Shown here: piece after piece, positions 1-33,913 of the stretch
Numbering within the stretch: the stretch's first letter is position 1
Layout of the letters: each line of letters opens with the position of its first letter
NCBI GenBank assembly: GCA_029262155.1
Contig: JAJCZW010000189.1
Span: 1 to 33,913, forward strand
Source: Gemmatimonadota bacterium
Lineage (GTDB): Bacteria; Gemmatimonadota; Gemmatimonadetes; Gemmatimonadales; GWC2-71-9
Reading direction: 5' to 3'
Length of the DNA: 33,913 nt
Position numbers and translations under genes: made by a program
Notes under the pieces: model-generated
Database searches by the model: none
The model's input: the letters and a program-made list of their open reading frames with translations, nothing else
Told to the model about the DNA's origin: nothing

Positions 1-1
1 A

Positions 2-274
2 GACACACAGGACGCGTTCCCCGCGGTGCCCGCACTTCTCTTGAGCGGCGCCTACGATGCCGCAACACCACCAGAGTTTGCCGACCATGTGGCCCAAGCG
101 ATTCCGCAGGCGATGCACGTGGTTTTCCCCAACGCCAGTCATGACTTTAGCAATGAAAGCTGCCAGATCGGGTTAATAACTCGCTTTGTGCAGGACGCCG
201 CCACCACACATCTTGACCTGACGTGTGTGGGCCGTACCTGGCGACCCCCCTTCACGACCTTCTCGCCTCGATGA
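2..274 (+). CDS. Alpha/beta hydrolase, C-terminal part (5' end outside window)
   Basis: The frame is open from the left edge, so the listed ORF start at 26 is internal and the gene is cut by the window. The visible 90 residues look like the C-terminal domain of a TAP-like or S33-type alpha/beta hydrolase. PALLLSGAYDAATPP is the strand and turn with the acidic triad residue (D in YDAATPP), and FPNASHDF carries the catalytic His. The nucleophile elbow is outside the window. The stop codon overlaps the ATG of the MFS gene (ATGA), so the two are probably translated together; the hydrolase may act on a substrate or product of the transporter. The exact substrate cannot be told from this fragment. 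Confidence 0.75.
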   Translation, partial: DTQDAFPAVPALLLSGAYDAATPPEFADHVAQAIPQAMHVVFPNASHDFSNESCQIGLITRFVQDAATTHLDLTCVGRTWRPPFTTFSPR

Positions 275-1473
275 ACACTCGTCCGGCCGGGCGTCACGCT
301 TGGTCGATGCTCGGACTGCTTGGTGTCGCGGAGTTGTTGGGCATGTCGGTCTGGCTCGCCGCGAGCGCCGTGAGTCCCGAACTCAGAGTCCAATGGGATC
401 TTTCGGCGTCCCAAGCGGGATGGCTCACGAGTGCAGTCCAACTTGGGTTTGTTGTGGGGACGCTGGTCGCGGCGATACTGAATTTGGCGGACGTCTTGCC
501 GAGCCGCTGGTACTTCGCGATGGGTGCCGTGCTCGCCGCGGCGTCGAACGCCGCGCTCCTCATCGTCCCGGGATTCGGGTGGGCAGTGGTGACTCGGTTT
601 CTCACCGGTGCGACGCTGGCCGCCGTGTATCCCCCCGCCATGAAGATGACCGCCACCTGGTTTCGGGACCGACGTGGCTTAGCTATCGGGGTGGTCGTGG
701 GGGCGCTCACAGTGGGGAAGGCTACGCCGTACCTGGTAGAAGCGTTAGGCGGTGTCGGGTTTCGCCCGGTGATCCTGACCACCTCTGCCGCCGCCGTGCT
801 CGCCGCGACGCTCATCGCCGGGGGATACCGCGATGGTCCTCACGCATTTGCCCGGCGTCGGTTCTCATGGTCATTGGTGGGCGAAGTGGTCACGGACCGG
901 AAATGGCGGCTCACCACAGGAGGGTACTGCGGTCATATGATCGAGCTGTACGCCTGTTGGACTTGGCTGGCAACGTTCCTCGCGGCTGGCTCCCTGGCGA
1001 GTACCCATCCGGTATCCCAACAGCTCATCCGGCTTGGCGCCTTTGCCGCGATTGCCATCGGTGGGCTGGCCTGCGTGTGGGGAGGGGCAGTGGCCGATCA
1101 GATCGGGCGTGCACGCCTCGTACGCGGTGCAATGGCGGTGAGTGGCACCGCCGCGATCGCGATGGGCGTTGCCTGGGCTGGGGGGTACTGGGTGATGCTT
1201 GTGGTCGCCTTGGTATGGGGCTGGTTTGTCATCGCCGATAGCGCGCAATTCTCCACCATGGTGACCGAGAGCGTCCCTCCGCATGCAGTGGGGACCGCCC
1301 TGACGCTACAAACCTCGATCGGGTTTGCGATTTCCATCCTGTCGATCCAGTTCGTGCCTTGGTTTGCGAGCCAGATGGGGTGGCGCTGGGCGTTTGCTCT
1401 GTTGGCGATCGGTCCCGCGATCGGATTCCTGGCGATAGGGCGACTGGTGTCCCGCCAGGCTGAAGTCGCCTAG
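271..1473 (+). CDS. MFS transporter
   Basis: A 400-residue membrane protein with about twelve hydrophobic segments. It has the loop-2/3 arrangement of the major facilitator superfamily and a second-half loop GAVADQIGRAR resembling the MFS motif GxxxDxxGRR. The track ORF starts at 223, but the ATG at 271 overlaps the upstream hydrolase stop as ATGA and puts the short basic leader MNTRPAGRHAW directly before the first helix, so I prefer 271. It converges on a MarR regulator with a 4-bp overlap of the stops (CTAG). That regulator could control it, but this is only suggested by adjacency. Substrate unknown; the family moves small organic solutes or drugs across the inner membrane. Confidence 0.85.
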   Translation: MNTRPAGRHAWSMLGLLGVAELLGMSVWLAASAVSPELRVQWDLSASQAGWLTSAVQLGFVVGTLVAAILNLADVLPSRWYFAMGAVLAAASNAALLIVPGFGWAVVTRFLTGATLAAVYPPAMKMTATWFRDRRGLAIGVVVGALTVGKATPYLVEALGGVGFRPVILTTSAAAVLAATLIAGGYRDGPHAFARRRFSWSLVGEVVTDRKWRLTTGGYCGHMIELYACWTWLATFLAAGSLASTHPVSQQLIRLGAFAAIAIGGLACVWGGAVADQIGRARLVRGAMAVSGTAAIAMGVAWAGGYWVMLVVALVWGWFVIADSAQFSTMVTESVPPHAVGTALTLQTSIGFAISILSIQFVPWFASQMGWRWAFALLAIGPAIGFLAIGRLVSRQAEVA

Positions 1474-1949
1474 CCGACCGGTTCGGCGACCGCGTGTTGT
1501 AGATCCGCGGCGTGACGTCCCAACCGTCGGAGCAGGTCCGTCATCAACTGGATCTCATCGTCGTCGAGTTCAGCGACTGCTTGGCGTATCGTTGCAGCGT
1601 GTGTGGGGAACGCCGTCTGCATGAAATCGTTTCCGCGATCCGTCAGCGCAGCATAGCGAGCCCGACGATCCGAGGCACACGGTCGGCGCTCGACCAAGCC
1701 CTGGGCCTCCAGGCGATCGACCAGGTAGGTAATCCCACCGCTCGAAACCAAGAGCTTCCGCTGCACTTCACCGAGAAGCATCGGCCCTTTGTGATAGAGA
1801 GCTTCCAAGACACCAAACTCACCGGCGGTGAGCTGATGACGATCTACGTCGCTGGACGCCATTTCATGGATGGCGGCATGGGCACGCGACAGGATAATCC
1901 AGAGCTTGAGTGCCTTCTGGGTACGGTCATCGTCGGCATAGGGAGACAT
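1470..1949 (-). CDS. MarR-family transcriptional regulator
   Basis: A 159-residue winged-helix protein. The core runs LTAGEFGVLEALYHKGPMLLGEVQRKLLVSSGGITYLVDRLEAQGLVERRP, with the helix-turn-helix followed by the wing DRRARYAALTDRG, typical of MarR dimers that sense small aromatic or phenolic ligands and repress transporter genes. The longest ORF starts at 1970, but the ATG at 1949 has a good Shine-Dalgarno (CGGAG, 6 bases upstream) while the upstream ATG has none, so 1949 is chosen. It faces the MFS gene tail-to-tail. The short region towards the TlpA gene end holds its promoter. Ligand and operator are not visible. Confidence 0.85.
   Translation of the reverse strand: MSPYADDDRTQKALKLWIILSRAHAAIHEMASSDVDRHQLTAGEFGVLEALYHKGPMLLGEVQRKLLVSSGGITYLVDRLEAQGLVERRPCASDRRARYAALTDRGNDFMQTAFPTHAATIRQAVAELDDDEIQLMTDLLRRLGRHAADLQHAVAEPVG
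1473..1487. terminator. Possible bidirectional hairpin at MFS/MarR convergence
   Basis: GCCGA-CCGGT-TCGGC forms a 5-bp stem with a 5-base loop exactly where the two convergent genes end. There is no U-run on either side, so it is not a classical intrinsic terminator. It lies inside the last codons of the MarR gene. Confidence 0.25.
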
Positions 1950-2022
1950 TGTGAACTCCGGGTTCGTCATTTCTGATGGTGCGACTCCCGGGCCGGTCTG
2001 TCAAGGTGGCGACATTTCGCGG

Positions 2023-3567
2023 TCAGTGCCCACCTTCGTGGCCGTGATCCCCTCCCGCCATGGTGGTGCGTTGGAGTTCGGCGTCAATCACCGCCCGAAT
2101 CCGGGCGATCTGGTCGGGTCCTGCGAACCCAATCCACTGTTGCACCAGCTTGCCGTCGCGATCGACCAAGATCGTGTAGGGGAGGCCGAAGTAGTGGTAT
2201 TTCGCCTTCATATCCCCCTTGCCCAGGAGGACGGGAAAGTCAGAGCCGAATTGGGAGATGAAGGCCTCGGCATCTTCCGAGTGAATGTCCTCGTTGATCG
2301 TGATGAACCGAAAACCTGAGTCAGTCACCGCGTGTCGGAGTGAATCGAGGGCGGGCATCTCTTCCCGGCAGGGAGCACACCAGCTAGCCCAGAAATTGAC
2401 GAGGGTCACCTTGCCGCGGAGGTCTGTGTTGGCCATCTGCCCGCCGCCCATCTGCTCCAGTTCGAACGGAACGATAGGTTCCCGGTCGGTCGGCGAAAGT
2501 CCGGTGAGCAGCTGCAGCTCATTCAGGAGAAAGACACGTCCCTCGTTCCCGACGGCGATCGTTGGGAGTGCGACCGGGAGTTCCGCGGTGCGGAGGAGCA
2601 CGCCGGTGGTGCGGTCGAACACATCCAGGCGCGAACGATCGGTCGTGAATCCGGGTGTACTCAGGACATAGAGCCGATCATCTGGTCCGATAGTGGCGCC
2701 CAGGTTCACCGGATGGTAGTCGATCACGGCCTTTCCATCCTGCAGCTCGAACTTTGGCTGCGTTGTGGATTGGGGGAGATCGCGTGACGCGACCCAGAGC
2801 GTCTCGCCAGCCGCGGTCAGAGCCAGGATCTGATCCCGGATAAATGGGGCGAAGTAGACGGTGTCGCCCCGCCCCGCCACATGGCCGGCATTGTTCAGAT
2901 CAGCCAACAGGATGTGTTGAGGGAGGTCGACGAGTCCCGTGGTTCCTCCAGCGGTTCCATCTGCCCCAATACGAGAGAGCAAAGGGGCATCAGGCGATTC
3001 GAGTGCGTAGGCGAATCGGGCTGGTGATCGGACCAACCAGACCCCGCCCTGACCGTCACTCCCCAAGTCGGTATAGTTGAATGGGCTTTTGGCGGTGGGC
3101 TTGAGCGAGCCGTCGAGGCTTGCAAGCATCACGTCGCCGTTGAGATCGGCGACCCAGAGACGATCGCCTGGGCCAGCGGTGGCCGCCACGATCTCCCGTC
3201 CCTCTCGCTGGAGCAGAACCCGCCGTACTCGGAGCCCCTCGTCGAAGCGGATTAACCCCCCACTCCCGTCGAGGACGACGGCACCATCCACCGTTTGCTG
3301 GGTCTGACGACCGGCAAACCACAGCAGATGCGTATCTTCGTCCGGAGGAAGTGTGTCTAACATGAGGTGCTCCGCAGGCTGAACGGTCACCACATGCCGG
3401 GCGGACCCGAGGGTGGTCACCACCGGCTCGGCGGCGTTGACGTTCGACGTGGCGATCGGTCCCCGCGCCGTTTCCCCCGTGCAGCTCGCGAGTATTCCCG
3501 CGGTCGCCACCCAGAGGGTAATGCGCAGAGCGGGCCGGAACAGGTTCCGGCCCATCTCCTTCAGCAT
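2023..3567 (-). CDS. TlpA/ResA-like thioredoxin-fold lipoprotein with N-terminal beta-propeller
   Basis: 514 residues. A lipoprotein signal peptide ends in ILASC (lipobox), followed by about 320 residues rich in propeller-type strands (GGLIRFDEGLRVRR, GDRLWVADLNG, DRLYVLSTPG, EGRVFLLNEL), an NHL/6-bladed type arrangement. A C-terminal TlpA/ResA domain has the redox motif WCAPC in VTLVNFWASWCAPCREEMP and the cis-proline loop GLPYTI. It ends in a His-rich tail GGDHGHEGGH that could bind metal. Periplasmic, membrane-anchored thiol-disulfide exchange is the expected role. The start lies 6 bases after the stop of a small Cys-containing secreted protein, with an SD formed by TAAGG, so they form one operon. 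A propeller-thioredoxin fusion is uncommon among plain TlpA proteins. Confidence 0.85.
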   Translation of the reverse strand: MLKEMGRNLFRPALRITLWVATAGILASCTGETARGPIATSNVNAAEPVVTTLGSARHVVTVQPAEHLMLDTLPPDEDTHLLWFAGRQTQQTVDGAVVLDGSGGLIRFDEGLRVRRVLLQREGREIVAATAGPGDRLWVADLNGDVMLASLDGSLKPTAKSPFNYTDLGSDGQGGVWLVRSPARFAYALESPDAPLLSRIGADGTAGGTTGLVDLPQHILLADLNNAGHVAGRGDTVYFAPFIRDQILALTAAGETLWVASRDLPQSTTQPKFELQDGKAVIDYHPVNLGATIGPDDRLYVLSTPGFTTDRSRLDVFDRTTGVLLRTAELPVALPTIAVGNEGRVFLLNELQLLTGLSPTDREPIVPFELEQMGGGQMANTDLRGKVTLVNFWASWCAPCREEMPALDSLRHAVTDSGFRFITINEDIHSEDAEAFISQFGSDFPVLLGKGDMKAKYHYFGLPYTILVDRDGKLVQQWIGFAGPDQIARIRAVIDAELQRTTMAGGDHGHEGGH

Positions 3568-3573
3568 GTTGCC

Positions 3574-3966
3574 TTACGCTTTCTTGATGTTGTCGATCTG
3601 AATCGCCTTGGCGCCGCCCGCCTCGAACACTTTGCCCGAGATGGTCACCTTCTCCTCGGCGAACTCTTTCAGGCGATCGTTCTGACCGTCGCCTGGCATG
3701 CCAGCCGACGTGGGAATGTACAGGACCCCGTCATCGCCCAGAATGGCGAGGGGGATTCCCTTGTCGGCGCACACCTGGGCGCACATCCGATGCTCCTTCA
3801 CGCCCGTGAGACCCTGCCCGAACTTGCACGAGACATCGATCACCGTTCCGGTTACCGAGGCCTCCACATGCTTGGGTGTCTGCATCTTCATCTGTGCTTC
3901 TGCCTTGGCCGGCATCGCGACGGTCAATGCGGCGAGCGCCGCCATCCCAGTAAGGGACTTCACCAT
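3574..3966 (-). CDS. Small secreted cysteine-containing protein, function unknown
   Basis: 130 residues with a Sec signal peptide (basic start, hydrophobic core, MPAKAEAQ cleavage region). The mature part is an OB-fold-like beta-rich domain, VTGTVIDVSCKFGQGLTG to KVTISGKVFEAGGAKAIQIDNI. It has Cys at about 47, 62 and 66; the last two form MCAQVC, and a His precedes them (EHRMC). I recognise this as a recurring but uncharacterised secreted family, probably metal- or thiol-active. The SD AAGGAG lies 7 bases before the ATG, inside a perfect 12-bp palindrome (CCTTCATGAAGG). The next gene, 6 bases downstream, is a TlpA-like thiol oxidoreductase, which makes the cysteines of this protein a plausible redox substrate. 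That link is inferred. Confidence 0.7.
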   Translation of the reverse strand: MVKSLTGMAALAALTVAMPAKAEAQMKMQTPKHVEASVTGTVIDVSCKFGQGLTGVKEHRMCAQVCADKGIPLAILGDDGVLYIPTSAGMPGDGQNDRLKEFAEEKVTISGKVFEAGGAKAIQIDNIKKA

Positions 3967-3975
3967 GGTACCACT

Positions 3976-3987
3976 CCTTCATGAAGG
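3976..3987. repeat. 12-bp perfect palindrome over the ribosome binding site
   Basis: CCTTCATGAAGG is fully self-complementary and overlaps the AAGGAG Shine-Dalgarno of the small secreted protein gene on the minus strand. It could be a dimeric protein operator or a small RNA hairpin limiting ribosome access. Chance occurrence is also possible. Confidence 0.35.
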
Positions 3988-4241
3988 TTGTCCTACCCTG
4001 CCGGCGTTGTGACACCGGCCCTCTGCGCTGGCCTACCCGATGCCAGCCCAACTGTGTGATATCTTCGGTGTACTTCCTTGGGTTTGCGCGGACATGGTCC
4101 GACCCAGACTGGAGGGAGTCTTCCGTCCCGATACCGCATGGATGTCTAGGTAGGTGACGACATGACCGGGTCGGTTGGATCTCACGACGTGGCGGCCCAA
4201 GGGAGTGTCAGCCGAACGACAATGTGGCCACAACGGCGACT

Positions 4242-4565
4242 CTATGGCCTGGGTGAGGGACCCTTCCACCCGAATCGTGCCAGGTCAATTCGGCCACGCG
4301 CATCGAACCGGATCCCTTCCTGCTCCAGCCGCTGTCGCTGGACCCGAACCCACTCGGCGTTGGCACGGGGGCTGATCCCGCCTTGCGCGTTGACGACACG
4401 ATGCCAGGGGAGATCGACTTCATCGGCTCGACGGAGGGCATAACCAACCATGCGAGGTTGCCGGGGGAAACCGGCAAGGGTGGCGATCCATCCGTAGGTG
4501 CTCACCCGCCCCCGGGGGATCGCCCGGACAGCGGTCAGGATACGGGCGTCGATCGACTGGGACAC
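4242..4565 (-). CDS. Alkyltransferase-like (ATL) DNA-damage recognition protein
   Basis: 107 residues matching the C-terminal DNA-binding domain of O6-alkylguanine-DNA alkyltransferase: IPRGRVSTYGWIA, then QPRMVGYALRR with the presumed Arg finger at R38, then LPWHRVVNAQGGIS. The alkyl-acceptor Cys of the PCHR motif is replaced by Trp (PWHR, W54), the hallmark of ATL proteins such as E. coli YbaZ and yeast Atl1. These cannot transfer the alkyl group; they flip and bind O6-alkylguanine and hand the lesion to nucleotide excision repair. The start is GTG with a strong GGAGGAGGAG SD. It lies 57 bases after the DUF3179 gene on the same strand and may be read through from the Crp promoter. Housekeeping-type repair role. 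Confidence 0.9.
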   Translation of the reverse strand: MSQSIDARILTAVRAIPRGRVSTYGWIATLAGFPRQPRMVGYALRRADEVDLPWHRVVNAQGGISPRANAEWVRVQRQRLEQEGIRFDARGRIDLARFGWKGPSPRP

Positions 4566-4622
4566 TGGCTCCTCCTCCAGGTGCGGTGGGGCACCAGGAT
4601 GGAGGAAGCTAGACCGAATTCT

Positions 4623-5735
4623 CTATTGGACCAGTCGCGTATCGGGGCGGAAGGCGACCCACGCAAACCAAAAGTGGTTCCCGTGAGTAATCGGTGTGAG
4701 TTGCTGTCCCGCGAGTTCGCCAGCGACCGCCCGACCGAGAATGCTCCAGGTGGAGTTGGTCTCGCGATCACGGAACGTGCCGGGACCGTGAGGGCTGAAA
4801 TGGAGGTCCCTATTGCCCAGCTTGGTTTCGAAGACGCCGGTGGACCCGACGTCTCGTCCCCGGGCGATCGATTGCGCGTCGAGTGCGCTTGCGGTTCCCG
4901 GTGCCCAAAAGATGACCAGCGAGGTGCCGTTGACCGTATCGTGTCGGACCGAGTCTTTCGCCAGACCAGTAAAGGAATGGGCTACTCCCCCCGCTCCTAT
5001 TGCGATCGCGACGACCCGTTCCATGGCCGGGAGCCGTGGATCAGGGGTGGCGCTCACAAATCCGGGAATCGGTTTCCCTGAGGGGCGGTCGTAGTCAGTG
5101 TAGGGGTTTCGACCATAGGGACGATCGTGCCCAGTCTCGCGGGACAGCACCTCCCCGTCGGGCCAGGTCTCGCGAAAGGTGCGCCAGCTAACGAGCGGTG
5201 CTCCGATCCGAGTCAGTCGCGTTCCCGTCAATTCGCCAACGATTCCCTCACCAGTGGCCTGCTGCCACCAGGTTTCGGTCTGACGGTCGTACATGACCAT
5301 GTCGGAATTACGGAGCCGCCCTGAGACACCGAAATCGAGTATCCGGTCTCCCACACGCCGATCGAAAGCAATCGCCGTGTTACACAGCGGGCAGAAGGTG
5401 ACCGTGACCGGTTTGTCGCCGATCTGGTCGTTGACGATTTCATGCCAGATGAGGATCTGAAGCGGGTACGCCCTGGCGGTCCGACCGGTTTCCACGACGA
5501 CCACCGGCTCTGGATCGGCGAGCCAGCGGCCGGCTGCTTTGACCGAGACAAACTTCGGGTGGTCGATCGCCGGGATGCCGTCCTTCGACGGGCCACCGGA
5601 GACGATCTCGTTGGCCGGGACACTTCGTCGGGAGAAATCGGTCTTCCAACGCTCCGATCCCTGAGCCAGAATCGACCCAGCAGTGGTAAGAGTGATCGTT
5701 GCCACCAGCGCGGCGTGGCCGGTCAGTTTCCTCAT
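4623..5735 (-). CDS. Secreted DUF3179 domain protein
   Basis: 370 residues with an N-terminal signal peptide ending near ILAQGS. The rest is a DUF3179 domain, recognisable from ARAYPLQILIWHEIVND, VTVTFCPLCNTAIAFDR, FGVSGRLRNSDMVMYDR and the late block GRNPYTDYD. The CPLC motif is the family's hallmark; its biochemical function is not established, though a metal or redox role has been suggested by the paired cysteines. Its ATG overlaps the stop of the Crp/Fnr-type regulator gene (ATGA), so both are translated from one mRNA. That coupling suggests the regulator controls, or responds to conditions handled by, this exported protein. Confidence 0.85.
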   Translation of the reverse strand: MRKLTGHAALVATITLTTAGSILAQGSERWKTDFSRRSVPANEIVSGGPSKDGIPAIDHPKFVSVKAAGRWLADPEPVVVVETGRTARAYPLQILIWHEIVNDQIGDKPVTVTFCPLCNTAIAFDRRVGDRILDFGVSGRLRNSDMVMYDRQTETWWQQATGEGIVGELTGTRLTRIGAPLVSWRTFRETWPDGEVLSRETGHDRPYGRNPYTDYDRPSGKPIPGFVSATPDPRLPAMERVVAIAIGAGGVAHSFTGLAKDSVRHDTVNGTSLVIFWAPGTASALDAQSIARGRDVGSTGVFETKLGNRDLHFSPHGPGTFRDRETNSTWSILGRAVAGELAGQQLTPITHGNHFWFAWVAFRPDTRLVQ

Positions 5736-6418
5736 GCCGATTGGGCTTCGGGCTCGGCACTCCCACCTGAGGCCAATGTCGACAGCAACACCTTATCGAC
5801 AATAGCAATCTGGCCACGACGGACGGCGAGCCCACCGTCCCGACGCAAGGTGCGCAAGACCTGGTTCGTGGTCTGGCGCGACAGGCTCGAGATGGCGGCG
5901 ACGACATCTTGGGTGAGCGGAAGGGGAGCGTCGGGGTGATCGGGACTCGAGAGGCTTCGCGTCAGAAACAGCAACACCGCCGCTACCCGAGAGGTCGGCG
6001 GGAGCTGGAGCAGGTGCCGGTGAGCCAACATGCTTCGATGCTGACCGTGTGAGGCCGCAGCGACCGCCCGGGCAAATCGGTGGTCGTTGGCCACGGCCTG
6101 GGCAAAGACCTGCGCCGAAACCACCACCACCGTCGTCTCGGTCAACGCCCGCGTCTCCCACCTGCCTTCCTCGTTGGCGAACTCGGCCGGATCGCCGCCG
6201 ACGATCTGATCGCCCGGGCCGTAGACCTCGACCACCACATTGGAGCGACCGCTTCGGGTCAGAAAGACCCCCAGAATCCCAGAGGTCACCACCGTGACGC
6301 TTTCGGTGGTATGTCCTCCAAGTCGTTGACCAGGCGTAAGTTGTCTCGTGCTTGTTGGTTCCAAGCGCGCCACTTCGGTGACGAGGCTCTCTTCCTGGAC
6401 GATAGACAGGACCGACAT
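5732..6418 (-). CDS. Crp/Fnr-family transcriptional regulator
   Basis: 228 residues: an N-terminal cyclic-nucleotide-binding-like beta roll (TPGQRLGGHTTESVTVVTSGILGVFLT, VYGPGDQIVGG) and a C-terminal winged helix (PLPLTQDVVAAISSLSRQTTNQVLRTLRRDGGLAVRRGQIAIVD). The beta roll lacks the canonical cAMP phosphate-binding RxS motif and there is no N-terminal Cys cluster for an Fe-S centre. The signal is therefore unlikely to be cAMP or Fnr-type oxygen sensing. The track start at 6472 is too far upstream; the ATG at 6418 is preceded by GGGAGGAG at ideal spacing. It is divergent from the epimerase-amidase-TonB run, so it is a candidate regulator of both sides. Confidence 0.88.
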   Translation of the reverse strand: MSVLSIVQEESLVTEVARLEPTSTRQLTPGQRLGGHTTESVTVVTSGILGVFLTRSGRSNVVVEVYGPGDQIVGGDPAEFANEEGRWETRALTETTVVVVSAQVFAQAVANDHRFARAVAAASHGQHRSMLAHRHLLQLPPTSRVAAVLLFLTRSLSSPDHPDAPLPLTQDVVAAISSLSRQTTNQVLRTLRRDGGLAVRRGQIAIVDKVLLSTLASGGSAEPEAQSA

Positions 6419-6528
6419 GACTCCTCCCACTTCAAACGATGAACGCTGATGGCTCCTGCATGTATACGTCACGAACTCCGAAGTCGTATCTTTCGAGCAC
6501 GAAATCCGTCCCCCTCCGTGGAGTGTAT
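6419..6528. promoter_or_regulatory. Divergent intergenic region between regulator and epimerase operon
   Basis: About 110 bases separate the Crp/Fnr start from the preferred epimerase GTG. The region must hold the promoters for both directions and is the likeliest place for an operator of the Crp/Fnr protein. I see no perfect Crp- or Fnr-type palindrome. The track ORFs beginning here (6439) are upstream extensions rather than coding sequence. Confidence 0.4.
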
Positions 6529-7554
6529 GTGGCAGTTCTCGTGATCGGTGGCACTCGAAATCTCGGCTCGCTTCTGGTGCAGGATCTCCATCGATCTGGC
6601 AAGGAAGTGGTCGTGTTGAACCGAGGTATCACACTCGATCGACTCCCCCAAACAATCGAACGACTTCGGGCCGATCGAGCCGATCCTGCCGCACTCGCTG
6701 CCGCCATCAGGGGCCGGACCTGGGATGCGGTGGTCGATATGGCGTGCTATACCGGCGCAGAGGCGGCACAAGCGGTTGAGGCCTTCGATGGTTCGGTGGG
6801 GCGATACCTGTTCATCAGTTCAGGTCAGGTCTACCTGGTGCGAGCAGGGGAGGGATCAAGTCCCTCCGCCCGGGAAGAGGACTACGCCGGCCCGACAATT
6901 CTGGAGCCACCTTTGGGGACGCGAGATCACGCCAACTGGTTGTATGGCATCGGGAAACGCGCGGCCGAAGATGCCTTTCAGGTGGGATGGCGGGAGCGCC
7001 AGTTTCCGATCACGGCACTTCGATTGCCCATGGTACACAGCCCACTTGATCACTACGATCGGCTACACAACTACCTCCTCCGGTTGCGCGATGGATGGCC
7101 GCTGCTCTTGCCCCGGGAACCAGATCTGATCGTCCGGCATGTATACGCTCGCGACGTGGTCATCGCCGTCGCCGATCTCCTGAACCACGATCCGACGCGC
7201 GGTATGGGGGAAGCGATCAACCTCGCCCAAGATGGCGAGTACACCCTTCAGTCCACCCTCGAGATGCTGGCGCACCTGGTAGGCGTCACCCTCTCGATAG
7301 TTCGGATGCCGCGGAGCATACTCGAGCGGGAGGAGCTTCTCCCCTCCTGTTCACCGTTCAGCGATCGGTGGATGTCGGCCCTTGAGAACACTCGCGCGAA
7401 GAACTTGCTCGGATTCGTGCCGACGCCCATGGCGCAGTATTTCGAGACACTCGCTGTCCATTACCTCAAGAACGACCTTCCATCGCCTCCGGGTTATGCC
7501 CTCCGCGCGCGTGAAAAGGAGCTTCTTGCTTCTCAGGTGGAGACCTCGTCATGA
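6529..7554 (+). CDS. NAD-dependent epimerase/dehydratase (extended SDR family)
   Basis: 341 residues. The N-terminal Rossmann fold carries VLVIGGTRNLGSLL (the GGTxxxG cofactor motif), followed by VVVLNRG. The SDR core shows FISSGQVY and the catalytic YGIGK (YxxxK). The C-terminal part (IVRHVYARDVV, GEAINLAQDGEYTLQ) is typical of nucleotide-sugar or related epimerases. The track starts at 6439, but GTG at 6529 sits 5 bases after GGAG and gives a normal VAVLVIGGTR N-terminus, so I use it. The stop overlaps the amidase start (ATGA), so the two are coupled. The substrate is unknown; pairing with an amidase and a TonB receptor is unusual for a sugar epimerase. Confidence 0.87.
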   Translation: MAVLVIGGTRNLGSLLVQDLHRSGKEVVVLNRGITLDRLPQTIERLRADRADPAALAAAIRGRTWDAVVDMACYTGAEAAQAVEAFDGSVGRYLFISSGQVYLVRAGEGSSPSAREEDYAGPTILEPPLGTRDHANWLYGIGKRAAEDAFQVGWRERQFPITALRLPMVHSPLDHYDRLHNYLLRLRDGWPLLLPREPDLIVRHVYARDVVIAVADLLNHDPTRGMGEAINLAQDGEYTLQSTLEMLAHLVGVTLSIVRMPRSILEREELLPSCSPFSDRWMSALENTRAKNLLGFVPTPMAQYFETLAVHYLKNDLPSPPGYALRAREKELLASQVETSS

Positions 7555-9053
7555 GCTTCGCCGAGTACGCCACGACGGATGCCGTGGGTTTGGCGGCACT
7601 GATCCGGGAAGGAGAGGTGCGACCGGAGGAGGTGCTCCAGACGGCGATCGAACGGGTTGAACGACTGAATCCTGCGGTGAACGCTGTCATCCGACCGATG
7701 TTCGAGGAAGGCCGCTCCGAGCTGCGTGACGCCAGCCAGCGGAGTCCGTTTGGTGGCGTCCCGTTCTTGCTCAAGGATCTACTCGCGAGCTACCGAGGGG
7801 TCCCATTGGCAAGCGGGAGTCGATTTCTGGCGGACTATGTCCCCGATCACGACAGCACTCTTGTGACCCGGTTTCGGCACGCTGGTCTGGTGACGATTGG
7901 AAAGACCAACACCCCAGAGCTTGGACTAACGCCGGTCACCGAACCGGAGTTGTTCGGGCCCACCCGAAATCCTTGGAACCACGATCGCACGGCCGGAGGA
8001 TCCAGCGGTGGGTCTGCCGTGGCCGTGGCACTCCGAATGGTTCCGATGGCTGGTGGTGGTGACGGTGGGGGCTCGATTCGGATTCCGGCGTCGTGCTGCG
8101 GGGTTTTTGGCTTCAAACCGACCCGGGGGCGAACGCCGATAGGCCCTGACCGTGCACGCATCCTGCAGGGGTCGGTTGTTGAGCATGCCTTAACCTGGTC
8201 GGTGCGTGACAGCGCCACGTTGTTGGACGCGACGGCTGGGCCAGAGCTTGGCGCCCCCTTCGTCCTCCCTCCCCCAGCGCGCCCCTTCGCGGAGGAGGTC
8301 CAGACTTCTCCTAGGACGCTCCGCATTGCGTACACCACCGAACCACTCTTGGGTCACACGGTCGACCCCATTTGCTGTCAGGGCGTCGAAGAGACCGTGG
8401 CGCTGCTTCGTCACTTGGGTCATAGAGTGGAGGAGGCGACTCCTCAGATAGACCGGGTGCGATTCAATCAGGCGTTCATGACGATGGTAACGGCCGAAAT
8501 GCGGGCCGACCTCCTAGAGATGGAGGAGGTGATGGGGCGTCGTGGGCGCCGGAGAGATTTCGAGCTGCAGACGTGGACCGTTATGCGATTGGCCGACGCA
8601 GTTTCAGGATCCCAATATGCCACTGCGCTACGGGTGCTTGACCAGGACTCTCGTGCGGTCGCCGACTTCTTTGAACCTTACGATCTCCTGCTGACACCCA
8701 CGCTTGCCTTCCCTCCGATACCACATCACAGCCTGAGCCCGGCCGGAGTCCCGCGGGTGATCATGGAAGTCCTGGGTCGCCTCCCGGGCGGAGGAAAGGT
8801 GCTGGATTGGGTGGGGGCATTGGAACAGGCCGCAGAAGAGGTCTTCGATTTCATTCCGTACACCCCACTTTTCAATGTGACCGGCCAGCCCGCGATGTCG
8901 GTGCCACTCTGTTGGTCTCCCGATGGGTTGCCTATCGGGATGCACTTCGTCGGGCGGTATGGAGACGAAGCGACACTCTTCCAGTTGGCGGGGCAGCTTG
9001 AGCGCGAAGCCCCCTGGGCCGATCGGCGCCCACCGGGGCCTTCGCAGCTCTGA
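7551..9053 (+). CDS. Amidase (amidase-signature family), cytoplasmic
   Basis: 500 residues with the full Ser-cisSer-Lys triad: K75 in FLLKDL, cis-Ser S151 in TAGGSSGGS and nucleophile S175 in DGGGSIRIPA. The 24-residue spacing matches the family. There is no signal peptide, so it should act in the cytoplasm, hydrolysing a carboxamide to acid and ammonia. Family members include fatty-acid amide hydrolases, 6-aminohexanoate-cyclic-dimer hydrolase and aryl-amidases; the long C-terminal part (HSLSPAGVPRVIMEVLGRLPGGGKVL) is closest in feel to that broad group. It follows the epimerase with an ATGA overlap and precedes a TonB receptor by 77 bases. The substrate is not predictable. Confidence 0.92.
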   Translation: MSFAEYATTDAVGLAALIREGEVRPEEVLQTAIERVERLNPAVNAVIRPMFEEGRSELRDASQRSPFGGVPFLLKDLLASYRGVPLASGSRFLADYVPDHDSTLVTRFRHAGLVTIGKTNTPELGLTPVTEPELFGPTRNPWNHDRTAGGSSGGSAVAVALRMVPMAGGGDGGGSIRIPASCCGVFGFKPTRGRTPIGPDRARILQGSVVEHALTWSVRDSATLLDATAGPELGAPFVLPPPARPFAEEVQTSPRTLRIAYTTEPLLGHTVDPICCQGVEETVALLRHLGHRVEEATPQIDRVRFNQAFMTMVTAEMRADLLEMEEVMGRRGRRRDFELQTWTVMRLADAVSGSQYATALRVLDQDSRAVADFFEPYDLLLTPTLAFPPIPHHSLSPAGVPRVIMEVLGRLPGGGKVLDWVGALEQAAEEVFDFIPYTPLFNVTGQPAMSVPLCWSPDGLPIGMHFVGRYGDEATLFQLAGQLEREAPWADRRPPGPSQL

Positions 9054-9130
9054 TCGGGGTATCTTCCTTCGGGTCCGAACGGTGCCGTCGCCGTCATCGT
9101 ATTCTGATAGCAGTCAACCAAGGGTCATGT

Positions 9131-11284
9131 GTGTCATTCCGTTTTCCTGACTGGTGCCGCTCGACGCCACTTGTGCTCTCGCTGGCGAGCGGCACGATCT
9201 CTCCCAACGAGCTCCTGGGACAAGACCCCGGGCGGCCGGACACCACCCGATTGCCGACCGTCGAAGTGACGCGCACCCGCTCCCGTCGCCCTCTGGCAGA
9301 TCAACCCCTGGCTTTTACCCAGATTCCCCGGACCGCCTTTACCGGAACATCGGGGTACGCTCTCGATGAGATCCTACGGTTCGTCCCGGGTGTCTTTGCC
9401 CAGTCCCGGTCAGGCACCTCCGATATCCGGTTGGTGATCCGAGGGTATGGAGCGCGCGGATCAGGGGATCGTTCCAACTCCGGGACCTCACGAGGCGTCC
9501 GGATCCTGGTCGACGGGTTTCCTGAGACTGAGCCCGACGGCCGGACTTCTTTCGATGGGATCGACCTCAACTCGGCTCGGAGTATCGACGTCATCCGGTC
9601 GAATGCATCGAGCGTCTGGGGCAATGCCGCTGGTGGGGTCGTGAACGTGTACACCGACGCCCCGCTAGATCATCCATATGGCACGGTCGAGAGTGCTGTC
9701 GGTGGCTTCGGCATGCGTAGGTTGAACGGACGACTGGGCACCCGGCTGGGGGAACAGAGTCGTCTTCACTCCGCGGTGTCGCGGACGACCTTCGACGGAT
9801 GGCGGGGCCATTCCTCAAGCGAGCGTACCCTCGCCTCGGCCTCGGTGGTGACGGAGTTTGGCGCGGGGACCTCGCTCGGGGTCTATGCCTATGGCGTCTC
9901 CCACCGCTTCCTCATTCCGGGCCCCCTGACCCAGGCACAGGTGAACGAGAACCCGCGCCAGGCTAACCCTTTCTACGCCGCGCGCGGAGAGCGACGGTTC
10001 AATCGGCTCGGCCGGTTAGGGGTCCGCGTCACACATCGACTCTCCCCGCGACTGGACATCAACTCCATGGTGTTCGTCAGCCCCAAGTTTCTGCAGCGAT
10101 CCGAACGGGGGACCTTTCGCGACTTCACTCGATATCATGTGGGCGGCAATGCGGTCATCACCTGGGAGGAGCCGTTCGGGTTTGATCTTGGTGCCCTGAC
10201 GGCGGGCGTGGACGAGGCCTACCAGGACGGGGCCATCCTGTTCTATTCGCTCTCTCCGACCAACGGTCGCGGTGACACCCTCCGAACCAACAAGCGGGAG
10301 GCCGCCAACAACTTCGGTGCCTTCGTGCAGCAGGAAATCACCGTCGGACGATGGGGATTGACGGTTGGCGCTCGGTACGACGACATCACCTACACCTCCG
10401 AAGATTTCCTCTCGAAGGGCTTCTCCGACACCAAGTCCTTCACTGGGGTGACCCCCAAGATCGGACTGACATTCGAACCTGGTGTGGGACAGACCCTCTA
10501 TGCCACACTCGGTGGTGGAGTCGAGGCCCCGGCGGGAAACGAGACCAATCCGGTCAGTACCTTTGGGCAAGACACGTTGTTTGCCATCAACCCATTGTTA
10601 GAGCCGATCCGCTCCACCACACTTGAGGCTGGCTATCGTCGGGTGGCGCTCATGGGATCGGCCATCCTGAGCCTCGACCTGGCGGCGTATCGTACTACGG
10701 TCCGGAACGAGATCATTCCCTTTCGTGGCGGTCAATTCACGCTGTCGGCCGGTCGAGTGAGGCGGATCGGCGCCGAAGTGGGTGCACAGCTCCTCGTGGG
10801 GAATTTTCGGGGCAACTTGGCGCTGACCTTCTCCCACAATCGGTATCAAGAGTATCTGGTGGATTCGGTCCATTTCGGACGTCCGGGATCTGTCGCCGAT
10901 TTCAGCGACAACACGGTGATCGGTGTCCCAGCTGCCACCTTTGCTGTCGGGGCGGGCTATCGGGTGCCTGCCCTGGGGAATCTTGAGACCAAGGCCACCC
11001 TCTATGGCGCGTCGCACTATTTTGCCGACGATGCAAACCGGGTGACCGTACCCTCCTGGAGAGCGGTCGATCTCACCGTTGGGTTACCCGCCGCACTGTC
11101 GCTCGGTGGTGGGCTGGGTGTTCGTGGGGCGCTGACGGTGAGTAACCTGTTCGATGCCAACTATCTGGGTTCGGCCTTCCTGAATCCAGACGTCGTCAAC
11201 GGCGTGCCGGTGGCATTCGAACCGGCTGCGCCGCGACGGCTTTTGGTTTCGTTCAGCATTGGACAATTCGGAGATGGAGAGTAG
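9131..11284 (+). CDS. TonB-dependent outer-membrane receptor
   Basis: 717 residues. The start is GTG with AAGGG upstream; a hydrophobic leader precedes [13 protein letters not shown]. The plug domain (about residues 45-190) has the usual progression [40 protein letters not shown] and [17 protein letters not shown]. The rest is a 22-strand-type barrel with repeated amphipathic strands, ending [10 protein letters not shown] with a terminal aromatic before a short tail. It imports a ligand too large for porins using TonB energy; the plug resembles FecA/CirA-type receptors. Its stop is 2 bases from the YbjQ-family gene. Flanking amidases suggest the ligand or its product contains amide bonds, but siderophore uptake cannot be excluded. 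Confidence 0.93.
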
Positions 11285-11286
11285 GC

Positions 11287-11667
11287 ATGGCGCGCACATT
11301 GATGAACCGAGAGACGCCGGTTTCGCGGATCTCCCATGAAATGACCAGCACCGCGTTCACATTGGAGAACTATCACATCGTGCGCACGCTCGGTGTCGTG
11401 ATGGGGATTACGGTGCGATCCCGGTCGATCTTCGGGACCATGGGCGCCGGCATCCAGACCTTGTTTGGCGGCAACATTACCCTGTTCACCGAACTCTGTG
11501 AGCGGAGCCGGTCGGAGGCTTTCGAGCTGATGCTCCAACACGCCGAACAACATGGAGCGAATGCGGTCGTGGCGATTCGGTACGACGCCAACGAAGTGAT
11601 GAGTGGCGTCACCGAGGTGTTGTGCTATGGAACCGCGGTGGAGGTGGAGGAGGTCCTCGATGGGTAG
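11287..11667 (+). CDS. YbjQ/UPF0145 (DUF74) family protein
   Basis: 126 residues with an excellent match to the YbjQ family: [55 protein letters not shown] and [13 protein letters not shown]. Members form pentameric rings and are annotated as heavy-metal-binding on structural grounds; the cellular role is unproven. There is no signal peptide, so it is cytoplasmic. It begins 2 bases after the TonB receptor stop, with SD GGAG inside the receptor's last codons, and overlaps the next amidase by 8 bases. Its tight placement in this operon is odd because the family usually stands alone or beside housekeeping genes. Confidence 0.92.
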
Positions 11668-13225
11668 GCCGCGACGAATGGGTAAGCTCCATGGTGCGAT
11701 GGCGAGTGTCGCCCTGCTCGGCTGGCATGGGCTCCTCCAAGCACAACAACCCTTTCGAGTCGAAGAGGCAACCATTGCCTCGGTCCATGAAGCGCTCGCC
11801 AGCGGGAAAACGAGTTGCCATCAGGTCGTGGCGGCGTATCTCAACCGGATCGATCGATACGATCATAGTGGGCCCGCACTCAACGCCTTGGTCGTTGTGA
11901 ATCCTGCGGCCCTGACGGTTGCTGATTCTCTTGACCGGGCCAGGATAGGCGGAGCGCCACTCGGTGACTTGCACTGCGTCCCAATGATCGTCAAAGACAA
12001 CTACGATACCAAAGACCTCCAAACAACAGGCGGGTCGTTGGCGCTGGCAGGGATGCGCCCCACGAGCGACGCCTTTGCGTTAGGGAAGCTCCGCAGGGCG
12101 GGAGCGATTGTGCTGGCTAAGTCAAACATGGCTGAACTCGCTTTCAGTCCCTATGAAACCGTGAGTTCGATCCTACCGGGGTATACCCGGAATCCCTACG
12201 CTACCGATCGGGTGACGGCAGGGTCGAGTGGAGGAACCGCTGCCGCGGTCGCGGCGAACATGGGGTTGGTCGGGCTTGGGACCGACACCGGCAACTCGAT
12301 TCGAGGCCCCAGTGCCCACCAGAGCTTGGTGGGGATACGGAGCACGATGGGACTTGTCAGCCGGACCGGAATCGTGCCGCTCAACCTGTCGGCCGACATC
12401 GCCGGACCCCTGACGCGTACTGTCGCCGACGCCGCCCGCGTACTCGCGGTAATGGCCGCCCCTGATTCTGCCGATCCTGTCACGCTCACCGCTCCCGCGC
12501 GATCGACCTCCTACATCACCGCGCTCGATCCGGATGTACTCCGTGGCACACGACTCGGGGTGCTCCACGCCGCCTACGAGCGGCCGACCTTGGATCCGGA
12601 GGTGGCCGCCCGATTCGCCGAGGCGGTGGCCGATCTCAGGAGGCTTGGAGCAACGGTGGTCGATGACGTGCCGGTGCCGGAACTCGCCGAACTGCGGCGT
12701 CAAGTCGCCGGCGGGTGCAATCCGTTCCGAACGGAGTTCGAGGCCTACCTGGCGGGTGAAGGCGATCGGGCACCGATCCACACCCTTGAGGCGTTGGTCC
12801 AATCGCGGAGATTTCATCCGTCGATCGAGAGCCGGCTCCGGTCGGCACTCGCTGCCACCTACTCCGACACGAGTGCTGGGTGTCGGAGTATCCGTGCGTT
12901 TTCTGCGGGACTCCGTACCGCCGTTCTCCGAGCGATGGAGCAGGCCGATGTCAACGCATTGCTCTATCCGACCTGGAGTAACCCGCCTCGATTGATCGGT
13001 GATCTGAACACTCCCCATGGCGATAACAATCAACTGTTTGCGCCCCGGACCGGGTTCCCTGCCATCACCGTCCCCATGGGATATCTTCGAGGTGAGCGGT
13101 TGCCGGCCGGACTGCAGTTTCTGGGTCGACCGTGGGAGGAAGGAACCCTGTTTGGCTTGGCATTCGCCTACGAACAGGGGACCCATCATCGACGACCGCC
13201 CCCGACCACCCCGCCTCTGGAGTGA
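11660..13225 (+). CDS. Exported amidase (amidase-signature family)
   Basis: 521 residues. The track start at 11603 is inside the YbjQ gene; ATG 11660 has a near-ideal AGGAGGT SD and gives a clean signal peptide ([12 protein letters not shown], hydrophobic [15 protein letters not shown]). Triad: K112 in MIVKDNYD, cis-Ser S189 in [11 protein letters not shown] and nucleophile S213 in [12 protein letters not shown], again 24 apart. The domain resembles secreted peptide amidases that deamidate C-terminal peptide amides, or glutamyl-tRNA amidotransferase A-like hydrolases. Export separates it from the cytoplasmic amidase earlier in the same operon. The pair suggests periplasmic plus intracellular processing of one class of amide. 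Confidence 0.92.
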
Positions 13226-13269
13226 TGCCGTCGGTGTGCTCGCACCTGTTCTCACCTTGGAGCTGACCT

Positions 13270-14001
13270 ATGTGGACGATGCTGCTTACCGCTCTCACGA
13301 TCACGACCCAATCTGCCGCAGATTCGACAGTCTACCGCACCCTCTTTCTTCGGGCCGCCCCGGGACAGCTGTTGGAGTTGGTCGACCTCTACAAGGCGCG
13401 GATGCCGGTCCATGAAGCAGCGGGTGAGGTGCAACCGCTCTTTGCCCGCCACAGCCAGGGCGACCAATGGGATCTGATGTTGCTCTACCCCATTGGGTCG
13501 CTGGAGTCGTACTACGCCTCGGCGCGTCAAACTCGGTGGGCCAACGCGGCAGCTTCATTGGGATACGACGAGGCGGCGTTTCAGGCACAGGCCGATAAGC
13601 TGACATCATGGCGCGAGGAACTCTTTGTCGAAGGCCCATCCCTGGCCACCTTCCTCGCTCGGAATGAGAGCGCCGGGTTTTATCATCTCGAGGTCTTCCT
13701 TGCGTTGGCGGGGCAACGGCAAGGCCTGCTTCACCAACGAGTGATGGAGAACGACTATCTCAAGCGGATTGGTCGGGAGGAGAACCTTATCTTCACTCGG
13801 CTCGGTGGAGCGCCGTGGGACCTCTTCACGTTAGGCTATTACCGGAACCTGCAGCACTACGCCAAACCGAGCACCCTCTCGGCGGAGGAGAGCGACCGTG
13901 CGGCGAAGGCTGCCGGGTTTGAGGGCGGGAATACCATCGGAAGCTACCTTCGGACGTTTCTCCAGGGGCATCACGACACCCTGCTCAACCGCGTCCAATA
14001 A
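13270..14001 (+). CDS. Secreted protein with two NIPSNAP/ABM-like halves, function unknown
   Basis: 243 residues with a short signal peptide (MWTMLLTALTITTQSAADS). The mature part appears to hold two similar beta-alpha-beta units. YRTLFLRAAPGQLLELVDLYK to DQWDLMLLYPIGSLESYY is the first; FYHLEVFLALAGQRQGLLHQ to PWDLFTLGYYRNLQHY is the second. Both have a strand, a long helix and a WDLxxLxYY strand, which fits a tandem dimeric alpha+beta barrel (NIPSNAP/ABM-like) fold. The motif parallel is visible; the fold is inferred. It starts 44 bases after the exported amidase with GGAG at 7 bases, and closes the operon. No catalytic residues are recognisable. Confidence 0.65.
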   Translation: MWTMLLTALTITTQSAADSTVYRTLFLRAAPGQLLELVDLYKARMPVHEAAGEVQPLFARHSQGDQWDLMLLYPIGSLESYYASARQTRWANAAASLGYDEAAFQAQADKLTSWREELFVEGPSLATFLARNESAGFYHLEVFLALAGQRQGLLHQRVMENDYLKRIGREENLIFTRLGGAPWDLFTLGYYRNLQHYAKPSTLSAEESDRAAKAAGFEGGNTIGSYLRTFLQGHHDTLLNRVQ

Positions 14002-14010
14002 CGTGGTGGA

Positions 14011-14148
14011 TCATTTGGTCCAGATCACCACCACACAATCGGAATCGGTGACGCTGAACTCGGCAGGTGTCTCTGTGGTAGAACGATAGATTTCCAGCGT
14101 CGTCGGTTGGGTACCGAACACCACGGTGCCGATCAGGAGCAGGGTCGA
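14011..14148 (-). pseudogene. C-terminal remnant of a CarboxypepD_reg/plug-type protein
   Basis: A minus-strand frame ends TTLEIYRSTTETPAEF then SVTDSDCVVVIWTK and a stop at 14011-14013. It aligns with the end of the intact gene at 16543-17319 (AMEIYTSPIHTPEEF, RRDAPCVIVLWTR): EIY, S, TP, EF, C, V, WT are shared in register. The frame has no ATG start and runs back only to a stop inside the 3' end of the DUF5916 gene. It is too short for the ORF track. I read it as the surviving tail of a paralogue deleted between the two convergent gene ends. The upstream limit given is approximate. Confidence 0.6.
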
Positions 14149-14167
14149 CAGCCTCGAGACCTCACGG

Positions 14168-16375
14168 CTAGCGACGGAAGGTGTAGGTGTACTTCGCCAT
14201 CAGGGCACGTTCCTGCGAAAGGGGGAGTGATGGAGCGGCGCGACCCCGGTCAGTGTTCAAACGATCATTGTAGACCAGCCAAAGATCTTGTCCCTCACTC
14301 ACGTGGTATCGGAGGCGTACGTTGGCTGCCACATTGCGGGCTGCCTGATTGTACTGTACGAACACAGTACCGGAGAGGTGGGCATTGAGCGCACCCTGGG
14401 CGCGGACTCTCACCAGGTCGGCGTTGAATTCCTGGCCTCTGGTGCCAAAGCGGAATCGTTGGATGGTGTAGTTGATGCCCAGGTCGAGGTGCTCCGACAC
14501 GGTCCAGAATGGTGCGATCGTTGTCGACCACTGGGTGCCGTCGTAGAAGTCGCCGACCTGTGCATTCAGGTTGAACTGAAACCGATCTCCTCCCGGGGCG
14601 GAGTAGGCTGCCTGGATCGCGTCGAAGGTGTAGCGTCCAGTCGGGACGAAGGCATCTGCACTGAACCGGAGGTCTTGCTGCAGGTCCTCGGTATTGCGCG
14701 TCACACCGATCCATCCGAGCGCCCCCGCCTTGGTGGTGTAGTTCACGAACCCACCGAGGAAGGCCGACTGAAGACGGTGGTCGCTGTTCCGGTCGAACCC
14801 AGAGATCGCCACGCTGGGCTGGATGCTCCGGATAAAGCTCCCGCCCGGAAAGATGCCGTACCGGAGATTCACGAATCCGTTTCGGTAGTCACGCCGGGGT
14901 GTAAACCCCAGGCTCGGGTCGAAACGGGCACCGGCCCATTTCACCCCGACGTTGTATGCGAACCCCTTGCTGGTAAGCGATCCCGGCCGATCGACACTCA
15001 CCCGGACCATCCCGGCATCCCCGGGATCGTTGCTGCCCTCGCTGTCGACCGTATGCGCCCACTGGGTGGTGAGATAGTCGTTATCGAAGAGTCGAACCCG
15101 TCCGTCGATCGCATAGGAGATGTTAGACTGGCCGTCGGTCCGAAGACGGGTGGTGGCCATCATCCCGAGCGTCGATTGATTGTTGAACACGCGACGCCGA
15201 GCGCGAAAGACACCGAGGTTCTCGGACTCCCCGTCGAGTCCGGTGTCTGTGTGCATGTCCAGCAGCCCAAAGTCCCAGCCGCCACTCCGGCCGACCAACC
15301 GAGCGCCACCGTAGATGCGAAGCGGCATGCCGCCATCCGTCAACCCAATTCGACGACTGTGAAAAAACAGACTCGGGTCATTGAACCCACCGAGCCCTAA
15401 CGAGAATATGCCGGATCTCTCTTGAAAAAACTGACGTTTCTCCGGAAAGAAGAGTGAAAACCGCGTCAGGTTCACCTGCTCATCGTCGGCTTCCACCTGA
15501 GCGAAATCGGTGTTCGCGGTCAGATCCAGGGTGACGCTGCCGGTCACGCCGTACTTGACGTCGAGCCCGACTTCGGACTTGAGATCTTGGGTTCGGCCCG
15601 AGCCGATAGTCGGCGGCCGGGCGGCATCGGTTGCTCCGCTCAGGAGGTAGGGGGTGACGTACACCGGTGACCGGGAACCGATGCCGGAAAAGACCACATC
15701 GCGTGCGACACTCGAGCGATCGGGGGCGTTGGCGAAACTTGGATCCAAGGCAGGGAAGGTGGCAAGCTCATTCGTCGCGGCGATAAAACGGGAGACAATG
15801 AGCCCCATCACCACCTCACCGTTCCGTACCTGATACCGTAAGCTCGACAAGGGAATCCTGATTTCGGCCGACCAGCCAGCCGCGTCGCGCGCAACCTGCA
15901 CATCCCAGAAGGTGTTCCAATCAGGGTTCCGCGAAGCCCCATCGCCGGTGACCCCGTAGTCGAGACGAACGCCAGCGGGCGTGGTCACGAACGCGACAGC
16001 GTTCTCATTGTCGTCGAATGTGTCGAGCAGCAATGTGAAGGCATCCTCGGCTCCGACCTGATCCCGAGTGAGTGACGCCGTCCGGATCGATCGAGGATCG
16101 CGAGTAAAGAAGAAGCCCCCGGCGTAGAGATAGGTGTCATCGTACGCGAACCGGATATCGGATCGTTCAGTCGGCTCCTGGCCAAAGGTCGGGCGGTGGC
16201 CAGTTAGCGGCAGCGGTGTGGCGGTCTGCCATGCCGGTTCGTTCGGGATGCCGTCAAACCGAATCGGCTGGGCCAGACGGGATATACGAAGCGGGGCCTG
16301 GGCCGACGACGACGAGGCGGCGGACACTGCGATGGCGACCAGGGCGATGAGCGCCGTGAGGCGAGACGTTTGCAT
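14168..16375 (-). CDS. DUF5916 outer-membrane protein with N-terminal CBM9-like domain
   Basis: 735 residues. A signal peptide (MQTSRLTALIALVAIAVSAASSSSAQA) is followed by a CBM9-like sandwich (FDGIPNEPAWQTA to DDTYLYAGGFF, then WSAEIRIPLSSLRY) over about residues 35-215. A long beta-rich DUF5916 part follows, including QVNLTRFSLFFPEKRQFFQERSGIF and strands ending MAKYTYTFRR, typical of an outer-membrane barrel. The family is common in Gemmatimonadota, Acidobacteriota and Bacteroidota and is often annotated as carbohydrate-binding; no ligand is proven. The ATG at 16375 follows the standard leader, although no strong SD is visible. It lies between the plug-type gene upstream and a remnant of a similar gene downstream. 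Confidence 0.9.
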   Translation of the reverse strand: MQTSRLTALIALVAIAVSAASSSSAQAPLRISRLAQPIRFDGIPNEPAWQTATPLPLTGHRPTFGQEPTERSDIRFAYDDTYLYAGGFFFTRDPRSIRTASLTRDQVGAEDAFTLLLDTFDDNENAVAFVTTPAGVRLDYGVTGDGASRNPDWNTFWDVQVARDAAGWSAEIRIPLSSLRYQVRNGEVVMGLIVSRFIAATNELATFPALDPSFANAPDRSSVARDVVFSGIGSRSPVYVTPYLLSGATDAARPPTIGSGRTQDLKSEVGLDVKYGVTGSVTLDLTANTDFAQVEADDEQVNLTRFSLFFPEKRQFFQERSGIFSLGLGGFNDPSLFFHSRRIGLTDGGMPLRIYGGARLVGRSGGWDFGLLDMHTDTGLDGESENLGVFRARRRVFNNQSTLGMMATTRLRTDGQSNISYAIDGRVRLFDNDYLTTQWAHTVDSEGSNDPGDAGMVRVSVDRPGSLTSKGFAYNVGVKWAGARFDPSLGFTPRRDYRNGFVNLRYGIFPGGSFIRSIQPSVAISGFDRNSDHRLQSAFLGGFVNYTTKAGALGWIGVTRNTEDLQQDLRFSADAFVPTGRYTFDAIQAAYSAPGGDRFQFNLNAQVGDFYDGTQWSTTIAPFWTVSEHLDLGINYTIQRFRFGTRGQEFNADLVRVRAQGALNAHLSGTVFVQYNQAARNVAANVRLRYHVSEGQDLWLVYNDRLNTDRGRAAPSLPLSQERALMAKYTYTFRR

Positions 16376-16542
16376 GGAGCAACGATAGGATCAACTGGAG
16401 GGCAGCAAAGATGTCTGGGATGACTGGCGATAGCGTGGGGTCAACGGCAAGCGGGAAGGATAGGTGGGAGATGCAAACCGAGCCTGACCTCGATGCTGCG
16501 GCGCCAGACCCGGTCGGTGCTAGAGAAACAACGGTGTGTCGA

Positions 16543-17319
16543 TCAGCCTCCCCGAGTCCACAAGACGATCACGCAGGGTGCATCGCGACGAAACTCTTCC
16601 GGCGTATGGATCGGCGAGGTGTAGATCTCCATCGCTTCGACCTGCTCGATGTCGAGATTGTCGATATCGAAGCTACCAAAGGTGCGGGCCCCGTTGACGT
16701 AGATAACCGGATAGGGCGGCTGGTTACTGGTGTAGCCTCGGGGACACTGGGGGACTCGTCCCCCATTCGCAAACCGTGTCAGGATCCCACGCTTGGATAC
16801 GATATCCAGGACCCTGGTAAGCCCGGATTTTTCAATATCCTCTCGCGTCACGAAGGCACTCGGCGGCGCGTTGCTATTCAACATCCTATTGGCGAAGCCA
16901 ACCATCGCCCCACGATAGGTCCTGCCGCGGGCAACCACACCCACCTCCGGAAGAACTATCGCGTCCGCGGCGAGAATGATCCCTATCCGGACGGTGTCCC
17001 CACCTGCCACCGTCGCATCGAAGGTCTGGGGTTGAAAACCGATCCGGCGGACCTGGACTTGTTCGTCGCCAGCAGGGATACCACTCAGGACGAAGATGCC
17101 ATCCCCATTTGTTGTGGCCTTGACCTGACTCTTGAGTGCAACGACGTCCGCGCCCTCGAGAGGCGTCTTGTTGGTGTCCGCCACGATCCCGATGATGGTC
17201 GAAGTCTTCTTCTGGTCCGACTTGTCTTGCGCCATGAGCGTCGAGCCGGCAACCAGGGTAAGTGCGGCCACGCCGATGGCGGCGGTCCACATCTGTCCAG
17301 CTGTTCTCGGTCTGTCCAT
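16543..17319 (-). CDS. Secreted CarboxypepD_reg/TonB-plug-like protein without barrel
   Basis: 258 residues. The track ORF (to 18060) is extended by a shadow of the cyclase gene; the ATG at 17319 gives a signal peptide (MDRPRTAGQMWTAAIGVAALTLVAGSTLMAQD). Next comes a CarboxypepD_reg domain, TIIGIVADTNKTPLEGADVVAL to QVQVRRIGFQPQTFDATV, then a plug-like segment (VVARGRTYRGAMVGFANRM, FVTREDIEKSGLTRVLDIVSKRG, YPVIYVNGARTFGSFD, VEAMEIYTSP). It ends at CVIVLWTRGG where a barrel would otherwise begin. Two Cys (PQCPRG and APCVIV) could form a disulfide. This is a known architecture in Gemmatimonadota with unknown role, perhaps a periplasmic binding or signalling module. Moderate confidence in function, high in coding. 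Confidence 0.85.
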   Translation of the reverse strand: MDRPRTAGQMWTAAIGVAALTLVAGSTLMAQDKSDQKKTSTIIGIVADTNKTPLEGADVVALKSQVKATTNGDGIFVLSGIPAGDEQVQVRRIGFQPQTFDATVAGGDTVRIGIILAADAIVLPEVGVVARGRTYRGAMVGFANRMLNSNAPPSAFVTREDIEKSGLTRVLDIVSKRGILTRFANGGRVPQCPRGYTSNQPPYPVIYVNGARTFGSFDIDNLDIEQVEAMEIYTSPIHTPEEFRRDAPCVIVLWTRGG

Positions 17320-17361
17320 TGAGGGCCTCTGTAGGTCCGAATTCACACAATCCATCGAATG

Positions 17362-17380
17362 AGGAGACGACGAGTCTCCT
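17362..17380. promoter_or_regulatory. Inverted repeat upstream of the plug-like gene
   Basis: AGGAGAC-GACGA-GTCTCCT is a perfect 7-bp inverted repeat with a 5-base spacer, 43 bases before the ATG of the 258-residue secreted protein. It is unlikely to end transcription of the trio (the cyclase gene ends 170 bases further) because no U-run follows. It could be an operator or a 5'-UTR hairpin. Confidence 0.35.
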
Positions 17381-17551
17381 GGCATACAACACGGTGCCCA
17401 ACCTCCGATGGTTCCGAAGTTCTCTGGGAAGCTAGCGCCGCTCGGGGCCTTCTCGCCATGCACTGGCCCGTTCTTGCCGGTGAGGTTCCTGCAATCACTC
17501 ACCTTATGGACGAATTGATGGGAGCTTCTCCGCTCCCCCCCAGCCCCCCGC

Positions 17552-18325
17552 TCAGACCGGGGCCAGGGCAAGCACCCGGAGCGGGCTCCCACTTCCGCGA
17601 ACCAGTTTGAGCGGGGCCGCGATGACGATCGCGCCGGTGGGCGGGAGTTTGTCGAGGTTGCAGAGGCTGGCGAGCCCAAACTTGCCGGCACCGTGCATGA
17701 TGTTGTGGTTGGAGAACGGCGGGTCGAATCCTCCGGCTTGGCCAGCATCGGTGCCGATCGTTTCGGCTCCAACGCCAAGGATGTCTCTCTCTTGGGCCAA
17801 GAACCGGGAAGCGTCAGGGTGAAAGCCCGGCGAGTGGGGGCCGGTTTCGTCGGCGTTGGTGAACTCGGTCCCGGTTCGCTTACTCCAATCGGTGCGGAGC
17901 AGGACCCAGGCGCCGGTCGCAATCCGACCATGGCGTTCTTCCCAGGTGGCGATCCAGTCAGGGGTGACCAAGAAATCTGCGTCTTCCGCCGCTTCTCGGC
18001 TCGCGTCGAGCACACACGCCGGACCGATGAACCGACTGGCGGGAATCGTATCGCAGGCATTCTGCTTCAGATCCTTGCCCGTGATCCAGTGGATCGGGGC
18101 GTCAAAGTGGGTACCGGTGTGTTCACCCATCCGGATGGTGTTCCAGTACCAGGCCGGCCCTCTGTCGTCGAATTCGCTCAGGGTATCGATACTGACTCCT
18201 GGGCTCGCGGCGAATTGTGGTGGAAGATCGATCACCGGTGTCTCGGGACCCAACGGCTGGGTTAGATCGATAACCTCCACCCGCCCCGATTGGAGTGCGG
18301 CCAGAAGAGAGGAGAGGACGTTCAT
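17552..18325 (-). CDS. Cyclase family / kynurenine formamidase-like metal hydrolase
   Basis: 257 residues. The track start at 18487 lies inside the neighbouring gene; ATG 18325 has AAGGAG 7 bases upstream. The fold is the cyclase (PF04199) family: VIDLTQPLGPETPVIDLP at the N-terminus, then the metal-binding motif HTGTHFDAPIHW (HxGTHxDxxxH), GAWVLLRTDWSKR and GVGAETIGTDAG. Members hydrolyse N-formylkynurenine, cyclic imides or isatin using Mn or Zn. It follows the ThDP decarboxylase beta gene by 26 bases on the same strand, so all three are one operon. That pairing hints at a pathway where an amide or lactone is opened and a 2-oxo acid is decarboxylated. The substrate is unknown. Confidence 0.9.
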   Translation of the reverse strand: MNVLSSLLAALQSGRVEVIDLTQPLGPETPVIDLPPQFAASPGVSIDTLSEFDDRGPAWYWNTIRMGEHTGTHFDAPIHWITGKDLKQNACDTIPASRFIGPACVLDASREAAEDADFLVTPDWIATWEERHGRIATGAWVLLRTDWSKRTGTEFTNADETGPHSPGFHPDASRFLAQERDILGVGAETIGTDAGQAGGFDPPFSNHNIMHGAGKFGLASLCNLDKLPPTGAIVIAAPLKLVRGSGSPLRVLALAPV

Positions 18326-18351
18326 CGTGCTGCTCCTTCCAAAGTTCAGGC

Positions 18352-18924
18352 TCAGGACGCTCCGTGCCCGATGAGCCAGCGCTGGAACTGAAACCGATTT
18401 TCGAGGAGGCTCAGGTCGGTGACGTAACCCGAGGGCCCGATGGGCTCCACCTTGGCGACCAGGGTGGTGAGTTCGTCCGCGTGGCACGCCTCGCGAAACG
18501 CCTCGGCAAAGGTGTCGACGGTGTCGACGGTCAAGGTCCGGGGCACGCCAGCGGCCTTGGCGATCTGCGCCAAGTCGCTGCCGGTCGAGGTGGCGGTCGG
18601 GAATCCGCCGACCGAGAGGAGGCTGCCGTTGTCAAACACCACATGCACCAGGTTCCGTGGCCGATATCGGGCTAAAGTTGTGAGCCCACCCAGGTTCATC
18701 AGCAGCGACCCATCGCCATCGAAGACGACGACGGATTGATCGGGTCGGGCGAGCGCAATGCCGAGCCCAAGTGACGATGCCAACCCCATAGCGTGCTGCA
18801 GATAAAAGAAGTTGGGTTGATGCCCCAGCGATTGCAGTTCAGCGGCGACCGCGCCCATGATCGTGACCACAGCGCGTCCGTCGAGGTCTGCATAGACCGC
18901 GTCGAGTGCGGCTAGTCGTCGCAT
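18352..18924 (-). CDS. ThDP-dependent decarboxylase, beta (ThDP-binding) subunit
   Basis: 190 residues; the shadow extension in the track (to 19107) is discarded because ATG 18924 overlaps the alpha-subunit stop by one base (TGATG). It resembles the beta subunit of sulfopyruvate decarboxylase (ComE) and the C-terminal half of phosphonopyruvate decarboxylase. Early on it has FFYLQHAMGLASSLGLGIALA, then the ThDP/Mg motif GDGSLLMNLGGLTTLARYRPRNLVHVVFDN, with the following DNGSLLSVGGFPT in place of the usual DNxxYxSTGGQ. A role in decarboxylating a 3-carbon 2-oxo acid carrying a polar group fits the family. No ComA, ComB or ComC gene is nearby, so coenzyme M synthesis is unlikely. Confidence 0.88.
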   Translation of the reverse strand: MRRLAALDAVYADLDGRAVVTIMGAVAAELQSLGHQPNFFYLQHAMGLASSLGLGIALARPDQSVVVFDGDGSLLMNLGGLTTLARYRPRNLVHVVFDNGSLLSVGGFPTATSTGSDLAQIAKAAGVPRTLTVDTVDTFAEAFREACHADELTTLVAKVEPIGPSGYVTDLSLLENRFQFQRWLIGHGAS

Positions 18925-19439
18925 CAGGCGTCCTCCCACATCAAGTCGCGGCCAAGGAGGAGGGCCACCGGACGCAAAGCAGCGTTGGCGAGCGTCTGCG
19001 CCTTCTGGATCTTGGAGAGGACCTGGTCCGGGGCATCGAGCGTGTCGTAGGGGATGCCGAGTGCGTTCAGGGTTGAGAGGGTGACGCCGCCGCCCTCGGT
19101 CTGCCAAGGGTCGCGTTCGCCAAAGGTCCCCCGATGACTGATCAGCATCAGGAGCGGAATGCGAAACAGTTGCGCCCCCGAGACAATGCCATTGATGGCG
19201 GCAAGAAACCCGTGGTTCTGCATCAGCATCGCCGATTTGACGCCCGCGAGATGAGCTCCCATCGAGATCCCCACGCCCTCTTCCTCCTTGGCGAGGCGCA
19301 CGAGGGTCATGTCGGCGTCATCTTCCGCCATTCTGATCAGATGGACCAGCCATGTTTCCGGTAACGCCGAGATCAGCCGGACATCGGAGGCCTTGAGGGC
19401 GTCGTAGATCATCTGCGAGTGGGTGATAGAGACAGGCAT
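18924..19439 (-). CDS. ThDP-dependent decarboxylase, alpha subunit
   Basis: 171 residues, like sulfopyruvate decarboxylase alpha (ComD) or the N-terminal PYR domain of phosphonopyruvate decarboxylase. SQMIYDALKASDVRLISALPETWL opens the domain. LAKEEEGVGISMGAHLAGVKSAMLMQNHG contains the conserved Glu that activates the ThDP aminopyrimidine, and PLLMLISHRGTFGE follows. The true start is ATG 19439; the track start at 19679 is a shadow of the divergent M20 gene. It is the first gene of a three-gene operon (alpha, beta, cyclase) divergent from the M20 amidohydrolase, with about 100 bases between for both promoters. Alpha and beta should form a heterotetramer or larger complex with active sites at their interface. 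Confidence 0.88.
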   Translation of the reverse strand: MPVSITHSQMIYDALKASDVRLISALPETWLVHLIRMAEDDADMTLVRLAKEEEGVGISMGAHLAGVKSAMLMQNHGFLAAINGIVSGAQLFRIPLLMLISHRGTFGERDPWQTEGGGVTLSTLNALGIPYDTLDAPDQVLSKIQKAQTLANAALRPVALLLGRDLMWEDA

Positions 19440-19542
19440 GGGCAGGAATATCCGTCCCCAATCGCGATTCGTCAAAGGACCTCTAGTCGGATAGGCGGCG
19501 TCTCGGTATCGTTGACCCATACCTGACACGCGAGGTCTCTCG
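19440..19542. promoter_or_regulatory. Divergent promoter region between decarboxylase operon and M20 gene
   Basis: This 103-base gap must hold promoters for the minus-strand decarboxylase/cyclase operon and the plus-strand M20 gene. I see no clear operator palindrome. Co-regulation of the two sides is possible but not shown. Confidence 0.35.
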
Positions 19543-21129
19543 ATGCGGATGTCCCTCCGGCGGCTCCTCCTGCCCCTTCTTCCGACCCTTCTTCTCCCAA
19601 CGTTCCTGGGCGCGAGCCAAGACCTCTCGGGGCTCAAACGCGAGGTGCAGGAGGAGGTTGGCCGGATGCAGCAGTTCACCCAACAGATGGTGGATCAGAT
19701 CTTCAGTTTCGGCGAGCTGGGGTTCCAGGAAGTGGAGACCTCGCGGTACCTGGTGCGGATATTACGGGAACATGGCTTCACCGTGGAAGAGGGAGTAGGC
19801 GGGATGCCGACCGCCTGGGTGGCAACCTGGGGTGCGGGCAAACCGGTCATTGCCTTGGGGAGCGATATCGATGGGATCCCGCAGGCATCGCAGAAGCCCG
19901 GAGTTGCTTACCGCGAACCGCTGGTCGAAGGCGCGCCGGGGCACGGAGAAGGCCATAACTCCGGTCAGGCGGTGGTGGTCACGGCGGCGATCGCGGTTAA
20001 ACAGCTTATGGAACGTGAGAAGATCGCCGGGACACTCAAGATCTTTCCTGGTGTGGCTGAAGAGCAGGTCGGCGGGAAGGCACATCTCATTCGAGCCGGC
20101 GTGTTCCGCGATGTGGACGCCGCGATCTTTGCCCATGTCGCCTCGAACATGCGGACTTCCTACGCCAACGAAGGGGGGAGTGGGCTCATCAGCGTCCAGT
20201 TTTCCTTCTTGGGTGAGACAGCCCACGCCGCCGGGGCCCCCTGGCGTGGGAGGAGCGCCTTGGATGCTGTCGAGTTGATGGATATCGGGTGGAACTTCCG
20301 CCGCGAACATATCCGGATCAATGCGCGTTCCCATTACGTGATTACCGACGGCGGCGATCAGCCCAATGTCGTCCCCCGAACGGCCACGGTCTGGTATTTC
20401 TTCCGCGAGATCACCTACCCCCGAATCAAGGCGCTGTTCGAGACCGGCCAGGAGGTGGCCCGCGGGGCAGCGATGATGACGGGGACAACGTTGGACAAAG
20501 TTCGAGTTGTGGGTGCCGCTTGGCCCCGGCATTTCAATAAACCGATCGCACTCGCCATGGACGCCAACATCCAAGCGGTTGGCTTACCGGCGTGGGACGA
20601 GAAGGACCAGGCGCTGGCCAAAGCGGTGCAGACCGAACTTGGTGTCGAACCGAAGGGGCTCGAAACCGAACTCGACTCCTTGAATCGCGGCATACCAGAT
20701 GACAAGAATACCGGCGGCGGCTCCGACGACATCGGCGACGTCTCCTGGAATGTGCCGACCGTGACCCTCCGCTACCCGGCCAATATTCCGAACCTCCCCG
20801 GTCACCACTGGTCCAACGCGATCGCGATGGCCACGCCGATCGCGCATAAGGGGTCGACCGCTGGCGCCCAGGTCGCGGCGATGACCATCCTCGATCTGAT
20901 GTTGACACCGGCGTTGGTCGATAGTGCGTGGGGATATTTCCGCGAGGTGCAAACCAAGGATCAACAGTACGAACCGTTGATTCGGCCGGAGGACCAACCG
21001 GCGCTCGATCTGAATCGAGGGATCATGGCCAAGTACCGCGAGCAGATGCGTCCGCTCTACTTCGATTCGACCCGGTACCAGACCTACCTGGAGCAGCTAG
21101 GGATTACGTATCCCACGATTCGACAGTAA
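19543..21129 (+). CDS. Exported AbgB-like M20 amidohydrolase
   Basis: 528 residues with a signal peptide (MRMSLRRLLLPLLPTLLLPTFLGASQ) and GAGGT before the ATG. The M20 metallopeptidase fold is clear: ALGSDIDGIPQ, GHGEGHNSGQAVVVTAA (the metal site usually written HACGHN; here the Cys is Glu), PGVAEEQVGGKAHLI with the catalytic EE, a lid domain (GETAHAAGAPWRGRSALDAVELM) and GGGSDDIGDVSWNVPT. The closest family is p-aminobenzoyl-glutamate hydrolase subunit B and related aminoacylases, which cleave N-acyl amino acids. It is exported, unlike AbgB. It is divergent from the decarboxylase/cyclase operon, so it may release the amide that feeds that pathway; this is inference. Confidence 0.9.
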   Translation: MRMSLRRLLLPLLPTLLLPTFLGASQDLSGLKREVQEEVGRMQQFTQQMVDQIFSFGELGFQEVETSRYLVRILREHGFTVEEGVGGMPTAWVATWGAGKPVIALGSDIDGIPQASQKPGVAYREPLVEGAPGHGEGHNSGQAVVVTAAIAVKQLMEREKIAGTLKIFPGVAEEQVGGKAHLIRAGVFRDVDAAIFAHVASNMRTSYANEGGSGLISVQFSFLGETAHAAGAPWRGRSALDAVELMDIGWNFRREHIRINARSHYVITDGGDQPNVVPRTATVWYFFREITYPRIKALFETGQEVARGAAMMTGTTLDKVRVVGAAWPRHFNKPIALAMDANIQAVGLPAWDEKDQALAKAVQTELGVEPKGLETELDSLNRGIPDDKNTGGGSDDIGDVSWNVPTVTLRYPANIPNLPGHHWSNAIAMATPIAHKGSTAGAQVAAMTILDLMLTPALVDSAWGYFREVQTKDQQYEPLIRPEDQPALDLNRGIMAKYREQMRPLYFDSTRYQTYLEQLGITYPTIRQ

Positions 21130-21141
21130 ACCGTGACTGTC

Positions 21142-21164
21142 ATCCCGAGCCGAAGGCGAGGGAT
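21142..21164. repeat. Dispersed-type hairpin repeat element (tandem G-A mismatch stem)
   Basis: TGTCATCCCGAGCCGAAGGCGAGGGATCTC resembles the widespread short repeat of the form TGTCATCC(C/T)GAGC..GAGGGATCT seen in many genomes between genes. It folds as ATCCC-GA-GCC-GAA-GGC-GA-GGGAT: two short perfect stems joined by opposed GA/GA, which can stack as sheared pairs. It lies 13 bases after the M20 stop and before the tRNA, where it could serve as a 3' stabiliser or transcription end. Only one copy is in this window. Confidence 0.55.
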
Positions 21165-21204
21165 CTCCCGGTCCTCTTCCTGTGCCGGATGCCGGGGCTC
21201 GTCA

Positions 21205-21278
21205 TGCGCCCTGAGGGACTCGAACCCCCAACCCCCAGATCCGAAGTCTGGTGCTCTATCCAGTTGAGCTAAGGACGC
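21205..21278 (-). tRNA. tRNA-Arg (anticodon UCG)
   Basis: Read on the minus strand: acceptor GCGTCCT pairs with AGGGCGC (one G-U), the D arm is GCTC-AACTGGATAG-AGC, and the anticodon stem CCAGA/TCTGG closes the loop CTTCGGA with TCG at positions 34-36. The T arm is GGGGG-TTCGAGT-CCCTC, with discriminator A. The anticodon reads CGA and, by wobble, other CGN Arg codons. The 3' CCA is not encoded (TGA follows), so the CCA-adding enzyme must finish it. It stands alone between the M20 gene and corA-like gene. Confidence 0.95.
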
Positions 21279-21339
21279 AAACCGGGGAGAAATCTCTGCG
21301 GAGTGAGGCGAGAAGGCAAACCCGTCCCGGGAGGGAAGG

Positions 21340-22401
21340 TTAAAGCCACCCCTTCTTGTGGAAGTACCTGAGCATCACCCCACCCACCGTCAGGAGAACT
21401 CCCCACAGCACGTAATACCCATACTTATAGCGAAACTCGGGCACGTTATCGAAGTTGGTTCCGTACACTCCGACGATAAAGGTGAGCGGGATGAAGATCG
21501 CGGCGAAGATCGTGAGCACCTTCATGATCTCGTTCAGGTTGGTGCCAACCGCCGTCCGGTAGGTATTGAGCTGATCGGTCAGCATATCCCGATAGGTGTC
21601 AACAGCCTCCGCCGCTTGGGTCGCGATGTCCTGCAGATCCCGCAGAAAAGGAGAGGTCTGGTCTTCGATCAAATCCGAGTCGGCCCGCGCAAACAGCTGA
21701 ATCGCTTCCCGGGCCGGCCGGATCATTTTGCGGAGGTAGTTCATCTCACATTTATAGGTCGTAATCTTTTCCAAGACCTCGTGATTGGCGCCGGTGAGGA
21801 TCTCTTCTTCCAGATCCTCCACCCGCTCACCGAGCCGCTCGACGACCGCGATGTATTGATCGACCACCGTGTCCAGCAACGCGTAGGCGAGATAATCACT
21901 GCCCCAGGTACGAATCCTCCCTTGACGATTGCGGAGCCGCTCTCGTACCGGCTCGAAGACGTCGCCCACTCGCTCCTGGAAGGTGATGACCCAGCGGTCT
22001 CCCAGCAGCACGCTCAACTGCTCGGCGATGATCCCCTTCTTCTCCTCCTGATCAAAGCGGAGCATCTTGACCACCAGAAACAGCACTTGGCCGCCGTCGA
22101 CGAAGGCGGGACGCTGCCCCGTATTGAGGACATCCTCCAGAATGAGGGAGTGGATGCCAAACCGATCGCCGATCTGATGAAGCACGGTGGCGTCGTGAAG
22201 GCCGTCGACATTGATCCAGGTGACCCCGCCGTCCGGCGCGGGGAGGTCCGCGATCGAGGTATGCTCGGTCTCCTCCATCGTCTCTGAGGTGTAGGCAATA
22301 CGGCGGATACGAGTCTGGTCCATCCGATGCTCCCCGATGAAGACGAGCGACCCGGGGACAGCCCCGATCCGTTTATCAGTTCCGCGGAGAAAACGCGCCA
22401 T
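21340..22401 (-). CDS. CorA-family divalent-cation transporter with GTN filter variant
   Basis: 353 residues. The track start at 22683 is a shadow of the divergent peptidase; ATG 22401 has AGGA upstream. The long cytoplasmic N-domain (VTWINVDGLHDATVLHQIGDRFGIHSLILEDVLN) and helical stalk (LEEEILTGANHEVLEKITTYKCEMNYLRKMIRPAREAIQLF) are followed by two membrane helices. The first is VLTIFAAIFIPLTFIVGVYG. The filter reads YGTNFDNVPE, not the usual YGMNF; the Thr codon is ACC and clear. CorA proteins form pentamers importing Mg, Co or Ni; ZntB relatives carry GIN. The GTN change may alter ion choice, but transport function is expected. Monocistronic, divergent from the M28 peptidase. Confidence 0.92.
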   Translation of the reverse strand: MARFLRGTDKRIGAVPGSLVFIGEHRMDQTRIRRIAYTSETMEETEHTSIADLPAPDGGVTWINVDGLHDATVLHQIGDRFGIHSLILEDVLNTGQRPAFVDGGQVLFLVVKMLRFDQEEKKGIIAEQLSVLLGDRWVITFQERVGDVFEPVRERLRNRQGRIRTWGSDYLAYALLDTVVDQYIAVVERLGERVEDLEEEILTGANHEVLEKITTYKCEMNYLRKMIRPAREAIQLFARADSDLIEDQTSPFLRDLQDIATQAAEAVDTYRDMLTDQLNTYRTAVGTNLNEIMKVLTIFAAIFIPLTFIVGVYGTNFDNVPEFRYKYGYYVLWGVLLTVGGVMLRYFHKKGWL

Positions 22402-22534
22402 GCAGGTTCCTGGCTGAGGGTAACGGAGTTTGGGCTCGGTGCCTGGAGGATGCAAGGACCCTGCGGCGTCGGTCGGATCGTGTAGATTTGAGTCTTCCCA
22501 GCGTTTCCCCAGACGGACCCACAAGGAGTCTTCC

Positions 22535-24244
22535 GTGCGTTTCCGTACTCTGTCCCATCTGACGACCTCGGCCACTCTGATCTTGGCCTTCGCCTGTGCC
22601 CCAACCGACAACGCGGCCGATGATGCCGCCCTCGCACCCGGGCTCGCCACACTGTCGGCCGACGAGTTGCTCGGTCGGATCACGACCTTGAGTTCCGATG
22701 CCTACGGCGGCCGAGCACCCGGAACCGCCGGTGAAGACAGTGCCGTTGCCTATCTTACGCGTGAGTTCGAAGCACTCGGCCTGGCACCCGGCAACCCCGA
22801 TGGAAGTTTCATCCAGCAGGTGTCGTTGGTCGGATGGCGCGGTGAACCCAAAGCCACCTTTGCGGTCGGCGGGAAGACCATCACCCCCTCCTTTCCCGAT
22901 CAGTATGTGGCCATCTCAAGGCGCAACCAGCCGACCGTCGCCGTTGATCAGAGCGACATCGTCTTTGTCGGGTATGGGGTCGTCGCGCCGGAATACGGAT
23001 GGGATGACTACAAAGATGTGGACGTGACCGGCAAGACGATCCTGATGTTGGTGAACGACCCCGCCGTCGCCAATCCCGCCGACGGGTCTGCGGTGGACGA
23101 GTCGATGTTCAAGGGCACCGCGATGACCTACTACGGTCGGTGGACCTATAAGTATGAGATTGCCACCGAAAAGGGGGCCGCAGCCGCCATCATTATCCAC
23201 GAGACCGGCCCCGCTGGGTACCCCTGGGAAGTGGTCTCAGGGAGCTGGGGCGCGCGCGAAAACATCGATGTGAAGAGTGCCGACGGGAACGCCGGGCGGA
23301 TCCCGATCGAAGCGTGGGTCACGCTCGACCTGGCCAAGGAGATGCTGACTGACGCCGGCCTCGACTTCGATTCCCTCAAAGCGATGGCCCGAACCAAGGA
23401 GTTCCGACCGGTCGCGCTAGGCGGGACCGCCTCGTTCCAGGTGAAAAACACCTCCCGAGAGATCCAATCCCGTAATGTGGTCGCCAAACTTGAGGGAAGC
23501 GATCCCGAACTCCAAAACGAGTACGTCATCTACAGCGCCCATTGGGATCATCTGGGCACAAGCGACCAGCTGACCGGCGATAACATATTCAATGGAGCGT
23601 TAGATAACGCCACCGGGTCCGCCGGCCTGGTGCAACTTGCCAAAGCCTTCAGTGCGCTCGATCCCGCGCCCACACGTTCCATTCTCTTCCTCGCTGTGAC
23701 GGCGGAGGAGTCCGGCCTCCTCGGCGCCAAGTACTACGCAGAAAACCCGCTCTATCCGCTGGAACAGACCGTAGCCGATATCAACATGGATGGGTTGAAC
23801 CAGTGGGGACCCACCCGGGACATCGTCGTGGTAGGGTATGGGAACTCGACGCTGGATGATGTGCTCGAATCGGCAGCGGCCGCCAAGGGACGAGTGATCG
23901 TGCCAGACCCCGAACCCGAGAAGGGCTTCTTCTACCGAAGCGATCACTTCGAGTTCGCCAAGAAAGGTGTTCCCGCACTCTACACCGACGCCGGCACCGA
24001 TTTTATAGGGAAACCAGAAGGTTACGGGAAATCCAAGCGGGATGAGTACACCGAAAAAGATTACCACAAACCGTCCGATGAAGTGAAACCCGATTGGGAC
24101 CTCAGCGGTGCGATGGAAGACCTGGGCCTGCTCCTCACCGTCGGGTACCGGGTGGCGAACGGAAGCACCTGGCCGGTCTGGGAGAGGGGCACCGAGTTCA
24201 AGGCCCTCCGTGAGGCGAGTCTGCAGAAACGGGCGGCACAATGA
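22535..24244 (+). CDS. PA-domain M28 zinc aminopeptidase, probable lipoprotein
   Basis: 569 residues. The preferred start is GTG 22535, which follows AAGGAG by 6 bases; the track ORF extends further up without support. The N-terminus ([25 protein letters not shown]) looks like a lipoprotein signal with a slightly atypical lipobox (AFAC). A PA insert ([33 protein letters not shown]) precedes the M28 domain. Metal and catalytic residues appear as [39 protein letters not shown] and [16 protein letters not shown]. It removes N-terminal amino acids from peptides outside the cytoplasmic membrane. Its last codons overlap the next gene (ATGA). Confidence 0.92.
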
Positions 24245-24768
24245 GCCGGCGCCAACTGCTCCGGCTCGCCTTCGGCCTCGTCATTGCCGGAGTTGGCACC
24301 GTGCGGGGCCTCGCTGCCCAATCCTCGGGCGGCGCGACCATTCTGTACCTCGTGCGCCATGCCGAAAAGGTCGACGCCAGTGCCGACCCCGATCTGTCGG
24401 CGAGTGGAAGGGTGCGCTCGGATGTGTTGGCCCATGTCCTGGCCGATGCAGGCCTCACGGGGATCTACAGCACCGATTTCAAGCGTACACGCCAGACGGC
24501 GGCACCGACCGCCGAGGCGCTCCATCTGCCGATCGCCTCGTACAACCCGCGAGATCTGACGGGGTTTGCGGCCCAAGTGAAAACCCAGCCCGGTCGTTTT
24601 CTCATTGTAGGACACAGCAATACCACACCGGCATTGGTGCGTGCGCTGGGCGGCGATCCGGTGCGGCCGATCCCGGATATCGAGTATGATCGGTTGTACC
24701 TGATCGTCATCCGCGATGGGACCGTGAGTTCCACGCTCCTGCGGTTCGGTGCGCCGAGCCCGTCATGA
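24241..24768 (+). CDS. Exported histidine phosphatase (RHG, phosphoglycerate-mutase-like)
   Basis: 175 residues. The ATG overlaps the M28 stop (ATGA). The leader [27 protein letters not shown] has a twin-arginine-like SRRxLL start, so Tat export is possible, though plain Sec export also fits. Catalytic motifs of the RHG branch-1 fold are present: LYLVRHAEK (phosphorylated His), [12 protein letters not shown] and [11 protein letters not shown] (second His). Such periplasmic SixA/PhoE-like phosphatases dephosphorylate small phosphoesters or proteins; substrate unknown. It lies between the peptidase and the Asp-box protein, with 17 bases to the latter, so the three form an operon. Confidence 0.88.
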
Positions 24769-24785
24769 TGTAGGAGGAGGGTAGG

Positions 24786-27779
24786 GTGTGGACTCGTTTT
24801 CGACTCTCGTTGATCGTGCTCGGCGCCATAGTTGCCGCCGACGTGGGCGGGCTGGTCGCACAGACCCTCGACACCACCTTCTTCCACGAACTCCGCTGGC
24901 GGTCGATCGGGCCGTTCCGGGGGGGACGCACCAAGGCGGCGGTCGGTGTCCCCAGCCGTCCAGGTACCTTCTATATCGGCGCGACCAACGGTGGGGTCTG
25001 GAAATCGACCGACTACGGCCAGGTGTGGCGTCCGATCTTCGATGCCCAGCCGACTGGGTCGATCGGTGCGATCGCCGTGGCGCCCTCCGCGCCCGATGTG
25101 ATCTATGTTGGGAGTGGCGAAGGACTGCAGCGACCCGATCTCTCGGTGGGCGATGGGATATACAAGTCGGTGGACGGCGGGAGGAACTGGGCGCATTTGG
25201 GTTTGCGGGACGCGCAGCAGATCACCCAGATCGTCGTGCATCCCAAAGATCCCGATCATCTCTTCGTGGCGGTGTTGGGCCATCCCTACGGACCCAATGC
25301 CGAGCGGGGGCTCTATCGATCGGTGGACGGTGGGAGCAACTTCACCCGTATACTCTATCTGAACGAACACACCGGCGCGGGCGACGTCGTCCTCGATCCT
25401 ATCGACTCGAATATCATCTACGCATCACTGTGGGAGACCCGGCACGCGCCGTGGGAGAACGGCGTGTTTACCGGACCGGGAAGTGGTCTCTACAAATCGA
25501 TCGATGGAGGCACTACCTGGCGTCAGTTGACCAACGGACTGCCCACCTTCAAGGACGGATTAGGGCGTATTGGGATTACGATTGCGCCGAGCCTGCCCAG
25601 CCGGTTGTATGCCACAGTGGAGGTAGGGGGACGAGGGGAGGGGGCGGTCTATCGCTCCGATGATGCAGGTGGCACCTGGCGACGGCTTCCGGCCGACGGC
25701 CGGGTGGCCCAACGGGCCTACGACTTCGCCGAGGTGAAGGTCGACCCGCGCGACCCGAATACGGTGTATACCGGAAGCATCGTGGTCTGGAAGTCGATCG
25801 ATGGAGGACAGAGCTGGACCGCGATTCGGGGTGCCCCGGGGGGAGATGATTACCATCGGATCTGGATCGACCCGACCAGGCCCCAGGTGATGCTGATTGC
25901 GTCCGACCAGGGAGCGATTATCACGGTGAATGGTGGTGCCACCTGGAGTTCGTGGTACAACCAGCCGACTGCGCAGTTCTATCACGTCAGCACCGACAAC
26001 GCCTATCCCTATCGGGTGTGTGGTGGTCAGCAGGAGAGCGGGTCGGCCTGTGTCGCGAGTCGGGGGAACGACGGCCAGATCACCTTCCGGGAGTGGCACC
26101 CGGTTGGGGTCGAAGAGTATGGCTATGTCGCGCCGGATCCCAAGAACCCTGACATCGTGTATGGCGGGAAGGTGACCCGATACGATCGACGGACCGGACA
26201 GGTCAAGAACGTGGCGCCCAAACTCTTCCGGTCGGAAGACTATCGCACCATCCGGACGATGCCGCTGGTCTTCTCACCGATCGACTCAGTCACCCTCTAC
26301 TTCGCGTCGAATACGCTTTGGAAGACGGTGAACGGCGGGGAAGACTGGACCCGGATCAGCCCTGACCTGACGCGATCAGATTCCTCGGTGTCGCCGAGCA
26401 TCGCGCACTATGGGGACAGGCCAGAGGCGAAGTCGCATCATCCGGGGGTGATCTATACCATCGCGCCGTCGCTGGTATCGACCCGGTGGATCTGGGTGGG
26501 GACCGATGACGGATTGATTCATCTGACGAGAGATGCCGGTAGCAGCTGGACCGATGTGACCCCACCCGAGTTGGTGCCGTGGGCCAAGGTCTCGATGTTG
26601 GACGCATCGCCGTTCGACACCCTGACCGCCTATGCCGCCATCAACACGCTGCGTCTGGACGACCTCCGTCCCCATATCTATCGGACCCGGGATGGCGGAA
26701 AGAGTTGGACCCATATCACGAACGGAATTCCGGATGGTGGATCGGTCAACACCGTTAGGGCCGACCCGGTGAGGCCCGGCCTCCTCTATGCCGGCACCGA
26801 GCGCACGGTGTATGTCTCCTTCGACGACGGCGACCACTGGCTTTCGCTTCGGAACAACCTCCCCGCGACCTCGATACGAGACCTGGTGGTCAAAGACGAC
26901 GACCTGGTGATCGGCACTCACGGCCGGGGATTTTGGATCTTGGACGACGTGACCCCCCTCCGGCAGGTCAGTACCGCTACGCTCGGCGAAACCGCCCATC
27001 TCTATCGCCCTGAGCTGGCCACCCGGGTGCGCTGGAACATGAACACCGACACGCCGTTGCCCTACGGCGAACCAGCCGGCCAGAACCCCCCCGACGGTGC
27101 GGTTCTCCATTACTGGATCGGCCGGTCGGCTGCCAGAAATCGGGAGGTCACCCTCGAGATCCTGGACCGATCGGGTGTGGTCGTACGGAGGTATGCCAGC
27201 ACCGATCCGCCGGAACAGCCATTAGAGGGACAAAACGTACCCGACTACTGGGTCCGTCCGCCCCAACGCCTGCTGGCGACGCCTGGGCTCCATCGCTTTG
27301 TCTGGGATCTCCGGCACGAGCGGCCGGCGGCTCCGCGGTTCAGCTATCCGATCGCCGGCATCCCGTGGAATACAGTACCGGTGCCCAAGGGGTCGTGGGT
27401 GTTACCGGGCGAATACACTGTCCGGCTCACGGTAAGTGGCCGGCAATTGTCCCAGCCGCTGACCGTGCGGCTCGACCCCCGGGTCACCACACCCCTCACG
27501 ACGCTCCGTCGGCAGTATGCCCTCTCCCGGCAGCTGGACGGCGCAATGCGGCAGGTGGCGGAGGCGAGGGAATCGGCCGGGGCAGCGGTTCCGGCGGTGG
27601 CTCGGTATCGGGAAATCGAGCGCGACCTCACTCGGTTGCATGGGGACCTGGCGCGCCTGTTCGGGGTGGTGGAGCAGGTGGACGACCTGCCGACCACCGA
27701 GGCGCGGGCAGCGATACGGGAGCGGTTGAGTGAGGTGGAGAAGGTGCTAGAGCGGGTGAGGCGACTGGAATCCCCATGA
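24786..27779 (+). CDS. Large secreted Asp-box (VPS10/sortilin-like) beta-propeller protein
   Basis: 997 residues. The start is GTG with a strong TAGGAGGAGGG SD; the signal peptide is WTRFRLSLIVLGAIVAADVGGLVAQ. At least ten Asp-box repeats (S/T-x-D-x-G-x-x-W) are visible: KSTDYGQVW, KSVDGGRNW, RSVDGGSNF, KSIDGGTTW, RSDDAGGTW, KSIDGGQSW, KTVNGGEDW, TRDAGSSW, RTRDGGKSW and SFDDGDHW, as in sortilin/VPS10 ten-bladed propellers and BNR sialidases. No sialidase catalytic set is evident. After residue 760 come Ig-like strands (HRFVWDLRHERPAAPRF) and a coiled coil ending RERLSEVEKVLERVRRLESP. Common in Gemmatimonadota and often mis-annotated as glycosyl hydrolase. The tail has a shadow copy at 29.34 kb. 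Confidence 0.9.
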   Translation: MWTRFRLSLIVLGAIVAADVGGLVAQTLDTTFFHELRWRSIGPFRGGRTKAAVGVPSRPGTFYIGATNGGVWKSTDYGQVWRPIFDAQPTGSIGAIAVAPSAPDVIYVGSGEGLQRPDLSVGDGIYKSVDGGRNWAHLGLRDAQQITQIVVHPKDPDHLFVAVLGHPYGPNAERGLYRSVDGGSNFTRILYLNEHTGAGDVVLDPIDSNIIYASLWETRHAPWENGVFTGPGSGLYKSIDGGTTWRQLTNGLPTFKDGLGRIGITIAPSLPSRLYATVEVGGRGEGAVYRSDDAGGTWRRLPADGRVAQRAYDFAEVKVDPRDPNTVYTGSIVVWKSIDGGQSWTAIRGAPGGDDYHRIWIDPTRPQVMLIASDQGAIITVNGGATWSSWYNQPTAQFYHVSTDNAYPYRVCGGQQESGSACVASRGNDGQITFREWHPVGVEEYGYVAPDPKNPDIVYGGKVTRYDRRTGQVKNVAPKLFRSEDYRTIRTMPLVFSPIDSVTLYFASNTLWKTVNGGEDWTRISPDLTRSDSSVSPSIAHYGDRPEAKSHHPGVIYTIAPSLVSTRWIWVGTDDGLIHLTRDAGSSWTDVTPPELVPWAKVSMLDASPFDTLTAYAAINTLRLDDLRPHIYRTRDGGKSWTHITNGIPDGGSVNTVRADPVRPGLLYAGTERTVYVSFDDGDHWLSLRNNLPATSIRDLVVKDDDLVIGTHGRGFWILDDVTPLRQVSTATLGETAHLYRPELATRVRWNMNTDTPLPYGEPAGQNPPDGAVLHYWIGRSAARNREVTLEILDRSGVVVRRYASTDPPEQPLEGQNVPDYWVRPPQRLLATPGLHRFVWDLRHERPAAPRFSYPIAGIPWNTVPVPKGSWVLPGEYTVRLTVSGRQLSQPLTVRLDPRVTTPLTTLRRQYALSRQLDGAMRQVAEARESAGAAVPAVARYREIERDLTRLHGDLARLFGVVEQVDDLPTTEARAAIRERLSEVEKVLERVRRLESP

Positions 27780-27866
27780 CGCTTCTCATACTACCTGTCT
27801 TGGTCCGCCGAGCGTTTCTCTTGGATCTATCTCTGGAACCTATATAGCGCGGGGGTGTTCAACATC

Positions 27867-29015
27867 ATGTTTCTGTTCATTGGTTACGCGTCTGGAGTGT
27901 GGCTGAGGAGACCCAAGGCTCCCAGCGGGCTGATAGTGGCAGGGCTCATGTTCGCCGGATGTCTTCGGGGAGCAGAGCCTCAATCTTCGTCTCAGCCTGA
28001 GACCGCCCTTGACAGCGTTGTCCACATCGAATCCAGCCTGAGTGCTGTGCCAGTTGTACCGCGACTTGATACTTCAGCACTGCTCCAACCACAGCGTGTT
28101 GATATCGGAGAGGGCACCCGACTCTACGTCCTTCAGGAGGGTTCCGGGCCGGCACTCGTTCTAGTGAGCGGCGGACCCGGCAACTCCTTGCACTCCTTCC
28201 TCCCGCACTTCGAAAGCGCCGCGTCGTTTGCGCGTGTGATCTACTATGATCAGCGCGGTACTGGGCTTTCGGATTGGGTGCCAGGTCCAGCCGGCTACTC
28301 GACGGACCAAGCGGTGGACGACCTCGAGCGCCTTCGGGTTGCGCTTAATGTCGAGCGCTGGTTTGTCCTGGGCCATTCCTACGGAGGGCTCATCGCACAG
28401 TGGTACGCCATCCGCTACCCGGAGCGCCTCCTCGGCATGATTCTCGTTGGATCCTCGGTTTCGGTCGACGGAGTCGACCTCGGCGAGCGGGACTATCGCT
28501 CGGCTACGGAGCGTCGGCGGATTAGAGAGGTTTACGCCATCGACGGACAGTCAGTGGTCCCTGTCCACAGCGAGCAAGTGAATCTCACAGCGCTGCAGCG
28601 GATGATCTTCAACGGGTACTTGAACGGTGATTGGAAGCGACAGTTCTTTTTCAAGCCAACTCGTGAACGCATGGCGCAGATCGCGCGGTACGAGTGGGTC
28701 CACGATCGTGGCTACAACGGTCAGGTCCGGCAGGACGGGTTCAGCAGGAATCTGCGCGGTGTCTTCAGCGACTTCCCCATCCCTACGCTGATTGTGGAAG
28801 GGGAGTATGATGCCAACTGGGGGCGAGATAAGCCGACGTTGTTGGCGGCGGAACATCCGAACGCAAAACTCGTCAGCTTGGAGGGAGCGTCGCACTTTCC
28901 CTTTGCTGAGCAGCCGGAGGCCTTTTTCGGCCGGCTGGAGGAATTCGTCGGCGGTCGGCCGCCGGTCGACCTCACAGCCGTCATTGAGTGGAAGCGTTCG
29001 GTCGGGCAGCGATAA
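27867..29015 (+). CDS. Alpha/beta hydrolase (S33 proline iminopeptidase-like), probable lipoprotein
   Basis: About 382 residues from ATG 27867; the track uses GTG 27855, and neither start has an ideal SD. A hydrophobic stretch ends in LMFAGC (lipobox FAGC), preceded by basic WLRRPK, so the true start could be slightly later. The hydrolase domain is clear: LVSGGPGNSLHSF (oxyanion region), YYDQRGTGLSDW, nucleophile elbow GHSYGG, acid in EGEYDANW and His in GASHFPF. This pattern fits prolyl aminopeptidase/tricorn-factor-like S33 enzymes releasing N-terminal residues from short peptides. It ends VDLTAVIEWKRSVGQR; a diverged copy of this tail is found about 700 bases downstream. A TATATA box lies just upstream (27841). 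Confidence 0.88.
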   Translation: MFLFIGYASGVWLRRPKAPSGLIVAGLMFAGCLRGAEPQSSSQPETALDSVVHIESSLSAVPVVPRLDTSALLQPQRVDIGEGTRLYVLQEGSGPALVLVSGGPGNSLHSFLPHFESAASFARVIYYDQRGTGLSDWVPGPAGYSTDQAVDDLERLRVALNVERWFVLGHSYGGLIAQWYAIRYPERLLGMILVGSSVSVDGVDLGERDYRSATERRRIREVYAIDGQSVVPVHSEQVNLTALQRMIFNGYLNGDWKRQFFFKPTRERMAQIARYEWVHDRGYNGQVRQDGFSRNLRGVFSDFPIPTLIVEGEYDANWGRDKPTLLAAEHPNAKLVSLEGASHFPFAEQPEAFFGRLEEFVGGRPPVDLTAVIEWKRSVGQR

Positions 29016-29342
29016 GGGACACGGCGCTCCCGAAGGGGTGTGGCAATCATTCTCCATAGAACAGATAGCCGTTCCACAGGTTACTCTGTTAGGCATCGTT
29101 GGATTCGCAGGCCCCTGCGGCATATTGTCGATAGGCTCTATGCGCGATACGTTGATTCCTTGGGGGGTGTTTGGGGGGAGCAGAGAATGCCACGCGAGGC
29201 GTATTCGTCATGCGACTTGAAGGCATTGCGAGTCACTCAGTTCGGTGAGATGCCGTTCATTCGGGAGGATGGGCTCTGGTTGGGTTCCTGAAGGCCGATC
29301 GCACAAACATGGTCGCGATGTTCGAACGTTCACTCGGCAGGA
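29016..29342. other. Non-coding spacer after the hydrolase, nothing recognised
   Basis: No gene is supported here. The ORFs in the track (29040-29291 and minus-strand frames) show no family motifs, poor start context and unusual composition. Two runs of six G (near 29162-29178) and a GTTAGGC heptamer are visible but form no recognised structure. The stretch looks like decayed intergenic DNA that leads into the Asp-box-type tail remnant. Confidence 0.4.
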
Positions 29343-29405
29343 AAAGAGCGTGTGGGTGAGGTGGAGCAGGTGGTGGGGTGTGTGAGGTGGTTGGAGGCCA
29401 GGTAG
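29343..29405 (+). pseudogene. C-terminal remnant of an Asp-box (VPS10-like) gene
   Basis: The frame reads KERVGEVEQVVGCVRWLEAR followed by TAG. It lines up without gaps with the end of the intact Asp-box protein at 27779 (RERLSEVEKVLERVRRLESP): ER, EVE, V, VR and LE are identical and most others are conservative. Nothing resembling the rest of that gene precedes it, so only the extreme C-terminus survives. The match is short, so chance or independent coiled-coil similarity cannot be excluded. Confidence 0.45.
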
Positions 29406-29458
29406 TGTAGATGTGGCGCTTACGGTCACGTAACCGGATACTGCGTACGGAGGTTCTA

Positions 29459-29683
29459 GTGCCCGTATATGAGAACCGAGGTGGTGACTCTGCGGTGGTC
29501 AGCCATGAGAGCACAAGTGACTCGATCACCGTCACTTTCCACGATGGCTCAACCTACGCCTACGACTACACCGCAACAGGTAGGCACGACACCGAGCAGA
29601 TGAAATCACTTGCCAGAAATGGAGAAGGACTGAACACGTATATCAGCCGATATGTAAGGAAGAGGTACGCGCGCAAACTCTAG
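29459..29683 (+). CDS. Small KTSC-like domain protein
   Basis: 74 residues from GTG 29459, which follows GGAGG by 5 bases; the longer track ORF (29411) adds a non-conserved leader. The sequence VPVYENRGGDSAVVSHESTSDSITVTFHDGSTYAYDYTATG to EQMKSLARNGEGLNTYISRYVRKRY matches a widespread family of 70-80-residue stand-alone proteins with a KTSC-like beta core (SI.V.F.DG..Y.Y) and a conserved GEGLN.YI...V...Y end. Function unknown; such genes are frequent in accessory regions. It lies between two gene-tail remnants, so it may have arrived by insertion. There is no signal peptide. Confidence 0.75.
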   Translation: MPVYENRGGDSAVVSHESTSDSITVTFHDGSTYAYDYTATGRHDTEQMKSLARNGEGLNTYISRYVRKRYARKL

Positions 29684-29684
29684 T

Positions 29685-29740
29685 GAGCCGGCGTTCGACC
29701 TCGCCCCGACCGTCGAATGGAAGCGCTCGGTCGCACGTGA
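29685..29740 (+). pseudogene. C-terminal remnant of an alpha/beta hydrolase like the 27.9-kb gene
   Basis: Just after the KTSC-like stop the frame encodes EPAFDLAPTVEWKRSVAR. It matches the end of the intact hydrolase at 29015 (RPPVDLTAVIEWKRSVGQ): DL, EWKRSV and the surrounding spacing are shared, and the nucleotides GAATGGAAGCGCTCGGTC versus GAGTGGAAGCGTTCGGTC differ mainly at third positions. The stop seen in the intact gene is not kept in frame, so this is a relic. It is the second paralogue tail in 400 bases. Confidence 0.55.
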
Positions 29741-29879
29741 TACCGAACCATGCCTCCCGATAACGCATGCGGGGCTATTGCGTCCCACCGAGCCGGTGGC
29801 TCGTCTGCTTCTTGCTCATGGTTCCCTTCCTCCCTTCCGAAAATGAACGGTTCCATGCGGAGCTCCACGCCGCGGGTGG

Positions 29880-30323
29880 CTATGTCAACCACTTCCTCAG
29901 TCGAGCCCAGATCCCTCGACGCCTCCTTGAACCCTGTCTCTTCCCCTCGTCCCAGGAAGCTCCCGAATGGTTCCTTGCGATGCCTTTCTCGAAATGCGCG
30001 GTTCGTGTGTCCTGGTCCTGAGCCCGCCCGCTTTCAATCTCCGCGCGCGTCCAGCGGCGCGCCCAGGTAACCTCGTTCCCCCTGATCCAATAGTGCGACT
30101 GACAGGGGCAGCTCCAGTTGCCGATCGACGGGTCAAGTGAGATCGTCTCCCCGTCGAAGGTTAGAGTCCAGTCCGCAGGGGATACATCCGAAAGGATCCG
30201 ATCGGCATGTACTTCATTAGCGAGTGCGATCGTGCGGTTAGGAGCCCCGTATTGTGCGCGAGCCGAGGGCTGTGTACGTTCAATGATCGTCGTCCGCCGA
30301 CACCGAATTGAAGCGCAAGGACG
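29880..30323 (-). pseudogene. DUF6527-family reading frame without a usable start codon
   Basis: A minus-strand frame is open from a TAA at 30324-30326 to a TAG at 29880-29882 (about 147 codons) but contains no ATG or GTG upstream of the conserved core, so it is absent from the ORF track. The core reads SPADWTLTFDGETISLDPSI then GNWSCPCQSHYWIRGNEVTW, then RAEIESGRAQDQ, ending GIWARLRKWLT. PSIGNWSxPCxSHYWI is the DUF6527 signature. The usual N-terminal CxCG-type segment is missing (…IALANEVHADRILSDV instead). From memory, DUF6527 genes often sit beside bacterial ubiquitin-like/E1 (ThiF) cassettes; none is visible here. Most likely an N-terminally truncated relic. Confidence 0.7.
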
Positions 30324-30358
30324 TTAGACCGTAGCCTGGTTCGATGATGGGAGGAGCA

Positions 30359-30841
30359 ATGAGGGTAGCGTGGGTCTTTCTGCTTCTAGCGACATTCGCC
30401 AGTCCACGTTTGGCCCAGAAGAACAAGAAGAGCAAGCGATGTTCCGGTACACCAGTCGACTCCACCGCGATGGCGGGGCCGATCTACCAGGACTGCCAAG
30501 TCGACAAACCCGCAAAGCGTAAAGGCGCGTCCCCAAGACTCAACTGGGAATCCAGCGCCGGAGCATCCCCCAACGGTCGCTGCTACCGAGCCGAGTTCCA
30601 GTTTGTCGTCAACGAATTTGGTGGCGTTGTCCCGGGAAGCATCCAGGCGACTTCCTCCAACGACGCCACCTTTGAACAAGCCGTTCAGGGCTCCCTGGTG
30701 CGGCTCCGGTATGAGCCGGCCAAACTCGACGGCCGGGCGGTAGCGCAAGTCGTCGTCTACAAGCAGACCGCATCGGTGGTTGTGGTGGTTAGTTCGTCAC
30801 CGCTCAGGGGAGCGCCTCCACAGGCACCCTTGGGCTGCTAG
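30359..30841 (+). CDS. Secreted TonB C-terminal-like domain protein
   Basis: 160 residues. The ATG at 30359 follows GGGAGGAG closely; the track's 30344 start is upstream of that SD. A signal peptide (MRVAWVFLLLATFASPRLAQ) is followed by a Lys-rich stretch (KNKKSKR) and a domain like the TonB C-terminus: CYRAEFQFVVNEFGGVVPGSIQATSSNDATFEQAVQGSLVRLRYEPAKLDGRAVAQVVVYKQT. The vd.dG.V..si, F..A and .PA..dGr.V elements of that fold are all present. There is no transmembrane anchor or Pro-rich spacer, so it is not an energy transducer itself. Similar stand-alone secreted TonB_C proteins occur in this phylum with unknown role. Confidence 0.75.
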   Translation: MRVAWVFLLLATFASPRLAQKNKKSKRCSGTPVDSTAMAGPIYQDCQVDKPAKRKGASPRLNWESSAGASPNGRCYRAEFQFVVNEFGGVVPGSIQATSSNDATFEQAVQGSLVRLRYEPAKLDGRAVAQVVVYKQTASVVVVVSSSPLRGAPPQAPLGC

Positions 30842-30916
30842 ACCTCGGACAGCATCCTTGGTGACCAGCATCAAGCACGCGGAAATCTGGGCAACACTAT
30901 TGGGAGGGTGCGGGCA

Positions 30917-32464
30917 ATGTTGAACGAATGGAGCCGTTCCGGTTGGTGGGCATCCAATATGTTCTGTCTGACTCTTCTGGCGGCCTGTGGAGATCCCCCG
31001 ACAGGTCCGGTCGATACGGATGAGGCAGATCAGTCAGTCCAGCCTCCACCAGTTGGCGATCTCGCAATAACCTTCGTTCAGGTGAATCTCGGGACTGACA
31101 GGAACGGCGCCACGATAACCTTCACCCATTCGGCCACTAAGCGGGCAAGTGTGGTAACTGGTACCATTCCAGGTTTTCGGGACGTCACACTCGAAGTTGG
31201 GAGTTATTCCTATGAAGTAAGCGATCTGGATCCGAGATGCGAAGCCTTTGGGGACCCAACAGTCGACATCTCGGAGGGTCAGAATGCTCTGACCATTTCC
31301 TTCGATTGCGTTGGAGCCTTCACCTACCAACGGTGGATTTCCAGGGAGTCAAACCAGGTGTGGTGGGTAGATGAGGGCGGGCTTGATCGACCACTCGCAA
31401 CCGAGGGCTTCAATATCGCTCGGGGATTCTCCCCAGATGGGTCCTCAGTACTTGTCGAGGAGTGGATAGGGCGGCAATGCAAGACATCGATCGTCAGTCT
31501 CGATGGTGGACGGATTCAAATCACACCAATGTTCGGCGCCTCCGTCAGTGTTGCAGAATGGTCGCCCGACGGGTCCATGCTCGTCGCGCAGGAGGCTGAT
31601 GCATGCTCGGGCCCTGTCTTCAGTTTTCACATCGTCTTCTATGATAAGGCAGGTAGGGCTACCGGGTTTGTGCCTAAGGAGGGACAATCGATCGACTTAG
31701 AGCCAGCATGGTCCCCGAACGGAAAGACAATCGCCTTCACACGCGGACGCTCCTTGATGCTCTACTGGTTGGAGTCACAGCGCCTTGAGGTCGTACGCAC
31801 ATACGGAACCTCTCGTCCGATCACACGACCCGAATGGTCACCCGACGGGACAAAACTCTTACTTGAAGTTTCTGAACCCCAACAGTTACATGTGATTGAT
31901 CTCGCGACTAGAAGTGTCGTCGAAGGTCGAAGGGACCACCCCGCTTTGGGTCCCTCATGGTATCCGGACAGCCGGCGGATCATTTATGGCACACTGAACG
32001 ATGAGGGAGAGACTCTGTGGTCCTTCGATTCTGAAACTGGAACAACCACGATGGTGCTGACCGATGGACCAAGCGGTGCCGCCTCGCCAAGTTTGTCCGT
32101 AGACGGACGGCAGGTTGTCTTTGATGCGCTCAGCGATGGGGGCGGTCGTGCGATCCTCTTCGCAAACCTCAAAGATGGGCGCAGTCGCGTTATCCACCAG
32201 AACACCGGGTCATATTACATCCTTCCCCGGCTGCGGAGGTGTCGCGGCCCCAGCGCCATGTGCGTGGCTCGCGGCCTGGTGAGAGCGACAGACACCACGG
32301 CGATGGGTAGAGTCGACTCACTCTTCACGCTCGATCGCGCACCGGGACGTCGCCATGGTGGGGGACTCGATCTTAGGGACGGTCGCACAAGCCGTCCTCA
32401 TCGTGCCGGAGGGCACACCCAAGAAACCTCGGCAGTGAAACCCCTCCCGACCTCGATTCGGTAG
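30917..32464 (+). CDS. Lipoprotein with TolB/PD40-like beta-propeller, aberrant C-terminus
   Basis: 515 residues from ATG 30917, which has GGGAGGG 8 bases upstream; the track's GTG 30908 is inside that SD. Lipobox LLAAC is followed by GDPPTGPV. A beta-sandwich-like segment (residues about 45-130) precedes PD40-type propeller blades: GFSPDGSSVLVEEW, EWSPDGSMLVAQE, AWSPNGKTIAFTRG, EWSPDGTKLLLEV, SWYPDSRRIIYGT and SLSVDGRQVVFDA. After about residue 435 (YYILPRLRR) the blade pattern stops and about 80 residues rich in Arg, Gly and His follow. That tail looks like out-of-frame sequence, so the gene may have lost its true end. Surface ligand or protein binding is the likely role. Confidence 0.7.
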   Translation: MLNEWSRSGWWASNMFCLTLLAACGDPPTGPVDTDEADQSVQPPPVGDLAITFVQVNLGTDRNGATITFTHSATKRASVVTGTIPGFRDVTLEVGSYSYEVSDLDPRCEAFGDPTVDISEGQNALTISFDCVGAFTYQRWISRESNQVWWVDEGGLDRPLATEGFNIARGFSPDGSSVLVEEWIGRQCKTSIVSLDGGRIQITPMFGASVSVAEWSPDGSMLVAQEADACSGPVFSFHIVFYDKAGRATGFVPKEGQSIDLEPAWSPNGKTIAFTRGRSLMLYWLESQRLEVVRTYGTSRPITRPEWSPDGTKLLLEVSEPQQLHVIDLATRSVVEGRRDHPALGPSWYPDSRRIIYGTLNDEGETLWSFDSETGTTTMVLTDGPSGAASPSLSVDGRQVVFDALSDGGGRAILFANLKDGRSRVIHQNTGSYYILPRLRRCRGPSAMCVARGLVRATDTTAMGRVDSLFTLDRAPGRRHGGGLDLRDGRTSRPHRAGGHTQETSAVKPLPTSIR

Positions 32465-32468
32465 GGGT
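32440..32468. terminator. Hairpin at the propeller gene end
   Basis: ACCCCT-C-CCGA-CCTCGAT-TCGG-T-AGGGGT forms a 6-bp plus 4-bp stem with one C-T mismatch and a 7-base loop, and spans the stop codon. No U-run follows, so it would be a weak or factor-dependent terminator, or an mRNA 3' stabiliser. Confidence 0.4.
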
Positions 32469-32748
32469 CGATTCCACCAGGATCAGCACGAGGGCCGGCG
32501 CTTCTTGGCGTACATGTCGAAGAATTACTAGTTTTTCGATGCGTTATCCCGATCTGTCGATCCAAGCGGCGGGGTATCGATCACGGTTCTAGCCGAAGCC
32601 GCGATTATCCTGTTTGTAAGTACTATTCCTACCTTGATTTACGATCCGATACTGTCGTGACCCTTCCTGCGATCATGGACTTACGCTGTACCTTCCCTGA
32701 ACTACAATATAGACGGCTCTTTACTCCATACTATGGGCTGCCTATCAT
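32469..32748. other. AT-richer non-coding junction before the truncated Fic gene
   Basis: This 280-base stretch has visibly lower GC than the flanks, frequent stops in all frames and no family motif. It occupies the position where the missing N-terminal half of the Fic gene should be. It looks like foreign or decayed DNA joined to the Fic 3' half. Confidence 0.4.
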
Positions 32749-33330
32749 ATGGCGTACGCAGTTGAGACCATCCACCCGTTTCTCGACGGCAACGGGCGAG
32801 TCGGACGATTGCTCATCACCTTTCTGCTGACCGAACGTGGCGTCCTGCAGAAGCCAGTGCTGTACCTTTCGCACTTCTTCAAAAGACACCGGCAGGCCTA
32901 TTACGAGCACCTGCAGGGCGTGCGCCACCAGGGGGAGTGGGAGGCGTGGCTCGCTTTCTTCCTACGCGGTGTGATCAAGGTGGCGGGTGAAGCGGCGGAA
33001 ACGGCCCGTCGCGTTCTTGAGTTGCGCGAGGCCCATCGGACTGCCATAACTGGGAACTTCGGTCGAGCAGCGGGTAACGGTCACATGGTGCTGGAGTCGC
33101 TGTTCGATCGCCCGATCGTGACCGTTCACGATGTACAGCGCATTACCGGTACCACCTACTCAGCCGCGAATAGTCTGGTGGCGCGAATGGTCAGGCTGGG
33201 CATACTCGACGAGATGACGGGCTTTGCCCGCAACCGACGTTTCCACTACTCGCCCTACATTGCACTCTTTAGCGATGAACTGCCGGACAAGATCGGCGAA
33301 CGAACTACCGCGTCAGATACCGCTTCTTGA
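32749..33330 (+). pseudogene. N-terminally truncated Fic-domain (AMPylase-type) gene
   Basis: 193 residues. The open frame begins just before the Fic motif HPFLDGNGRVGR (HPFx[D/E]GNGRxxR), with a stop codon (TAG) 13 codons upstream of the first ATG. Full-length homologues are near 370 residues and have a Fic_N region and about four Fic helices before this motif; all are missing. What follows is normal: LLITFLLTERGVLQKPVLYLSHFFKRHRQAYYEHL and a C-terminal winged helix (VTVHDVQRITGTTYSAANSLVARMVRLGILDEM). No SD precedes the ATG. Fic enzymes transfer AMP to target proteins; class II members carry an inhibitory helix at the N-terminus, lost here with part of the fold. Probably inactive. Its 3' end overlaps the acetamidase end by 26 bases. 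Confidence 0.8.
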
Positions 33331-33913
33331 TCTTCGCCACCACGGTGTAGTTCGGGTCCACAATATTCGCGACCGTGTTCTCCCCCGCCTGACCCAGCAG
33401 CGTATACGCATCCCACTTCTCGAACCCGTACTCCTCCACCAGCCACTCGATCAGCTCCACATGGGCGAGCCGGAATGCGTCGATCAACGGCCGGGCGCTC
33501 CCCGCCACCATGATGTAGTCGTTGTCTTCCAGTCGGGGCCAGTCGATCGCCTTTCCCTTCACCAGGTCGATCTTCAAGATCACATCCATGCTGGTCTCGA
33601 GGCCGGTTCCGTTGACCTCACCCTCGCCTTGCCTCGCGTGGCCGTCGCCAAAATAGAAGTAGGCGCCGTCGTGAAAGATCGGGAGGTAGACGGTGGTGCC
33701 TTCCCGTACCTCGGGTGCATCCATGTTCCCGCCAAAATCGCCGGGCCACCGTCCGGCATACGCTTCGTCCCCGCGCGGAGCCACCGCCACTCGGCCTAAC
33801 ATCGGCTGGAGATCGACCTGGAGCCGACCCAGGCGGCTATTCGGTGCCGGCGTGGTGCCGGTCATCTGGAGGGTGTCGATCTCCCAGAGATACCGTCGAG
33901 CTGGGATTGGATC
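33305..33913 (-). CDS. Acetamidase/formamidase family protein (partial, N-terminus outside window)
   Basis: The frame is open through the right edge (DPIPARRYLWEIDTLQ precedes the track's Met), so the gene continues beyond the window and about 202 C-terminal residues are seen. FmdA/AmdA family features: RLQVDLQPMLGRVAVAPRGDE, PGDFGGNMDAPEVREGTTVYLPIFHDGAYFYFGDGHARQGEGEVNGTGLETSMDVILKIDL. The GDxHAxQGdGE block contains the metal-binding and catalytic region. The C-terminus (AYTLLGQAGENTVANIVDPNYTVVAKIKKRYL) is intact. It hydrolyses short amides such as formamide or acetamide to ammonia and acid in the family. It converges on the truncated Fic gene, whose relic tail runs into its 3' end. Confidence 0.9.
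   Translation of the reverse strand, partial: DPIPARRYLWEIDTLQMTGTTPAPNSRLGRLQVDLQPMLGRVAVAPRGDEAYAGRWPGDFGGNMDAPEVREGTTVYLPIFHDGAYFYFGDGHARQGEGEVNGTGLETSMDVILKIDLVKGKAIDWPRLEDNDYIMVAGSARPLIDAFRLAHVELIEWLVEEYGFEKWDAYTLLGQAGENTVANIVDPNYTVVAKIKKRYLTR

Follow-up and report, generated by a model that had tools for sequence, protein, structure and literature searches.

Possible relics of a second copy of a gene pair's end downstream of an Asp-box gene and an alpha/beta hydrolase gene

Genes and tails in the window

The window, a stretch of 33,913 nt, belongs to a 3.2-Mb draft genome made up of 259 contigs and carries an intact Asp-box gene that is followed by an intact alpha/beta hydrolase gene. 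Downstream of this pair lie two short segments, here called tails 1 and 2, which resemble the 3' ends of the two genes and have a small gene between them. The features are:

24786..27779, + strand: intact Asp-box/VPS10-type beta-propeller gene, 997 aa (Pfam Sortilin-Vps10, 93.8 bits; relatives in the same family at most 68% identical)
27720..27779, + strand: A, 3'-terminal part of the Asp-box gene, parent of tail 1 (27720-27769 match 29346-29395 with 76% identity over 50 nt)
27855..29015, + strand: alpha/beta hydrolase gene, 386 aa (Pfam Abhydrolase_1, 82.6 bits)
28958..29004, + strand: B, 3'-terminal part of the hydrolase gene, parent of tail 2 (74% identity to 29687-29733 over 47 ungapped nt)
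29016..29345, + strand: X, spacer from the hydrolase stop to tail 1, with no detectable similarity to the flanks of the parents
29346..29405, + strand: A', tail 1, possible Asp-box end relic, KERVGEVEQVVGCVRWLEAR and then a stop, G-rich and of low complexity, matching 27720-27779
29411..29683, + strand: small KTSC-like gene, an ORF with homologues
29687..29733, + strand: B', tail 2, hydrolase 3'-end relic, DLAPTVEWKRSVAR, matching 28958-29004

The alignment revealed the nucleophile motif GHSYGG in the hydrolase of the window (27855-29015). This protein does not have the C-terminal extension of about 165 aa that most of the aligned homologues from the phylum possess, and the repeated tail lies where the extension would start. 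The GC content was 0.60 to 0.68 in the Asp-box gene and mostly 0.55 to 0.62 from its stop codon onward. About 600 nt downstream of tail 2 (29745-30340) hold no convincing gene, only two overlapping ORFs without any Pfam match. The ORF at 32749-33330 begins with a Fic-domain match that covers just the final 26 profile positions, which suggests a truncated or frameshifted Fic gene.

The preliminary description had placed a KTSC-like gene between the tails. To the eye, the gene does resemble KTSC, and homologues of it exist; its score against the Pfam family KTSC (PF13619), however, was only 12.8 bits, below the cut-off of 25. An initial scan of genome contigs with the gene gave no relative. Homologues also occur on a few plasmids, and a search of 395 genomes gave homologues with 34 to 57% identity in 12 other genomes. 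Most of these align from about residue 13 to 20, and this homology, along with a GGAGG site, indicates that the true start is probably the GTG near 29459.

Similarity of the tails to the ends of the parent genes

Tail 2 is the more secure of the two. Its match to the hydrolase end scored 37, with 31 as the best background score in about 1.03 Mb of own and related sequence (both strands counted), and Gumbel statistics from di- and trinucleotide shuffles of the comparison with the hydrolase gene gave p values of about 1e-5 to 2e-4. The peptide match had a p value of 4e-6. Tail 2 and the hydrolase end have EWKRSV in common, and the changes over this motif are synonymous only. In a search of the 3.2-Mb genome, the 19-nt core of tail 2 was found with at most two mismatches in B and B' only; at up to three mismatches, the matches were B' without a mismatch, B with two and an unrelated site with three, and a reversed control pattern gave one match. 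Tail 2 is not the end of an ORF: its frame continues as ...SVARDTEPC..., and the hydrolase stop was apparently lost through a 1-nt shift. There is good support for a second hydrolase 3' end. A further candidate copy at 30304-30323 (20 nt, 80%) was rejected; it is comparable to short chance-level pairs and is missing from the genome-wide matches at up to three mismatches. A decayed C-terminal extension of the longer hydrolase homologues 3' of tail 2 was also considered, and there was no credible match among the tblastn matches listed. Nor did tail 2 prove to be part of the KTSC-like gene: neither tail was present beside its homologues in the 5 of 13 homologous loci with readable flanks.

Tail 1 has the frame of the Asp-box gene, and the stop codons are in register (offset 1626). 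Shuffles gave p values of about 2e-4 to 6e-4 for the match, without a correction for how many stretches could be compared. The tail 1 peptide scored 44 against the end of its own Asp-box gene and at most 30 against any of 20 orthologues; against paralogues in its own genome it reached at most 23 in the true frame, and an unrelated frame on the opposite strand reached 36. Of all 60-mers in the window, tail 1 is also the richest in G (58%), with its parent A in one of the next G-richest, TRF detected degenerate GGTGAGGT repeats in it, and the match was lost when the low-complexity filter of BLAST (DUST) was switched on. Therefore, tail 1 is suggestive only. Aided by the co-linearity with tail 2, it is nevertheless quite probably a true homologue of the Asp-box end, and a second copy of that end, resting on a low-complexity match, appears likely.

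When the whole window was compared with itself, A/A' and B/B' were the two top-scoring direct-repeat pairs no more than 4 kb apart. Both tails lie on the strand of the parent genes and in the same order, A-B-A'-B'. The resemblance in order that had been noted from the sequence is thus borne out for strand, for order and for tail 2, and both tails matched their parents better than shuffled sequence did; for tail 1, the resemblance is present in a low-complexity segment. Only 3 of 27 changes fall on second codon positions (binomial p of about 0.01), a bias that divergence as coding sequence would produce. Beyond both tails, the similarity ends sharply. The flank before A', the gap from A' to the small gene and the flank before B' showed chance-level similarity to the matching parental flanks, and the 40 nt directly after B' showed marginal similarity (p = 0.04). 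Since the flanks of the relics are at chance level, the duplicated unit is not traceable. The segment just before A (27705-27721) and the end of B (29003-29019) are the same in 16 of 17 nt, possibly by chance, and similar-scoring pairs exist elsewhere in the window. As a duplication junction, this match would predict tail 1 directly after the hydrolase, yet tail 1 is 330 nt off, and the candidate was dropped.

The gene pair in relatives and the integron integrase

Many of 102 genomes of the same family contain close relatives of the Asp-box gene. We took 20 of these Asp-box loci with their downstream sequence, mostly 7 to 9 kb and in some cases only 0.5 to 1.7 kb, and found neither the hydrolase gene nor the KTSC-like gene in the downstream span of any of them (0 of 20). 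The other downstream genes of the window were likewise not found by the Asp-box genes in these 20 loci. Hydrolase homologues turned up in 9 other genomes among 395, and no Asp-box gene lay within about 1.5 kb of any of those examined. A synteny comparison had been suggested as a way to find a second full pair; the relatives examined, which belong to other genera (there was no same-genus genome among those listed), had no second pair, nor even a first one. RNA families were not detected in the search for them, and the literature searched for gene remnants left by tandem duplications in bacteria yielded nothing specific.

We looked for attC sites because the genome has an integron integrase. The gene is complete (435.6 bits, over the cut-off) and lies at 3694-4635 on the minus strand of a contig (C210) other than that of the window. 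Three minus-strand ORFs (2143-2916, 1280-1987 and 341-1144) are situated downstream of it, with a plausible attC at 2067-2148; integrase and small genes on the same strand possibly represent an inverted arrangement. Nearby are genes that we take, from reading, to be ParA/ParB-like and MnmG-like, and the end of the contig has a 53-nt direct repeat with 96% identity (10900-11047). On another contig (C240), a second integron integrase appears as separate partial matches (3212-3833, minus strand) and is apparently broken. Integrons have been reported from many phyla (PMC8618304), and their presence here is therefore unsurprising in itself. Around the tails, neither strand of the region from 24 to 34 kb contained an RYYYAAC...GTTRRRY pair (R''/R') of 45 to 200 nt. 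With no attC boxes there, integron attC sites at the tails were rejected.

Origin of the tails

Judged from the sequence, we give a probability of roughly 0.55 to the reading that the two fragments are what remains of a second copy of the gene pair's end. A local duplication, or the uptake of a slightly diverged second copy, would have set another hydrolase 3' end downstream of the intact pair, with an Asp-box 3' end probably placed ahead of it. Nearly all of the second hydrolase would have been taken away by deletion, and an unrelated KTSC-like gene would have arrived, presumably by a later insertion, between the two surviving ends. Both tails would stem from one event, and a second full pair, although not seen, would once have existed. 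The relics are probably without present function. The one-strand arrangement A-B-A'-B' agrees with a tandem duplication but not with nested insertions. Against it stands that a tandem duplication predicts more leftover similarity before A', from A' to the small gene and on both sides of B', where only the stretch after B' rose marginally above chance. Thus, of the tandem duplication with only 3' ends left that had been proposed, the copy of the hydrolase end and the order stand, and the chance-level flanks and the lack of a second pair in the relatives speak against it.

Simpler, and in our view possible although doubtful, is a duplication of the hydrolase 3' end alone (about 50 to 65 nt, by slippage, by template switching or as the leftover of a DNA insertion at the gene end), with tail 1 being a coincidental match between two of the window's G-richest patches. 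The composition of tail 1 and of its parent region, the degenerate repeats and the loss of the match under DUST argue for this, as do random degenerate arrays, which reached a score of 40 in 3 of 5,000 cases; the frame and the stop in register, the conserved second codon positions and the co-linearity with the secure tail 2 argue against it. The GC drop from about the Asp-box stop onward makes it reasonable to consider a xenologous addition as well, in which the intact pair of a related strain recombined into the Asp-box gene, so that tail 1 would be the native gene end and tail 2 a remnant of a native hydrolase, both displaced downstream. The coding-like divergence between the copies and the lack of the hydrolase beside any of the 20 orthologous Asp-box genes are consistent with such an event, but no donor was seen and the downstream genes of the window are not found by the relatives' Asp-box genes either, and we consider it improbable.

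Two further readings are very unlikely. The tails could be attC-like recombination sites flanking exchangeable cargo, [A-hydrolase-B][A'-KTSC-B']; such a cassette-like module, in which sites overlapping the coding 3' ends allow the hydrolase to be swapped for the KTSC-like gene, is hardly to be expected. The integrase with at least one plausible attC elsewhere in the genome and the tight flanking of the small gene by A' and B' would agree with it, whereas the lack of an R''/R' pair, of a third genome-wide copy of tail 2 at up to two mismatches and of tails beside the KTSC-like homologues with readable flanks disagrees. That gene tails act as recombination footholds, as had been suggested, found no support in these tails. 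Pure chance for both matches has about as little to recommend it: the tail pairs were chosen post hoc, and pairs scoring as high as 37 occur roughly once per 50 kb in other loci (a rough count that leaves out repeats inside Asp-box genes), but the joint order and strand and the genome-wide uniqueness of tail 2 count against chance.

The relics of a second copy of the pair's end most likely reflect ordinary genome decay, with a convincing hydrolase fragment and a weaker Asp-box fragment. They provide a worked example of how genome-wide uniqueness and gene order allow very short relics to be recognised, and of an adjoining low-complexity match that needs a filter before it is trusted. They also show DNA turnover directly downstream of a widely conserved Asp-box gene.

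Compared with known systems, the locus resembles integron gene cassettes with attC sites in that directly after a small gene comes a short sequence that also occurs where the preceding gene ends, and in that the genome encodes an integrase; it differs in having no R''/R' boxes near the tails and no repeats of tail 2 elsewhere. Site-specific integration can duplicate gene ends, giving attL and attR at gene 3' ends. The copy of a gene 3' end displaced downstream is alike, but the interleaved order A-B-A'-B' is not, and none of the genes identified near the tails is an integrase. Gene remnants in bacterial genomes can come from decayed tandem or segmental duplications. Unlike in those, the pieces here are only about 50 nt long, the flanks are untraceable and no relative was seen with a second copy; alike are the short fragments of neighbouring genes, in the same order and on the same strand, directly downstream of the intact copies.

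Follow-up and report, generated by a model that had tools for sequence, protein, structure and literature searches.

The minus-strand reading frame at positions 29880-30323 of the window, by which we mean the whole stretch of 33,913 nucleotides analysed here, is most probably a pseudogene of rather recent origin, since it has lost its start and first cysteine cluster along with the other genes of its operon. We believe that it is probably a young, 5'-truncated DUF6527 gene that marks a lost multiubiquitin-E1-DUF6527 cassette, of the polyUbl type 6e of Iyer et al. Gene calling can miss such a last trace of a ubiquitin-like cassette. The lineage probably once carried or received the cassette, though the searched genomes of the same family yielded none, and repeated decay of DUF6527 is documented in unrelated bacteria. 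At the same time, the DUF6527 family, the operon type (since 2006) and its mobility are already known, and the pseudogene changes no principle.

A DUF6527 frame with no start codon

The preliminary description had placed a conserved DUF6527 core in a minus-strand frame of about 147 codons, and the frame is indeed open from stop to stop over 147 codons. The HMM search against Pfam that it had proposed gave a clear answer: residues 46-88 match DUF6527 (PF20137) with 58.3 bits (E 7.2e-16), far above the gathering cut-off of 23.6 bits, in a match that covers only profile positions 18-63 of 63. When the whole genome was searched with the profile, this frame was the sole match. The C-terminal PSIGNW...CxSHY motif is present as PSIGNWSCPCQSHYWI with all of its invariant columns kept, and the C-terminus that had been called natural-looking, (G)IWARLRKWLT, aligns with the end of full-length homologues (GLWQRFRRWLSGK).

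What the frame does not have is the standard start codon of a functional protein-coding gene. ATG and GTG had been reported missing ahead of the core; in-frame TTG and CTG are absent as well, and only the ATT and ATC codons at 30308, 30287, 30284, 30230 and 30197 are available as possible starts. The open stretch that leads into the remnant (Table 1) is itself preceded by a TAA stop.

Table 1. Features at and to the right of the DUF6527 remnant (positions in the window)
Feature	Position	Strand	Basis or remark
Stop codon TAG	29882-29880	-	End of DUF6527 3' remnant
DUF6527 3' remnant (ADRILSDVSPADW...IWARLRKWLT)	29880..30206	-	Pfam PF20137; alignment to intact homologues
Breakpoint zone: family homology stops just 3' of the CxCGCG codons	30185..30209	.	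Alignment; profile search
In-frame open stretch ahead of remnant, non-DUF6527, no standard start	30207..30323	-	GC3 drop; no N-terminal match
Intact gene, secreted protein	30344..30841	+	Relatives in same-family and same-order genomes
PD40/WD40-like beta-propeller protein, between two truncated genes	30908..32464	+	Profile match
3' half of SoFic-type Fic adenylyltransferase	32764..33330	+	NF046030 positions 187-356 of 361

Boundary of the homology and the lost 5' half

Alignment with 12 plasmid and 76 genome homologues makes the DUF6527 homology secure from SPADW (30185) to the stop, the family-typical tail included, and extends it perhaps to ADRILSD (30206), which aligns with GNEVVTP of the homologues. 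Of the 147 codons, DUF6527 accounts for only about 108. The approximately 39 codons upstream are an unrelated open frame, and GC by codon position is 52/59/72% inside the remnant against 62/64/46% upstream of it.

As had been noticed at the outset, the family's N-terminal Cys segment is gone, and it turns up in none of the six frames near the site: searched over 29.6-31.5 kb, a profile built on the N-terminal half of DUF6527 found no match in any of them, and the CxCGCG cluster is absent there. A frameshift in place of a truncation was rejected on the outcome of this profile search. The missing HxCxCGCG cluster, a mark of membership in the family, has a His and three Cys that are invariant in 55 intact relatives, and the remnant is without half of its likely, predicted metal ligands.

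Intact multiubiquitin-E1-DUF6527 operons

The statement that DUF6527 genes travel with ubiquitin-like/E1 cassettes is borne out, for this subtype, in 12 of 12 plasmids and 76 of the best 80 genomes. For every inspected plasmid homologue the gene immediately upstream is a ThiF-type E1, preceded in 10 of the 12 by an annotated multiubiquitin gene. Among the best 80 genome homologues, which come from many phyla, E1 is directly upstream in 76 and multiubiquitin is present too in 72; the four that depart from this are a copy at a contig end and three eroded orphans. The window's own phylum holds five copies of this subtype (L011-L014 and L016), each with an E1. Elsewhere, the subtype to which the remnant belongs is the last gene of an operon whose first gene encodes Pfam Multi_ubiq and whose E1 carries DUF6791 ahead of ThiF.

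An operon of this kind was reported as row 6e in 2006, comprising polyUbl, an E2/RWD-like protein, E1 and a metal-binding protein, and such clusters were characterized as highly mobile and likened to restriction-modification and toxin-antitoxin loci (PMC1779556). For the zinc protein of the 6e operon, a role as target-recognition or E3-like factor was put forward (Iyer et al. 2006, PMC1779556). The remnant's family fills the place of "metal-binding protein Y" in this operon type, the prototype of which is found on Synechocystis plasmid pSYSX in the order multiubiquitin-E2-ThiF-DUF6527; to judge by its position, the pSYSX DUF6527 gene would be sll6052, the example in PMC1779556. In an intact system, E1 would activate the ubiquitin-like protein, and DUF6527 would work together with it; the predicted role of DUF6527 is probably that of an adaptor, for target recognition or E3-like. 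DUF6527 proteins have no match in PADLOC, and a literature search for papers naming DUF6527 found none.

The remnant is about 40% identical over the shared part to DUF6527 genes of intact operons, such as those on plasmids of Croceicoccus naphthovorans (p1), Adhaeribacter swui and Acinetobacter, and has in common with them the PSIGNW...CQSHYWI core, the downstream W/R/D positions and the Arg-rich helical end of the tail. Intact genes, mostly 115-162 aa, carry FV..IP...GxLYxS...HxCxCGCG in front and stand directly behind E1, whereas the remnant has lost its N-terminal half and its start and has no E1 or ubiquitin-like gene beside it. Unlike the type 6e operon, then, the site shows no polyUbl, E2-like protein or E1, and it retains half of the predicted metal-binding signature.

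The region around the remnant

The remnant is not the only truncated gene in this part of the window. The best relatives of the Fic gene are 390-430 aa long; in the closest, to which the preserved part is 67% identical, the homologous part starts at residue 259 of 430. The missing 5' halves of Fic and DUF6527 face each other across 2.55 kb, with two unrelated plus-strand genes between them, and both truncations could be explained by a single replacement that took out a divergent gene pair. The first of the two, encoding the secreted protein (41% identical to its relative in genome G094 and 39% to that in G002), starts 21 bp past the open frame, at the expected place of the E1 gene. For the comparison of the same locus in relatives that the preliminary description had called for, the only DNA matches were to the adjacent hydrolase gene and to a short piece of PD40.

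Such a setting might also be expected if the DUF6527 fragment had been imported already broken, as the passenger of a mobile element or by recombination, in which case it would still be a pseudogene, at a site that never held a complete cassette. The patchiness of the region, the truncated Fic gene and the sparse coding content between 29.0 and 30.3 kb agree with an import of this kind, as does a partial DUF6527 copy near an IS6 transposase in Phyllobacterium; we nonetheless regard it as unlikely, for no transposase or integrase was seen around 29.0-33.4 kb, a search for direct or inverted repeats or a mobile element flanking 29.0-33.35 kb gave nothing convincing, and the GC3 of the remnant fits the host. 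No second copy of the site was found elsewhere in the genome.

Two minor features lie close by. A 90-aa open frame on the plus strand (29411-29683, VSHESTSDSITVTFHDGSTYAYDY...SRYVRKRYARKL) looks KTSC-like by eye, and in Pfam it gives only a sub-threshold match to DUF2442. A hairpin-like element, TTCAAT...ATTGAAGCGCAAGGACGTTAGAC, at 30240-30330, to the left of the gene at 30344, resembles by eye an integron attC-like end or a terminator. A search for RNA families gave no hit.

Missing cassette partners in the genome and the family

The proposal that a ubiquitin-like system once stood at this site fits the operon linkage of the subtype, but no trace of E1 or multiubiquitin was found in the window with 12, and then with about 70, query proteins. 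As no remnant of either partner survives, it is from linkage only that we infer the former cassette. Beyond the window, Multi_ubiq is absent from the genome, and so is DUF6791, the N-terminal domain of the cassette E1, with a control genome positive in both searches; this absence is not absolute, because the assembly (3.2 Mb in 259 contigs) is about 90% complete. The only ThiF match in the genome is, on inspection of its sequence, a protein of the MoeB-rhodanese type. Both hallmarks of the polyUbl 6e operon, a DUF6791-ThiF E1 directly upstream and a multiubiquitin gene, are therefore lacking here. Because the start codon, the cysteine cluster and the operon are all missing, the proper annotation for the locus is pseudogene rather than working DUF6527 gene.

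A search of roughly 60 genomes of the same family found no DUF6527. In other genomes of the order (L002-L004), a DUF6527 of the PSVWR..GCRSHFF subtype adjoins JAB/E1-like proteins; these genes have the Pfam family and the coupling to E1 in common with the remnant, which is of the different, PSIGNW/multiubiquitin subtype. Also of another subtype are L026/L029 (G358 C150), where a frameshift puts the N-terminal CPCGCG and the PSIWRR core in different frames.

Consider, on the other hand, a misjoin of the assembly near 30.2 kb, with an intact multiubiquitin-E1-DUF6527 operon in the real genome. The draft is fragmented and incomplete, the break is abrupt, and there is no close relative in which the junction could be compared. 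Yet the other half, with its DUF6791 E1 and ubiquitin-like gene, would be expected elsewhere in the assembly, where the searches that succeeded in the control did not find it; the flanks of the remnant on both sides have relatives in same-family or same-order genomes; and comparable stumps occur in other genomes, one of them in a finished plasmid. We consider an artefact of this kind quite improbable.

Conservation, age and predicted fold

The retained part contains 22 near-invariant columns, and the remnant agrees with the family in 18 of them; the four mismatches all fall within its first 7 residues, and every near-invariant residue from SPADW onward is kept. The homologous stretch of about 108 codons contains no stop or frameshift, and the remnant scores as some intact copies do, ranking 10th from the bottom of 77. 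The decay is thus slight, given the preserved core invariants and a score within the intact range. That nothing has changed in 18 codons implies either recent breakage or continued constraint on the remnant, and the approximately 41 non-synonymous sites unchanged in these codons put a rough upper bound of about 0.07 neutral substitutions per site on the time since inactivation.

AlphaFold models an intact relative with a pLDDT of 89.3 (93-98 in the core), as a mostly beta fold with C-terminal helices. The stump reaches 70.8, with zero residues at or above 90, in a prediction made from a shallower alignment (17 sequences versus 55). No PDB relatives of intact DUF6527 were found by sequence, and a structure search of the PDB with the intact model gave no clear match (best E 0.25, TM-score ~0.2); the mostly beta model (A2, mcb86c5396917) has no obvious fit to the treble-clef finger suggested in 2006. 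That the frame is still expressed from one of the ATT or ATC codons (30308-30197) as a short DUF6527-like protein, for example a decoy or regulator, seems to us very improbable, for while its uninterrupted homologous codons, its preserved core and a GC3 of 72%, like that of host genes, would suit such a role, it has no ATG, GTG, TTG or CTG start, is short of the opening strands of the fold and of half the predicted metal site, gives a poor model and has no partner genes in the genome.

Similar stumps elsewhere and a possible route of breakage

The general course of events behind a pseudogene left by the loss of a cassette can be outlined as follows. A complete cassette would formerly have occupied the site, with E1 and the ubiquitin-like gene at positions above 30.2 kb. 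Everything upstream would then have been lost through a break immediately 3' of the CxCGCG codons, such as an insertion and a later deletion could produce, and the leftover stump would have no route to a folded, metal-binding protein.

The first step of this route is documented on a plasmid of Methylomonas sp. DH-1 (L155, 2440-4330), where an IS256 element lies inside DUF6527 right after the CGCG codons, with GGCCACGAAG duplicated on both of its sides as a target duplication. The element is flanked on one side by intact E1 and multiubiquitin genes and on the other by a start-less 3' stump (GHEVVTPLSPADW...) that is unannotated in the record. The plasmid stump and the remnant are alike in having no start and in beginning right after the CGCG codons, and the IS256 break falls at the same codon position as the breakpoint in the window, an agreement that may be due to chance. 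They differ in that the plasmid retains the 5' half, E1 and multiubiquitin beyond IS256, whereas the window has neither these nor a visible element. By analogy with the plasmid, insertion followed by deletion is a plausible route to the stump; as no element or repeat is seen in the window, we infer that route there.

Other decayed copies were found as well. In three of the best 80 relatives (L056, L060 and L089) the N-terminal half is eroded and both E1 and the ubiquitin-like gene are absent, and a genome of the same order (L027) has a shorter, start-less C-terminal stump of the same subtype, again with no E1. It is conceivable, though we think it doubtful, that the loss of polyUbl cassettes recurrently leaves start-less 3' stumps of DUF6527 behind as its footprint, with breaks favouring the CxCGCG codons because knockout of the zinc protein silences a costly cassette. 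The stumps in question would be those of the window, L027, L060, L056 and L089, together with the element-linked copies of Methylomonas and Phyllobacterium, a collection biased toward 3' stumps since the search pattern, SLxPSIGNW, lies in the 3' half of DUF6527. If true, such stumps would preserve a legible trace of selection acting against ubiquitin-like systems in bacteria. In L089 (4752-10183), a Bryobacterales MAG, the orphan, eroded DUF6527 stands by genes for a PLD nuclease, an MZB-domain protein and a helicase, which resemble a DISARM-like DrmC/B/A set.
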